Below, piece after piece: positions 1-39,176 of a stretch of 39,176 bases of DNA. The notes under the pieces were generated by a model that was not told the DNA's origin, did not search any database, and saw nothing but the letters and a program-made list of their open reading frames with translations. Location: positions 1 to 39,176 of the forward strand of contig JAKAAG010000008.1 in NCBI GenBank assembly GCA_021797085.1. The letters run 5' to 3'. A program made the position numbers and the translations under genes. This stretch comes from Nanobdellota archaeon (GTDB lineage: Archaea > Nanobdellota > Nanobdellia > Parvarchaeales > Parvarchaeaceae). Positions within the stretch are counted from its first letter, which is position 1; every line of letters starts with the position of its first letter.

Positions 1-20
1 GGCATTCTAAGGGATATATT

Positions 21-40
21 TCGAAAGGCTTTTATATAAT
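21..40 (+). promoter_or_regulatory. TATA/BRE promoter of the MDR gene
   Basis: A purine-rich BRE-like 'cgaaa' is followed by the A-box 'ttttatataat'. The centre of the A-box lies about 25 nt before the ATG at 60, so transcription should start at or next to the start codon and the mRNA is probably leaderless. No Shine-Dalgarno sequence precedes the ATG, which agrees. Confidence 0.6.
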
Positions 41-59
41 AACATATATCTTATACGAT

Positions 60-1049
60 ATGAAAGCATGGGTTCTAAGTAAAAACGGTATAGACAATTT
101 GAATTTAAAGGAAATTCAAAAACCAGAAGTTAAAGAGGGCCAGGTTCTTGTAAAAGTAAAGGCACTTGGATTGAATCCAGTAGATTCAATGGTGATTGAT
201 TCAATACCTGTAAACGCAGAAAAAATCCCTGGAGCAGAATTTGCCGGTGAAATAGAAGAGGTAGGGCAGGGCGTAAAAGAATTAAAGAAGGGGGATAGAG
301 TAAGCATTTACAACAGGTACTTTGACGGAACATGTTCTTACTGCAAAAGTGGAAATGAAATGCTCTGCGATAATGGATACATATTCAGCATAGGATCAAA
401 TGGTGGATTGGCAGAATACATTGCTGTTGATCAAAAGAACGCATTCAAACTGCCTGCTTCAGTTGATTTTGAATTAGCTGCGAGTTTACCGGTAGCTGCG
501 CTTACCTCTTACAATGCTTTAGAAAGAGCAAAAGTACAGAAAAATGAATTTGTTGTTGTAGTCGGTGCTTCAGGAAACACGGGCATATTTGCGCTTCAAT
601 TTGCTAAAATACTTGGTGCAAAGACTATTGCTGTTTCAAGCAAGGACTGGGTAAAGGATTTCGGTGCAGACTATGTGGTTGGATATGAAAACGCGTTAGA
701 AGAAGTAAGAAAAATAACTAATTCAAAGATGGCAGACGCAGTAGTAGAATCAATAGGGGAGAAATTCTGGGATTTAGGTTATTCTCTTTTGGGCAAAAAT
801 GGTAGGATGGTTGCATTTGGAACAGAAACGGGCAGCAATGCAAAAATAGATATTTCACAGCTTTATTCAAAACAGCTTAGTATATTGGGTTCAACAGGAG
901 GATCCGTGAGACAATTTTCTGAAGTAGTAAAAAACTCAAAAGACTTGAAGGTTAAAGTCTGGAAAAAATTCAGCTTACAGGAAGCAAAGGATGCATTCAA
1001 GGAAAATAACAGCAAAGAAAAGAGTGGGAGAGTTATAATAGAGTTATAG
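60..1049 (+). CDS. Zinc-type MDR alcohol dehydrogenase / quinone reductase-like
   Basis: Medium-chain dehydrogenase/reductase of 329 aa, expected to be a cytosolic NAD(P)-dependent oxidoreductase. The N-terminal GroES-like domain includes 'GEIEEVGQGV'. The Rossmann domain carries the nucleotide-binding motif 'VVGASGNTG' near residue 167. The structural-zinc lobe is kept as D-x2-C-x2-C-x7-C, with Asp in place of the first Cys; an acidic ligand at this position is known in Sulfolobus ADH. The catalytic-zinc ligands are missing: the usual Cys in the first motif is Asn ('LGLNPVD') and the 'GHE' motif reads 'GAE'. It therefore probably acts as a zinc-independent reductase of the quinone-oxidoreductase type rather than a classical alcohol dehydrogenase. 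The substrate cannot be told. It is monocistronic, with its own promoter. Confidence 0.85.
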   Translation: MKAWVLSKNGIDNLNLKEIQKPEVKEGQVLVKVKALGLNPVDSMVIDSIPVNAEKIPGAEFAGEIEEVGQGVKELKKGDRVSIYNRYFDGTCSYCKSGNEMLCDNGYIFSIGSNGGLAEYIAVDQKNAFKLPASVDFELAASLPVAALTSYNALERAKVQKNEFVVVVGASGNTGIFALQFAKILGAKTIAVSSKDWVKDFGADYVVGYENALEEVRKITNSKMADAVVESIGEKFWDLGYSLLGKNGRMVAFGTETGSNAKIDISQLYSKQLSILGSTGGSVRQFSEVVKNSKDLKVKVWKKFSLQEAKDAFKENNSKEKSGRVIIEL

Positions 1050-1180
1050 AGCTTAAAAGATAGCTAATGTTTCTCTTGACCTATCATTAATTTTTACTTA
1101 ACAATATTTTATTTGCCACGGTAAATACAGCAATGCTTTTTGTGTTTAGTCTTATATAAAATATATCACTTTATAATAGT

Positions 1181-1195
1181 AAAGTATTTATATAA
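1181..1195 (+). promoter_or_regulatory. TATA promoter of the TraB-like gene
   Basis: The A-box 'tatttatataa' is centred about 25 nt before the ATG at 1215, pointing to a leaderless transcript. A second TATA-like run, 'cttatataaaata', lies about 35 nt further upstream and could be an alternative. The preceding 100 nt contain T-runs that may terminate the MDR transcript. Confidence 0.5.
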
Positions 1196-1214
1196 CCTTT
1201 ATCTATAGATATAA

Positions 1215-1787
1215 ATGAAAAAGTTATCTGAGATAATATCTAAAGTACCTAAAACACTGACAGGCAAAAAGGAAGTAATAATAGTCGGAGAAGAGCACCC
1301 AAATTTAGAGCATAAATACAGGGAAATGGAAATACTTGAGAGATACAAGCCAGCTTACCTTTTGTGGGAAGGATACAAAGAAGGAAAAATTGATGAGAAG
1401 GGAATGTTACTGTACAATAAAGCAAGAGAAAATGGAACGGAGATAATAAACCATGACATTGATTTTAAAGGCAGGCTTCCTTTCACAAAAGAGTTAAACG
1501 AGCTTGATAGAAACCATTACACTGACTTTAAAAAAGAGGAGGAAAGAATTGAAAAATCAAAGTATTATCTGGAAAAGTACGACTCTTGGATAGACGCTAT
1601 AAATCCTAAAAGAGAACAGTACATGTTTGATAACATAAAAAAATACGTAGAAAAAAACAATTACAATGAAAAACCGATAGTAGTTGTAACTGGAAGAAAC
1701 CATCTCAAAGGAATATCAGAAAAACTTGATAATGAGGGGATAAGTTACAAGAAAATCGACCTTTCTTCATATAAAAAAAGATATTAG
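1215..1787 (+). CDS. TraB/Tiki (GumN-like) superfamily protein
   Basis: A soluble 190-aa protein with the spaced motifs of the TraB/PrgY/Tiki/GumN superfamily. These are an early 'VGEEHPN' (GxxH-like), an internal 'REQYMFDNI' (conserved Arg followed by a helix) and a late 'VVVTGRNHLKGI', matching the family's second G-x-x-H before a Gly. Tiki members are metal-dependent proteases; TraB members are linked to pheromone shutdown. The archaeal role is unknown. There is no membrane segment or signal peptide, so it is likely cytosolic. It is shorter than typical family members, so the fold call rests on the motifs alone. Confidence 0.55.
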   Translation: MKKLSEIISKVPKTLTGKKEVIIVGEEHPNLEHKYREMEILERYKPAYLLWEGYKEGKIDEKGMLLYNKARENGTEIINHDIDFKGRLPFTKELNELDRNHYTDFKKEEERIEKSKYYLEKYDSWIDAINPKREQYMFDNIKKYVEKNNYNEKPIVVVTGRNHLKGISEKLDNEGISYKKIDLSSYKKRY

Positions 1788-1824
1788 AGAAAAGGCAAGA
1801 GCAGGCTAATTTCAAGAAAAAAAT

Positions 1825-2562
1825 TCAATTTTTACTCATGATTCTTTCAAAATCAGATATATCGTTTATTATCAGATCTGGCTCATACTTACTGTTTTCA
1901 TTTGATCGTATGTAGCCTGTAAACAGAACTGCCTTCATCCCCGATTCTTTTGCGTTCTGTATGTCTAAATCAGGCCTGTCTCCCACCATTATTATGTCCT
2001 TTGTGCTTAATCCTAAAAGTTTCGCAGTTTCTATGAATGGTTTAACGCCATCTTTTGCCTTTGAGAATGGTATTGTCTCTCCAGCTATTACTATGATATC
2101 AAAATAGTTGTGGAATGGAACCCTATTTATCCTTTCAGCCTTTAAGCCGTTTACGGAATCCCTCTCGCTTAAAAGCGCCAGTTTTTTACCTTCTTGTTTA
2201 AGTTTTCTTAGCAAACCTTCTGTTTTACTTGAAAATTTCTGGTTCTCTAATACATAGTTATAGAATACCTGCTTGTAATGCTCTTTTTCTTCCTCACCTA
2301 ATTTTATTGACTCCCTGCTTGCTATGAGCGGTATCCATTCTGCATGATCATATGATGTCTTTGATTTGGACAATTCCGCTATCTTTTCTTGCTGGAAAAC
2401 ATTTGCTTCGGAAATAAGCTTTTCTTTGTCTACGTTGAATTTTTCGGCCATTTCAGAAAAGACTCTATTATATGCCTCGGATACCGTTGTTTTTGTATCG
2501 ACCAAGGTGTTATCAAAATCAAACACCACTCCCTTAAAATCAATTCTGCTCTTAGTAAGCAT
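1825..2562 (-). CDS. HAD-superfamily hydrolase (phosphatase)
   Basis: A 245-aa haloacid dehalogenase-like hydrolase with all four motifs. Motif I is 'DFDNTLVDT' with nucleophile Asp15 and acid/base Asp17. Motif II is a Ser in 'LALLSERDS'. The motif III Lys lies in the 'SKAKDGVKP' region. Motif IV is 'MVGDRPDLDIQNAKESG'. A helical C1 cap lies between motifs I and II, as in phosphoglycolate phosphatase and pyrophosphatase PpaX. It is a cytosolic, Mg-dependent phosphomonoesterase; the substrate cannot be assigned. It is convergent with the TraB-like gene and possibly co-transcribed with the RMD1-like gene upstream (63-nt gap). Confidence 0.85.
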   Translation of the reverse strand: MLTKSRIDFKGVVFDFDNTLVDTKTTVSEAYNRVFSEMAEKFNVDKEKLISEANVFQQEKIAELSKSKTSYDHAEWIPLIASRESIKLGEEEKEHYKQVFYNYVLENQKFSSKTEGLLRKLKQEGKKLALLSERDSVNGLKAERINRVPFHNYFDIIVIAGETIPFSKAKDGVKPFIETAKLLGLSTKDIIMVGDRPDLDIQNAKESGMKAVLFTGYIRSNENSKYEPDLIINDISDFERIMSKN

Positions 2563-2625
2563 TAATTATTTAAGATATGTGCTCGTTATTAAGCTTTTCT
2601 TTCTGTAAAGGATAGTAAAGTGACT

Positions 2626-3717
2626 TCATTTGTAGAAAGGTATTATGATAAGGATTATTTCAATTACAAATAGAAGTATGACTATCCATTCTAAAAATGA
2701 ACTTGTGTCCTCTGATACCTGGCTCTGTATAAAACTGCGTATGTTTACCAGCATTTCAAATGTCGTTTCCAGCCTTTTTGCTAGGTCAGTAAGACGGAAA
2801 GCATCTGAAAGAAGGGAGTAAAGCCTGGCAAGATACCACTCACCAAAGCTCATAATTATCTGGTTTATGCCTTCGACAAGATCCTTGTACTCTGCGTAGA
2901 AATCGCTTATCTCCTTGCTTAGCTTTATCAAATTCCTTCTGGTGAATACCATATAAATCGGATTCCTGCTCATGTTTAGGAAACGGCTATTTACGGTGTC
3001 TATCATCTTGTTCACTTCATTCTGGTATACCCTGTATTCCAAAAGTTGTATGTTTGCTGTATCAGCAACCATTATTTCATTCTCATAATTGCTTGTGTTT
3101 GATGTAAGAAACATAGCATCCCAGTCAACTATGACTGAATCGCAGCCGTAGTATGACAAATTCCTCTTTATAGTATTTGTAACATATTCCTTTGAAAGTT
3201 CTTTGTAATTCTGTTCATCCAGCAATATACCTGCAATTAGCTCCTTGTTTTTTTCTACAAAGTTATCGGCACATTGCTCTAAGAAGTATGACCTATACAT
3301 CTCGAATATTCTCTTTTCCTTTATCTGCATGCGCTTTGAAAGTGTTTTTTCTATTCTAACTTTAGTGTCCTCTGCCAGTTCCTTAAACCTATTTTCAAAT
3401 CTTTTATCAAAGGTTATACTCTCCAGCAAAGCCGTATTAAGATTTGAAAGAGAGGAACGAACTCTAACGGCCATTGCACCAACAGAGTAGATTACGCATT
3501 GAATGTTCACTGGAATCGTTATGCTGTCGAATTTCACTTCTTTTTTACCCGCATTAATTATTAAAGGAAGCTCAAACGGGTTTAGTCCCTCCGGCACCGC
3601 TTTTCCATACTCATAAAAAGAGAATTCCTCCGCTCCCTTGAAATAGTTCTTTACTTGCTCTAGGTTTATTTCATCCGCAAAATCGTAAAAATAGCTGTAG
3701 ATTATCTCTCCTTTCAT
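2626..3717 (-). CDS. RMD1/YagE (DUF155) family membrane protein
   Basis: A 363-aa protein with a soluble, helix-rich N-terminal region and one C-terminal transmembrane helix. The last 25 residues, including 'FLEWIVILLFVIEIIL', match the characteristic C-terminus of the RMD1/YagE (DUF155) family. The segment 'ANIQLLEYRVYQNEVNKMI' fits the helical region before it. Family members are tail-anchored, in mitochondria in eukaryotes and at the cell membrane in bacteria. Their molecular function is poorly defined. The start ATG is preceded by an AT-rich intergenic region shared with the divergent metallopeptidase-like gene. I am fairly sure of the family from the C-terminal signature. Confidence 0.65.
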   Translation of the reverse strand: MKGEIIYSYFYDFADEINLEQVKNYFKGAEEFSFYEYGKAVPEGLNPFELPLIINAGKKEVKFDSITIPVNIQCVIYSVGAMAVRVRSSLSNLNTALLESITFDKRFENRFKELAEDTKVRIEKTLSKRMQIKEKRIFEMYRSYFLEQCADNFVEKNKELIAGILLDEQNYKELSKEYVTNTIKRNLSYYGCDSVIVDWDAMFLTSNTSNYENEIMVADTANIQLLEYRVYQNEVNKMIDTVNSRFLNMSRNPIYMVFTRRNLIKLSKEISDFYAEYKDLVEGINQIIMSFGEWYLARLYSLLSDAFRLTDLAKRLETTFEMLVNIRSFIQSQVSEDTSSFLEWIVILLFVIEIILIIIPFYK

Positions 3718-3786
3718 AAAGGATGATTTAGGACTGCTTTAATTATATACTTGCCTCATATTTTATTAATCACTTGCTGATAAACA

Positions 3787-3800
3787 TTTTTATATAATTT
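3787..3800 (+). promoter_or_regulatory. TATA promoter of the HExxH gene
   Basis: The A-box 'tttttatataattt' lies about 23 nt upstream of the ATG at 3817, consistent with a nearly leaderless transcript. It sits in the 99-nt divergent spacer shared with the RMD1-like gene. Confidence 0.5.
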
Positions 3801-3816
3801 AAAATCTAAAAAGGAA

Positions 3817-4488
3817 ATGAAAAACAAAGACCTAAACAAAATACTGAAAGACGGCACGGAGTACAAACGCTTCTTATTTGAAAATTTTGGCATAAAAGAG
3901 GATATTCAAATCGTAAAAAATGTGCTTCCTTACTACATTTACAGCATGGCATATTCTGTAGGACGCAACAAAATATGGGTATCAAATGAAACTAAGCGTA
4001 TAATGTACATCATAGCAGAGAAGGATGAACTTAAAGAACTTAGAGAAGGATGCAGGTTCATAATACAGCATGAGCTGGGGCATTCTCATGATGTAAAAGA
4101 CAAAAATAAAAACGTCAGGGACTATTTCCACAGGCTACTTTACATTAACAGCGGAAATTACACCATAGACTGCTTTCCGGAATCGGAAGCAACAAGGTAT
4201 GCGCTTTCAAAATCAAACAACTACATAGAAGCGCTTGCAGGGTTCTTAGCCATATCTACCTTTTTATACAAAACGGATGTAAAAACAAGCATAGAAGTAT
4301 ACTCTGAACATTTCTCAAACTCAAATATAAAGGAGGAGGAAAAAAGAATGGTTTTGAATTCTTTAAGCAGTTTCAAACTTTCCGATGAAAACTATGAAAA
4401 AATATTGAGGAAGACGGAGATATATCTGGGTAAATTAAATGACAAGCTTGCAAGAAGCCTTCTGTATAAAGTAAGGAATAAAAACTAA
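3817..4488 (+). CDS. Putative zinc metallopeptidase (HExxH)
   Basis: A 223-aa soluble protein of unknown family. Residues 85-89 read 'HELGH', the HExxH zinc-binding and catalytic signature, inside a helix ('FIIQHELGHSHD'). The third ligand may be Glu122 or Glu124 in 'FPESEATRYAL', a spacing seen in gluzincin-like peptidases, but this is a guess. There is no signal peptide or membrane helix, so any activity would be cytosolic. The C-terminal 80 residues are helical and charged. It is a single gene with its own promoter. An HExxH match alone can be fortuitous, but the helical context with Gly before the second His favours a real site. Confidence 0.5.
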   Translation: MKNKDLNKILKDGTEYKRFLFENFGIKEDIQIVKNVLPYYIYSMAYSVGRNKIWVSNETKRIMYIIAEKDELKELREGCRFIIQHELGHSHDVKDKNKNVRDYFHRLLYINSGNYTIDCFPESEATRYALSKSNNYIEALAGFLAISTFLYKTDVKTSIEVYSEHFSNSNIKEEEKRMVLNSLSSFKLSDENYEKILRKTEIYLGKLNDKLARSLLYKVRNKN

Positions 4489-4504
4489 AAAGCAAAGATA
4501 AGAT

Positions 4505-5002
4505 TTATGCTTTTAAGTAATGGTTTATGAATACTCCGTAACATTCATCGTTTGGAAGGAATCTCCTTACAACTTTTTCCCAACCTTTGCTTCCCACCAA
4601 ACTTCTTACCAGACTAGAGCTTACAACTGACAGATCCTCTGGCGGTATGAGGAAAATTGTTGTTATCTTTTCATTCAATCTGCTATTTATATATTGTATC
4701 CCTTTTTCATATTCTAAGTCAGTTTCCGTTCTTATGCCCCTTATTATATAAGAAGCGTTTATCTTGACGGCATAGTCTACCAAAAGTTCTCCTTTGAATG
4801 AGTCTACCCTTACGTTTTTATAGTCTTTTGTCGCAGAAAAAAGCATTTTCTTCTTTTCCTCCAGTGAAAAGTCCTCCTTTTTCTGCTGGTTCTCGCCTAC
4901 TGCAACTACCAATTTATCAAACAATTCTGCAGCCCTTTTTATAACCCACTCATGCCCTATGGTTATAGGATCAAAGCTGCCTGCATAGACTGCCTTTTTC
5001 AT
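4505..5002 (-). CDS. coaD: Phosphopantetheine adenylyltransferase, bacterial type
   Basis: Transfers AMP from ATP to 4'-phosphopantetheine to give dephospho-CoA, the penultimate step of CoA synthesis. The 165-aa length and the motifs fit bacterial CoaD: 'GSFDPITIGH' (residues 8-17, the T/HxGH nucleotidyltransferase site), 'IIRGIRTETDLEYE' (bacterial 'RGLR..DFEYE') and 'SSSLVRSL' (bacterial ISSS/T-x-VR). Most archaea use a different, distantly related archaeal-type enzyme, so this copy looks acquired from bacteria. It is convergent with the HExxH gene (16-nt gap) and divergent from the Nudix gene. Confidence 0.9.
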   Translation of the reverse strand: MKKAVYAGSFDPITIGHEWVIKRAAELFDKLVVAVGENQQKKEDFSLEEKKKMLFSATKDYKNVRVDSFKGELLVDYAVKINASYIIRGIRTETDLEYEKGIQYINSRLNEKITTIFLIPPEDLSVVSSSLVRSLVGSKGWEKVVRRFLPNDECYGVFINHYLKA

Positions 5003-5124
5003 AGTATATTTAATGCAGACCGATTTAAAAAAGCTAAGGTGTTTTTCATGAACGGCATTTATTAGTTAATGAAACTTAATCACTAAATAAAAAAGTTTAA
5101 TACTTTGCAAACTTATTTGACGTT

Positions 5125-5643
5125 ATGAAAGAGTTCTCTGGAAAGCGTTTTCAGGTAGAAACAAAGAAAGTGAAACTACCAAACGGCCACATAATGAGAC
5201 TTGAGAAGGTAAGCTCTAAGGAAATAGCGCTTGTTTTGCCTATAGTTAATAATGACAAAATTGCGGTAATAAAGCAATACAGGCCCGCAATAAAAAAATG
5301 GCTTTATGAATTCCCTGCAGGGTTAATCGAAAGAAATGAAACTCCAATAAAGGCAGCAAGGCGCGAGCTTGAAGAGGAAACTGGGCTTATATGCAAAAAT
5401 ATAAAAAAGGCAGGAGGCATGTTTACTTCTCCCGGTTTTTCAAACGAGTTCATGCACATATTTTTAGCTGATTGCACTGTTGGAGGAAAGCAAAACCTTG
5501 AGCCAGCGGAGAACATAATTGTTCGTTTAATACCTGCCAAAAAAATAATTTATATGGTAAAGAAGGGCATGTTTGTTAATGGCCCTGCACTAAGTGCAAT
5601 ATTATTTGGATTGATTTACAGAAAGGATTTGCCACTGAAATAA
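5125..5643 (+). CDS. Nudix hydrolase, ADP-ribose pyrophosphatase-like
   Basis: A 172-aa Nudix hydrolase. The Nudix box G-x5-E-x7-R-E-L-x-E-E-x-G-L is complete at residues 66-88 ('GLIERNETPIKAARRELEEE'). Upstream, 'VIKQYRPAIKKWLYEFPAG' is the signature of the ADP-ribose pyrophosphatase/NudF-like branch, which splits ADP-ribose into AMP and ribose 5-phosphate. The downstream 'TSPGFSNEFMHIFLA' also fits that branch. It is cytosolic and needs Mg. It starts from the divergent spacer with coaD and is convergent with the pilin-like gene that follows. Confidence 0.85.
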   Translation: MKEFSGKRFQVETKKVKLPNGHIMRLEKVSSKEIALVLPIVNNDKIAVIKQYRPAIKKWLYEFPAGLIERNETPIKAARRELEEETGLICKNIKKAGGMFTSPGFSNEFMHIFLADCTVGGKQNLEPAENIIVRLIPAKKIIYMVKKGMFVNGPALSAILFGLIYRKDLPLK

Positions 5644-5669
5644 TAAATTTTTAAAAACAACTAAAGGGT

Positions 5670-6143
5670 TTATGTGCTTTTTCCTGCTATGGTGCCGGTT
5701 GTGTTATAAGTAGCTTTAAGGCTAGATGACACATCTGAGTACTCCAGTACTGAAGCGAAACGAAAGGTCACCGCAGGAGCCGGACAGCTTATGCCTTTTA
5801 TGTTGATGTTGTAAAAATGGCCTCTTATTACCTGCATATTATTCAAATTAAAGGTTCCTGAAGTAATGTTGGAGCCAAGCGCAGACGTGAAGGTTATCTG
5901 TTTAAGATAACCGTACTCAACATTTCCTGAAAATAAAACCTGCATGCTGAAGGTCAGCTCTGTTGAATTGCATATAGCCGCGGATATTGAGAATGGAGAA
6001 AAGCCTGTAGAAGTCGGTGTAACGGATCTGCTTGGGCTGAAAACGCCCATTGAATAAAGAAAAACCATGACCACAACTATTATCAAAACCGCCCAGCCAT
6101 AAGTCATCATGTATTCTATAGCGGCTTGGGCACGTTTTGCCAT
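5670..6143 (-). CDS. Class III signal (pilin-like) secreted protein
   Basis: A 157-aa pilin/archaellin-like protein. A short basic N-terminus ('MAKRAQAAIEY') leads into a hydrophobic helix with Glu near the start of the mature chain, the class III signal cleaved by a prepilin peptidase (FlaK/PibD type). The motif 'EYMMTYGWA' is shared with the next gene upstream. After the helix comes a beta-rich domain containing 'TSTGFSPFSISAAIC', the same module seen in the 6327-6815 protein and in the partial protein at the right edge. It contains N-x-S/T glycosylation sequons. It is probably a subunit of a surface filament or a surface-anchored protein. Confidence 0.7.
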   Translation of the reverse strand: MAKRAQAAIEYMMTYGWAVLIIVVVMVFLYSMGVFSPSRSVTPTSTGFSPFSISAAICNSTELTFSMQVLFSGNVEYGYLKQITFTSALGSNITSGTFNLNNMQVIRGHFYNINIKGISCPAPAVTFRFASVLEYSDVSSSLKATYNTTGTIAGKST

Positions 6144-6297
6144 TTTAAATATAGGCTTTAAATAAATTAAAAGCTTTGCTAGAATAATTTGTCAAGAAAA
6201 GTTTTGGATATTTTAAAGACCTTCTAAAAATTGCAAAGAATGATTCTTTTAGAATTCTTAATAGTTTAACAATTAAATCTAATCCTTTAAAAACAGA

Positions 6298-6320
6298 AAG
6301 AAAAAAATAAAAAAATCAAA
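6298..6320 (-). terminator. Oligo-T terminator after the pilin-like gene
   Basis: On the minus strand, immediately after the stop codon of the 6327-6815 gene, there are two long T-runs (plus strand 'aaaaaaataaaaaaatc'). Archaeal RNA polymerase terminates at oligo-T in the non-template strand without a hairpin, so this is a likely terminator separating the two pilin-like genes. The rest of the 183-nt gap is AT-rich and should hold the promoter of the 5670-6143 gene, whose ATG is preceded by TATA-like 'atttaaagcc' sequence. Confidence 0.5.
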
Positions 6321-6326
6321 TCATTT

Positions 6327-6815
6327 TTAGCTGCTACCTGTTCCTACTAAGGTTCCTGTTGCGTAATAAGTTGCAGTACCTGCAGAATTTTTCACACTAA
6401 ATGACAAGTTTCCTGGAGCACTGAATGCTATCCCAGAACCTGTGCAACCTACATTTGTAGCGTTTATTACAAAGCTAGTTCCTGTAGTCACTGTGGGGAA
6501 AGTACCCGTAGCAGTTGTTACGGATTTAGCCCCAGAGAAATTTAGCCCAGTTGGCGAACTAAGTGTAAGACCTGTTACCTTTGCAGATGTGGCTCCGCCA
6601 GGTAATGGTCCAACGCTGAAGGCTACCGCTAAATAACTTGGAGTGCACACGGTCGAACTTACTGTGAACGGTGCAAATCCGCTACTTGTTGCAGTTACGC
6701 TTGCTCTAGGGTTAAAAATACCCATAGAGTACAGGATTACAGCTACGATGACTATGATCAGTATTGCCCAACCATAAGTCATCATGTACTCTAATGCTGA
6801 CTGTCCTTTTGCCAT
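6327..6815 (-). CDS. Class III signal (pilin-like) secreted protein
   Basis: A 162-aa paralogue of the 5670-6143 gene. It begins 'MAKGQSALEYMMTYGWA', an excellent class III signal (cleavage after KG, Gln and Glu at the start of the mature protein), followed by a helix ending 'LYSMGIF'. The C-terminal beta domain is low-complexity, Thr/Ser/Gly-rich and contains 'TSSGFAPFTVSSTVC'. Two further Cys could form a disulfide outside the cell. The DNA encoding the signal helix is almost identical between the two genes, pointing to recent duplication or gene conversion in that segment. It is likely a filament subunit. Confidence 0.75.
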   Translation of the reverse strand: MAKGQSALEYMMTYGWAILIIVIVAVILYSMGIFNPRASVTATSSGFAPFTVSSTVCTPSYLAVAFSVGPLPGGATSAKVTGLTLSSPTGLNFSGAKSVTTATGTFPTVTTGTSFVINATNVGCTGSGIAFSAPGNLSFSVKNSAGTATYYATGTLVGTGSS

Positions 6816-6882
6816 GATTATATAAAAAATTACTGGTATTTAAACATTCATATTTTACTCTTTCAAAAAGTAAAAATAAGGA

Positions 6883-7536
6883 TTAACCTATTGAAAATGG
6901 CAGATCAACGTAAATGCTGGGATTGCTGACGCTTGTTGCCACATAATTGTAGATTCCTGCAGGCAAAGCTATTGATTTTGTGTTTGCAAAGTAGGTGAAA
7001 GGAGAATTGCCTACAGCTAATTGCTTAATTGTTCCATTTGAAAAATCAAGTGAAAGGTTAACCTTTCCGGTAAATCCACCTATGAAAAGGTAATTTGGCA
7101 GGTTATCAGAATAGTTTGCGTACTCATAAGCTAATGCAGTATAAGTTGAATTTGTATACAGGGCAAGGTTTGACAGCCCGAATGACTCGTTTTCAGTGAG
7201 CATAGTGTTTGCTCCACAGGATGTTAAATCCTGTCCAGCCAAAAGCTTGCCACCGTAAAGAGAACTCTGATATATTATTATAACCCCATTAGAAATGTTT
7301 ATCGTGTAATTTTCAAAGGATGTAAATTGAAGCAATGGGAGGTATTCAACGGTTTGCAGGCCGTTGGAATCTGCAATTGAGTTTATGGAATCGGCTATCT
7401 CATTGCATATGCCGTTCATTTTAGAAACTGTAGGATTGCCTGCAGATATGTGCGTGAAGAAGACCGCTATGAATGCTATCAATACCAGAACAAACGACAC
7501 ATCTATAACGAATTCAAAGGAAAATTGCCCTCTCAT
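6883..7536 (-). CDS. Pilin-like secreted protein
   Basis: A 217-aa protein beginning 'MRGQFSFEFVIDVSF', a class III-type signal (basic residue and Gly, then Q-x-S-x-E) followed by a hydrophobic helix 'VLVLIAFIAVFFT'. The rest is a predicted extracellular domain rich in Asn, Ser and Thr with several N-x-S/T sites and few cysteines. It differs from the two downstream paralogues after the signal and lacks their 'GFxPF' module. The start is supported by a TATA element about 25 nt upstream, shared with the divergent gene. It may be a minor filament subunit. Confidence 0.65.
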   Translation of the reverse strand: MRGQFSFEFVIDVSFVLVLIAFIAVFFTHISAGNPTVSKMNGICNEIADSINSIADSNGLQTVEYLPLLQFTSFENYTINISNGVIIIYQSSLYGGKLLAGQDLTSCGANTMLTENESFGLSNLALYTNSTYTALAYEYANYSDNLPNYLFIGGFTGKVNLSLDFSNGTIKQLAVGNSPFTYFANTKSIALPAGIYNYVATSVSNPSIYVDLPFSIG

Positions 7537-7553
7537 ATTTAGATTAAAAGCAG

Positions 7554-7567
7554 AGTATATTTATACT
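7554..7567. promoter_or_regulatory. Shared palindromic TATA, bidirectional promoter
   Basis: 'AGTATATTTATACT' has perfect inverted arms AGTATA/TATACT around a TT spacer. Its centre lies about 25 nt from the ATG at 7536 (minus) and 27 nt from the GTG at 7588 (plus). One TATA site therefore appears to serve two divergent leaderless genes. Whether TBP chooses direction through BRE flanks cannot be read from the sequence. Confidence 0.55.
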
Positions 7568-7587
7568 ATTTCCTATCTAATTAAGAC

Positions 7588-8322
7588 GTGGGGGAGAGAA
7601 GACTTGAGGAATTGCTTATCGAGAATACCATAGACAATAATCCGTCTATTTTTCACAAATTGATGCAGGTTTCTACATTCTCTTACATAGAAAAAAAGAG
7701 GGAGATAGACTATGCTGATGCAGAATATCCATTGCAAATTTACAGGAAGAGGATGAATTATTCTGTAAATGAAAATGAAAAGAAAAAGCTGAAGACAGAC
7801 AAATGGAATGCGGACCTTGTTTTGCTTTACAATGACAACGGGAAAAGAATATGCGAGATAGTTGAGATAGAAACTATAAAGGCAGACGAACTGCTGCACC
7901 ACAGAAAAAAGAACATTTTGAAGAAGATAAGAACCGTTGAGAGGGCATACAATGCCGTTGAGTTAAATGAGATATTAAAGGTTGATGAGATAAGGTTTTC
8001 ACTATCATTGAACGCTGCGCATTTAACCGAAAATGAAAGATATAGGGTGGCAAGAAGAATTGGCAGCAAGATAGTAGAGGAAAGGAATGCCGATTACAAG
8101 GATGAAAAGGTAAGCTTATACAAGATTTACATGCTAAAAGACAATGTCTGGGATTACTGCCCAGAAAGCGAGGAGAAGGAGTTTTTGATGAGCTACAACT
8201 TGGCAATGCGTAAGAACTCTTGGAAAAACCCTCTGAAGAAGGTTATGGCGCAGCTTTACTACAATTTAAAGGATGACAGTAAAGTAAAGGCATTGTACGA
8301 AAGGCATTACTTCAAAAGATAG
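7588..8322 (+). CDS. Unknown protein, possibly PD-(D/E)xK nuclease-like
   Basis: A 244-aa soluble, highly charged protein that I do not recognise. It starts with GTG, chosen because a TATA element lies about 27 nt upstream and the reading frame is open from there. The central segment 'WNADLVLLY' followed about 12 residues later by 'CEIVEIETIKADE' resembles the D...E-x-E/K core of restriction-like nucleases. Several archaeal hypothetical proteins share an 'ADLVL...VEVET' pattern. No Walker, zinc or membrane motif is visible. It is followed by secF after 65 nt and is probably a separate unit. The nuclease idea is weak. Confidence 0.45.
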   Translation: MGERRLEELLIENTIDNNPSIFHKLMQVSTFSYIEKKREIDYADAEYPLQIYRKRMNYSVNENEKKKLKTDKWNADLVLLYNDNGKRICEIVEIETIKADELLHHRKKNILKKIRTVERAYNAVELNEILKVDEIRFSLSLNAAHLTENERYRVARRIGSKIVEERNADYKDEKVSLYKIYMLKDNVWDYCPESEEKEFLMSYNLAMRKNSWKNPLKKVMAQLYYNLKDDSKVKALYERHYFKR

Positions 8323-8387
8323 GGGCAAAAGCCTTTAAAAGCCAAAATACATTAAGAATTAATAAAATCAAAGGCTATGGATTCTTT

Positions 8388-9323
8388 ATGGGCATAAGAA
8401 ACAAGGTAAGCAAAACTATAGACAATGTGGTTGAGTATTACCTGCGAAACTACAGAAAGATGGTGTTCATACCCATAATATTCGTGATATTCTTCGCTTC
8501 TTTTATAGGTTATTACTACCATGTGCATGGAATGCCAGTGAATGAGGGAATCTCACTAGCTGGTGGTACAAATATTGTTGTAAGCACTAACCAGAGCATT
8601 TCGCCGACGCTGATAGCCAGCTCCTTAGGAACGGATTTGAAGCAGCCAGTTACAGTGAGCATTGTAAAGGCCCCCTTCACAAATACCATAACAGGGTACT
8701 CAATAACTGTTGGAAAGAACGTTAACACTACGTTGCTGGAAAGCAGCCTTTCAAGCATACTTAAAATACCAATAAACGGCAAGGACTCAAGCGTTGATTT
8801 TGTAAGCGCGACTTTAGCGCAAAGCTCTCTTTACAGCTCTTTCATACTTCTTGGTATAGCATTCATCCTTGTAGCCGCGGTTTCTCTTTTCTACTTTAGA
8901 AGCATATGGCAGGCCTTTTCAAACGTGATAAGCATAATAAGCGACATAATAAACATAGTAGGGGTGCTTGACATAATAGGCTTCAGTTTTTCAACGGCTT
9001 CCATAGCAGGCATACTCATGATAATGGGCTATTCTGCTGACAGGAACATAATCTTGGCTACAAACATACTGAAAAGGGAGGAGGCAAGCATGCGATACCG
9101 TCTTGTCAAGACGATAAAAACCTCGCTTACAATGGATGCCGCTGCATTGGTAACCTTCCTTATACTTTTCCTAGGAACGACAAACTCAACGCTGCATGAG
9201 ATAGCGATAATACTTATAATCGGAGTTATATTTGATGATTTCACCGTGTGGATACTGAATGGCTCTACACAGCTGTACGGCTTAAAATACAAGGAAGCAG
9301 AAAAGCAGGTGGCAAAGGCATAA
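8388..9323 (+). CDS. secF: Protein-export membrane protein SecF
   Basis: A subunit of the SecDF motor that pulls exported proteins across the membrane using the ion gradient. The 311-aa protein has an N-terminal transmembrane helix (residues 25-43), an extracellular domain opening with the family motif in variant form 'GISLAGGTNIVV', and about five C-terminal helices with 'GYSADRNIILATNILKR' matching the SecF loop. As usual in archaea, secF precedes secD; the two are separated by one nucleotide. No SecA is expected in archaea, so the complex would act with SecYE. It is the first gene of an export-themed operon. Confidence 0.9.
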   Translation: MGIRNKVSKTIDNVVEYYLRNYRKMVFIPIIFVIFFASFIGYYYHVHGMPVNEGISLAGGTNIVVSTNQSISPTLIASSLGTDLKQPVTVSIVKAPFTNTITGYSITVGKNVNTTLLESSLSSILKIPINGKDSSVDFVSATLAQSSLYSSFILLGIAFILVAAVSLFYFRSIWQAFSNVISIISDIINIVGVLDIIGFSFSTASIAGILMIMGYSADRNIILATNILKREEASMRYRLVKTIKTSLTMDAAALVTFLILFLGTTNSTLHEIAIILIIGVIFDDFTVWILNGSTQLYGLKYKEAEKQVAKA

Positions 9324-9324
9324 T

Positions 9325-10902
9325 ATGGCAAAATCAATATTTTATGACTGGAGGATAATATTGATGATTGTTCTTGTAGTTGTGTCTTTCTTGGCCATAC
9401 AGCCAAACATTACAAATGTAAACGGTGCGCAGGTCGTTTACATGCCTGTTAACTCTTATATAGGCAATTTAAGTTCAAGAGGCATAATTGGATTGCAGGC
9501 AGGGTCAATAATAACCGCTGTAGATGGCGTACCTGTTCATAACATACAGCAGTTTTACAGTCAACTAAACAAAAGCGCAATAGTCAATACCTCACTAAGC
9601 TTGACATATGAGAATGAGCTCTTCCCTTACATATACAAAAGCAACACAACTAAGATATTCGTAGAGCCGCATACAACGTTTAACTCTTCAACCATACAGA
9701 CGCAAAACGTGCCTTATACACACTTAAACTATGGGCTGGATATAATAGGAGGAACGCAGATAGAAGTGGTTCCAAACTCCACACATTACAATTCTTCTGT
9801 GCTTTCTGACCTGGAAACCACCCTTTCAAAGAGGCTTGATGTTTATGGAATAAGCGGCACTACCGTTAGCACTGTTCAGGCGCTGTCAGGCAATGCATTT
9901 ATAATGGTCAGCATGCCTAATGTGGGAGAAAGCCAGGCGCTGTCATTGATTCAAAACCAGGGTAAGTTTTATGCTACTATAGGCAACATCACTGTGTTCA
10001 ACAGCAGCAATTCGAGTGAAAGCATATTGGATGTGTGCCTTTCATCAGGCTGTCCTTTCGGCGTTTACCAAACGCCAAGCGCAGCAAATGGCTATCAGTT
10101 CCAATTTGGGATACAGCTGGCTTCCGGCGCTGCAAAGAACTTCGAGAATGCAGTAAAAACCCTGAAGCCATCAACTACAAATCCGGGATATTTCAACAAG
10201 AGAATACACTTGTACTTAAATGGTGTGCAGCAGGGCCAGCCTCTTTTGATCTCTGAAAACATACTTACAAACTTCAACGGTGCTATAACCATAGAAGGTG
10301 GCGGGGTAGACTTGCAGCAGTCAATGGCAGACATGAAAACGCTTCAGGCAGTAATGCAGTCTGGCAGCTTGCCTGTCCCATTGAAAATAATATCGATAAG
10401 TTCTGTTTCTCCTACAGCAGGCAGTCAGTTCATAAGCCAGATATACATTTTACTGCTGCTAGCGTTCGTGCTTGTAAGCATAGTCATATTCTTAAGATAC
10501 AAAGACTATAAGATCTCTTCATTGATACTCCTTACAAGTATTACGGAGATATTTATAGTGATAGGGGTTGCAGCGGCGATACACTGGACATTGGACATAC
10601 CAAGCATGGCAGGTATAATAGCCAGCATAGGTATATCTGTTGATGACCAGATAATAATAACAGATGAGATGAGGAGAGGTTCGTCACAGATGGAGTATGC
10701 TGTTACAAAGAAGAGGATAAGCAGGGCATTTTTCATAATATTTGTCTCATTCTTTTCATTTGCAGCCATAATGTTTCCTCTCTTGTTTTCAACGGCCAGC
10801 CTGTTTGCAGGCTTCGCGCTTACAACTATACTTGCGTCTTTGATCGGTTTGCTGGTAACGAGACCTGCATATGCAAGAATAATAGGAAAGCTTGAAGGAT
10901 AA
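9325..10902 (+). CDS. secD: Protein-export membrane protein SecD
   Basis: A 525-aa partner of SecF. It has an N-terminal helix (about 9-25), a large extracellular region with the SecD motif 'YGLDIIGGTQIEV' at residues 136-148, and a C-terminal RND-like membrane domain with 'GIIASIGISVDDQIIITDEM' as in SecD TM4. Between the first helix and the P1 domain, residues 45-95 ('GIIGLQAGSIITAVDGVPV') look like a PDZ domain, which bacterial SecD lacks. It starts one base after the secF stop, so the two are translationally coupled. Confidence 0.92.
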   Translation: MAKSIFYDWRIILMIVLVVVSFLAIQPNITNVNGAQVVYMPVNSYIGNLSSRGIIGLQAGSIITAVDGVPVHNIQQFYSQLNKSAIVNTSLSLTYENELFPYIYKSNTTKIFVEPHTTFNSSTIQTQNVPYTHLNYGLDIIGGTQIEVVPNSTHYNSSVLSDLETTLSKRLDVYGISGTTVSTVQALSGNAFIMVSMPNVGESQALSLIQNQGKFYATIGNITVFNSSNSSESILDVCLSSGCPFGVYQTPSAANGYQFQFGIQLASGAAKNFENAVKTLKPSTTNPGYFNKRIHLYLNGVQQGQPLLISENILTNFNGAITIEGGGVDLQQSMADMKTLQAVMQSGSLPVPLKIISISSVSPTAGSQFISQIYILLLLAFVLVSIVIFLRYKDYKISSLILLTSITEIFIVIGVAAAIHWTLDIPSMAGIIASIGISVDDQIIITDEMRRGSSQMEYAVTKKRISRAFFIIFVSFFSFAAIMFPLLFSTASLFAGFALTTILASLIGLLVTRPAYARIIGKLEG

Positions 10903-10903
10903 A

Positions 10904-11701
10904 ATGGAAGAATTCAGATTGGATCCGGTAGACCTCACATTTGACTTGGTAAGCAATGAAAGAACAGGCTGCAGGGAATGCTTGCCTGTTGAAAATGCTG
11001 TAAAATCAATCGAATTCAAGGGAGGATACCTGCGCGTATACGAGATAAAGGACAGGGTGCAGCCTTCAAGATATCAGCTTGACGGAAAGTTTTTCAAGCG
11101 CTCAAATGCACATGGATACGAAGAATTAATTGTGGAAAACGAAAAACATTCCGCCAACTTTGTAGCTTATTCGGCAGATGACATTGAAAAGCTACTTTTG
11201 CTTATAAGCGATAGGCTTAAGGAACTCAAAGCTTATGATATAGGAAAAAACATCTCCGTAAGCAGATATGTCAATGGACACGATTATTGGGATTTGGTTA
11301 TACTGCCAATACCTATGCACAACACGCAGAAATGCCATGTGTGTGAAAGCTTGAATTACACTGGAAATAGAGAGATTTACAAAACTGAAAACATAATAGC
11401 ATATGTGCCGTTTTCGCCTAAAAAGAACGAAATAGCAAGAATAACGACGCTGAAACACACTGCGATAGAGGAATTGGACAGCGTTGTGGCATTTGACTTG
11501 GCAAATCTTCTCATAAAAATAATAAACAAATTTACAAAGGAGATAACCTTTAACATTAAGCAGTCTGGAGCAGACCATTTTGAACTGGACGTGCTTGCCG
11601 GCGAGAATGACCCGATAGATGCACTGGGGATAAATAGGATAAGCTACTTTCCGGAAGAGGCTGCAAAAAAAATGAGCGAAAAGTTAAATAATGGAAAATA
11701 A
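10904..11701 (+). CDS. GalT-like (HIT-fold) protein, probably degenerate
   Basis: A 265-aa protein resembling galactose-1-phosphate uridylyltransferase in outline. The first half has a variant HIT strand 'HGYEELIVENEKHS' and helix 'LLISDRLKEL'. The second half opens with 'CHVCESLNYTGNREIYKTEN', like the second GalT domain, and ends with 'GADHFELDVL', in the place of the HFHxE strand. The catalytic H-x-H-x-Q motif is absent: the corresponding stretch reads 'DLVILPIPMHN'. It may be a binding protein or pseudoenzyme. I chose ATG 10904, one base after the secD stop, over the TTG at 10892. The window also carries a GalT with the HxHxQ motif at 35719-36699. Confidence 0.55.
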   Translation: MEEFRLDPVDLTFDLVSNERTGCRECLPVENAVKSIEFKGGYLRVYEIKDRVQPSRYQLDGKFFKRSNAHGYEELIVENEKHSANFVAYSADDIEKLLLLISDRLKELKAYDIGKNISVSRYVNGHDYWDLVILPIPMHNTQKCHVCESLNYTGNREIYKTENIIAYVPFSPKKNEIARITTLKHTAIEELDSVVAFDLANLLIKIINKFTKEITFNIKQSGADHFELDVLAGENDPIDALGINRISYFPEEAAKKMSEKLNNGK

Positions 11702-12584
11702 TGCAACAATGAAGGCATTGCTTGTATTGGTAATCCTACTTGCGGCGTTCACTGCCATACTTTACGTTTACCCTCTCAAACCAGTAACAGTAAACAACCA
11801 ACAAAACATCACCAATGGCATCAAACTTGAGGATTTTCTCTCAAGCTACAACATAAATCTGAGCAGATTTTCAGATAAGGACTTATACTATTTTTACGGG
11901 GGTTTGTCGAACAATTCTGTAGTATTCGGCTGCGATTATGAGATGGAACCTGTTTTTCCGTATATACCTTTGGATTCTACCGTACTGCAGAATGAATACA
12001 ATAATGTGATAAAGAACATGGCGCTTATCTCAATGTGCAGTGTGGAAAACTTCACTAACTGCAGCAATGCAGATGAACAGCTTTATAATTTCATAAATGA
12101 TAGCATGACCCCAACGCAGATAAAACAGATGTTTAATCTTTCTTATTCACAGGCAAAAAGTTATTATGCAGACATCGTTAATTCCGGGTTTCAGAACTAT
12201 TCTATTGTTGACCCTTTAAAATATGATTTAAAGCTATTCAATGAAAGCACAAACATAAGTGATATGATAAAAACGATATTGAAGATGAAGCAGATGACAG
12301 TAAATATAGTCTTCAATGGAAATGGGAAAATATTAAACTATGAAAATGAAACTGGGATATACAGCCCGTTCCAGTTTCAGGTTTACCAGCTAATAAATGC
12401 AAGCCAATGCAGTTACTCAAAAATATTCAACATAGTTGTAAACCCAGATTACTTTTCTTCCCCAAGCTACATTTACTTGTACAAAAGCCTGGGAAATTAC
12501 ACAAACATATGCATAGTCAACAGCAAAAACAGCTGCAATTCCAGCGAAATGAAGAATTTGAACATGTCATTCTATGCTAACTAA
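11691..12584 (+). CDS. Exported membrane-anchored protein, unknown
   Basis: A 297-aa protein with one N-terminal transmembrane helix (about residues 8-27, 'ALLVLVILLAAFTAILYVY') and a large extracellular domain. The domain holds six cysteines and many N-x-S/T sequons, as expected for a disulfide-bonded, glycosylated surface protein. I do not recognise the family. Its ATG overlaps the end of the GalT-like gene by 11 nt, and its own end overlaps the thioredoxin-like gene by 11 nt, so it is co-translated with them. It could be an accessory factor for export or for oxidative folding. Confidence 0.65.
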   Translation: MENNATMKALLVLVILLAAFTAILYVYPLKPVTVNNQQNITNGIKLEDFLSSYNINLSRFSDKDLYYFYGGLSNNSVVFGCDYEMEPVFPYIPLDSTVLQNEYNNVIKNMALISMCSVENFTNCSNADEQLYNFINDSMTPTQIKQMFNLSYSQAKSYYADIVNSGFQNYSIVDPLKYDLKLFNESTNISDMIKTILKMKQMTVNIVFNGNGKILNYENETGIYSPFQFQVYQLINASQCSYSKIFNIVVNPDYFSSPSYIYLYKSLGNYTNICIVNSKNSCNSSEMKNLNMSFYAN

Positions 12585-13080
12585 GTCAAGATACTACATT
12601 TATTCGGTTGTAATATTTGTGCTTTTAATGCTTGCCATATTCTTTTACTATCAGACTTACTCCCTAAACAGCTTATATTCCTTCCACAAAACAGATTTAA
12701 ACATGTCCGGGCTCTGTTCTCCAAACCTGCCATCATTTGTTATTTACTATGCAGACAACTGTAAAACCTGCACTTCTACTGTCGATTCCTTCCAGAATGT
12801 AACATCGCTTTTTGGGTTGTGGGGCAACAAAACATTTTACAGCGGCTATTTCTGTGCGTGGGAATTCAACATATCTGCGTACAATAACAACGTAACTGCT
12901 AACCTGCCGGATTCTGCCGTATCAATTTTCAATCAGATAGGCGTGAATAGAGTACCACTGATAGTATTCAATGGAAAATATTATAAAGTTGGAGGGTTTG
13001 CAAATAATCAGACTGCATACAATGATATATTAAAATACATATGCCTTTCGGTCAATGAATCCTTGCCGCAGTGTAGTTGA
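12574..13080 (+). CDS. Membrane-anchored thioredoxin-fold protein
   Basis: A 168-aa protein with an N-terminal signal anchor (residues 8-26) and an extracellular thioredoxin-like domain. 'YYADNCKTCTS' places a C-x-x-C pair (C63, C66) after a beta strand, and 'GVNRVPLIVFNGKYYKVGG' supplies the cis-Pro loop (P128). The active-site pair is CKTC, unlike thioredoxin CGPC or DsbA CPHC. It probably forms or rearranges disulfides in exported proteins. That fits its operon with SecDF and the many even-cysteine surface proteins in the window. Two further Cys pairs may be structural. Confidence 0.7.
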   Translation: MLTKSRYYIYSVVIFVLLMLAIFFYYQTYSLNSLYSFHKTDLNMSGLCSPNLPSFVIYYADNCKTCTSTVDSFQNVTSLFGLWGNKTFYSGYFCAWEFNISAYNNNVTANLPDSAVSIFNQIGVNRVPLIVFNGKYYKVGGFANNQTAYNDILKYICLSVNESLPQCS

Positions 13081-13083
13081 AAA

Positions 13084-13329
13084 ATGGTAAGAAAAATAGA
13101 TAAGGAACTTATGGAAGCAGTGCTTTCCTCGCTATCAAACGGAGAAAAAACTGGCTATGAAATATACAAGGAAATAAAAAAGAATGGTAGACAGGTATCA
13201 AGCAGGATAGTTTATCATTATCTTTACATTGCATTGAAGGACGGCAAAGTCACTGTAGAGAACAAAAACGAACTGGGAAACTTCAGCTGGGGAAATACAG
13301 TAAGAAAGAAGTATTACAGGCTCAGATAA
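13084..13329 (+). CDS. Small winged-helix DNA-binding protein (PadR-like)
   Basis: An 81-aa single-domain protein. The pattern 'LSNGEKTGYEIYKEIK', then 'VSSRIVYHYLYIALKDGKV' as recognition helix and a basic wing, fits a PadR/ArsR-like winged helix. It is the last gene of the secFD operon, three bases after the thioredoxin-like gene, and its tail overlaps the convergent PP-loop-like gene by 8 nt. It could regulate this operon, but no operator is recognisable. Confidence 0.6.
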   Translation: MVRKIDKELMEAVLSSLSNGEKTGYEIYKEIKKNGRQVSSRIVYHYLYIALKDGKVTVENKNELGNFSWGNTVRKKYYRLR

Positions 13330-13846
13330 TCCCCAAGGTTATACCTGCCTTTACCAGAGATATCATTCCGCCCGGCCTCCTCTCTTCTATTTCCATTAAA
13401 AATTTTAGTACTGCCTCGTCTCTCCTGCCCCTCTTTGCATTTTGAAGCGTTTTCTTCTTCAGCCTAAAAAAGCTTATTATTTCATTCTCGGATACATTAA
13501 AAAGCGGGCTGAAACCGTCCTTCTCCTTTATCTTCTTGTCAGTGGGATCATGGAATAGAAAGAACTTCATCACAGAGATTGCAAAGTCCTCCAATGTATA
13601 AGAATAAAGCTTTTCTCCATCTTTGCTTTCCAGGTCCTTAAACATAAATTCAAGGAAAGCCCTGCCACAATTATTTTCATTTCCAAACCTAAAAAGCCTG
13701 CTTCTTAGTTTATTGGCGTTCATGTTTGACTTGACTCTTTTTATCAGCATCCTTTCAAAGTGCTTTTTGCAAAGGTCCTGTTTTAGATAAGAAGAATAAA
13801 AAACAGCTTCTCTACCGCATATGGCACATGTTTTGTCGGTATCCAT
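13322..13846 (-). CDS. Degenerate Ncs6/TtuA-like tRNA thiolation protein
   Basis: A 174-aa protein that keeps both ends of the Ncs6/TtuA (CTU1) family but not its ATPase core. The N-terminus has the family zinc site C7-x2-C10...C26-x2-H29 ('CAICGREAVFY', 'DLCKKHFERML'). The C-terminal half has 'TLEDFAISVMKFFLF' where the LDD motif normally lies, 'SPLFNVSENEIISFF', and the ending 'MEIEERRPGGM', a family hallmark. The PP-loop SGGxDS is missing and about 130 residues are lost (family length about 310). It cannot adenylate tRNA in the known way, and may be a partner subunit or a tRNA/zinc-binding remnant. The frame is intact. Confidence 0.5.
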   Translation of the reverse strand: MDTDKTCAICGREAVFYSSYLKQDLCKKHFERMLIKRVKSNMNANKLRSRLFRFGNENNCGRAFLEFMFKDLESKDGEKLYSYTLEDFAISVMKFFLFHDPTDKKIKEKDGFSPLFNVSENEIISFFRLKKKTLQNAKRGRRDEAVLKFLMEIEERRPGGMISLVKAGITLGII

Positions 13847-13879
13847 AAATATTAATTAGTCTATCTTTTATTATTTATA
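13844..13879. promoter_or_regulatory. Interlocked divergent promoters
   Basis: Only 32 nt separate the divergent ATGs at 13846 (minus) and 13879 (plus). The plus-strand TATA candidate 'cataaatattaat' overlaps the start codon of the minus gene. The minus-strand TATA candidate, complementary to 'ttttattatttatat', abuts the start codon of minD. Each lies about 27-30 nt from the start it would serve, so the two promoters cannot be fully occupied at once. Confidence 0.45.
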
Positions 13880-14598
13880 TGCCAGCTAGGATTATTGTGG
13901 TGATGAGTCCAAAAGGAGGAGTGGGAAAAACGACCGCTGCCGTAAACATTGCCACTGCAATCTCCAACCTTGGCAAAAAAACGCTTTTAATAGACGCAAA
14001 TCTTGAAACGCCGCATGTTGCGGTTTATTATGGTTTCGTCGGATTCAAATACTCATTAGAGGACGTATTAAATGAAAGAACTAAAATAGAAGAGGCCATA
14101 TACACAGGAGACAACCCAAATTTCCACCTTCTGCCATCAAGGGTAGCAAAGAGCGGAACTGACAGATCCGCGCATAAACTGATAAACATCAATCTTTACA
14201 TAAACAAACTAAGGGATAAATACGATTTCATAGTGATAGACTCTAAGCCTTCCTATGACATAGAATTCATAAAACTCATAAAAGAGGCAAACAGCCTTAT
14301 CATATCAAATCCTGACATAACCTCAATAATAGAGGCTAAAAAACTGAAGCAGGAATTGGAACAAGCTGGAATAAACATATTAGGTCTTGTTATAAACAAA
14401 GTAAACACACGGATAAAGGAGCAGATGACAAAGAAAGAAATCGAAGATTTAACCAAGATAAACAATATCTGGGAGATAAGGGAGGACAACAAGGTTTACA
14501 ATGCCCTTAAAGTTGGGATTCCCTTAGTCATATCTTCCCCGAAAAGCTTTGCGGCAAGAGATATAAACGGCATAGCAAAGCAGATAATTAGGATATGA
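13879..14598 (+). CDS. minD: MinD/ParA-family ATPase
   Basis: A 239-aa P-loop ATPase of the MinD/ParA class. Residues 11-19 hold the deviant Walker A 'PKGGVGKTT' with the signature Lys. Switch I is in 'LLIDANLETPHV' and Walker B in 'FIVIDSKPS'. Archaeal MinD paralogues position or polarise surface structures such as archaella and chemosensory arrays, or act in metal-cluster delivery. A C-terminal amphipathic membrane-targeting helix is not evident. It overlaps the zinc-ribbon gene by ATGA, so they form one unit. In a window rich in pilin genes, a positioning role is plausible but not shown. Confidence 0.8.
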   Translation: MPARIIVVMSPKGGVGKTTAAVNIATAISNLGKKTLLIDANLETPHVAVYYGFVGFKYSLEDVLNERTKIEEAIYTGDNPNFHLLPSRVAKSGTDRSAHKLININLYINKLRDKYDFIVIDSKPSYDIEFIKLIKEANSLIISNPDITSIIEAKKLKQELEQAGINILGLVINKVNTRIKEQMTKKEIEDLTKINNIWEIREDNKVYNALKVGIPLVISSPKSFAARDINGIAKQIIRI

Positions 14599-14780
14599 AG
14601 ATTTACAGAATTGTAAAATGCCCAAACTGCGGCAAGTACCGGAAAACTTCATCTACTAAAACCGTAAAATGCTTTTACTGCGGCAAAACTTTTACTGTTA
14701 TGAATCATGTTGTAAGCAATGAGAATTATAAAAAAGAAATCAACAAAAAAGAAGTAGGATTCAAAACATTCAAAGTCTAG
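14595..14780 (+). CDS. Small zinc-ribbon protein (DUF1922-like)
   Basis: A 61-aa protein with a zinc ribbon C9-x2-C12...C26-x2-C29 ('VKCPNCGKYRKT', 'VKCFYCGKTFTV') near its N-terminus, in the pattern of archaeal DUF1922-like ribbons, followed by a Lys-rich tail. It is coupled to minD through a 4-nt ATGA overlap. Its end overlaps the convergent unknown gene by 11 nt. The function is unknown; such ribbons bind nucleic acids or protein partners. Confidence 0.65.
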   Translation: MKIYRIVKCPNCGKYRKTSSTKTVKCFYCGKTFTVMNHVVSNENYKKEINKKEVGFKTFKV

Positions 14781-15282
14781 CTTTGTAGACCTTTGAAACC
14801 TTATCCCCTATGTGGAATAGGTAAGTCTCTTTTTTTGTGTTATTCTCTTGATACGGAAAATACCCCTCTTTTGGTGATTTATCCGCCTTAACTAAAAAGG
14901 CTATTTTTGACTTTGGCCCTGTGCCGTTTCTGTATATTGCTACGAAGTATACTTCCTTTCCTTCCGCATTTTCATCGCTATCTATTTTTTTAAGCTCCCC
15001 GTCTTCAAATGAAAAGACATGTGATCTGTACATTGAACGGTCATACACTGCATCTTCTAGTAACCTGTTGTACGCCCATTCGCTTTTAATTTCATACAGC
15101 CTTTCAAGTTTGGACTTTGTTTCTGCATCCAATTTACTGTACGGAGGTATGAAAACGTTTAGATTGAATTCATCTTCTTTTCCGCTGTATTTCTTTCTTA
15201 TCACTTTGTTATCTTGATACCTGTATTTGGACCCCCTCTCGGTTTCAAACCCAATTATCTTTTCCAATCTTTCATTTTCCAC
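14770..15282 (-). CDS. Hypothetical protein
   Basis: A 170-aa soluble charged protein that I do not recognise. No signal peptide, membrane helix, zinc or nucleotide-binding motif is visible. The middle ('LYEIKSEWAYNRLLEDAVYD') is helical; the end is beta-rich ('EVYFVAIYRNG', 'KIAFLVKADKS'). The long opposite-strand ORF is a shadow of it: this frame has the Lys/Glu-rich composition typical of the genome. It is transcribed towards minD and convergent with the zinc-ribbon gene. Confidence 0.5.
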   Translation of the reverse strand: MENERLEKIIGFETERGSKYRYQDNKVIRKKYSGKEDEFNLNVFIPPYSKLDAETKSKLERLYEIKSEWAYNRLLEDAVYDRSMYRSHVFSFEDGELKKIDSDENAEGKEVYFVAIYRNGTGPKSKIAFLVKADKSPKEGYFPYQENNTKKETYLFHIGDKVSKVYKARL

Positions 15283-15358
15283 TGTTTTATATGAATTTAA
15301 CTAGTATTTATAATTTACTATTTATAAGTAGATATTCAATATAATAACTTATAATGCA

Positions 15359-15376
15359 TTAAATACTTTTATTATA
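15359..15376 (+). promoter_or_regulatory. Probable promoter of tRNA-Thr
   Basis: A TATA-like 'ttaaatacttttatta' is centred about 30 nt before the first base of the tRNA, in the AT-rich 116-nt spacer after the unknown gene. Spacing fits archaeal stable RNA promoters, but several similar AT-rich runs are present nearby, so the exact box is uncertain. Confidence 0.35.
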
Positions 15377-15398
15377 AAGAGTCAATTCTTAGTATTAT

Positions 15399-15470
15399 GC
15401 CTTGGTAGCTCAACGGCAGAGCATCTGCTTCGTAAGCAGGAGGTTGTGGGTTCGAAACCCACCCAAGGCT
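15399..15470 (+). tRNA. tRNA-Thr (anticodon CGT)
   Basis: A complete 72-nt cloverleaf. Acceptor stem GCCTTGG/CCAAGGC is 7 perfect pairs. The D stem is GCTC/GAGC. The anticodon stem TCTGC/GCAGG (one G-U pair) encloses the loop TTCGTAA with anticodon CGT, which reads ACG. The T stem GTGGG/CCCAC encloses TTCGAAA. The discriminator base is T73, as expected for archaeal tRNA-Thr. CCA is not encoded and no intron is present. A short T-run follows. Confidence 0.95.
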
Positions 15471-15594
15471 TTTATCGATAATTAAATGGCATTTGCAATC
15501 ATTTGCTTATTGAAGGATACCTTTCTACATATGGATTGACATTTGTATTGCTTTACAAAATCATACTTATATTTTAAAAATTCATAAAAAAGAT

Positions 15595-16032
15595 ATGAAA
15601 GGACAGGAATCTCTAGAGATGATAATAATCTATAGCCTGGCTATCGCAGTTATAGGTTCGATATTTTATATAATATTCACATTTTTCCCGAGTTTAACCG
15701 GAGCCACAACTCAGCCGAGCTACTCTGGATTTCCAGGATTCCAAATAATACAACAGGGTTATATTCCGTCAAAATCTCTTTTTTACATAAAATTTGAGAA
15801 CCTGTTAAATGAAAATGTGAAAATAGACAAAATATCACTTTTGATTTCTGGGGTAAACTATACTGGATTTGTCTGTTCAAAAACATATCTGCCTGCTTTG
15901 CAGTACAGTGAATGCAATTTAACATCTGTATCGCTGGGGAGGTCATTCAATGGAAACGGCTTTATATATTATACTCCTACAAATATTTCCTCTTCTCCGG
16001 TGATAGCATCGATGGGAAATATAATCAATTAG
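15595..16032 (+). CDS. Pilin-like secreted protein
   Basis: A 145-aa protein with a class III-type signal, 'MKGQESLEMIIIYSLAIAV' (KG cleavage site, Gln and Glu at the mature start, hydrophobic helix). A mostly beta domain follows with two Cys and several N-x-S/T sites. 'FPGFQIIQQGYIPSKSLFYI' may parallel the 'GFxPF' region of the other pilin-like proteins here, without the Cys. It lies between tRNA-Thr and L15e and is probably a separate transcript. A surface filament subunit or relative is likely. Confidence 0.65.
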   Translation: MKGQESLEMIIIYSLAIAVIGSIFYIIFTFFPSLTGATTQPSYSGFPGFQIIQQGYIPSKSLFYIKFENLLNENVKIDKISLLISGVNYTGFVCSKTYLPALQYSECNLTSVSLGRSFNGNGFIYYTPTNISSSPVIASMGNIIN

Positions 16033-16041
16033 GATAGAGTT

Positions 16042-16053
16042 AGATATTTATAC
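16042..16053 (+). promoter_or_regulatory. TATA promoter of rpl15e
   Basis: 'gatatttatact' is centred about 29 nt upstream of the ATG at 16077. With no Shine-Dalgarno sequence before the ATG, the L15e mRNA is probably leaderless or nearly so. Confidence 0.45.
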
Positions 16054-16076
16054 TTACAGATTTTAATTTATCCCTT

Positions 16077-16484
16077 ATGGGATCATATAAATACATACAC
16101 GCGAATGAAATGGCTTTGTATAAGAATGACGAAAGGAAAAAGGAGATATTGCAGGAAGTAAGGAATCAACCAATACTGCAAAGACTAGAGAAACCTACAA
16201 AACCTGCAAAGGCTAAAACGATAGGATACAAGGCCAAGCAAGGGTACATAGTTGTAAGAGTAAGAGTCAGCAAAGGAGATTTCAGAAGGCCCAGGCCAAA
16301 CCATGCAAGAAGACCAAGTAAAAGCGGATTATACTATAAATTAGAAGTCAGCAAAGAAGATATCGCAAGGAACAGAGCCTTAAGAGTGTACAAAAACATG
16401 AAGCTTATAGGCTCGTATTTTCTTATAGAAGACGGAAAAAACAAGTGGTTTGAAGTAGTGCTGGCAGACAGAGAAAAATTGTAA
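16077..16484 (+). CDS. rpl15e: Large ribosomal subunit protein eL15, C-terminally short
   Basis: A 50S ribosomal protein, recognised by 'MGSYKYI' at the start, 'ERNQPILQRLEKPTKPAKAK'-like conserved arrangement, 'GYKAKQGYIVVRVRV', 'RRPSKSGLYY' and 'KWFEVVLAD'. The protein ends at residue 135, just after 'KWFEVVLADREKL'. Archaeal L15e is usually about 190 residues and continues with a basic tail that binds rRNA. The downstream sequence in other frames does not restore that tail, so this is a true short form rather than a frameshift. Its neighbours are surface-protein genes, not other ribosomal genes. Confidence 0.88.
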   Translation: MGSYKYIHANEMALYKNDERKKEILQEVRNQPILQRLEKPTKPAKAKTIGYKAKQGYIVVRVRVSKGDFRRPRPNHARRPSKSGLYYKLEVSKEDIARNRALRVYKNMKLIGSYFLIEDGKNKWFEVVLADREKL

Positions 16485-16612
16485 ATTGAACATCCTTTTA
16501 AACTAAGGTTTATGCCCGCTCCGCAAAATGTTAGAAGTGATCAATGCCTGCATTTATTTTACAGATTTGTATTCATAAAAAACAATTTAAATTAATAAGG
16601 GTTAAGAATCAA

Positions 16613-17122
16613 ATGGACGTTGAACAGTTTCTCTTCTTTGAAGTGCTTATCGGCATAGTTATAGCTCTTACCATGTTTTTCCTTTTCTACAACAATTATT
16701 CATCAATTTTTCCAGTGGGCTGTGATTCTGCAACTGCTCTGCTGCAAAACCAGTTTACAAGTGCAGAGTACGGATATGCAAACAGAATGGAGGGTACGCC
16801 ACTTTTCAGATGCTATGATGAAAATGCCTGTTATAATGCGGCAACGGCCGAGCAAACATGCATAAGACATTGGTGTTACTATGATCTTTGGACAAATGGT
16901 CAGGGCAGCGAATCTGCAGTTCAAGCATGCATAGCAAGCCCTCCTGCCAACATAACTAGCGCATGCAGCGTTGTTTCGCCTACAAATACTGCTGATTTAT
17001 TTAGTTGTTCGGAAAGCACTATCGTGGCCAATAACGCTACGGACATACAAAATTGTGCAATAAACGTTACAGCATGCATATCGGGGGACGGGCCTTACTG
17101 CCCAGCATGCGTAGCTCAGTGA
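16613..17122 (+). CDS. Cysteine-rich exported protein, pilin-like N-terminus
   Basis: A 169-aa protein. I start it at ATG 16613 ('MDVEQFLFFEVLIG'), because an AT-rich TATA-like element lies about 25 nt upstream and the extra 23 residues of the ORF-track start are basic and unlike a signal. A single hydrophobic helix (about residues 5-24) with Glu before it resembles a pilin signal. The extracellular part contains 12 cysteines, an even number, including a terminal 'YCPACVAQ', plus N-x-S/T sites. The family is unknown to me. It heads a run of four surface genes with 1-62 nt gaps. Confidence 0.6.
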   Translation: MDVEQFLFFEVLIGIVIALTMFFLFYNNYSSIFPVGCDSATALLQNQFTSAEYGYANRMEGTPLFRCYDENACYNAATAEQTCIRHWCYYDLWTNGQGSESAVQACIASPPANITSACSVVSPTNTADLFSCSESTIVANNATDIQNCAINVTACISGDGPYCPACVAQ

Positions 17123-17123
17123 T

Positions 17124-17285
17124 ATGGATAAAAAAGGAAGCGTAGAATGGCGTCTTATCTGGATAATACTGGTCATAATAACCGCCCTTGCGGTCATAGG
17201 CCTTGTCGTAATACTTTTTTACGCCGGCTCGCACAGCAGCTCTCCATTCTCATATTTCGGAAATCTTCTGGGGGGAGGGTCATAA
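17124..17285 (+). CDS. Tiny pilin-like membrane peptide (53 aa)
   Basis: This gene is missing from the ORF track. ATG 17124 lies one base after the previous stop, and its TAA ends one base before the next ATG, which strongly supports a real operon gene. The peptide starts 'MDKKGSVEWRLIWIILVI', so a KG cleavage-like site and Glu precede a hydrophobic helix of about 20 residues. A Gly/Ser-rich tail ('GSHSSSPFSYFGNLLGGGS') follows. It resembles the tiny peptides at 22296-22932. It may be a minor pilin or a small membrane partner of the neighbouring Cys-rich proteins. Confidence 0.6.
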   Translation: MDKKGSVEWRLIWIILVIITALAVIGLVVILFYAGSHSSSPFSYFGNLLGGGS

Positions 17286-17286
17286 A

Positions 17287-18177
17287 ATGGAAGAGGGGAT
17301 ATTATTAACAATAGTTTTTGTTATATTTGTTATAATAGCGGGGATAATACTTTCAGTTGTTTCCTTTTCCATAATAACTTCCTTCGGCACCCTTAACTTC
17401 GGGATAAGCTGCTTTACTGCATTTACCCAGTACAAGATAGTCAACAGCTTTTTAGCTCCCTTTACAGGGGTAACTTCATTCTTCGGCTTTTCAAACGTAG
17501 TTGTAAGCCCAACGCAATCTGCACAGGTGCAAAAGGACTGCTTGCAGACTACAAACGTGAATGAAAAGGCAGCTGCTGACTTTGCATCCTCATTTTATAC
17601 TGAAGCGTCCTCTTGCTTCAGTTTATTTTCTGGAGGAAATGCAGGGATAGGATCACAGATCCTTTCTGCTAAAAATATAAATCAGATATTTAACTGCTAC
17701 AAAGGCGCTTTGATAAGCCAAAGCAATAACGTAAATTATTCTGCCATAATAAGTTATATCGACAGCAATTACAACGGAAGCTATCCTCTGCAAATGGTAT
17801 TTATAACAAATGGAAGCAATGGAAATGCAGCATATATAAAGCCATCTGACAAGCTTTCGAATTCCAGTTATACAGTTACTTACTTTGGCTACCCTTCTGG
17901 CGGAATTAAAAACTGCGAAGTAAGCTTCAAAGAGCAATGCGAGTACACTGCTCAATACCAGCAGCCCGCAATAAATGACTTATCTATATGTACATATTCG
18001 AATGAGACTACAAACCAAACCAGGGAAACAGTGAGCTCACTTAGCAACGGGAACCCATCTTTAAACATTGTAAACGAAGATAGTGGCTGCGATTACTATG
18101 TACCCTTATGTGGAAAACTCAGCAATTATATGGTATACAGCCAAAGCAGGGTATTCGTATGCATACCAGGTCAGTAA
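17287..18177 (+). CDS. Cysteine-rich exported protein
   Basis: A 296-aa protein with an N-terminal hydrophobic helix preceded by 'MEEG' (residues 5-30) and a long extracellular part with ten cysteines, many Asn/Ser/Thr and several N-x-S/T sequons. No known domain is recognisable. It shares its general plan (helix, then a Cys-rich domain beginning 'SCFTAFTQYKIVNSF') with the following 491-aa protein ('ICYVSSEFTNFYYN'), so the two may be distant paralogues. It is one base downstream of the tiny peptide gene, in the same operon. Confidence 0.6.
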   Translation: MEEGILLTIVFVIFVIIAGIILSVVSFSIITSFGTLNFGISCFTAFTQYKIVNSFLAPFTGVTSFFGFSNVVVSPTQSAQVQKDCLQTTNVNEKAAADFASSFYTEASSCFSLFSGGNAGIGSQILSAKNINQIFNCYKGALISQSNNVNYSAIISYIDSNYNGSYPLQMVFITNGSNGNAAYIKPSDKLSNSSYTVTYFGYPSGGIKNCEVSFKEQCEYTAQYQQPAINDLSICTYSNETTNQTRETVSSLSNGNPSLNIVNEDSGCDYYVPLCGKLSNYMVYSQSRVFVCIPGQ

Positions 18178-18239
18178 TGCTTTTTCCCTAAAATATAAAC
18201 TTGGATATTAATTTATTGCATAAAAACACTACTTAATTA

Positions 18240-19715
18240 ATGGCAGAGACACCTGGAGAGAGCTTCATATTCATAGTTTTGGCGGTAATATTCATAATAG
18301 TGATAGTAGCCATTGCAGGCTATCTTCTGTTAGTTGGAGTCAACCTATCAAACAGCAGTATCTGCTATGTAAGCTCTGAATTCACTAATTTTTATTACAA
18401 TGGCCTGTGTGTATCAAATTTCTTCTGTTTAAGCAGTACACTTAAAGCTATAGGGATAGCGCCGCCGCTTTTCGGCTGCACAACTTCAACCTCCGGATAT
18501 GGACCTGGCTCCCAGCCTTCGCAGGTATTTTCAACCGTAGCAACTGACCTGACAAGCTGCTGGAATCAGTATGGCGCAAATCAAGGACTCACCGTACTAA
18601 CTAATTCGCCTGCAACCTGCTCAGTTATCGATGTCAATACAAACCAGAACATGACTATAAATAACCTTACCAATTACCTTGAAACAAATGCTTATACAAC
18701 GGAAGTAAGCTGTCTTAATCATACGGCCGTCCAATCCTGTTCTGATCCATTGACAAGCTCAAATCTAAATGGCTATTCGTGTGATTTAAATGACCCTAGT
18801 CTGTGTGAGGCACAATCATTAAATTATTTCAATTGCAGAAGCCAATCTGGATATACACCTTTTACACAAGGATACACAACAAAGTATATACCTTTGAATG
18901 GGTCAAAGCCACCAACGGCTGCAATGAACCTTTCCAGCTATCTTTGCGAGGCATCGCAGGGCTGCTCTTTCAACACTACGAAGGGAACTTGTACAACTCC
19001 CAGCGGAAACACTGCTTCATGCACGGATTTATACACAAACTTCTGTAATGGAAACAACTGTACTGTAGGTTATGACCCTACAACTGCTTCATACGAATCT
19101 CCCTCCTCTTGCGTATTGACGGAACCTGTAAAAAGCACGTCAATAATAAACGAATCATATGCAGATTATCTAAAACCGGGTGACAACGTAATATTCAGCT
19201 ATAAAAACGTGAGCAACCCTAGCCAAAGCGGATTTGTTCTACCAAACAGCAGCAAATCAATAAACAAGGCGCAAATATACATAGTTTACCTCAATTCGCT
19301 GGTTGGAACAAGACTTCCGCCAAACTCAATAAGCCTGCCAAGTGAATGCGAGCCAGCTACTTTCCTTAACAATTACCCTACTGCTGGGATAGAATATGAA
19401 TGTTCAAGGGCAATCGCATCTGGAATAGGAGCAAGGATTCTTGCGCCTTCAAACCCTGGATTAGTAGCTGGAGCTGTACTTGCGGGATTTGGAGCATCGG
19501 AATGCTTTAACAACACAATATGCAAAGATGATATTGCACCAAATGCACTTACATACACAGCAAAGCTTGCTTATTCATCTTTATATGCTACAGGCTTAGA
19601 ACAATGTGCGCAGTCTTTATTCTACTTCTTTACTTCTGTGCCTCAAGAAATAGGCATATCAAAGCCAAACTTTTTAGGGAGGAATTTAATTTACATATGC
19701 GCAGTAACAAAGTGA
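18240..19715 (+). CDS. Large cysteine-rich exported protein
   Basis: A 491-aa protein starting 'MAETPGESFIFIVLAVIF', a Gly-x-x-Glu-like pilin signal before a 22-residue hydrophobic helix. The extracellular region has about 24 cysteines, including close-spaced pairs such as 'FCNGNNC' and 'CEASQGC', and many N-x-S/T sites. A more hydrophobic, Ala/Gly-rich stretch near residues 390-420 ('GARILAPSNPGLVAGAVLAG') could contact the membrane. It matches no family I know. It is probably a disulfide-stabilised, glycosylated surface protein. The operon continues: the next gene starts inside its last 19 nt. Confidence 0.6.
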   Translation: MAETPGESFIFIVLAVIFIIVIVAIAGYLLLVGVNLSNSSICYVSSEFTNFYYNGLCVSNFFCLSSTLKAIGIAPPLFGCTTSTSGYGPGSQPSQVFSTVATDLTSCWNQYGANQGLTVLTNSPATCSVIDVNTNQNMTINNLTNYLETNAYTTEVSCLNHTAVQSCSDPLTSSNLNGYSCDLNDPSLCEAQSLNYFNCRSQSGYTPFTQGYTTKYIPLNGSKPPTAAMNLSSYLCEASQGCSFNTTKGTCTTPSGNTASCTDLYTNFCNGNNCTVGYDPTTASYESPSSCVLTEPVKSTSIINESYADYLKPGDNVIFSYKNVSNPSQSGFVLPNSSKSINKAQIYIVYLNSLVGTRLPPNSISLPSECEPATFLNNYPTAGIEYECSRAIASGIGARILAPSNPGLVAGAVLAGFGASECFNNTICKDDIAPNALTYTAKLAYSSLYATGLEQCAQSLFYFFTSVPQEIGISKPNFLGRNLIYICAVTK

Positions 19716-20164
19716 AAGGTGCAAGTGCAGTAGAGTATTTCATAGTTGTTATACTGCTTATCTCATTTTTAGTGATAGGTGTAGTAATTGCTAGTTCTGT
19801 CTTCCATTTTGCTATTTTCCCTTCGGGGGTAATAACAAGCGGGAGCGGCTCTCCGGTACCGTGCTCCGCAAATGTCACAAATGTAAGCACTGCTTCTAAA
19901 CCTAACACCTTTAAAATAACGGTATCAGACGGCAGCCCGGGATTACTTTACAAGGTATTCGCAAGCAATACTGCTAAAAGTCCATCATTATCAGTTATAG
20001 GCAATTACACTGCTGGCATAGACTCCTTTTCAACTGATTTAACTATCGTGAATCCCAGCATAAACACAGTCATCATAGGAAACACGTCCGGAAGCAATGT
20101 TTCCATAGATGGAGTGAAGTACTCGGCAGGCGGAACGTGTGAAACTGAAATCTTCGGCAGTTAG
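19697..20164 (+). CDS. Pilin-like secreted protein
   Basis: A 155-aa protein. I move the start to ATG 19697, giving 'MRSNKVKGASAVEYFIVVI', a clear class III signal with KG cleavage site and Glu before the hydrophobic helix; the longer ORF-track start would bury this signal. The mature domain is beta-rich with two Cys and several N-x-S/T sites. Its start overlaps the 491-aa gene by 19 nt and its stop overlaps the stop of the convergent Hef gene (TTAG). It is the last gene of the surface operon. Confidence 0.65.
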   Translation: MRSNKVKGASAVEYFIVVILLISFLVIGVVIASSVFHFAIFPSGVITSGSGSPVPCSANVTNVSTASKPNTFKITVSDGSPGLLYKVFASNTAKSPSLSVIGNYTAGIDSFSTDLTIVNPSINTVIIGNTSGSNVSIDGVKYSAGGTCETEIFGS

Positions 20165-21687
20165 ATAAAAGGATGCAATGTTCCATCCTGCTTTATTGTA
20201 TCTGGGTTTTCCTTTATGTTTTTTATTATCTTCTTCATGCTCTTCTCTCTCCTTTTCGAAATCCAATAATAGCCCTCATCGTTTGTTCCTATTGTGATAA
20301 GTATGAATATTCTCCCTGCAGAGAACCTGCCTACTCTTCCCCTGCGTTGAATGTTTCTTATCGCACTTGGTATCGTCTCATAAAACACTGCAAGGTCAAC
20401 GCCTTTTATCGACATCCCCTCTTCACTAACACTTGTTGAAACAAGCACATTGTACACTCCGGATTCAAAATCTCGTATTATGTTCACCTGCTCTTTCTGC
20501 GACAAACCCCCTTTTCCCTGGCCAATAAATTTTATCGGTCTTACTCCGGGTATCCTTGATATACTATTGTATATAACGTCCACAGTGTCCCTATACTGCG
20601 CGAACACTATGGCTTTTTTTGATTCATTGAAATGGTTTCTAAATATAATTTGAAGCTGCTTAAGCTTTGGGTGCTCCATACCGCTGTCCAACAGCTCTTG
20701 TGTTCTTTCCTTTATTTCGATGAACCTCTTATTTGAAGAGAGCTCCTTGTCAGTCTTTGCCTTTCCATTTTGTATTTTTTCCAGAAAGTTCAAAAACGCA
20801 GCAAGACTCTGTGTTGACAAAAGGTTATAAGCATGGTAAAGCTTCAAAATCTTTGAAGTCAATATTATCCCTCTGATAAGGTAATATGTTCTTTTTCCGC
20901 TGAACATCTGCCTTTGAAGGCTCTTCTGGAGCATCAGAATAGTAACCCTATTTATTCTGGCTTTCTGCACGTTTTTCAGAAGGCCGATTTCCTGTAATTC
21001 GCTTGTTGATTCGCTTATAAGCAGCTTTAAGCTGTTGGCAAGTTCAAGCATCTCCTGTGGAAGGTTAACCTTTATCTCTTCTATGTCTTTTTTCTGTATG
21101 TATGGAATAACATCTGGATCATCATCCGATCTTATTTCAACGTTGCTTATCTGCAGGTTACTGCATATTGTTTTTATCTTTTCCCGGTCTGATGCGGGGG
21201 AAGCGGTTAAGCCAAGTATGAGCGGGTGAAAAGACTGCTCTGAATAGGTCTTTGCTATCTTTACATAGGAGTAATTTCCTATTGTGTGGTGGGCTTCATC
21301 AACTATAAGCAGGCTGAAATTAGAGAAATCTATGATTTTCTTGCTCATGTCATTCTCTATTGTTTGGGGGGTTGCAAATATCAGCTGTGCTTCCTGGTAT
21401 ATTTCACTCCTTTTACTGCTTGATACTGAGCCGCTTGCAATTCCCTGAGAAACTGCAAGCAATGAAGAAAACGTCCTGTAATGCTGGTTTGCAAGTGGTT
21501 TTGTAGGTGCTAGAAAGAGAATCTTGGAAGAAGGGTATTTCTCTAACCTATAATCAACAAGCATCGCGCTTATTATCGTTTTTCCAAGGCCGGTTGGCAA
21601 TACGACAAGTGTGTTACCTGTTTTTGCGGTCTCAAAGATCTTGTTTTGATATTCTCTGTCTTCTATCTTTTCCTTGAAAAGGGTCAT
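20161..21687 (-). CDS. hef: Hef/FANCM-type SF2 helicase, helicase part only
   Basis: A 508-aa superfamily-2 helicase of the Hef/FANCM/MPH1 type, which remodels stalled replication forks. Motif I is 'LPTGLGKT' (residues 30-37), motif II 'IVDEAHH', motif III 'LTASP', and motif VI 'IQRRGRVGR'. The insert between the RecA domains ('DPDVIPYIQKKDIEEI') is typical of Hef. Euryarchaeal Hef carries a C-terminal XPF-like nuclease with HhH motifs; here the protein ends soon after the helicase, so the nuclease is absent or elsewhere. It starts directly at the GINS gene's stop (0 nt), so the two are coupled. Confidence 0.85.
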   Translation of the reverse strand: MTLFKEKIEDREYQNKIFETAKTGNTLVVLPTGLGKTIISAMLVDYRLEKYPSSKILFLAPTKPLANQHYRTFSSLLAVSQGIASGSVSSSKRSEIYQEAQLIFATPQTIENDMSKKIIDFSNFSLLIVDEAHHTIGNYSYVKIAKTYSEQSFHPLILGLTASPASDREKIKTICSNLQISNVEIRSDDDPDVIPYIQKKDIEEIKVNLPQEMLELANSLKLLISESTSELQEIGLLKNVQKARINRVTILMLQKSLQRQMFSGKRTYYLIRGIILTSKILKLYHAYNLLSTQSLAAFLNFLEKIQNGKAKTDKELSSNKRFIEIKERTQELLDSGMEHPKLKQLQIIFRNHFNESKKAIVFAQYRDTVDVIYNSISRIPGVRPIKFIGQGKGGLSQKEQVNIIRDFESGVYNVLVSTSVSEEGMSIKGVDLAVFYETIPSAIRNIQRRGRVGRFSAGRIFILITIGTNDEGYYWISKRREKSMKKIIKNIKENPDTIKQDGTLHPFI

Positions 21688-22263
21688 TTACACACTCTCT
21701 GCTTTTCCGCTTTTTATCAGTATCTGCGCTACATCCTTATCTATTTCTATCACATTCGGGAAACTAAAAGGCCCGTATGATTTATCATTTCTCCAAACAA
21801 ATTTAGGTATATCAGAGAGTATCTTTATGACGACTTTTTCGCTTTCACTGTCATTGCTCTCTACTTTCTGCAGTTTCTTTGGTTCTATTGATTTTACTTC
21901 TGTTATTATCCCTGATTTGTACTGCTTGGAAAGATTAAGTAGGTTGTCAAAAAATATTATCTCCTTGGAAAGCATGTTTGTCTTTGCCTGCTCGCTGTCA
22001 ACATCCAGTATTGCCATTCCCGCGATTTTAAGCATTCTTAAGTTTATTATCTGCTCTAATGTTGAGATTGCGTTTTTTATCTGTGTTGATATCTCCTCCG
22101 ATTTTTTCTCATCGTTCATTTTCTTTGCTTCTTCCAACGAGTTCTTGTTTATGGCTATGTATTCCTTCATCTCTTCAAGCATTTCATCATTGAACTTTGT
22201 CAGTGTCCTGTTGTCTTCCTGCTCCTGCCTTCTTATTCTTAGAAATTCGCTGTAAGTGATCAT
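21688..22263 (-). CDS. gins51: GINS complex subunit GINS51 (Sld5/Psf1 type)
   Basis: A subunit of the archaeal GINS complex, which activates the MCM helicase and bridges to GAN/RecJ and polymerases. The 191-aa protein has the alpha-helical A domain first, with the marker 'LEQIINLRMLKIAGMAI' (the conserved R-x-x-K-I). The small beta B domain follows: 'VVIKILSDIPKFVWRNDKSY', then 'YGPFSFPNVIEI' and 'AQILIKSGKAESV'. The A-then-B order identifies GINS51 rather than GINS23. A TATA-like 'acatttttatact' about 25 nt upstream suggests its own leaderless promoter. It is coupled to the Hef helicase. Confidence 0.85.
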   Translation of the reverse strand: MITYSEFLRIRRQEQEDNRTLTKFNDEMLEEMKEYIAINKNSLEEAKKMNDEKKSEEISTQIKNAISTLEQIINLRMLKIAGMAILDVDSEQAKTNMLSKEIIFFDNLLNLSKQYKSGIITEVKSIEPKKLQKVESNDSESEKVVIKILSDIPKFVWRNDKSYGPFSFPNVIEIDKDVAQILIKSGKAESV

Positions 22264-22295
22264 AATCCCTAATAGCTGTCGAAAGTATAAAAATG

Positions 22296-22457
22296 TTAAT
22301 ACGCATTCTTGAAGCCTGCCATTATTGAGGAGCTTATCCCTGAAAAAAAGCCAGATATGTCCTTAGAGAGCGCGGAGGGGCCCACCAAAAACAAATAAAC
22401 TAAAAGCAACGTTATCCCCAGAATAACGGCTATGACATAAAACCAGACAGATTCCAT
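22296..22457 (-). CDS. Tiny membrane peptide (53 aa)
   Basis: Absent from the ORF track. ATG 22457 starts one base after the stop of the preceding peptide. The protein 'MESVWFYVIAVILGITLLLV' has one transmembrane helix and a short tail containing 'FFSGISSSIMAGF'. It lacks the KG site of the other peptides but has Glu at position 2, like a processed pilin. It is the last of four overlapping tiny genes downstream of the 576-aa gene. The function is unknown. Confidence 0.55.
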   Translation of the reverse strand: MESVWFYVIAVILGITLLLVYLFLVGPSALSKDISGFFSGISSSIMAGFKNAY

Positions 22458-22458
22458 G

Positions 22459-22599
22459 CTATATGTTCGGAACTGTCGGTATAAGTTTGTGTATGGTGCT
22501 TGGTGAAAACAAAAAAAGATAGAAGATTATTATCAGTATGAGAACTATCAACGTTATTATTATAAGCAGTATGTAGCTCTCCACTCCTTTATTATTCAT
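22459..22599 (-). CDS. Tiny pilin-like membrane peptide (46 aa)
   Basis: Too short for the ORF track. It starts at ATG 22599 inside the end of the preceding gene. It begins 'MNNKGVESYILLIIITLIV', with a KG site, Glu two residues later and a long hydrophobic helix, then a short tail 'SPSTIHKLIPTVPNI'. This is a class III-like signal with almost no mature domain. It shares the 'MNNKGV' start with the next peptide upstream. Confidence 0.55.
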   Translation of the reverse strand: MNNKGVESYILLIIITLIVLILIIIFYLFLFSPSTIHKLIPTVPNI

Positions 22600-22762
22600 A
22601 ACCGCTCACGTTCAAACTGTTTGACTTTGATATGAATACCTTAAAAAGATTCGTAAACTTGTACGGCGTAAAAATCTCCAAAAAGATAATAATAAGTAGG
22701 ATTCCCACAATTATCAAAATTATGTACAGGAAAACGCCGCTTACAACGCCTTTATTATTCAT
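22592..22762 (-). CDS. Tiny pilin-like membrane peptide (56 aa)
   Basis: I start it at ATG 22762 ('MNNKGVVSGVFLYIILIIV') rather than seven codons earlier: the first seven codons of the ORF-track frame lie within the coding region of the peptide gene upstream. It has one long hydrophobic helix and a short basic tail. Its start overlaps the upstream stop and its end overlaps the next start (TATGAATAA), so it is translationally coupled on both sides. Confidence 0.6.
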   Translation of the reverse strand: MNNKGVVSGVFLYIILIIVGILLIIIFLEIFTPYKFTNLFKVFISKSNSLNVSGYE

Positions 22763-22932
22763 ATACCCTTGCCGTAAAGCCAACTAAATGAAAAAACGCT
22801 CGTCATATCCTTTGCGATTGTTGAGCCTGCCCCTGTGAATATTAAACCTATTATTATGCCTGCAAACAAGACTATAATTGCCAGTATTATCGCTATTATC
22901 TCGGTTATAGGCATCTGTCCCTTACTGTTCAT
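22759..22932 (-). CDS. Tiny pilin-like membrane peptide (57 aa)
   Basis: Missing from the ORF track. ATG 22932 lies two bases after the stop of the 576-aa gene. The peptide reads 'MNSKGQMPITEIIAIILAII': KG cleavage site, Gln at the first mature position and Glu five residues later, then a helix of about 22 residues and a tail with 'FTGAGSTIAKDM'. This is the best class III-like signal of the four. Its stop overlaps the next start by four bases. Confidence 0.6.
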   Translation of the reverse strand: MNSKGQMPITEIIAIILAIIVLFAGIIIGLIFTGAGSTIAKDMTSVFSFSWLYGKGI

Positions 22933-22934
22933 AA

Positions 22935-24665
22935 TCAATTCACCGAAAAAGGCGGCTTCCAGTTCAGAAGTCCTGCCCTTCTCTTAGACTCGTCATATAT
23001 GTATGCTGCATCTTTATCGGCAATAAACAAACCCATCTCAAGCGCCCTCCTGATGTCTGATGGTGTAAAGCGCTTTACGTTGACAAGCATTTCATATATC
23101 TCGGCCTGCTCTCCGGAAAGGCTTGCTTTGTGCCTTTCAGTGGATGAAATAGAAGAGAATGATTTTGAAATACCAGAAAAATCGTCCTTAAACGCCCTAT
23201 AAATGTCCATAAAGGCATAGTCCTTTTGTGGTTTCTTCTCTTTTTTCCTCTTTTCCTCTTCTTCATCCGCTTCTTTGACGTATTTGTCCAAATCTGCTTG
23301 GATAACGCTGAGAGAACGAAAAATGGCCTGATCAACAGCGGCAAACACTGTTTTCTGTATATTTGCAATGTGCGCCTTCTTGTAAAGATAATATTCCTCG
23401 GGTGTAAAGCAATATGGGAACATGTTGAAGTATATTGTTCCTTCGTAAGGGGGCTGAATAGCTTCCTTGCTTGGCTTTTCCTTAAAGTCCATCTTCAACT
23501 TTATTGCTAATATTACCAGTGGCCCGTACTTTCTAATCCTGTCATAAATGAAAGATCTTTTATTCTCTTCGTATCCCCTCGATATGAGATTGCCGGCTAT
23601 GCTTTTAGGCTCGACCTTTATGGGTATTTCCGGGCCTTTGTTTTTAAACAGCCTAACATACTCTGCATCATACTCCTTTGCATATATTGGTTTGCTCCCG
23701 ACAGCTGTAACAGAAAAGCTTTCATTCTCAAATATGTCCGGCTTGCTTGCACCTTCTATGTATCTGTCTGCACTTTTAGCCGTTTTTAGGCCCATCTTTG
23801 CAAGCAGCGAAAGATAAGTTGAGCACCAATCAACATATAGGTTAAACGAACCCATCTGGCTCTTAAGGTACTGCAGAAGCATGCTTTTCCTGTTTTTAAG
23901 GTCATTGCCATTTATTTCCTTCCATTTTTCATATTCAATGTACCTGTTCTTCAGTATGTTTTTATACTGCTCATTCCTGTCAATATTCTGCACATCCTTC
24001 AGACTTTTGACTTGGTAGAAAACCGACATTATGTCAATAAATCCTGGACCCCCTTGGCTTTGCGTCGGAGATCTTGAAAGCGCGGAAAGGCTCGCTCCTC
24101 CCTTTCTTGAATCAACATTGTCCAAAAAAACTCTCTTTAATGCGAGTTCTGCTGCTTCCGCTTTGTCCTTATCCGTGTCTTTTAACTCATCATACAAATA
24201 CAGGTTCCTTTCAAGTTCCTTAAGCTCGTATATTATGGCTATAAGCGATTTCAAAACCGTGTTTATGTTTCCAAGAAGCTGCATTACCCTGTCTTCAAGA
24301 TTCTTCCTTTTCTCAAAAACCATGTTCATCAAACTAGACAAAGAAGATGGGTCCACTGATTCTGCCGTCCTTATCGATCTGTAACCTAATGCCCCGAACA
24401 TCTGCATAACAGAGTAGTACTCCGGCTGAAAATGGTATCTTTTGTATATGTCCTTTGTAAACTTGTAACCTTCGGGATTACCAACGAACCCTGGATTTGG
24501 AATCTCCTCACCAGAGGCATACCTGAAATCAATCTCCCCTCTGTAGTGAGAGTCGCTGCTAGAGGCCCTTGCTTCCAGTTCATTTATCCATTTCTGTACA
24601 TAGTTAACGTCTGTTTTTGAGTCATTAAACTTCTTTGCTATCTCGCTTATCTCCCGTATGTTCAT
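22935..24665 (-). CDS. Large unknown protein heading the tiny-peptide operon
   Basis: A 576-aa protein that I do not recognise. It has no signal peptide or membrane helix and is rich in helices and charge, so it is probably cytosolic. Notable parts are long helices around residues 120-170, a Ser/Gly/Gln-rich linker near 195-205 ('SRSPTQSQGGPG'), an acidic-basic coiled stretch ('ADEEEEKRKKEKK') near residue 470, and a C-terminal region ('KRFTPSDIRRALEMG') that might be a small helical domain. No ATPase, nuclease or zinc motif is visible. It is preceded by a TATA-like 'tttttatatata' about 40 nt upstream and followed by four coupled membrane peptides. Confidence 0.6.
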   Translation of the reverse strand: MNIREISEIAKKFNDSKTDVNYVQKWINELEARASSSDSHYRGEIDFRYASGEEIPNPGFVGNPEGYKFTKDIYKRYHFQPEYYSVMQMFGALGYRSIRTAESVDPSSLSSLMNMVFEKRKNLEDRVMQLLGNINTVLKSLIAIIYELKELERNLYLYDELKDTDKDKAEAAELALKRVFLDNVDSRKGGASLSALSRSPTQSQGGPGFIDIMSVFYQVKSLKDVQNIDRNEQYKNILKNRYIEYEKWKEINGNDLKNRKSMLLQYLKSQMGSFNLYVDWCSTYLSLLAKMGLKTAKSADRYIEGASKPDIFENESFSVTAVGSKPIYAKEYDAEYVRLFKNKGPEIPIKVEPKSIAGNLISRGYEENKRSFIYDRIRKYGPLVILAIKLKMDFKEKPSKEAIQPPYEGTIYFNMFPYCFTPEEYYLYKKAHIANIQKTVFAAVDQAIFRSLSVIQADLDKYVKEADEEEEKRKKEKKPQKDYAFMDIYRAFKDDFSGISKSFSSISSTERHKASLSGEQAEIYEMLVNVKRFTPSDIRRALEMGLFIADKDAAYIYDESKRRAGLLNWKPPFSVN

Positions 24666-24778
24666 AAATCTTATTAGATACTGCTAATTTAAATAATGTT
24701 ATATATAAAAATTGCGCGTTATGAAGAAAACATGCTATTTTATGCCAAAAAACTGATAAACTGGAAAAATTAGCAAAG

Positions 24779-24821
24779 ACTTATAAATAATCAGAGTCAT
24801 AATCACATAAATGGAGGTACT
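24779..24821 (+). promoter_or_regulatory. Promoter and Shine-Dalgarno of the NTase gene
   Basis: The A-box 'acttataaataat' should direct initiation near 24810. Close behind comes a strong Shine-Dalgarno 'ggaggt', three bases before the ATG at 24822. This gene therefore has a short leader, unlike the many leaderless genes here. An upstream ATG at 24811 is in another frame and is rejected. Confidence 0.55.
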
Positions 24822-25907
24822 ATGCATCAAACAGAGAACATAAATCCGATAGAAGCAACTTTAAACAAGCTTTTTTCGACAATAGACGCACTTTCGTCTA
24901 AAATAGACGAACTTAATGAAAGAGTAGATTACATGGGCTCATTTATAGGTCTTGAGATCGGTGAAGGCGAAAACGCAGAGTCGGTTGAGCCTCCGGGACA
25001 GCTTGCAGGTTTATCCTTTGATGTCTTAAATAAGGTCCTTCCCTCTAAAGACGCAAACTCCATAAGGGCATATTTTTTAAGAGTTTTGAGCCTTTTCAGA
25101 AGGTACATAAAATCAATTGTAATATTTGGCAGCTCAAAAACAAAAACAGGTATGACAAGCACTTCTGATATAGATGTTGCATTCATAGTAGATGATACTG
25201 ATATACAAAAATTCACACTTGAACAACTAAGAGACCGGTTATTCGCAAAGATGGCTGAAATAGCAAGGGATTTTTCAGATAAGATACATGCACAAGCATA
25301 CCCTCTTTCTGAATTCTGGGGTTCAATAATAAAACCAAATCCTGTTATACTTACCTTGTTAAGAGACGGCGTAGCGGTCTATGACACTGGTTTCTTTGTT
25401 CCAATACAGATGCTGTACAAAACAGGAAACATAATACCTACAATAGAATCAATAAACGCCAACGTGGAAAATGCGGAGGGGCTAATAATGCTTGCAGAAA
25501 ATGTATTAACTACAAAGCTAAGTTTGGATCTTTACAATTCTGTAGTTGCGGCTGGCCAGGCTTTATTGATGGAATATGGGTATCTGCCACCTGTTCCAAA
25601 ACAGGTTGCTAAGGAATTGGAAGACATAGCAGTAGAGAAGGAAAAAGTGCTTACGCATGAAGATGTAGAAAAGGTCGATGAGGTAGTAAAATGGTTCAAG
25701 AAAATAGACCATGGGGAAGTCAAGGAAATCACTGGTGAGGAATTCGACAAAAAGCTAAAAGATAGCAAATACATTGTAGAGAAAATAACCTCTATAATAG
25801 AAAAGCTCAGGGAAAAGAAAGGGGAGACAAAACCAGTGATAGACAAAGATTTATTAAAGCAAACTGATAAGGAAATAAAGGACAAATATCTACAAAAGGA
25901 GGAGTGA
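24822..25907 (+). CDS. Nucleotidyltransferase with HEPN-like C-terminal domain
   Basis: A 361-aa protein. Residues 10-40 form a short coiled coil. Residues 97-200 are a pol-beta-type minimal nucleotidyltransferase with 'VIFGSSKTKTGMTSTSDIDV' (Gly103-Ser104, metal-binding Asp116 and Asp118). Residues 205-275 look like a four-helix HEPN-type domain, without the R-x4-6-H RNase motif. The Lys/Glu-rich tail may be unstructured. MNT-HEPN pairs are usually two-gene toxin-antitoxin systems; here both are fused and sit one base before rpl35ae, which suggests a housekeeping role in translation or RNA metabolism. Substrate unknown. Confidence 0.65.
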   Translation: MHQTENINPIEATLNKLFSTIDALSSKIDELNERVDYMGSFIGLEIGEGENAESVEPPGQLAGLSFDVLNKVLPSKDANSIRAYFLRVLSLFRRYIKSIVIFGSSKTKTGMTSTSDIDVAFIVDDTDIQKFTLEQLRDRLFAKMAEIARDFSDKIHAQAYPLSEFWGSIIKPNPVILTLLRDGVAVYDTGFFVPIQMLYKTGNIIPTIESINANVENAEGLIMLAENVLTTKLSLDLYNSVVAAGQALLMEYGYLPPVPKQVAKELEDIAVEKEKVLTHEDVEKVDEVVKWFKKIDHGEVKEITGEEFDKKLKDSKYIVEKITSIIEKLREKKGETKPVIDKDLLKQTDKEIKDKYLQKEE

Positions 25908-25908
25908 T

Positions 25909-26160
25909 ATGGCAAAACTTTTATCATACAGAAGGGGAAGAAAGACGCAAAAAGTAAACCAAGCAATAGCAAGCATAGACAAAGTAAACAGCAGAGAAGA
26001 AGCAAAAAAATTCATAGGAAAAAAGGTTGAGATTGCGTTCTCCAAGTCATCAATAAAAGGCGTCATAGTTAAAGCTCATGGTGGAAGAGGAAAAGTTGTA
26101 ATAAGATTCAGGAGAGGCCTTCCGGGCCAAGCAATGAATCAGGAGATAAAGCTTTCTTAG
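25909..26160 (+). CDS. rpl35ae: Large ribosomal subunit protein eL33 (L35Ae)
   Basis: An 83-aa ribosomal protein. The core 'AKKFIGKKVEIAF', 'IKGVIVKAHGGRGKVVIRFR' and 'GLPGQAMNQEIKL' matches the L35Ae family, which in archaea is about 85-90 residues. The ATG is preceded by a near-perfect Shine-Dalgarno 'aaggaggag' that overlaps the end of the nucleotidyltransferase gene, so both are expressed together. Its stop lies one base from the stop of the convergent trm1. Confidence 0.9.
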   Translation: MAKLLSYRRGRKTQKVNQAIASIDKVNSREEAKKFIGKKVEIAFSKSSIKGVIVKAHGGRGKVVIRFRRGLPGQAMNQEIKLS

Positions 26161-26161
26161 T

Positions 26162-27232
26162 TTATTTCAAATCCACAGCATCTAAAAGATCTTGGAAGCT
26201 GCCAGTTATCCTAAAGCCTTTCGGTGATAACACTGTTCTGTCTTTGAACTTTGATATTGGCAATTCAGGTTGTTTCAAAAATGAAGAAATCTGACTTGTA
26301 GTGTAGTAAGAGAAAACATCTAATTCATTTGAAACCGCCGTAAGGTAGTCTGACAATTTTACAAGGGAATCTGCTGACAAGCCAATTTTGTTTTCTTTTA
26401 TCACGGAAAGCATAACATTTACATGTCTTTTACTGTATAAAGGCCCAAGCCACAGCTTCCCTATCTTGTGCATTTTAGAACCGCAGTATCTACATCTAAC
26501 CCCATAATTAATCTGCCTTGCAGGGCACTTGCTGCATTGATATGCATAACCAACACTGGCTTTCATTTTAGAAGTCGTTGACATAAAGTAGACTCTTATG
26601 AAGTTACCTTCAAAATTGAAAAGCAGCGGAAGAAGAGTAATGGAGTGCTTTGCAGCGGTTTCAAAAACCTTCTTTATAAGTATTCGTATTCCAATTTCAT
26701 TGCTGTATGCTGTCTTAAGCGAAACTGAGTTATATTTACGCTGGCATGCCTTTTGTGCACTGCCCATAAGCGCTGCTGTATCAGTTGCGCTCACAGCCAG
26801 TATGCCCCCCTTCTTAAGCAATTCCAAAGCAGAATCAAGATAAAAAACTGGAGAGCCGAATGGATCTATGTCTATGTAATCGTATTTTTTGCTTGTTTTG
26901 AATGATACTGAATCGAAGCTTGTTACAATCTTATCAATTCCAAAAAGTTTCTTCTTGTTTATTTGTAAGTTCCGTTCTATGATTTCCTTGGATTTTATGT
27001 CATTGAAGTTAAATGAAGAAAACTTTCCTGTTTCAATGCATAACCTTAAACCCCTAATGCCACTGCCTGAAAAAAGTTCCAAACCTGCAGAATTTTCATG
27101 CATTAAAGAGGAAACTAGGAGAACATTAAGGTCCCTATCGAACTTCCTTTTAGGGTTAAAAAACACTTCTGCTTTTTTAAGTTGTTTGTCTTCTGCAAAA
27201 AACCCAACTTTGCCCTCTTTAAAAAAATCCAT
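26162..27232 (-). CDS. trm1: tRNA (guanine(26)-N2)-dimethyltransferase Trm1
   Basis: Makes N2,N2-dimethylguanosine at position 26 of tRNA from S-adenosylmethionine. The 356-aa protein shows the SAM-binding strand 'GLELFSGSGIRGLRL' (residues 50-64) and the family's catalytic motif 'YIDIDPFGSP' (119-128). A C-terminal zinc-binding segment reads 'CSKCPARQINYGVRCRYCG'. The N-terminal 'EGKVGFFAEDKQLKKAEVFF' corresponds to the usual 'VFYNP...NRDLSV' entry region. Length is near the archaeal norm of about 370-380. It is convergent with rpl35ae. Confidence 0.92.
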   Translation of the reverse strand: MDFFKEGKVGFFAEDKQLKKAEVFFNPKRKFDRDLNVLLVSSLMHENSAGLELFSGSGIRGLRLCIETGKFSSFNFNDIKSKEIIERNLQINKKKLFGIDKIVTSFDSVSFKTSKKYDYIDIDPFGSPVFYLDSALELLKKGGILAVSATDTAALMGSAQKACQRKYNSVSLKTAYSNEIGIRILIKKVFETAAKHSITLLPLLFNFEGNFIRVYFMSTTSKMKASVGYAYQCSKCPARQINYGVRCRYCGSKMHKIGKLWLGPLYSKRHVNVMLSVIKENKIGLSADSLVKLSDYLTAVSNELDVFSYYTTSQISSFLKQPELPISKFKDRTVLSPKGFRITGSFQDLLDAVDLK

Positions 27233-27282
27233 ACTAATAAAAAGGGGTGCAAATGCTTAATAAGGTTTTTAGTTATAAAGGA

Positions 27283-28206
27283 TTAATCATCTATCTTGAA
27301 CCTTTCCTTAAGGTTTAAGACCCTGTAAAGCTCTTTGTACCTATTTCTTATCGTGACTTCGGTGATACCAGCAGCCTTCGCAGCGTCCCTCTGTGTCTTC
27401 TTTTCCTTGTTTATTAGAGTCGCAACATAAAGCACTGCCGCTGCTATGCCCATTGGACCCTTCCCGCTAGTAAGCCCTTTATCCTCTGCTTCTTTAAGCA
27501 GTTTTACTGCGTCTGAAACAGTTTTATTCGAAACTCCCAATTCAGAAGCGAATTTGTAGATGTAATCACTTGGCGATGTTGGAAGTATTTTAATTCCAAG
27601 TTCTCTGCAAAGCAGTCTATAGGCCTTTCCAACCTCTTTTCTTTCGACTTCAAATGTATCTGAGATTTCATCCAATGTTATAGGTCTATTGTGTTTCCTT
27701 GCAGCAGCGTAAAGTGCTCCTGCAATGACACTTTCCATTGACCTGCCCCTTACCAATCTTCTTGTTATAGCTTCTCTGTACATCTTTGCAGCTTCTTCTT
27801 GGATTATATTTGAAACATGTAAACGATTGCTTGCGTGCCTTAATTCTGTAAGTGCAAACTTTAAATTCCTCTCATATGCAGTTGAGATTCTGGGCTGCCA
27901 CTTTCTTAATTTATAGAAAGTTCTCCTATTTGCATTAGAAAGTTTTATAGACTCACTTGCCTTTCCTATAACAGTGCTTGTACCTTTATCATATTTTGCA
28001 TAACTTAATGGAGAACCCATTCTTCCCTTTCCTTCATCTCTTTCGTCTTCAAAAGAACGCCATTCCCTTCCGTAATCTATCGTATCGCTCTCTATTACAT
28101 ATCCACAGTTCTGACAGACTAACTCACCAGTAGTCTTGTCATATATAACTGCATCACTTCCACAGGAAGGACATTTAATATTATACTTGCTTGTAACCAC
28201 TTTCAT
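27283..28206 (-). CDS. tfb: Transcription initiation factor B (TFB)
   Basis: The archaeal TFIIB homologue that recruits RNA polymerase to TBP-bound promoters. The 307-aa protein has an N-terminal zinc ribbon (C12-x2-C15...C31-x2-C34), a B-finger/linker region ('GREWRSFEDERDEGKGRMG', 'LSYAKYDKGTSTVIG') and two cyclin repeats, the second ending in an HTH with 'RDAAKAAGITEVTIRNRYKE' as BRE-recognition helix. Length is normal. It has its own AT-rich promoter region. The BRE-like purines seen before TATA boxes in this window fit its use. Confidence 0.95.
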   Translation of the reverse strand: MKVVTSKYNIKCPSCGSDAVIYDKTTGELVCQNCGYVIESDTIDYGREWRSFEDERDEGKGRMGSPLSYAKYDKGTSTVIGKASESIKLSNANRRTFYKLRKWQPRISTAYERNLKFALTELRHASNRLHVSNIIQEEAAKMYREAITRRLVRGRSMESVIAGALYAAARKHNRPITLDEISDTFEVERKEVGKAYRLLCRELGIKILPTSPSDYIYKFASELGVSNKTVSDAVKLLKEAEDKGLTSGKGPMGIAAAVLYVATLINKEKKTQRDAAKAAGITEVTIRNRYKELYRVLNLKERFKIDD

Positions 28207-28284
28207 AAGATTTATATAGTAAGATACTAACTAGTATTTAAAGCTTTCGCTTTACAGTAATTTACCAATAAAATTTGTTTAGAA

Positions 28285-28521
28285 TCACTCATGAACAATA
28301 TTCTTCGGAGCCTTTACTTTGAATAGGTATGCTATAATACTTGTAATCCCTGCAATCAGTAAGCCAATACCTACCCCCTTAAAATATAATCTATTCATGA
28401 AATATGAAAATAAGATAAATATCGCGCTTAAAACTAATTCAAAAATGATAAGCACCATATCAAGTCGTTTCAAAAGCCTAATTCTCCATTCTGGCCAGAT
28501 AATGTTTTTCCGGTTTAGCAT
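28285..28521 (-). CDS. Small membrane protein
   Basis: A 78-aa protein with a basic N-terminus ('KNIIWPEWRIRLLKRLD') and two transmembrane helices ('MVLIIFELVLSAIFILFSYF' and 'GVGIGLLIAGITSIIAYLF'). I recognise no family. I prefer this strand over the opposite ORF because of its regular two-helix topology and a TATA-like 'aaataatataaaaat' just before the ATG. It may be longer-lived noise, so confidence is moderate. Confidence 0.5.
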   Translation of the reverse strand: MLNRKNIIWPEWRIRLLKRLDMVLIIFELVLSAIFILFSYFMNRLYFKGVGIGLLIAGITSIIAYLFKVKAPKNIVHE

Positions 28522-28627
28522 ATTTTTATATTATTTACGTACTAACTTTTTGTCTTATTAAGCTTTTTGATGGAGCAATGCACTTATACAAGGATTCTAA
28601 AAAATACAACAGAAAAGACCTTGCGGA

Positions 28628-29323
28628 TCAGGGAACATTTATACACGTAGATGAATAATCGCCCGAATTATTTGGGTAAATCTCCACAATATAACGATTC
28701 GGTGCACTTGACGGCAGAGTAACGGTTCCGGAAGCATAACCTATGTCAGTAGTAGAAGTTGAACCAGTAACACTAGTTATATATTGTTCTCCTGCAGAAA
28801 AAACAGTTAGATTAAAAGATGAGCTTTTTAAGCCACCGGAATAATTATAAAAACGCAACTTATAAAAAAGAGTGTTTGAGGACATGGCATAGGATTGCTG
28901 AATATATGCTACTGAAAAATCAAGACCTATTATAGCACTGCCATTTTCACCCTTTACAAATGCATCAAAAGTTCCTCCGGATAAAGGAAGCATTCCTGAT
29001 ACATTTTCCGCAGGTTTTGACACGCCGAGTTCGGTAGTAGTCTGCAGCTTTATTATGTCACCGCAAAAGAAGGAATATTGTGGCTGAAGCAAAGAAACGG
29101 TAACTGGAAATGTCTGCATGGACCCTGGGCCCTGTGAAGCCACGTAATTAACTTCATTTGCAAGATTGTTTGCAGTGGTTGTTATCTGGCTAGCCGAGGA
29201 ACTCAAAGCAAATGAGCCATAAAAAAGCATAACATATACTACAAACGCGGCGATAATGCTTATACCGATGCCTATTACTATTACGTATTCTGTTGAATAC
29301 TGGCCTTTTCTAAGATTGGACAT
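28628..29323 (-). CDS. Pilin-like secreted protein
   Basis: A 231-aa protein with a class III signal, 'MSNLRKGQYSTEYVIVIGI' (KG site, Gln and Glu in the mature N-terminus), then a long hydrophobic helix. The extracellular region is beta-rich and Ser/Thr-rich with several N-x-S/T sites and two Cys. It is probably a surface filament subunit. It is transcribed divergently from a glycosyltransferase only 37 nt away, which may couple surface protein and glycan synthesis. Confidence 0.7.
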   Translation of the reverse strand: MSNLRKGQYSTEYVIVIGIGISIIAAFVVYVMLFYGSFALSSSASQITTTANNLANEVNYVASQGPGSMQTFPVTVSLLQPQYSFFCGDIIKLQTTTELGVSKPAENVSGMLPLSGGTFDAFVKGENGSAIIGLDFSVAYIQQSYAMSSNTLFYKLRFYNYSGGLKSSSFNLTVFSAGEQYITSVTGSTSTTDIGYASGTVTLPSSAPNRYIVEIYPNNSGDYSSTCINVP

Positions 29324-29361
29324 AAATATTAATATTGGTCATTTAAGTATTAAATATTGAA
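29321..29361. promoter_or_regulatory. Interlocked divergent promoters
   Basis: The ATGs at 29323 (minus) and 29361 (plus) are 37 nt apart. The plus TATA candidate 'cataaatattaatatt' again overlaps the minus start codon, and the minus TATA candidate, complementary to 'gtattaaatattg', lies next to the plus start. The 13-mer 'cataaatattaat' is identical to that at 13844. Spacings are 28 nt (minus) and about 33 nt (plus). Confidence 0.4.
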
Positions 29362-30506
29362 TGGTATCCAACAACAAAATAAAAATAGCAATATTCATCC
29401 CCTGGATAAAAAGCAAAGGGGGAGTTGAAAGAGCTATCCTAAGGATTGCAGGGGACAAAAATTATCAAACGACTATTTTCACTTTTTTTTATGACTCTGA
29501 AAACACTTTTGACGATTTCAAAAAATACAACGTTAAAGTTATCGGAGATTCAAAACCTAATGGATTTATTGGAAGAGGGGTTGGCCTTTTCAAATCAATC
29601 ATTTCAACGAAAATACCAAATCTGGATGGGTATGATATATTTCTCATTTCAACGGCAGGAATTGCAGAACTTATAACTTTCCGGAACAAGCACAAAAACA
29701 CCGTAGCACTTTGCCACACCCCCTTGAGGGTTGCGCATACTATGTATGATTATTACAAGAATGAAAGCATTAAAAACAGGTTGATTCTGCCTTTTGCTGT
29801 GTCCATTTACAAAATGCTTGAAAAATCGGCTTGGAGAAGAATAGACTATGCAATGGTATTCAGCAATGAAGTAAAGGAAAGGCTGATAAATTACGGACTA
29901 ATGGATCAGGAAAAGATATTTAATCTTGGGCCCCAAGCAAACTACCCAAAGATAAACAAAAAGGCAAAAACTGAGAAGATAATCTTCTATCCGAGTAGAT
30001 TCATAAAGTACAAAAGACAAGAACTTGCTATAAAATCATTTAACCTGTCGGAAATGCCTAGTAAAGGCTTTAAGCTTGTTTTAGGAGGGTTTGTTGAAGA
30101 CAGAGTTTATTTCGAAAGCTTAAAGAAATTTGAAGGAAAAAATATAACAATAATTGAAAATCTATCGGAAAAGGAACTCTCTAACCTTTACAAAAAATGC
30201 TACGTCACTTTATTCCTAGCAATAAATGAAGACACGGGTTTTACTCCTCTGGAATCACTTTCATACGGAAAGCCAGTTATATCAGTAAACGAGGGCGGAC
30301 CTAAGGAATTTATAAAAAACGAACAAAACGGTCTGCTTGTAAATGCGGATGAAAGAAGTATAGCCGACGCGCTTAACAGAGTACTGGATAAAAAGCTGTA
30401 CACAAAATTGAGGAAAGGAGCAGAGAACTCCACAAGATACGATGAAAAAAGATTTATGAAAAACTTGGAAGAAGCAGTGTCTTTGATCCTAGAAAAAAGT
30501 TTATAA
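29361..30506 (+). CDS. Glycosyltransferase family 4
   Basis: A 381-aa GT-B fold glycosyltransferase that transfers a sugar from a nucleotide donor with retention. The acceptor-side domain starts 'GGVERAILRIAG'. The donor-side domain has 'IIFYPSRFIKYKRQELAIKS' and the E-x7-E signature in 'NEDTGFTPLESLSYGKPVIS', typical of GT4. There is no membrane helix, so it acts at the cytosolic face, probably on a lipid-linked glycan. The neighbouring NDP-sugar pyrophosphorylase (22-nt gap) likely helps supply its donor. Sugar specificity cannot be told. Confidence 0.88.
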   Translation: MVSNNKIKIAIFIPWIKSKGGVERAILRIAGDKNYQTTIFTFFYDSENTFDDFKKYNVKVIGDSKPNGFIGRGVGLFKSIISTKIPNLDGYDIFLISTAGIAELITFRNKHKNTVALCHTPLRVAHTMYDYYKNESIKNRLILPFAVSIYKMLEKSAWRRIDYAMVFSNEVKERLINYGLMDQEKIFNLGPQANYPKINKKAKTEKIIFYPSRFIKYKRQELAIKSFNLSEMPSKGFKLVLGGFVEDRVYFESLKKFEGKNITIIENLSEKELSNLYKKCYVTLFLAINEDTGFTPLESLSYGKPVISVNEGGPKEFIKNEQNGLLVNADERSIADALNRVLDKKLYTKLRKGAENSTRYDEKRFMKNLEEAVSLILEKSL

Positions 30507-30528
30507 ATAATACAAAGTAATACTTCAT

Positions 30529-31350
30529 ATGAAGAAAAGGATAACAATAACTATAAATGAGAAAACGCTTGAAAAGATAGACAAAACCATAGATGGAATA
30601 AATATACCTAACAGATCCATAGCAATAGAACGGTTAATAAAGGAGCATTTTGAACCAAACAAAAACAAGATAGCTTTGATTCTGGCAGGAGGTTCCGGTA
30701 CCAGATTAAGGCCGCTTACATATGAAATACCAAAACCAATGATGCCTGTTAATGGAAGGCCCATACTTGAACACATAATGGAGCAGCTTAAAAAAGCGGA
30801 GTTTATAGACATAATAATATCTATAGGTTATCTGGGCAGCAAGATCAAAGAGTACTTTGGAGATGGAAGCAAATTCGGCGTAAGGATAAGGTATTCGGAG
30901 GAAACTACTCCAATGGGCACGGGTGGTGCAATAAAAAAGAATCAAAACATTTTCCATGATGATTTCATTGTTCTGAACGGTGATAACCTGTTTGATTTTG
31001 ATTTAAATAAGATATATGAATTCCACAAGAAAGAGAAAGCGATGGCAACTATTGCATTGGTTCCACAGGACGATGTTTCCCAATTTGGAGTAGTTGAAAT
31101 GGAAGGAAACAAAATAGTAAAATTTATAGAAAAGCCAAAAACTGAGCAAGTATCCCACCTTGTAAACGCGGGAATCTATGTCATCAACCCTGCATTTCTA
31201 AGCTTTATACCGCAGGGTGAATCGAATATATCAAAAATATTCGAGCAGGTAGCCGAGAAAAAGATAATTGATGGCTTTATCTATGCAGGAAAATGGTTAC
31301 CATGCGACAGCATGGACCTGTATGACAAAGCAATTAAAAATTGGCCTTAA
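30529..31350 (+). CDS. NDP-sugar pyrophosphorylase with N-terminal RHH domain
   Basis: A 273-aa fusion. Residues 1-45 ('KKRITITINEKTLEKIDKTI' and 'NRSIAIERLIKEHF') form a complete ribbon-helix-helix (CopG-type) domain. From residue 48, a sugar-1-phosphate nucleotidyltransferase follows: 'LILAGGSGTRLRPLTYEIPK', 'GTGGAIKKNQNIF', the metal-binding 'NGDNLFDFD' and 'VNAGIYVINP'. It makes an NDP-hexose from NTP and sugar 1-phosphate. The RHH part could bind DNA or only dimerise. It is co-oriented with the GT4 gene, and its stop overlaps the stop of infB (TTAA). Confidence 0.85.
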   Translation: MKKRITITINEKTLEKIDKTIDGINIPNRSIAIERLIKEHFEPNKNKIALILAGGSGTRLRPLTYEIPKPMMPVNGRPILEHIMEQLKKAEFIDIIISIGYLGSKIKEYFGDGSKFGVRIRYSEETTPMGTGGAIKKNQNIFHDDFIVLNGDNLFDFDLNKIYEFHKKEKAMATIALVPQDDVSQFGVVEMEGNKIVKFIEKPKTEQVSHLVNAGIYVINPAFLSFIPQGESNISKIFEQVAEKKIIDGFIYAGKWLPCDSMDLYDKAIKNWP

Positions 31351-33062
31351 ATTCCTTTGATTTTCCTTGTTTCGGATAGTGCTTCTTTATAGTCATCTGC
31401 AAGTTCTGAGGAGACATCATCAAACTTCATAACATCAGGCATGCTTATGTCAGTATAAAGAACGTCTCCATCAATTATGTTTCTGCCATAAACTGCGTCA
31501 TCTATGCTGATTGCGACCTTCTCCCCCTTTACTGCCTTGTTAAGCTTCATTTTATCTGATTCTATGTCTAAAATCCTGCCTATTCTTTCTCCTTTTGAAT
31601 TTATAACGGGGTAATTCGGTCGTATCTCTCCTGCTAATACTTCGACCCCAAACACGCAGGGGTTTGAACGGCGGAATATGTTTCCCTTTATAAAAACAAA
31701 CTTTGATGGAAGTTTCAGCCTTTCAAGTTTTTTCTCTAGATTCATGTTATTTAATTCTCTCTTAAATTCATTGTAACTATCAAACAAAGTGTATATTGAA
31801 TTTGCACTTATAATCTTTACACTGTATTCTTCAGCTATGCTTTCTGTCTGTCTTGATATGGGAACGTTAAAGCACATCAGTGCACCGCCATTTATGCTTG
31901 CAGTCGTTATATCTGTCTTTGACGGCTCGCCTATCTTTGTTTTCCCAACCTCTATTCCAAAGGAACTCGCTATATTTTTTATAGCATCTATACTCCCTAG
32001 GGAATCCGCGCACACTACTAACCCTTTGGTTTCATCGTTGTTTTGTCCAACATTTTCTGCGTTTATGTCTTCTATTATTTTCTTCTTTTCCTCTTCCGAT
32101 GAAAAAACGAGTATAGAAGTTCCTATCATTGCATTTGGTTCACGTAGAATAAGCCTTATAGGAGCAGTTGCTTCAATAGATGAAAGGCTTTCGTATTTAC
32201 CAAAATTCTCCCGGCTTTCTTCCAGGGGGATAAGACGCATAATTCCCTTTATCTTGTTTTCAGCTGGGCCGTCTGGAGTTTGCACTATCACTGAATCACC
32301 AACTGATATCTTTCCAGAATAAACAATTGCATCATATACTTTTCCAAGTCCTTTTATGTTCTTTTCCTCAAGTATTGCTGCACTATTTGATTCCTGCTTT
32401 TCAAGTTCCAAGTATCTTTGACTTAAGCCTATTATCATTACTATCAGGTCTTTTATCCCTATTCTATTGATGGATGACAATGGCACAACCGCTATCTCCT
32501 TTGTAAACTCCTTAACCCTGTCATATCTCTCTGCCTGAAAACCGTAGTTTGAAAAGTCAGAGATAATGTTGTATACTTTTTCATCAAGTTTCTGTGCATA
32601 CTCCTGATTCTGTTTCGATATAAAATCAATGAAGGAACTGTTCTCAATCTTGTAGAATCCCCTTATCGTATCTATCTTAGTGAGAGCTATTAAAAAAGGC
32701 GTCTTATAGGACTTCAATATCTCAATCGATTCTATTGTTTGATTTTGTATGCCTTCCGTTATATCCACAGTTAATATTGCTATATCAGCAATTGATGCCC
32801 CCCTTTTCCTTAATGTGACAAAGGCTTCATGGCCAGGAGAGTCAATGAATATTATGCTCGGAACCTTTATGTTTATATTGAACTTGGAGAGAAGATCGCT
32901 TGCTATCCCCTTTATTCTGTCTGTTGGCACTTCTGTTGAACCGATATTTTGGGTAAGTCCACCCGTTTCCTTATATGCATTCATTGTGTCTCTTATAGCA
33001 TCCATTATACTGGTTTTTCCTGCATCTACATGTCCTAAAAATGCGCATATCGGAGATCTCAT
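31347..33062 (-). CDS. infB: Translation initiation factor aIF5B
   Basis: A GTPase that promotes subunit joining in translation initiation. The 571-aa protein has G1 'GHVDAGKTS' (residues 10-18), a switch I region containing 'GGLTQNIGSTEVP', G3 'DSPGHEAF' (from residue 74), G4 'TKID' (128-131), then domain II, the alpha/beta domain III ('ADSLGSIDAIKNIASSFGIE') and beta domain IV. Length is slightly below the usual 590-600. No intein is present. It is transcribed after the dCTP deaminase-like gene (62-nt gap). Confidence 0.95.
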   Translation of the reverse strand: MRSPICAFLGHVDAGKTSIMDAIRDTMNAYKETGGLTQNIGSTEVPTDRIKGIASDLLSKFNINIKVPSIIFIDSPGHEAFVTLRKRGASIADIAILTVDITEGIQNQTIESIEILKSYKTPFLIALTKIDTIRGFYKIENSSFIDFISKQNQEYAQKLDEKVYNIISDFSNYGFQAERYDRVKEFTKEIAVVPLSSINRIGIKDLIVMIIGLSQRYLELEKQESNSAAILEEKNIKGLGKVYDAIVYSGKISVGDSVIVQTPDGPAENKIKGIMRLIPLEESRENFGKYESLSSIEATAPIRLILREPNAMIGTSILVFSSEEEKKKIIEDINAENVGQNNDETKGLVVCADSLGSIDAIKNIASSFGIEVGKTKIGEPSKTDITTASINGGALMCFNVPISRQTESIAEEYSVKIISANSIYTLFDSYNEFKRELNNMNLEKKLERLKLPSKFVFIKGNIFRRSNPCVFGVEVLAGEIRPNYPVINSKGERIGRILDIESDKMKLNKAVKGEKVAISIDDAVYGRNIIDGDVLYTDISMPDVMKFDDVSSELADDYKEALSETRKIKGI

Positions 33063-33124
33063 ATCTTTCCACCTTCAAATGTACTTTAATGAAGTTAATA
33101 GCTAATAAATTTACCTGTTTGAAT

Positions 33125-33964
33125 TTACTTGTAATGAGAATCTGATTTATTATAATCTTTTTTTACTTTTCCATGGATTTCATACTCTTGAATTTTTAGA
33201 AGCTTACCCTTCAAATTTATCTTCTGGGGCGAACCGCCTGTCATAAACAGACCAAATAAAGTTCCGGAATAACCAGGATCAACGTAGCTAACATTTATCT
33301 TTGAACCATAATCTGTACTATAAACTATTGCAGCATGTTTTGCATCTGAGTAATTCAATCTGCCATCAGAGATGTATTTAATAGGCGTGTTTTTATCAAC
33401 AACACAATCAATTGGAATATTTAAAAACAGCTCATCATCTCTAACGCCATTCGCAGGTGCAACTGCCTTATTGGCTAATGGATGGCGCATTTCTCTACCT
33501 TGAAAATAAAAACTCCTTGCAGGGTTATTACTGCCCTTTATAACAACTAATTGTACTATAGTATCGCCCCTTCTAACGTTAATGTTAAAGGGCCCATTTT
33601 CAAGAGAGCATTTTATATTTTCAGGTTTTGTTAACTCTCTCATAGAATAATTTCCGTCAGTTGGAGAAATATTTATTAAAGCACGAGAAAAGGAGCTTCT
33701 GGGTATTATGTAAAAACTATAATTTTTATTTGAATCTGTCCTTACACGTTCCAAGGTTTCTACGTAATACTTTGTTTTAGGTATTAAATGATACCATCCC
33801 TCAGAATCCGTATTAAGTTCATTTCCAAATTCATCGTATACCCTGCCTAATCTTAAATCAATGGATGCGGGCTTTATTTGCTGTTTTTCTACTTTTGGAT
33901 AAAACTCCAAAGTACCTTTTTTAAGAAGTTTCTCGAGTTTCGAATCAGACAATACTTTTCCCAT
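33125..33964 (-). CDS. dCTP deaminase / dUTPase-family protein
   Basis: A 279-aa member of the trimeric dUTPase/dCTP deaminase fold. I start at ATG 33964 instead of the TTG at 33982 because a TATA element lies about 25-30 nt upstream of the ATG. Motifs are 'QIKPASIDLRLG' (residues 29-40), 'IIPRSSFSRALI' and 'YVDPGYSGTLFGLF'. It is longer than the usual 160-205 residues, recalling two-domain dCTP deaminases. The catalytic Glu of deaminases (DPGxxG-x3-4-L-E) is not seen: the place reads 'TLFGLF'. It may be a dUTPase-like or non-catalytic version. Nucleotide-pool control is the likely area of function. Confidence 0.65.
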   Translation of the reverse strand: MGKVLSDSKLEKLLKKGTLEFYPKVEKQQIKPASIDLRLGRVYDEFGNELNTDSEGWYHLIPKTKYYVETLERVRTDSNKNYSFYIIPRSSFSRALINISPTDGNYSMRELTKPENIKCSLENGPFNINVRRGDTIVQLVVIKGSNNPARSFYFQGREMRHPLANKAVAPANGVRDDELFLNIPIDCVVDKNTPIKYISDGRLNYSDAKHAAIVYSTDYGSKINVSYVDPGYSGTLFGLFMTGGSPQKINLKGKLLKIQEYEIHGKVKKDYNKSDSHYK

Positions 33965-34047
33965 GGATGAATATGAACCCAAGCATATAAATACTTTACT
34001 ATCTACAAGTAGTATTAATATATGTATTTTATATTAGATGGAATAAT

Positions 34048-34060
34048 GTTTATATTTAAT
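34048..34060 (+). promoter_or_regulatory. TATA promoter of ndk
   Basis: 'gtttatatttaat' is centred about 24 nt before the ATG at 34078, implying a leaderless transcript. It lies in the AT-rich divergent spacer shared with the dCTP deaminase-like gene. Confidence 0.5.
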
Positions 34061-34077
34061 AAAAAAATATAGAATAC

Positions 34078-34725
34078 ATGGAAGAAATGTTGATATTACT
34101 TAAACCCGATGGAATGGTGAGAAGATACGCGGGTGCAAGAGCATTAAAAAGTATAGTAGAACTTGGAGTTAACATAAACTTTTTCCAGATATTAAAGCCT
34201 AAAAAGGAATTCCTTGCGGACAGACATTATGCAGAACATAAAGGAAAGTTCTTCTATGATAATTTAGTAAATTTCATGTCGGCCACTGAACTAGCAGTAA
34301 TAATCGCAAGTGGTGATAACGTAGTTGAAAAGGTAAGAACTTTGTTGGGAAAGACAATGTGCGAAAAGGCCGATCCGTTATCTATAAGAGGAAGGTACGG
34401 AACAACTAAAGGAATCAATTTAGTACATGCTTCCGACAGCAACGAAACTGCTGAGAAAGAAGTCAAGCTCTGGAAAGAGATTATAAACATTGAAGAAAAA
34501 GATTACAAAAAGGATATTATGGCTTACATAAGAACATATGAGAACTTTCCGATGATAGACTCTGTAAGATACAGAGAAATAAGCAAGGATTTAAGCGAGG
34601 GAAAGGTTTCAAAAGAAGAGGCTGAAAAAACAATAAACGAACTTCTAACAAAGGAAACCGACTTTGAAGAAGAGACAGTAAATAAATTACCTGCTTTGAT
34701 AACAGAAAACATACTTCTTGGCTGA
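34078..34725 (+). CDS. ndk: Nucleoside diphosphate kinase with C-terminal extension
   Basis: Transfers gamma-phosphate between nucleoside triphosphates and diphosphates. The 215-aa protein has the NDK core: 'LILLKPDGMVRR', 'HYAEHKGKFFYDNLVNFM', 'VRTLLGKTMCEKADPLSIRG' and the catalytic 'INLVHASDS' with phospho-accepting His117. The usual family length is about 150. Here roughly 70 extra residues follow, starting near 145, helical and Lys/Glu-rich ('EGKVSKEEAEKTINELL'), with no known domain. It adjoins genes for nucleotide sugars and dCTP/dUTP metabolism. Confidence 0.9.
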   Translation: MEEMLILLKPDGMVRRYAGARALKSIVELGVNINFFQILKPKKEFLADRHYAEHKGKFFYDNLVNFMSATELAVIIASGDNVVEKVRTLLGKTMCEKADPLSIRGRYGTTKGINLVHASDSNETAEKEVKLWKEIINIEEKDYKKDIMAYIRTYENFPMIDSVRYREISKDLSEGKVSKEEAEKTINELLTKETDFEEETVNKLPALITENILLG

Positions 34726-34788
34726 TTGTGCTCCAAAATTGAAGAAAGAAAGTATTAATATAAGTTTATTTCATCTAGCTTTTATATT

Positions 34789-35727
34789 ATGGCGGATGAA
34801 AGAATCGGCAAAGCCGTAATTCTAGCTGCCGGAAATGGCAGTCATCTTCGCCCATTTAGCAACTACGTTCCAAAACCATTTCTCCCCTATGCAGACAAAC
34901 CCATAATGTATCACCATATTAAAAGTCTGGCAGAAGCGGGTATAAAAGAAATTGTGGTTGTAACTAGAAGGGATGAGGATAATAACGGATCATTTAAGCT
35001 ACAAAATGAATACTTGAAAAATTTAAGCAAAGATCCTGAATTAAAGGACATAAATATAGAAATCGCATACCAAACAGAGGACCCTATAACAAAAAAGCCA
35101 AAGGGCACTGCCGATGCAATACTTGCTGCGGAAGACCAATTAAAAGGGCAGAATTACATAGTTATACTGGGAGATTTAATTATAGAAAGCGAAAATGGGA
35201 ATAATTATCTAAAAGAGATAATACGCCGTTTCAATGGTAGGCCAATGTTTTCTGCAGACAGTGTTAAAAAGGATGATGCCAAAAAAGGAGGATTTGTAAG
35301 GGGCAAGAAACTTGATGACATGCTTATAGAAATGGAAGAAGCTATAGAAAAACCTGACGATTACATTTTAGACTCAGCAAAAAGCGTTGATGACAGGTAT
35401 AATGTAATGTGGGGAGGGGTGTATATATTGAATAAAGACAGCATTAAATACTTAAAAGAAGTTGGGAAAGGAAAAGACAACGAATTAAATATAACCGATG
35501 CTATGTCCTTACAATGCAAAAAAGAAAATAAAAAGGCGTATGGCTTGCTTATAGATTCTAAAATTTACAAATGCAGGGACTTTGGCAGGATAGAACATTG
35601 GATAGACAACAACCTTGAAAAACAGAACTTGGAGAAATTTAAGAGTTCGCTTAAATTTTATAGCAAAGAATTTAGAGATCTTGTATATAAGTACGTACAG
35701 GAAAATTATAATATAGATTTACTTTAA
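34789..35727 (+). CDS. Sugar-phosphate nucleotidyltransferase (variant signature)
   Basis: A 312-aa GT-A-like NDP-sugar pyrophosphorylase of the GalU/RmlA superfamily. 'AVILAAGNGSHLRPFSNYVP' is the signature, but the normal G-T-R is G-S-H, so the Arg that contacts the phosphates is replaced by His. 'KGTADAILAAEDQL', 'VILGDLIIES' and 'WGGVYILNKDSI' follow as in active enzymes. It probably makes UDP-hexose, and its GalT neighbour needs UDP-glucose. It is convergent with galT (9-nt overlap). Confidence 0.8.
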   Translation: MADERIGKAVILAAGNGSHLRPFSNYVPKPFLPYADKPIMYHHIKSLAEAGIKEIVVVTRRDEDNNGSFKLQNEYLKNLSKDPELKDINIEIAYQTEDPITKKPKGTADAILAAEDQLKGQNYIVILGDLIIESENGNNYLKEIIRRFNGRPMFSADSVKKDDAKKGGFVRGKKLDDMLIEMEEAIEKPDDYILDSAKSVDDRYNVMWGGVYILNKDSIKYLKEVGKGKDNELNITDAMSLQCKKENKKAYGLLIDSKIYKCRDFGRIEHWIDNNLEKQNLEKFKSSLKFYSKEFRDLVYKYVQENYNIDLL

Positions 35728-36699
35728 AGCGGCCCTAAACATTTCGGCGTATTTCTCAGGAAACAATTGGTTTGTATTAAATCCTGCAAATTCTACCGCC
35801 GCAAATGTAATAACCCTTGGATATATCTCCACATGAAAATGGAAGCTATTGTCTGACTTTAGCTCATGGAACAGCAAATTGTAGGAAAGCTTGCCGAATA
35901 GAATGTCATTCGTCTTTATAACCTCTGAAAGAATATCCACAAAATCAGATTTCTCCTGATCGGATAAAAGGCCTACATAATTTAAATGCCTTTTTGGCAG
36001 GATAACCGACTCTGAGCTCATCTTTGATCCGAAGGGCGCAAAAGCGATAAAACTCTCATTTTCGGCTAACAACCTTTCTCTTTCGTGGTTAATAGCATAC
36101 TCATACAAACACTCTTTATTTTTATCATAAAATTCCTTTATCTTTGCTTGCTCTTCCCTAATGGTTTTTGGTATTTCCTCAAATGCCATTATCTGGCTAT
36201 GGGAATGGGATAAGCTGGCACCGCTTCTTGGACCTTCATTCTTAAAAGCATACACATATTTTATCCGGTCTTTTGAATACAGTACTTCTTCCCTTTCTAT
36301 TATTGCATCTAGCCAGCGCAGATAATCCTCTCTCTGCAATTGCGAAAACCTTACATTGTGCAAGGGCGTTTCAAATACAACCTCGCAGTAGCCAAAAGCA
36401 GGTTCTTCCTTTAGAAAGCTGTTCTCAGGAGCAAAATCAAATTGCGGTGAAAGCATCGGAAACTTGTTTTCTATAACTTTCAATTTCCAGGAATGCTCAT
36501 CGCCCCCTACAAGTTTTATCGTTTTGTTCAGGCTTTCCTTCCCATATTCAAATGGACACTTGGAAACATCAGATTCCCACTTGTCTTCTGAAAGATTATA
36601 AAAATCTGCAGGCTTATTGTTTCGTACACTTGAGAATATGACTTTTGTCCCTGTTCTATAGTCGACTCTTATCTCATCTCCTCGGTTCTCATTTGACAT
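35719..36699 (-). CDS. galT: Galactose-1-phosphate uridylyltransferase
   Basis: A Leloir-pathway enzyme exchanging UMP between UDP-glucose and galactose 1-phosphate. The 326-aa protein has two HIT-like halves. The catalytic motif is 'GASLSHSHSQIMAF', with nucleophile His167 in H-x-H-x-Q; the common form is HPHxQ. The second half has 'VILPKRHLNYVG' and 'FHFHVEIYPR'. The early part 'FSSVRNNKP', 'CPFEYGKES' also matches. It points back at the pyrophosphorylase gene. It may feed galactose units into the surface glycans. Confidence 0.88.
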   Translation of the reverse strand: MSNENRGDEIRVDYRTGTKVIFSSVRNNKPADFYNLSEDKWESDVSKCPFEYGKESLNKTIKLVGGDEHSWKLKVIENKFPMLSPQFDFAPENSFLKEEPAFGYCEVVFETPLHNVRFSQLQREDYLRWLDAIIEREEVLYSKDRIKYVYAFKNEGPRSGASLSHSHSQIMAFEEIPKTIREEQAKIKEFYDKNKECLYEYAINHERERLLAENESFIAFAPFGSKMSSESVILPKRHLNYVGLLSDQEKSDFVDILSEVIKTNDILFGKLSYNLLFHELKSDNSFHFHVEIYPRVITFAAVEFAGFNTNQLFPEKYAEMFRAALK

Positions 36700-36731
36700 A
36701 ATATAAGTAGTTATTGGGGGATTATAAAAAT

Positions 36732-37760
36732 TTACATTACCGTAGTTTTACCTACAACCCTCAAAAATCTTATCGGAAGGTCTTTGTTTATGAGTATCAT
36801 CTTATCATTTTCGTCAAAGCAAAAATTCTTATCCGCAATAAAATGAGCGGTTAACTTGTCGTTCTCGCGCTTTACAGCGCTTAAAGTTACAACAATGTTT
36901 TGCCAGTTCAATATTAAATTAAGCTTTACATCATCTTTTATTTCTTGCTTGTACAAGGGGCTTACATTTACTGTTAGCTCACCTTCTTTTATGTCTTTGA
37001 AACTTCCTTTCTTTCTTATCTCAACTCCTCTTGGCAAATCCCAAGGCCACACGCCCTTTATTGCAACTCCTACTCTATCTCCTGCTTCTGCAGACTGCAC
37101 GTCTTCCTGATTTATCTGGATAGAATTTATAGAAATGTCTTTTGTAAAGGGTGTTGGAGCGATTACGCCTTCAGAGTGTATGCCTATCTTTCCAGTTGGC
37201 ATCGTTCCAACTGCGACTGACATGCCCTTTGACTCAAAAGCGTGGTCTATCAATATTTTGAAAGGCTTCTGTATATTGTCTGGATCATAGGAAAAACCAG
37301 AAACCTTTGCCCTTATATCTGCCATACTCTGATCATTGTTTATATCAACAACCATTATCTCGAAGTTTTCCATCGAAGTTCCTTTTATTATTGCAGACAA
37401 CTGCTTTTCCAGTTTCTCTATGTCGGCAGCGGTGGATATGTCCGCTTTTGTTATGCATATTAAGCCTTGTTTAATACCTATTGAACTTGCCATTATTATC
37501 TGTTCACCGACTTGAAGGTTCACGCCGTTTTCAGGAGAAACGCAGAATATTATCGCATCCGATAATGTTAGAACTGAAGCTAATGTAATTGGGTTGTCCA
37601 TGTCACCGGGAGTATCTATCAAAGTGACATTCTTTCCACCATACTTAAAGAAAAAGAAAGAGACATCTTCCTCCGCGCCTTTCCTTTGCTGCAGCTTATT
37701 TACAAGAGTTGACTTTCCAGACCTATATGGACCTATTACGCTTACTGTTAACGAATTCAT
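36732..37760 (-). CDS. EF-Tu/SelB-like archaeal GTPase
   Basis: A 342-aa translational-type GTPase. G1 is 'GPYRSGKST' (10-18), G3 'DTPGD' (49-53), G4 'ITKAD'. A beta-barrel domain II follows ('MSVAVGTMPTGKIGIHSEGV', 'VQSAEAGDRVGVAIKG') and then a domain III. It resembles the archaeal EF-1A/SelB-related family present in organisms without selenocysteine. The catalytic His of 'DxPGH' is Asp here and switch I is very short, so GTP hydrolysis may be slow or differently activated. The role on the ribosome is unknown. It is followed by galT after 32 nt, possibly one transcript. Confidence 0.75.
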   Translation of the reverse strand: MNSLTVSVIGPYRSGKSTLVNKLQQRKGAEEDVSFFFFKYGGKNVTLIDTPGDMDNPITLASVLTLSDAIIFCVSPENGVNLQVGEQIIMASSIGIKQGLICITKADISTAADIEKLEKQLSAIIKGTSMENFEIMVVDINNDQSMADIRAKVSGFSYDPDNIQKPFKILIDHAFESKGMSVAVGTMPTGKIGIHSEGVIAPTPFTKDISINSIQINQEDVQSAEAGDRVGVAIKGVWPWDLPRGVEIRKKGSFKDIKEGELTVNVSPLYKQEIKDDVKLNLILNWQNIVVTLSAVKRENDKLTAHFIADKNFCFDENDKMILINKDLPIRFLRVVGKTTVM

Positions 37761-37835
37761 ATCTTTTGTATAAAGAATGGTAAATTTAAATAAGTTTCTA
37801 TTAATATGGATTTATAAAGTAGTTATAATTCTAAA

Positions 37836-39176
37836 TTAAGACAGGCTACCTATTGTTACTGAAGGCATATTCCCGTTAGGTGGATAAGTTCTTGTATCTA
37901 ACCAAGTTACATTGACTTCACTTCCACTAACTGGGCCGCAACCGCCCCCATTCCTAAAAAGTATTGCCTTTAATGGTATGCTTTCAGGATTCACATTTAA
38001 TTCGGAGGTATAATTAAGCAAATAACTCATTTTTGTCCCGGTATTGATAAGAGAAAAAACATCTGTGCCGCCTATTAATGCAGTGCTATTATAAAAATCT
38101 TGGGCAGCTTGGCTAACATTTCCATACTGGTAATATTTCCAAGAAGTTGGAGAATTTTGCCATTGGGCCCATCCAGCGCTTGACCCATACTTTGGAGTAA
38201 TATTGTACCATCCTAGTATTGTCCATCCGCAATAACGAGCGGGATTTGAGATATAATTACCATTCCAATCAAGAACATTAGGCAAAGAGAAATTTTCCTT
38301 ATTATAATAAAATTCAACCCCTACTCCATTCGGGCTGTAATCTATTGTAAACCCATTATGAACCTGAACATATTTAGCTGTATCAGAGTAATTGGTAGTC
38401 CACCCCGTAGGATAAGAATTACCTTTAAAATTTTGGTAGTAATTAAAAACTACATTGCCATTGTCATATTCTCCATAAGTTGAACACTGAGCAGTATCGC
38501 TTGGATTTGAACAGGTTAACTGTGGCGCTTCGCCGGTATTAACCGAATTTAGAACGTTAGTAGAAGTTGAAAAGAAGTCCATTTCCACTGTAGCAGTAGT
38601 AAAGCTGCCTAACCTTAACCAGTAAACTACCGTTTGCGTGTTATTTGTTCCGTTCTCCCTCCAAGAAGGTATTATAGTGCCATTAGGATAGGTAAATTCT
38701 ATATTTGAAAGATTAGAAGCTGCATATGACTTGTAATTGTCCATGTTTATAACTGCCATTTGCTGGAATGGCGAAGGCGTTGTGGTTGAGGAAGTTATTG
38801 TCAATGGAAGATACTTTACTATAGGTTGCGAAGAGGAAGTTCCTGCTATTGTACCTGTTGAATTTGTTATTATGCTGCCTGCAGGAGTTGAATAGCTGTA
38901 CTGAAGCTTAGCTGATAAAGAATATTTTATGCCTGCAGAATTACATGCGACTGTAGGGATTAGAATTGTTGCTGTTTTGCCCGGATAAATTATTATAGGA
39001 GTTAGATTGTACTCTTTTGTTAAAGCTGTTGTGCCAGTATTTGAGGTTACATAGATTTTAGATATTGTTGCCGAAGTTGCTGTATCTGGTAGGCCCCCTC
39101 CTATTATTGCTACATAAAGACCTGCCGGGTTGCATATTGTTGATGAAATTGTGAACGGTGAAAAACCACTGCTTGT
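37836..39176 (-). CDS. Pilin-like surface protein with DUF2341-like domain (partial)
   Basis: The ORF-track start (a TTG at 38804) is artificial: the frame stays open for 124 more codons to the right window edge, giving 446 visible residues with the N-terminus beyond it. The new part begins 'TSSGFSPFTISSTICNPAG', matching the module found after the class III signal in the pilin-like proteins at 5670-6143 and 6327-6815, so an 'EYMMTYGWA'-type signal is expected just outside. The C-terminal 300 residues ('PFQQMAVINMDNYKSY', 'NIEFTYPNGTIIPSW', 'VVYWLRL') resemble DUF2341, a beta-sandwich often on adhesins. It has many N-x-S/T sites. Confidence 0.7.
   Translation of the reverse strand, partial: TSSGFSPFTISSTICNPAGLYVAIIGGGLPDTATSATISKIYVTSNTGTTALTKEYNLTPIIIYPGKTATILIPTVACNSAGIKYSLSAKLQYSYSTPAGSIITNSTGTIAGTSSSQPIVKYLPLTITSSTTTPSPFQQMAVINMDNYKSYAASNLSNIEFTYPNGTIIPSWRENGTNNTQTVVYWLRLGSFTTATVEMDFFSTSTNVLNSVNTGEAPQLTCSNPSDTAQCSTYGEYDNGNVVFNYYQNFKGNSYPTGWTTNYSDTAKYVQVHNGFTIDYSPNGVGVEFYYNKENFSLPNVLDWNGNYISNPARYCGWTILGWYNITPKYGSSAGWAQWQNSPTSWKYYQYGNVSQAAQDFYNSTALIGGTDVFSLINTGTKMSYLLNYTSELNVNPESIPLKAILFRNGGGCGPVSGSEVNVTWLDTRTYPPNGNMPSVTIGSLS

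Follow-up and report, generated by a model that had tools for sequence, protein, structure and literature searches.

Tiny pilin-like peptides beside a conserved 576-aa protein in Parvarchaeaceae as probable components of a type-IV-filament-like machine of Nanoarchaeota

A stretch of 39,176 nucleotides of a Nanobdellota archaeon of the family Parvarchaeaceae (contig JAKAAG010000008.1 of assembly GCA_021797085.1, positions 1 to 39,176, hereafter the window) encodes a protein of 576 aa, here called BIG, followed by four very small hydrophobic peptides, P1-P4. This arrangement raises the question of whether the five genes form one functional unit, i.e., a small self-contained filament or secretion machine with BIG as its cytosolic platform as suggested in the initial annotation of this DNA, or whether the peptides belong to a machine encoded elsewhere in the genome.

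All five ORFs lie on the minus strand between 22296 and 24665, as previously described. BIG (22935..24665) is followed by P1 (22759..22932, 57 aa), P2 (22592..22762, 56 aa), P3 (22459..22599, 46 aa) and P4 (22296..22457, 53 aa), with the peptide lengths counted from the ATG starts. The genes touch or overlap along the whole run, also as described, with a gap of 2 nt between BIG and P1, overlaps of 4 nt (ATGA) between P1 and P2 and of 8 nt between P2 and P3, and a gap of 1 nt between P3 and P4. The run exceeds these five genes. The co-directional GINS51 gene (21688..22263, minus strand; Gins51_C of Pfam, E 4.6e-9) starts 32 nt downstream of P4 and is abutted by the last gene of the run, a Hef-type helicase recognized by its sequence motifs (20161..21687, minus strand).

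P1, P2 and P3 are headless pilin-like peptides starting with the class III-like sequence M-N-(N/S)-K-G reported for three of the four, i.e., MNSKG/QMPITE...SFSWLYGKGI in P1, MNNKG/VVSG...FTPYKFT... in P2 and MNNKG/VESY... in P3 (the slash marks the putative cleavage site), while P4 starts with MESVWFY and is of the KG/ITEATIYY type in relatives. Kyte-Doolittle hydropathy bears out that each peptide is one strongly hydrophobic helix (17-residue mean of 2.9-3.9 in relatives), and the N-terminal hydrophobic helix of ~20 residues of type IV pilins is thus present in the peptides. Past the helix there are only ~12-25 residues per peptide, and the globular extracellular head of type IV pilins is absent. 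The peptides also gave a few Pfam matches, among them oleosin and GP41 (E 0.03-0.8), which were set aside, as they reflect hydrophobic composition only, and no sequence match to the small pilin families of methanogens was found in Pfam or NCBIfam. Alignments among P2, P3 and P4 with hhalign (probabilities of 97-98, uncorrected for shared hydrophobicity) hint at paralogy, of which we make no claim.

We compared loci from 32 genomes of the family, 31 of which were profiled after omission of one near-duplicate genome. P1 was detected by profile search in all 32 genomes (E 1e-13 to 1e-32), P1-P4 were all present in 31 of 31 profiled loci, and the pooled pN/pS relative to the window was 0.10 for P1, 0.13 for P2, 0.12 for P3 and 0.16 for P4. 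Considering this family-wide presence, the pN/pS of 0.10-0.16, and the rarity of comparable tiny peptides in control loci (0.04 per 6.5 kb of strand), we conclude that P1-P4 are real, conserved genes under purifying selection and not chance ORFs. A fifth tiny peptide, overlooked in the initial annotation, was found between the genes of two larger proteins described below, B171 and B296 (P0, 17124-17285, plus strand; MDKKG/SVEWRLIWIIL...). It is present in 23 of the 31 family loci, the flank being missing in several of the remaining ones. Genes of this type are easily missed by gene callers and class-III-signal predictors because they encode only 40-70 aa.

K/R-G/A/S precedes the helix in 23/23 copies of P0, 31/31 of P1, 27/31 of P2, 30/31 of P3 and 16/31 of P4. 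The K/R-G/A motif is absent from four P2 copies and from P4 of the window's own clade, in which the P4 leader has been lost and the peptide begins with MEx. Besides, the acidic residue does not occupy the canonical +5 position but stands at +3 in P0 and in many copies of P2-P4 and at +6 in P1; in all six canonical pilins of the window it is at +5. Due to this displacement, the peptides do not show the full set of type IV pilin features; they are pilin-like, yet without every defining character of the class.

The linkage of the peptides to BIG has a narrower distribution than the peptides themselves. P1-P4 are located behind BIG in 26 of the 32 family genomes, covering most of one genus. In the two outgroup genera (G001, G002, G003 and G031) and in two further genomes (G013 and G014), they are located behind B491 and a pilin gene, from which ~8-42 nt separate them, and BIG is found elsewhere, all in fragmented metagenome assemblies in which absence from a contig is weak evidence. 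The ancestral order pieced together from the outgroup genera is B171-P0-B296-B491-pilin-P1-P2-P3-P4-GINS51-Hef. In a tree of BIG, which has modest support near its base and groups one BIG-adjacent genome with G013, the two arrangements need two changes, and the B491 arrangement occurs in all outgroups. On the simplest reading of these gene orders, the P1-P4-GINS51-Hef segment, with the Hef-type helicase moving along, was inverted within the genus, possibly with one reversal. The linkage to BIG is thus derived, and BIG and the peptides may now share one transcript. As the outgroups keep P1-P4 with B491 and the pilin, and BIG apart, BIG is not the ancestral partner of the peptides. The initial annotation had looked to related genomes for both the peptides and their linkage to BIG. 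The peptides proved to be conserved throughout, while the linkage breaks down in the outgroup genera and in G013/G014, which leaves the idea of a single conserved functional unit of five genes unsupported.

BIG itself is a cytosolic protein of a Nanoarchaeota-wide family, which we judge to lie outside the filament machine. In agreement with the first description, it has no recognizable domain and no membrane segment: no match was obtained in Pfam, NCBIfam, PHROG or PADLOC, Pfam and hydropathy revealed no P-loop ATPase or multi-spanning domain, and profile searches of the PDB with two BIG alignments were without a match. Structure prediction, the other check envisaged at the outset, yielded a model (AF2, alignment of 31 sequences; pLDDT 71, pTM 0.53) but no fold assignment, with nothing below E 0.05 in a Foldseek search of the PDB. 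Three viral structure matches with E below 0.001 were dropped, their TM-scores being ≤0.17.

The gene is present in 315 of 371 genomes of the phylum. Among 20 BIG loci of other families, a gene for a xylose-isomerase-like TIM-barrel protein follows BIG in 17 and a nucleotidyltransferase (NTase) gene does so in 13, and no peptide, filament-type ATPase or platform gene was found in these 20 loci. In the genome of the window, another contig (C3) carries the TIM barrel together with a second NTase, and one NTase-like gene still lies divergent beside BIG (24822..25907, plus strand; Pfam Polbeta E 1.3e-4, under the cut-off). Its homologues are those downstream of BIG in the 13 loci, and it is part of BIG's own module. 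BIG-Y-Z-NTase, with Z as the TIM-barrel protein, is a near-universal, uncharacterized module of Nanoarchaeota (L104-L123 and the window). Z carries a conserved C-terminal SGTPMS/GTPNQ-like motif, and its TIM-barrel end matches the solved MJ1311 protein. One bin contained two BIG copies (G030:C94 and G030:C41), one of them partly matched, and is probably a mixed bin. Regarding a phage or defence origin of BIG, the peptides or the B proteins, PADLOC and PHROG gave no convincing match, the NTase similarity being only that expected between nucleotidyltransferases.

BIG could have been taken on later, in Parvarchaeum, to serve the pilus machine as an accessory factor in the cytosol, so that the linkage, while derived, would be functional. 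The persistence of the adjacency over most of the genus, down to ~45% identity of BIG, points in this direction. However, GINS51, Hef, NTase and L35Ae generally keep their order over this span too in these small genomes, so that the kept adjacency of BIG says little. Considering also that BIG is near-universal in lineages without adjoining peptides, we regard such a recruitment as unlikely.

The homologues of B491 outside the family point instead to a different partner of the peptides. They led to G316, G335, G102 and G173, and in G316 and G335 an ATPase gene (751-761 aa) is followed by the genes of the platform (683-690 aa), B171, a B296-like protein, B491, P1 and P4 and then by more small pilins. 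The order is similar in G173, and the contig of G102 begins inside the cluster. In the window's genome, an ATPase of 746 aa and a platform protein of 705 aa are encoded by adjacent genes on another contig, C27, and are 51-53% and 35-36% identical, respectively, to the proteins of the other families. The initial annotation had noted that no PilB-type ATPase or PilC/TadC protein is near the peptides; in the genome, such an ATPase and a candidate for the platform are present on C27. The ATPase is supported by a T2SSE match (E 4e-17) and by matches to the solved archaeal type II secretion ATPase 2oap and to CpaF and FlaI chains. The platform candidate, directly after it, has 8 predicted membrane segments and belongs to a family found in 361 of the 371 phylum genomes. 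It has no T2SSF match of its own, the G335 homologue has a sub-threshold one (E 6e-4), and weak T2SSF stretches occur in further relatives, three of which rise above the cut-off once joined. A single prepilin peptidase match was found in the genome (peptidase A24 gene, G000:C17). Just upstream of the C27 ATPase lies a subtilase-like gene (L211:6029-7837; Pfam S8, E 3e-9), in place of which G002 has one 806-aa protein.

Tiny peptides, defined as 36-75 aa with K/R-G/A and a hydrophobic helix, were also counted behind the platform gene in 23 loci of 22 families, hand-chosen for family diversity and including three already known to carry B491. At least one such peptide was present in 17 of these 23 loci, and over the 145 kb scanned, 37 were on the same strand as the platform gene and 1 on the opposite strand. 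The rate was 1.66 per 6.5 kb behind the platform versus 0.04 in the control BIG loci, i.e., a ~40-fold difference. Across families, the homology of P1 and P4 is supported by weak matches in some loci (E 1e-3 to 1e-10), and scores for such hydrophobic sequences are unreliable. Small pilins starting with K-A/G-QGLP(I/L/M)-N/T-T-I-V also recur behind the platform in many Nanoarchaeota loci (L247-L262 and others), and they may be the major pilins of the platform-gene machine.

Based on the synteny in other families and on their conservation, we assign P0-P4 to the C27-type, type-IV-filament-like machine of Nanoarchaeota, to which they probably belong. This agrees with the earlier proposal of pilin-like peptides working in a filament or secretion machine, as their homologues stand behind an ATPase and a platform in other families. 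On the other hand, the ATPase and platform genes of Parvarchaeota are on other contigs than the peptide cluster, and the assignment runs through the gene order of the other families.

The window encodes further candidate components of this machine. B171 (16613..17122, plus strand), a Cys-containing protein with an N-terminal membrane helix, is a conserved neighbour of the peptides, and its homologues lie right behind the platform gene in L209 and L207. B296 (17287..18177, plus strand) is a large protein, likewise with an N-terminal membrane helix, and B491 (18240..19715, plus strand) is Cys-rich, with an N-terminal helix and many invariant cysteines (alignments A2/A7). The AF2 model of B491 (pLDDT 76, Cys-rich core near 90) gave no fold match among PDB structures, and its core is possibly a new extracellular fold. 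Next to it is the canonical class III pilin gene pilin186 (19697..20164, plus strand; KVKG/ASAVEYF, E at +5), located directly upstream of P1 in the outgroup genera, and p145 (15595..16032, plus strand; MKG/QESLEMII), also canonical and class III pilin-like, is a conserved neighbour of the cluster. Four more canonical class III pilin-like genes with E at +5 and no Pfam match lie on the minus strand (5670-6143, 6327-6815, 6883-7536 and 28628-29323). A gene guessed to encode a DUF2341-type adhesin (37836-38804) received no support from Pfam. A MinD/ParA-family ATPase (13879-14598, plus strand) lies close to the pilin cluster, and one is also found beside P0 in G003 (L204:10124-10843); some archaeal pilus loci are known to have MinD-family ATPases nearby (PMC4858521).

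A second, separate type IV pilus locus of the genome, at C29, consists of a 507-aa ATPase, two TadC-like proteins and canonical pilins of its own. Since the C29 type occurs in most family genomes and ATPase/TadC sets can share pilins, as argued by Makarova et al. 2016 (PMC4858521), the peptides could serve this system, but with its own pilins in place, no tiny peptide at the locus in the window's genome or at the matching G002 locus, and the clustering of tiny peptides with the C27 type in other families, this is distinctly unlikely. For the peptides, we consider a role as small membrane regulators, as toxins or as subunits of transporters, without a tie to pili, very unlikely: the lack of a globular domain, the acidic residue off +5 and the loss of the P4 leader in one clade would suit such a role, whereas their recurrence behind the ATPase and platform in many families, the conserved K/R-G/A and an ordered set of four kept across the whole family speak against it. 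Finally, the original proposal of BIG as the cytosolic platform of a self-contained machine with P1-P4, attractive for the tight overlapping junctions and the adjacency in most of the family, is very improbable given the separation of BIG from P1-P4 in the outgroup genera and G013/G014, where the peptides stay with B491 and the pilin, its company of TIM barrel and NTase without peptides elsewhere, and the existence of a proper ATPase and a candidate platform in the genome.

Within the C27-type machine, we slightly favour a scheme in which P0-P4 are peptidase-cleaved, headless pilin-like subunits of a filament, in its base, core or tip, with B171, B296 and B491 exposed. After insertion in the membrane, the short K/R-rich N-terminus of each peptide would face the cytoplasm, and the prepilin peptidase would cut after K/R-G/A, removing ~3-8 residues. 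The two C27 proteins, i.e., the FlaI/CpaF-type ATPase and the ~700-aa platform, would then lift the peptides from the membrane along with the canonical pilins and the Cys-rich, helix-anchored B171, B296 and B491. In a short filament or tip complex, the bare helices would be packed in the base or core, and the B proteins would form the surface part. BIG stands outside this scheme as a separate core protein (BIG-Y-TIM barrel-NTase) brought adjacent by the inversion. A more specific idea, in which Nanoarchaeota have in common a filament or host-contact conduit with a core made largely of the fixed P0-P4 set and not of one headed major pilin, as a hetero-oligomeric bare-helix filament driven by the FlaI/CpaF-type ATPase, is doubtful and offered tentatively.

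Among known systems, the mature bacterial Flp (Tad) pilin is ~50 residues long and essentially one helix, has E at +5 and serves alone as the abundant major pilin. The P peptides are similarly close to a single helix but, unlike Flp, form a fixed ordered set of different peptides. FlaF and FlaG of the archaellum are small accessory pilin-like proteins with an N-terminal helix and a folded extracellular domain. They share with the present case the N-terminal helix and the occurrence of small pilin-like proteins near an ATPase and a platform; no archaellum gene set was seen at the present locus. The Epd-type minor pilins and ~70-aa major pilins of methanogens (Clade 1; PMC4858521, PMC3875500) are also very small and carry a class III site, with several of them in each locus and a MinD-family ATPase nearby, but there each system has two TadC-like proteins. 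With archaeal type IV pili in general (PMC4858521), the machine shares a T2SSE/FlaI-type ATPase, a multi-spanning candidate for a FlaJ/TadC-like platform, a prepilin peptidase and class-III-like N-termini, and it differs in that many subunits are bare helices of 40-70 aa and in its large Cys-rich proteins of the B171/B296/B491 type, which have no database match.

According to Makarova, Koonin and Albers 2016 (PMC4858521), clade 4F ATPases, found in nanoarchaea, often have a Cys-rich N-terminal domain, and their cognate pilins escaped identification in nanoarchaea. Cys-containing segments open the ATPases of G335 and G173, though not that of the window's genome, and hint at a possible kinship with clade 4F. 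A 2023 study of Parvarchaeales mentions pilins of the PilA family and, for one genome, genes of the archaellum, and the C27-type machine is not mentioned there (PMC10134863). Our literature search, covering open-licence papers, found no description of the peptides P0-P4.

Overall, the P peptides and the B proteins are candidate pilins for the nanoarchaeal ATPase clade that was left without them in the 2016 census, and BIG marks a second near-universal, uncharacterized operon of Nanoarchaeota. A machine whose platform is present in 361 of 371 Nanoarchaeota genomes may bear on the attachment of DPANN archaea to the other cells on which they depend.
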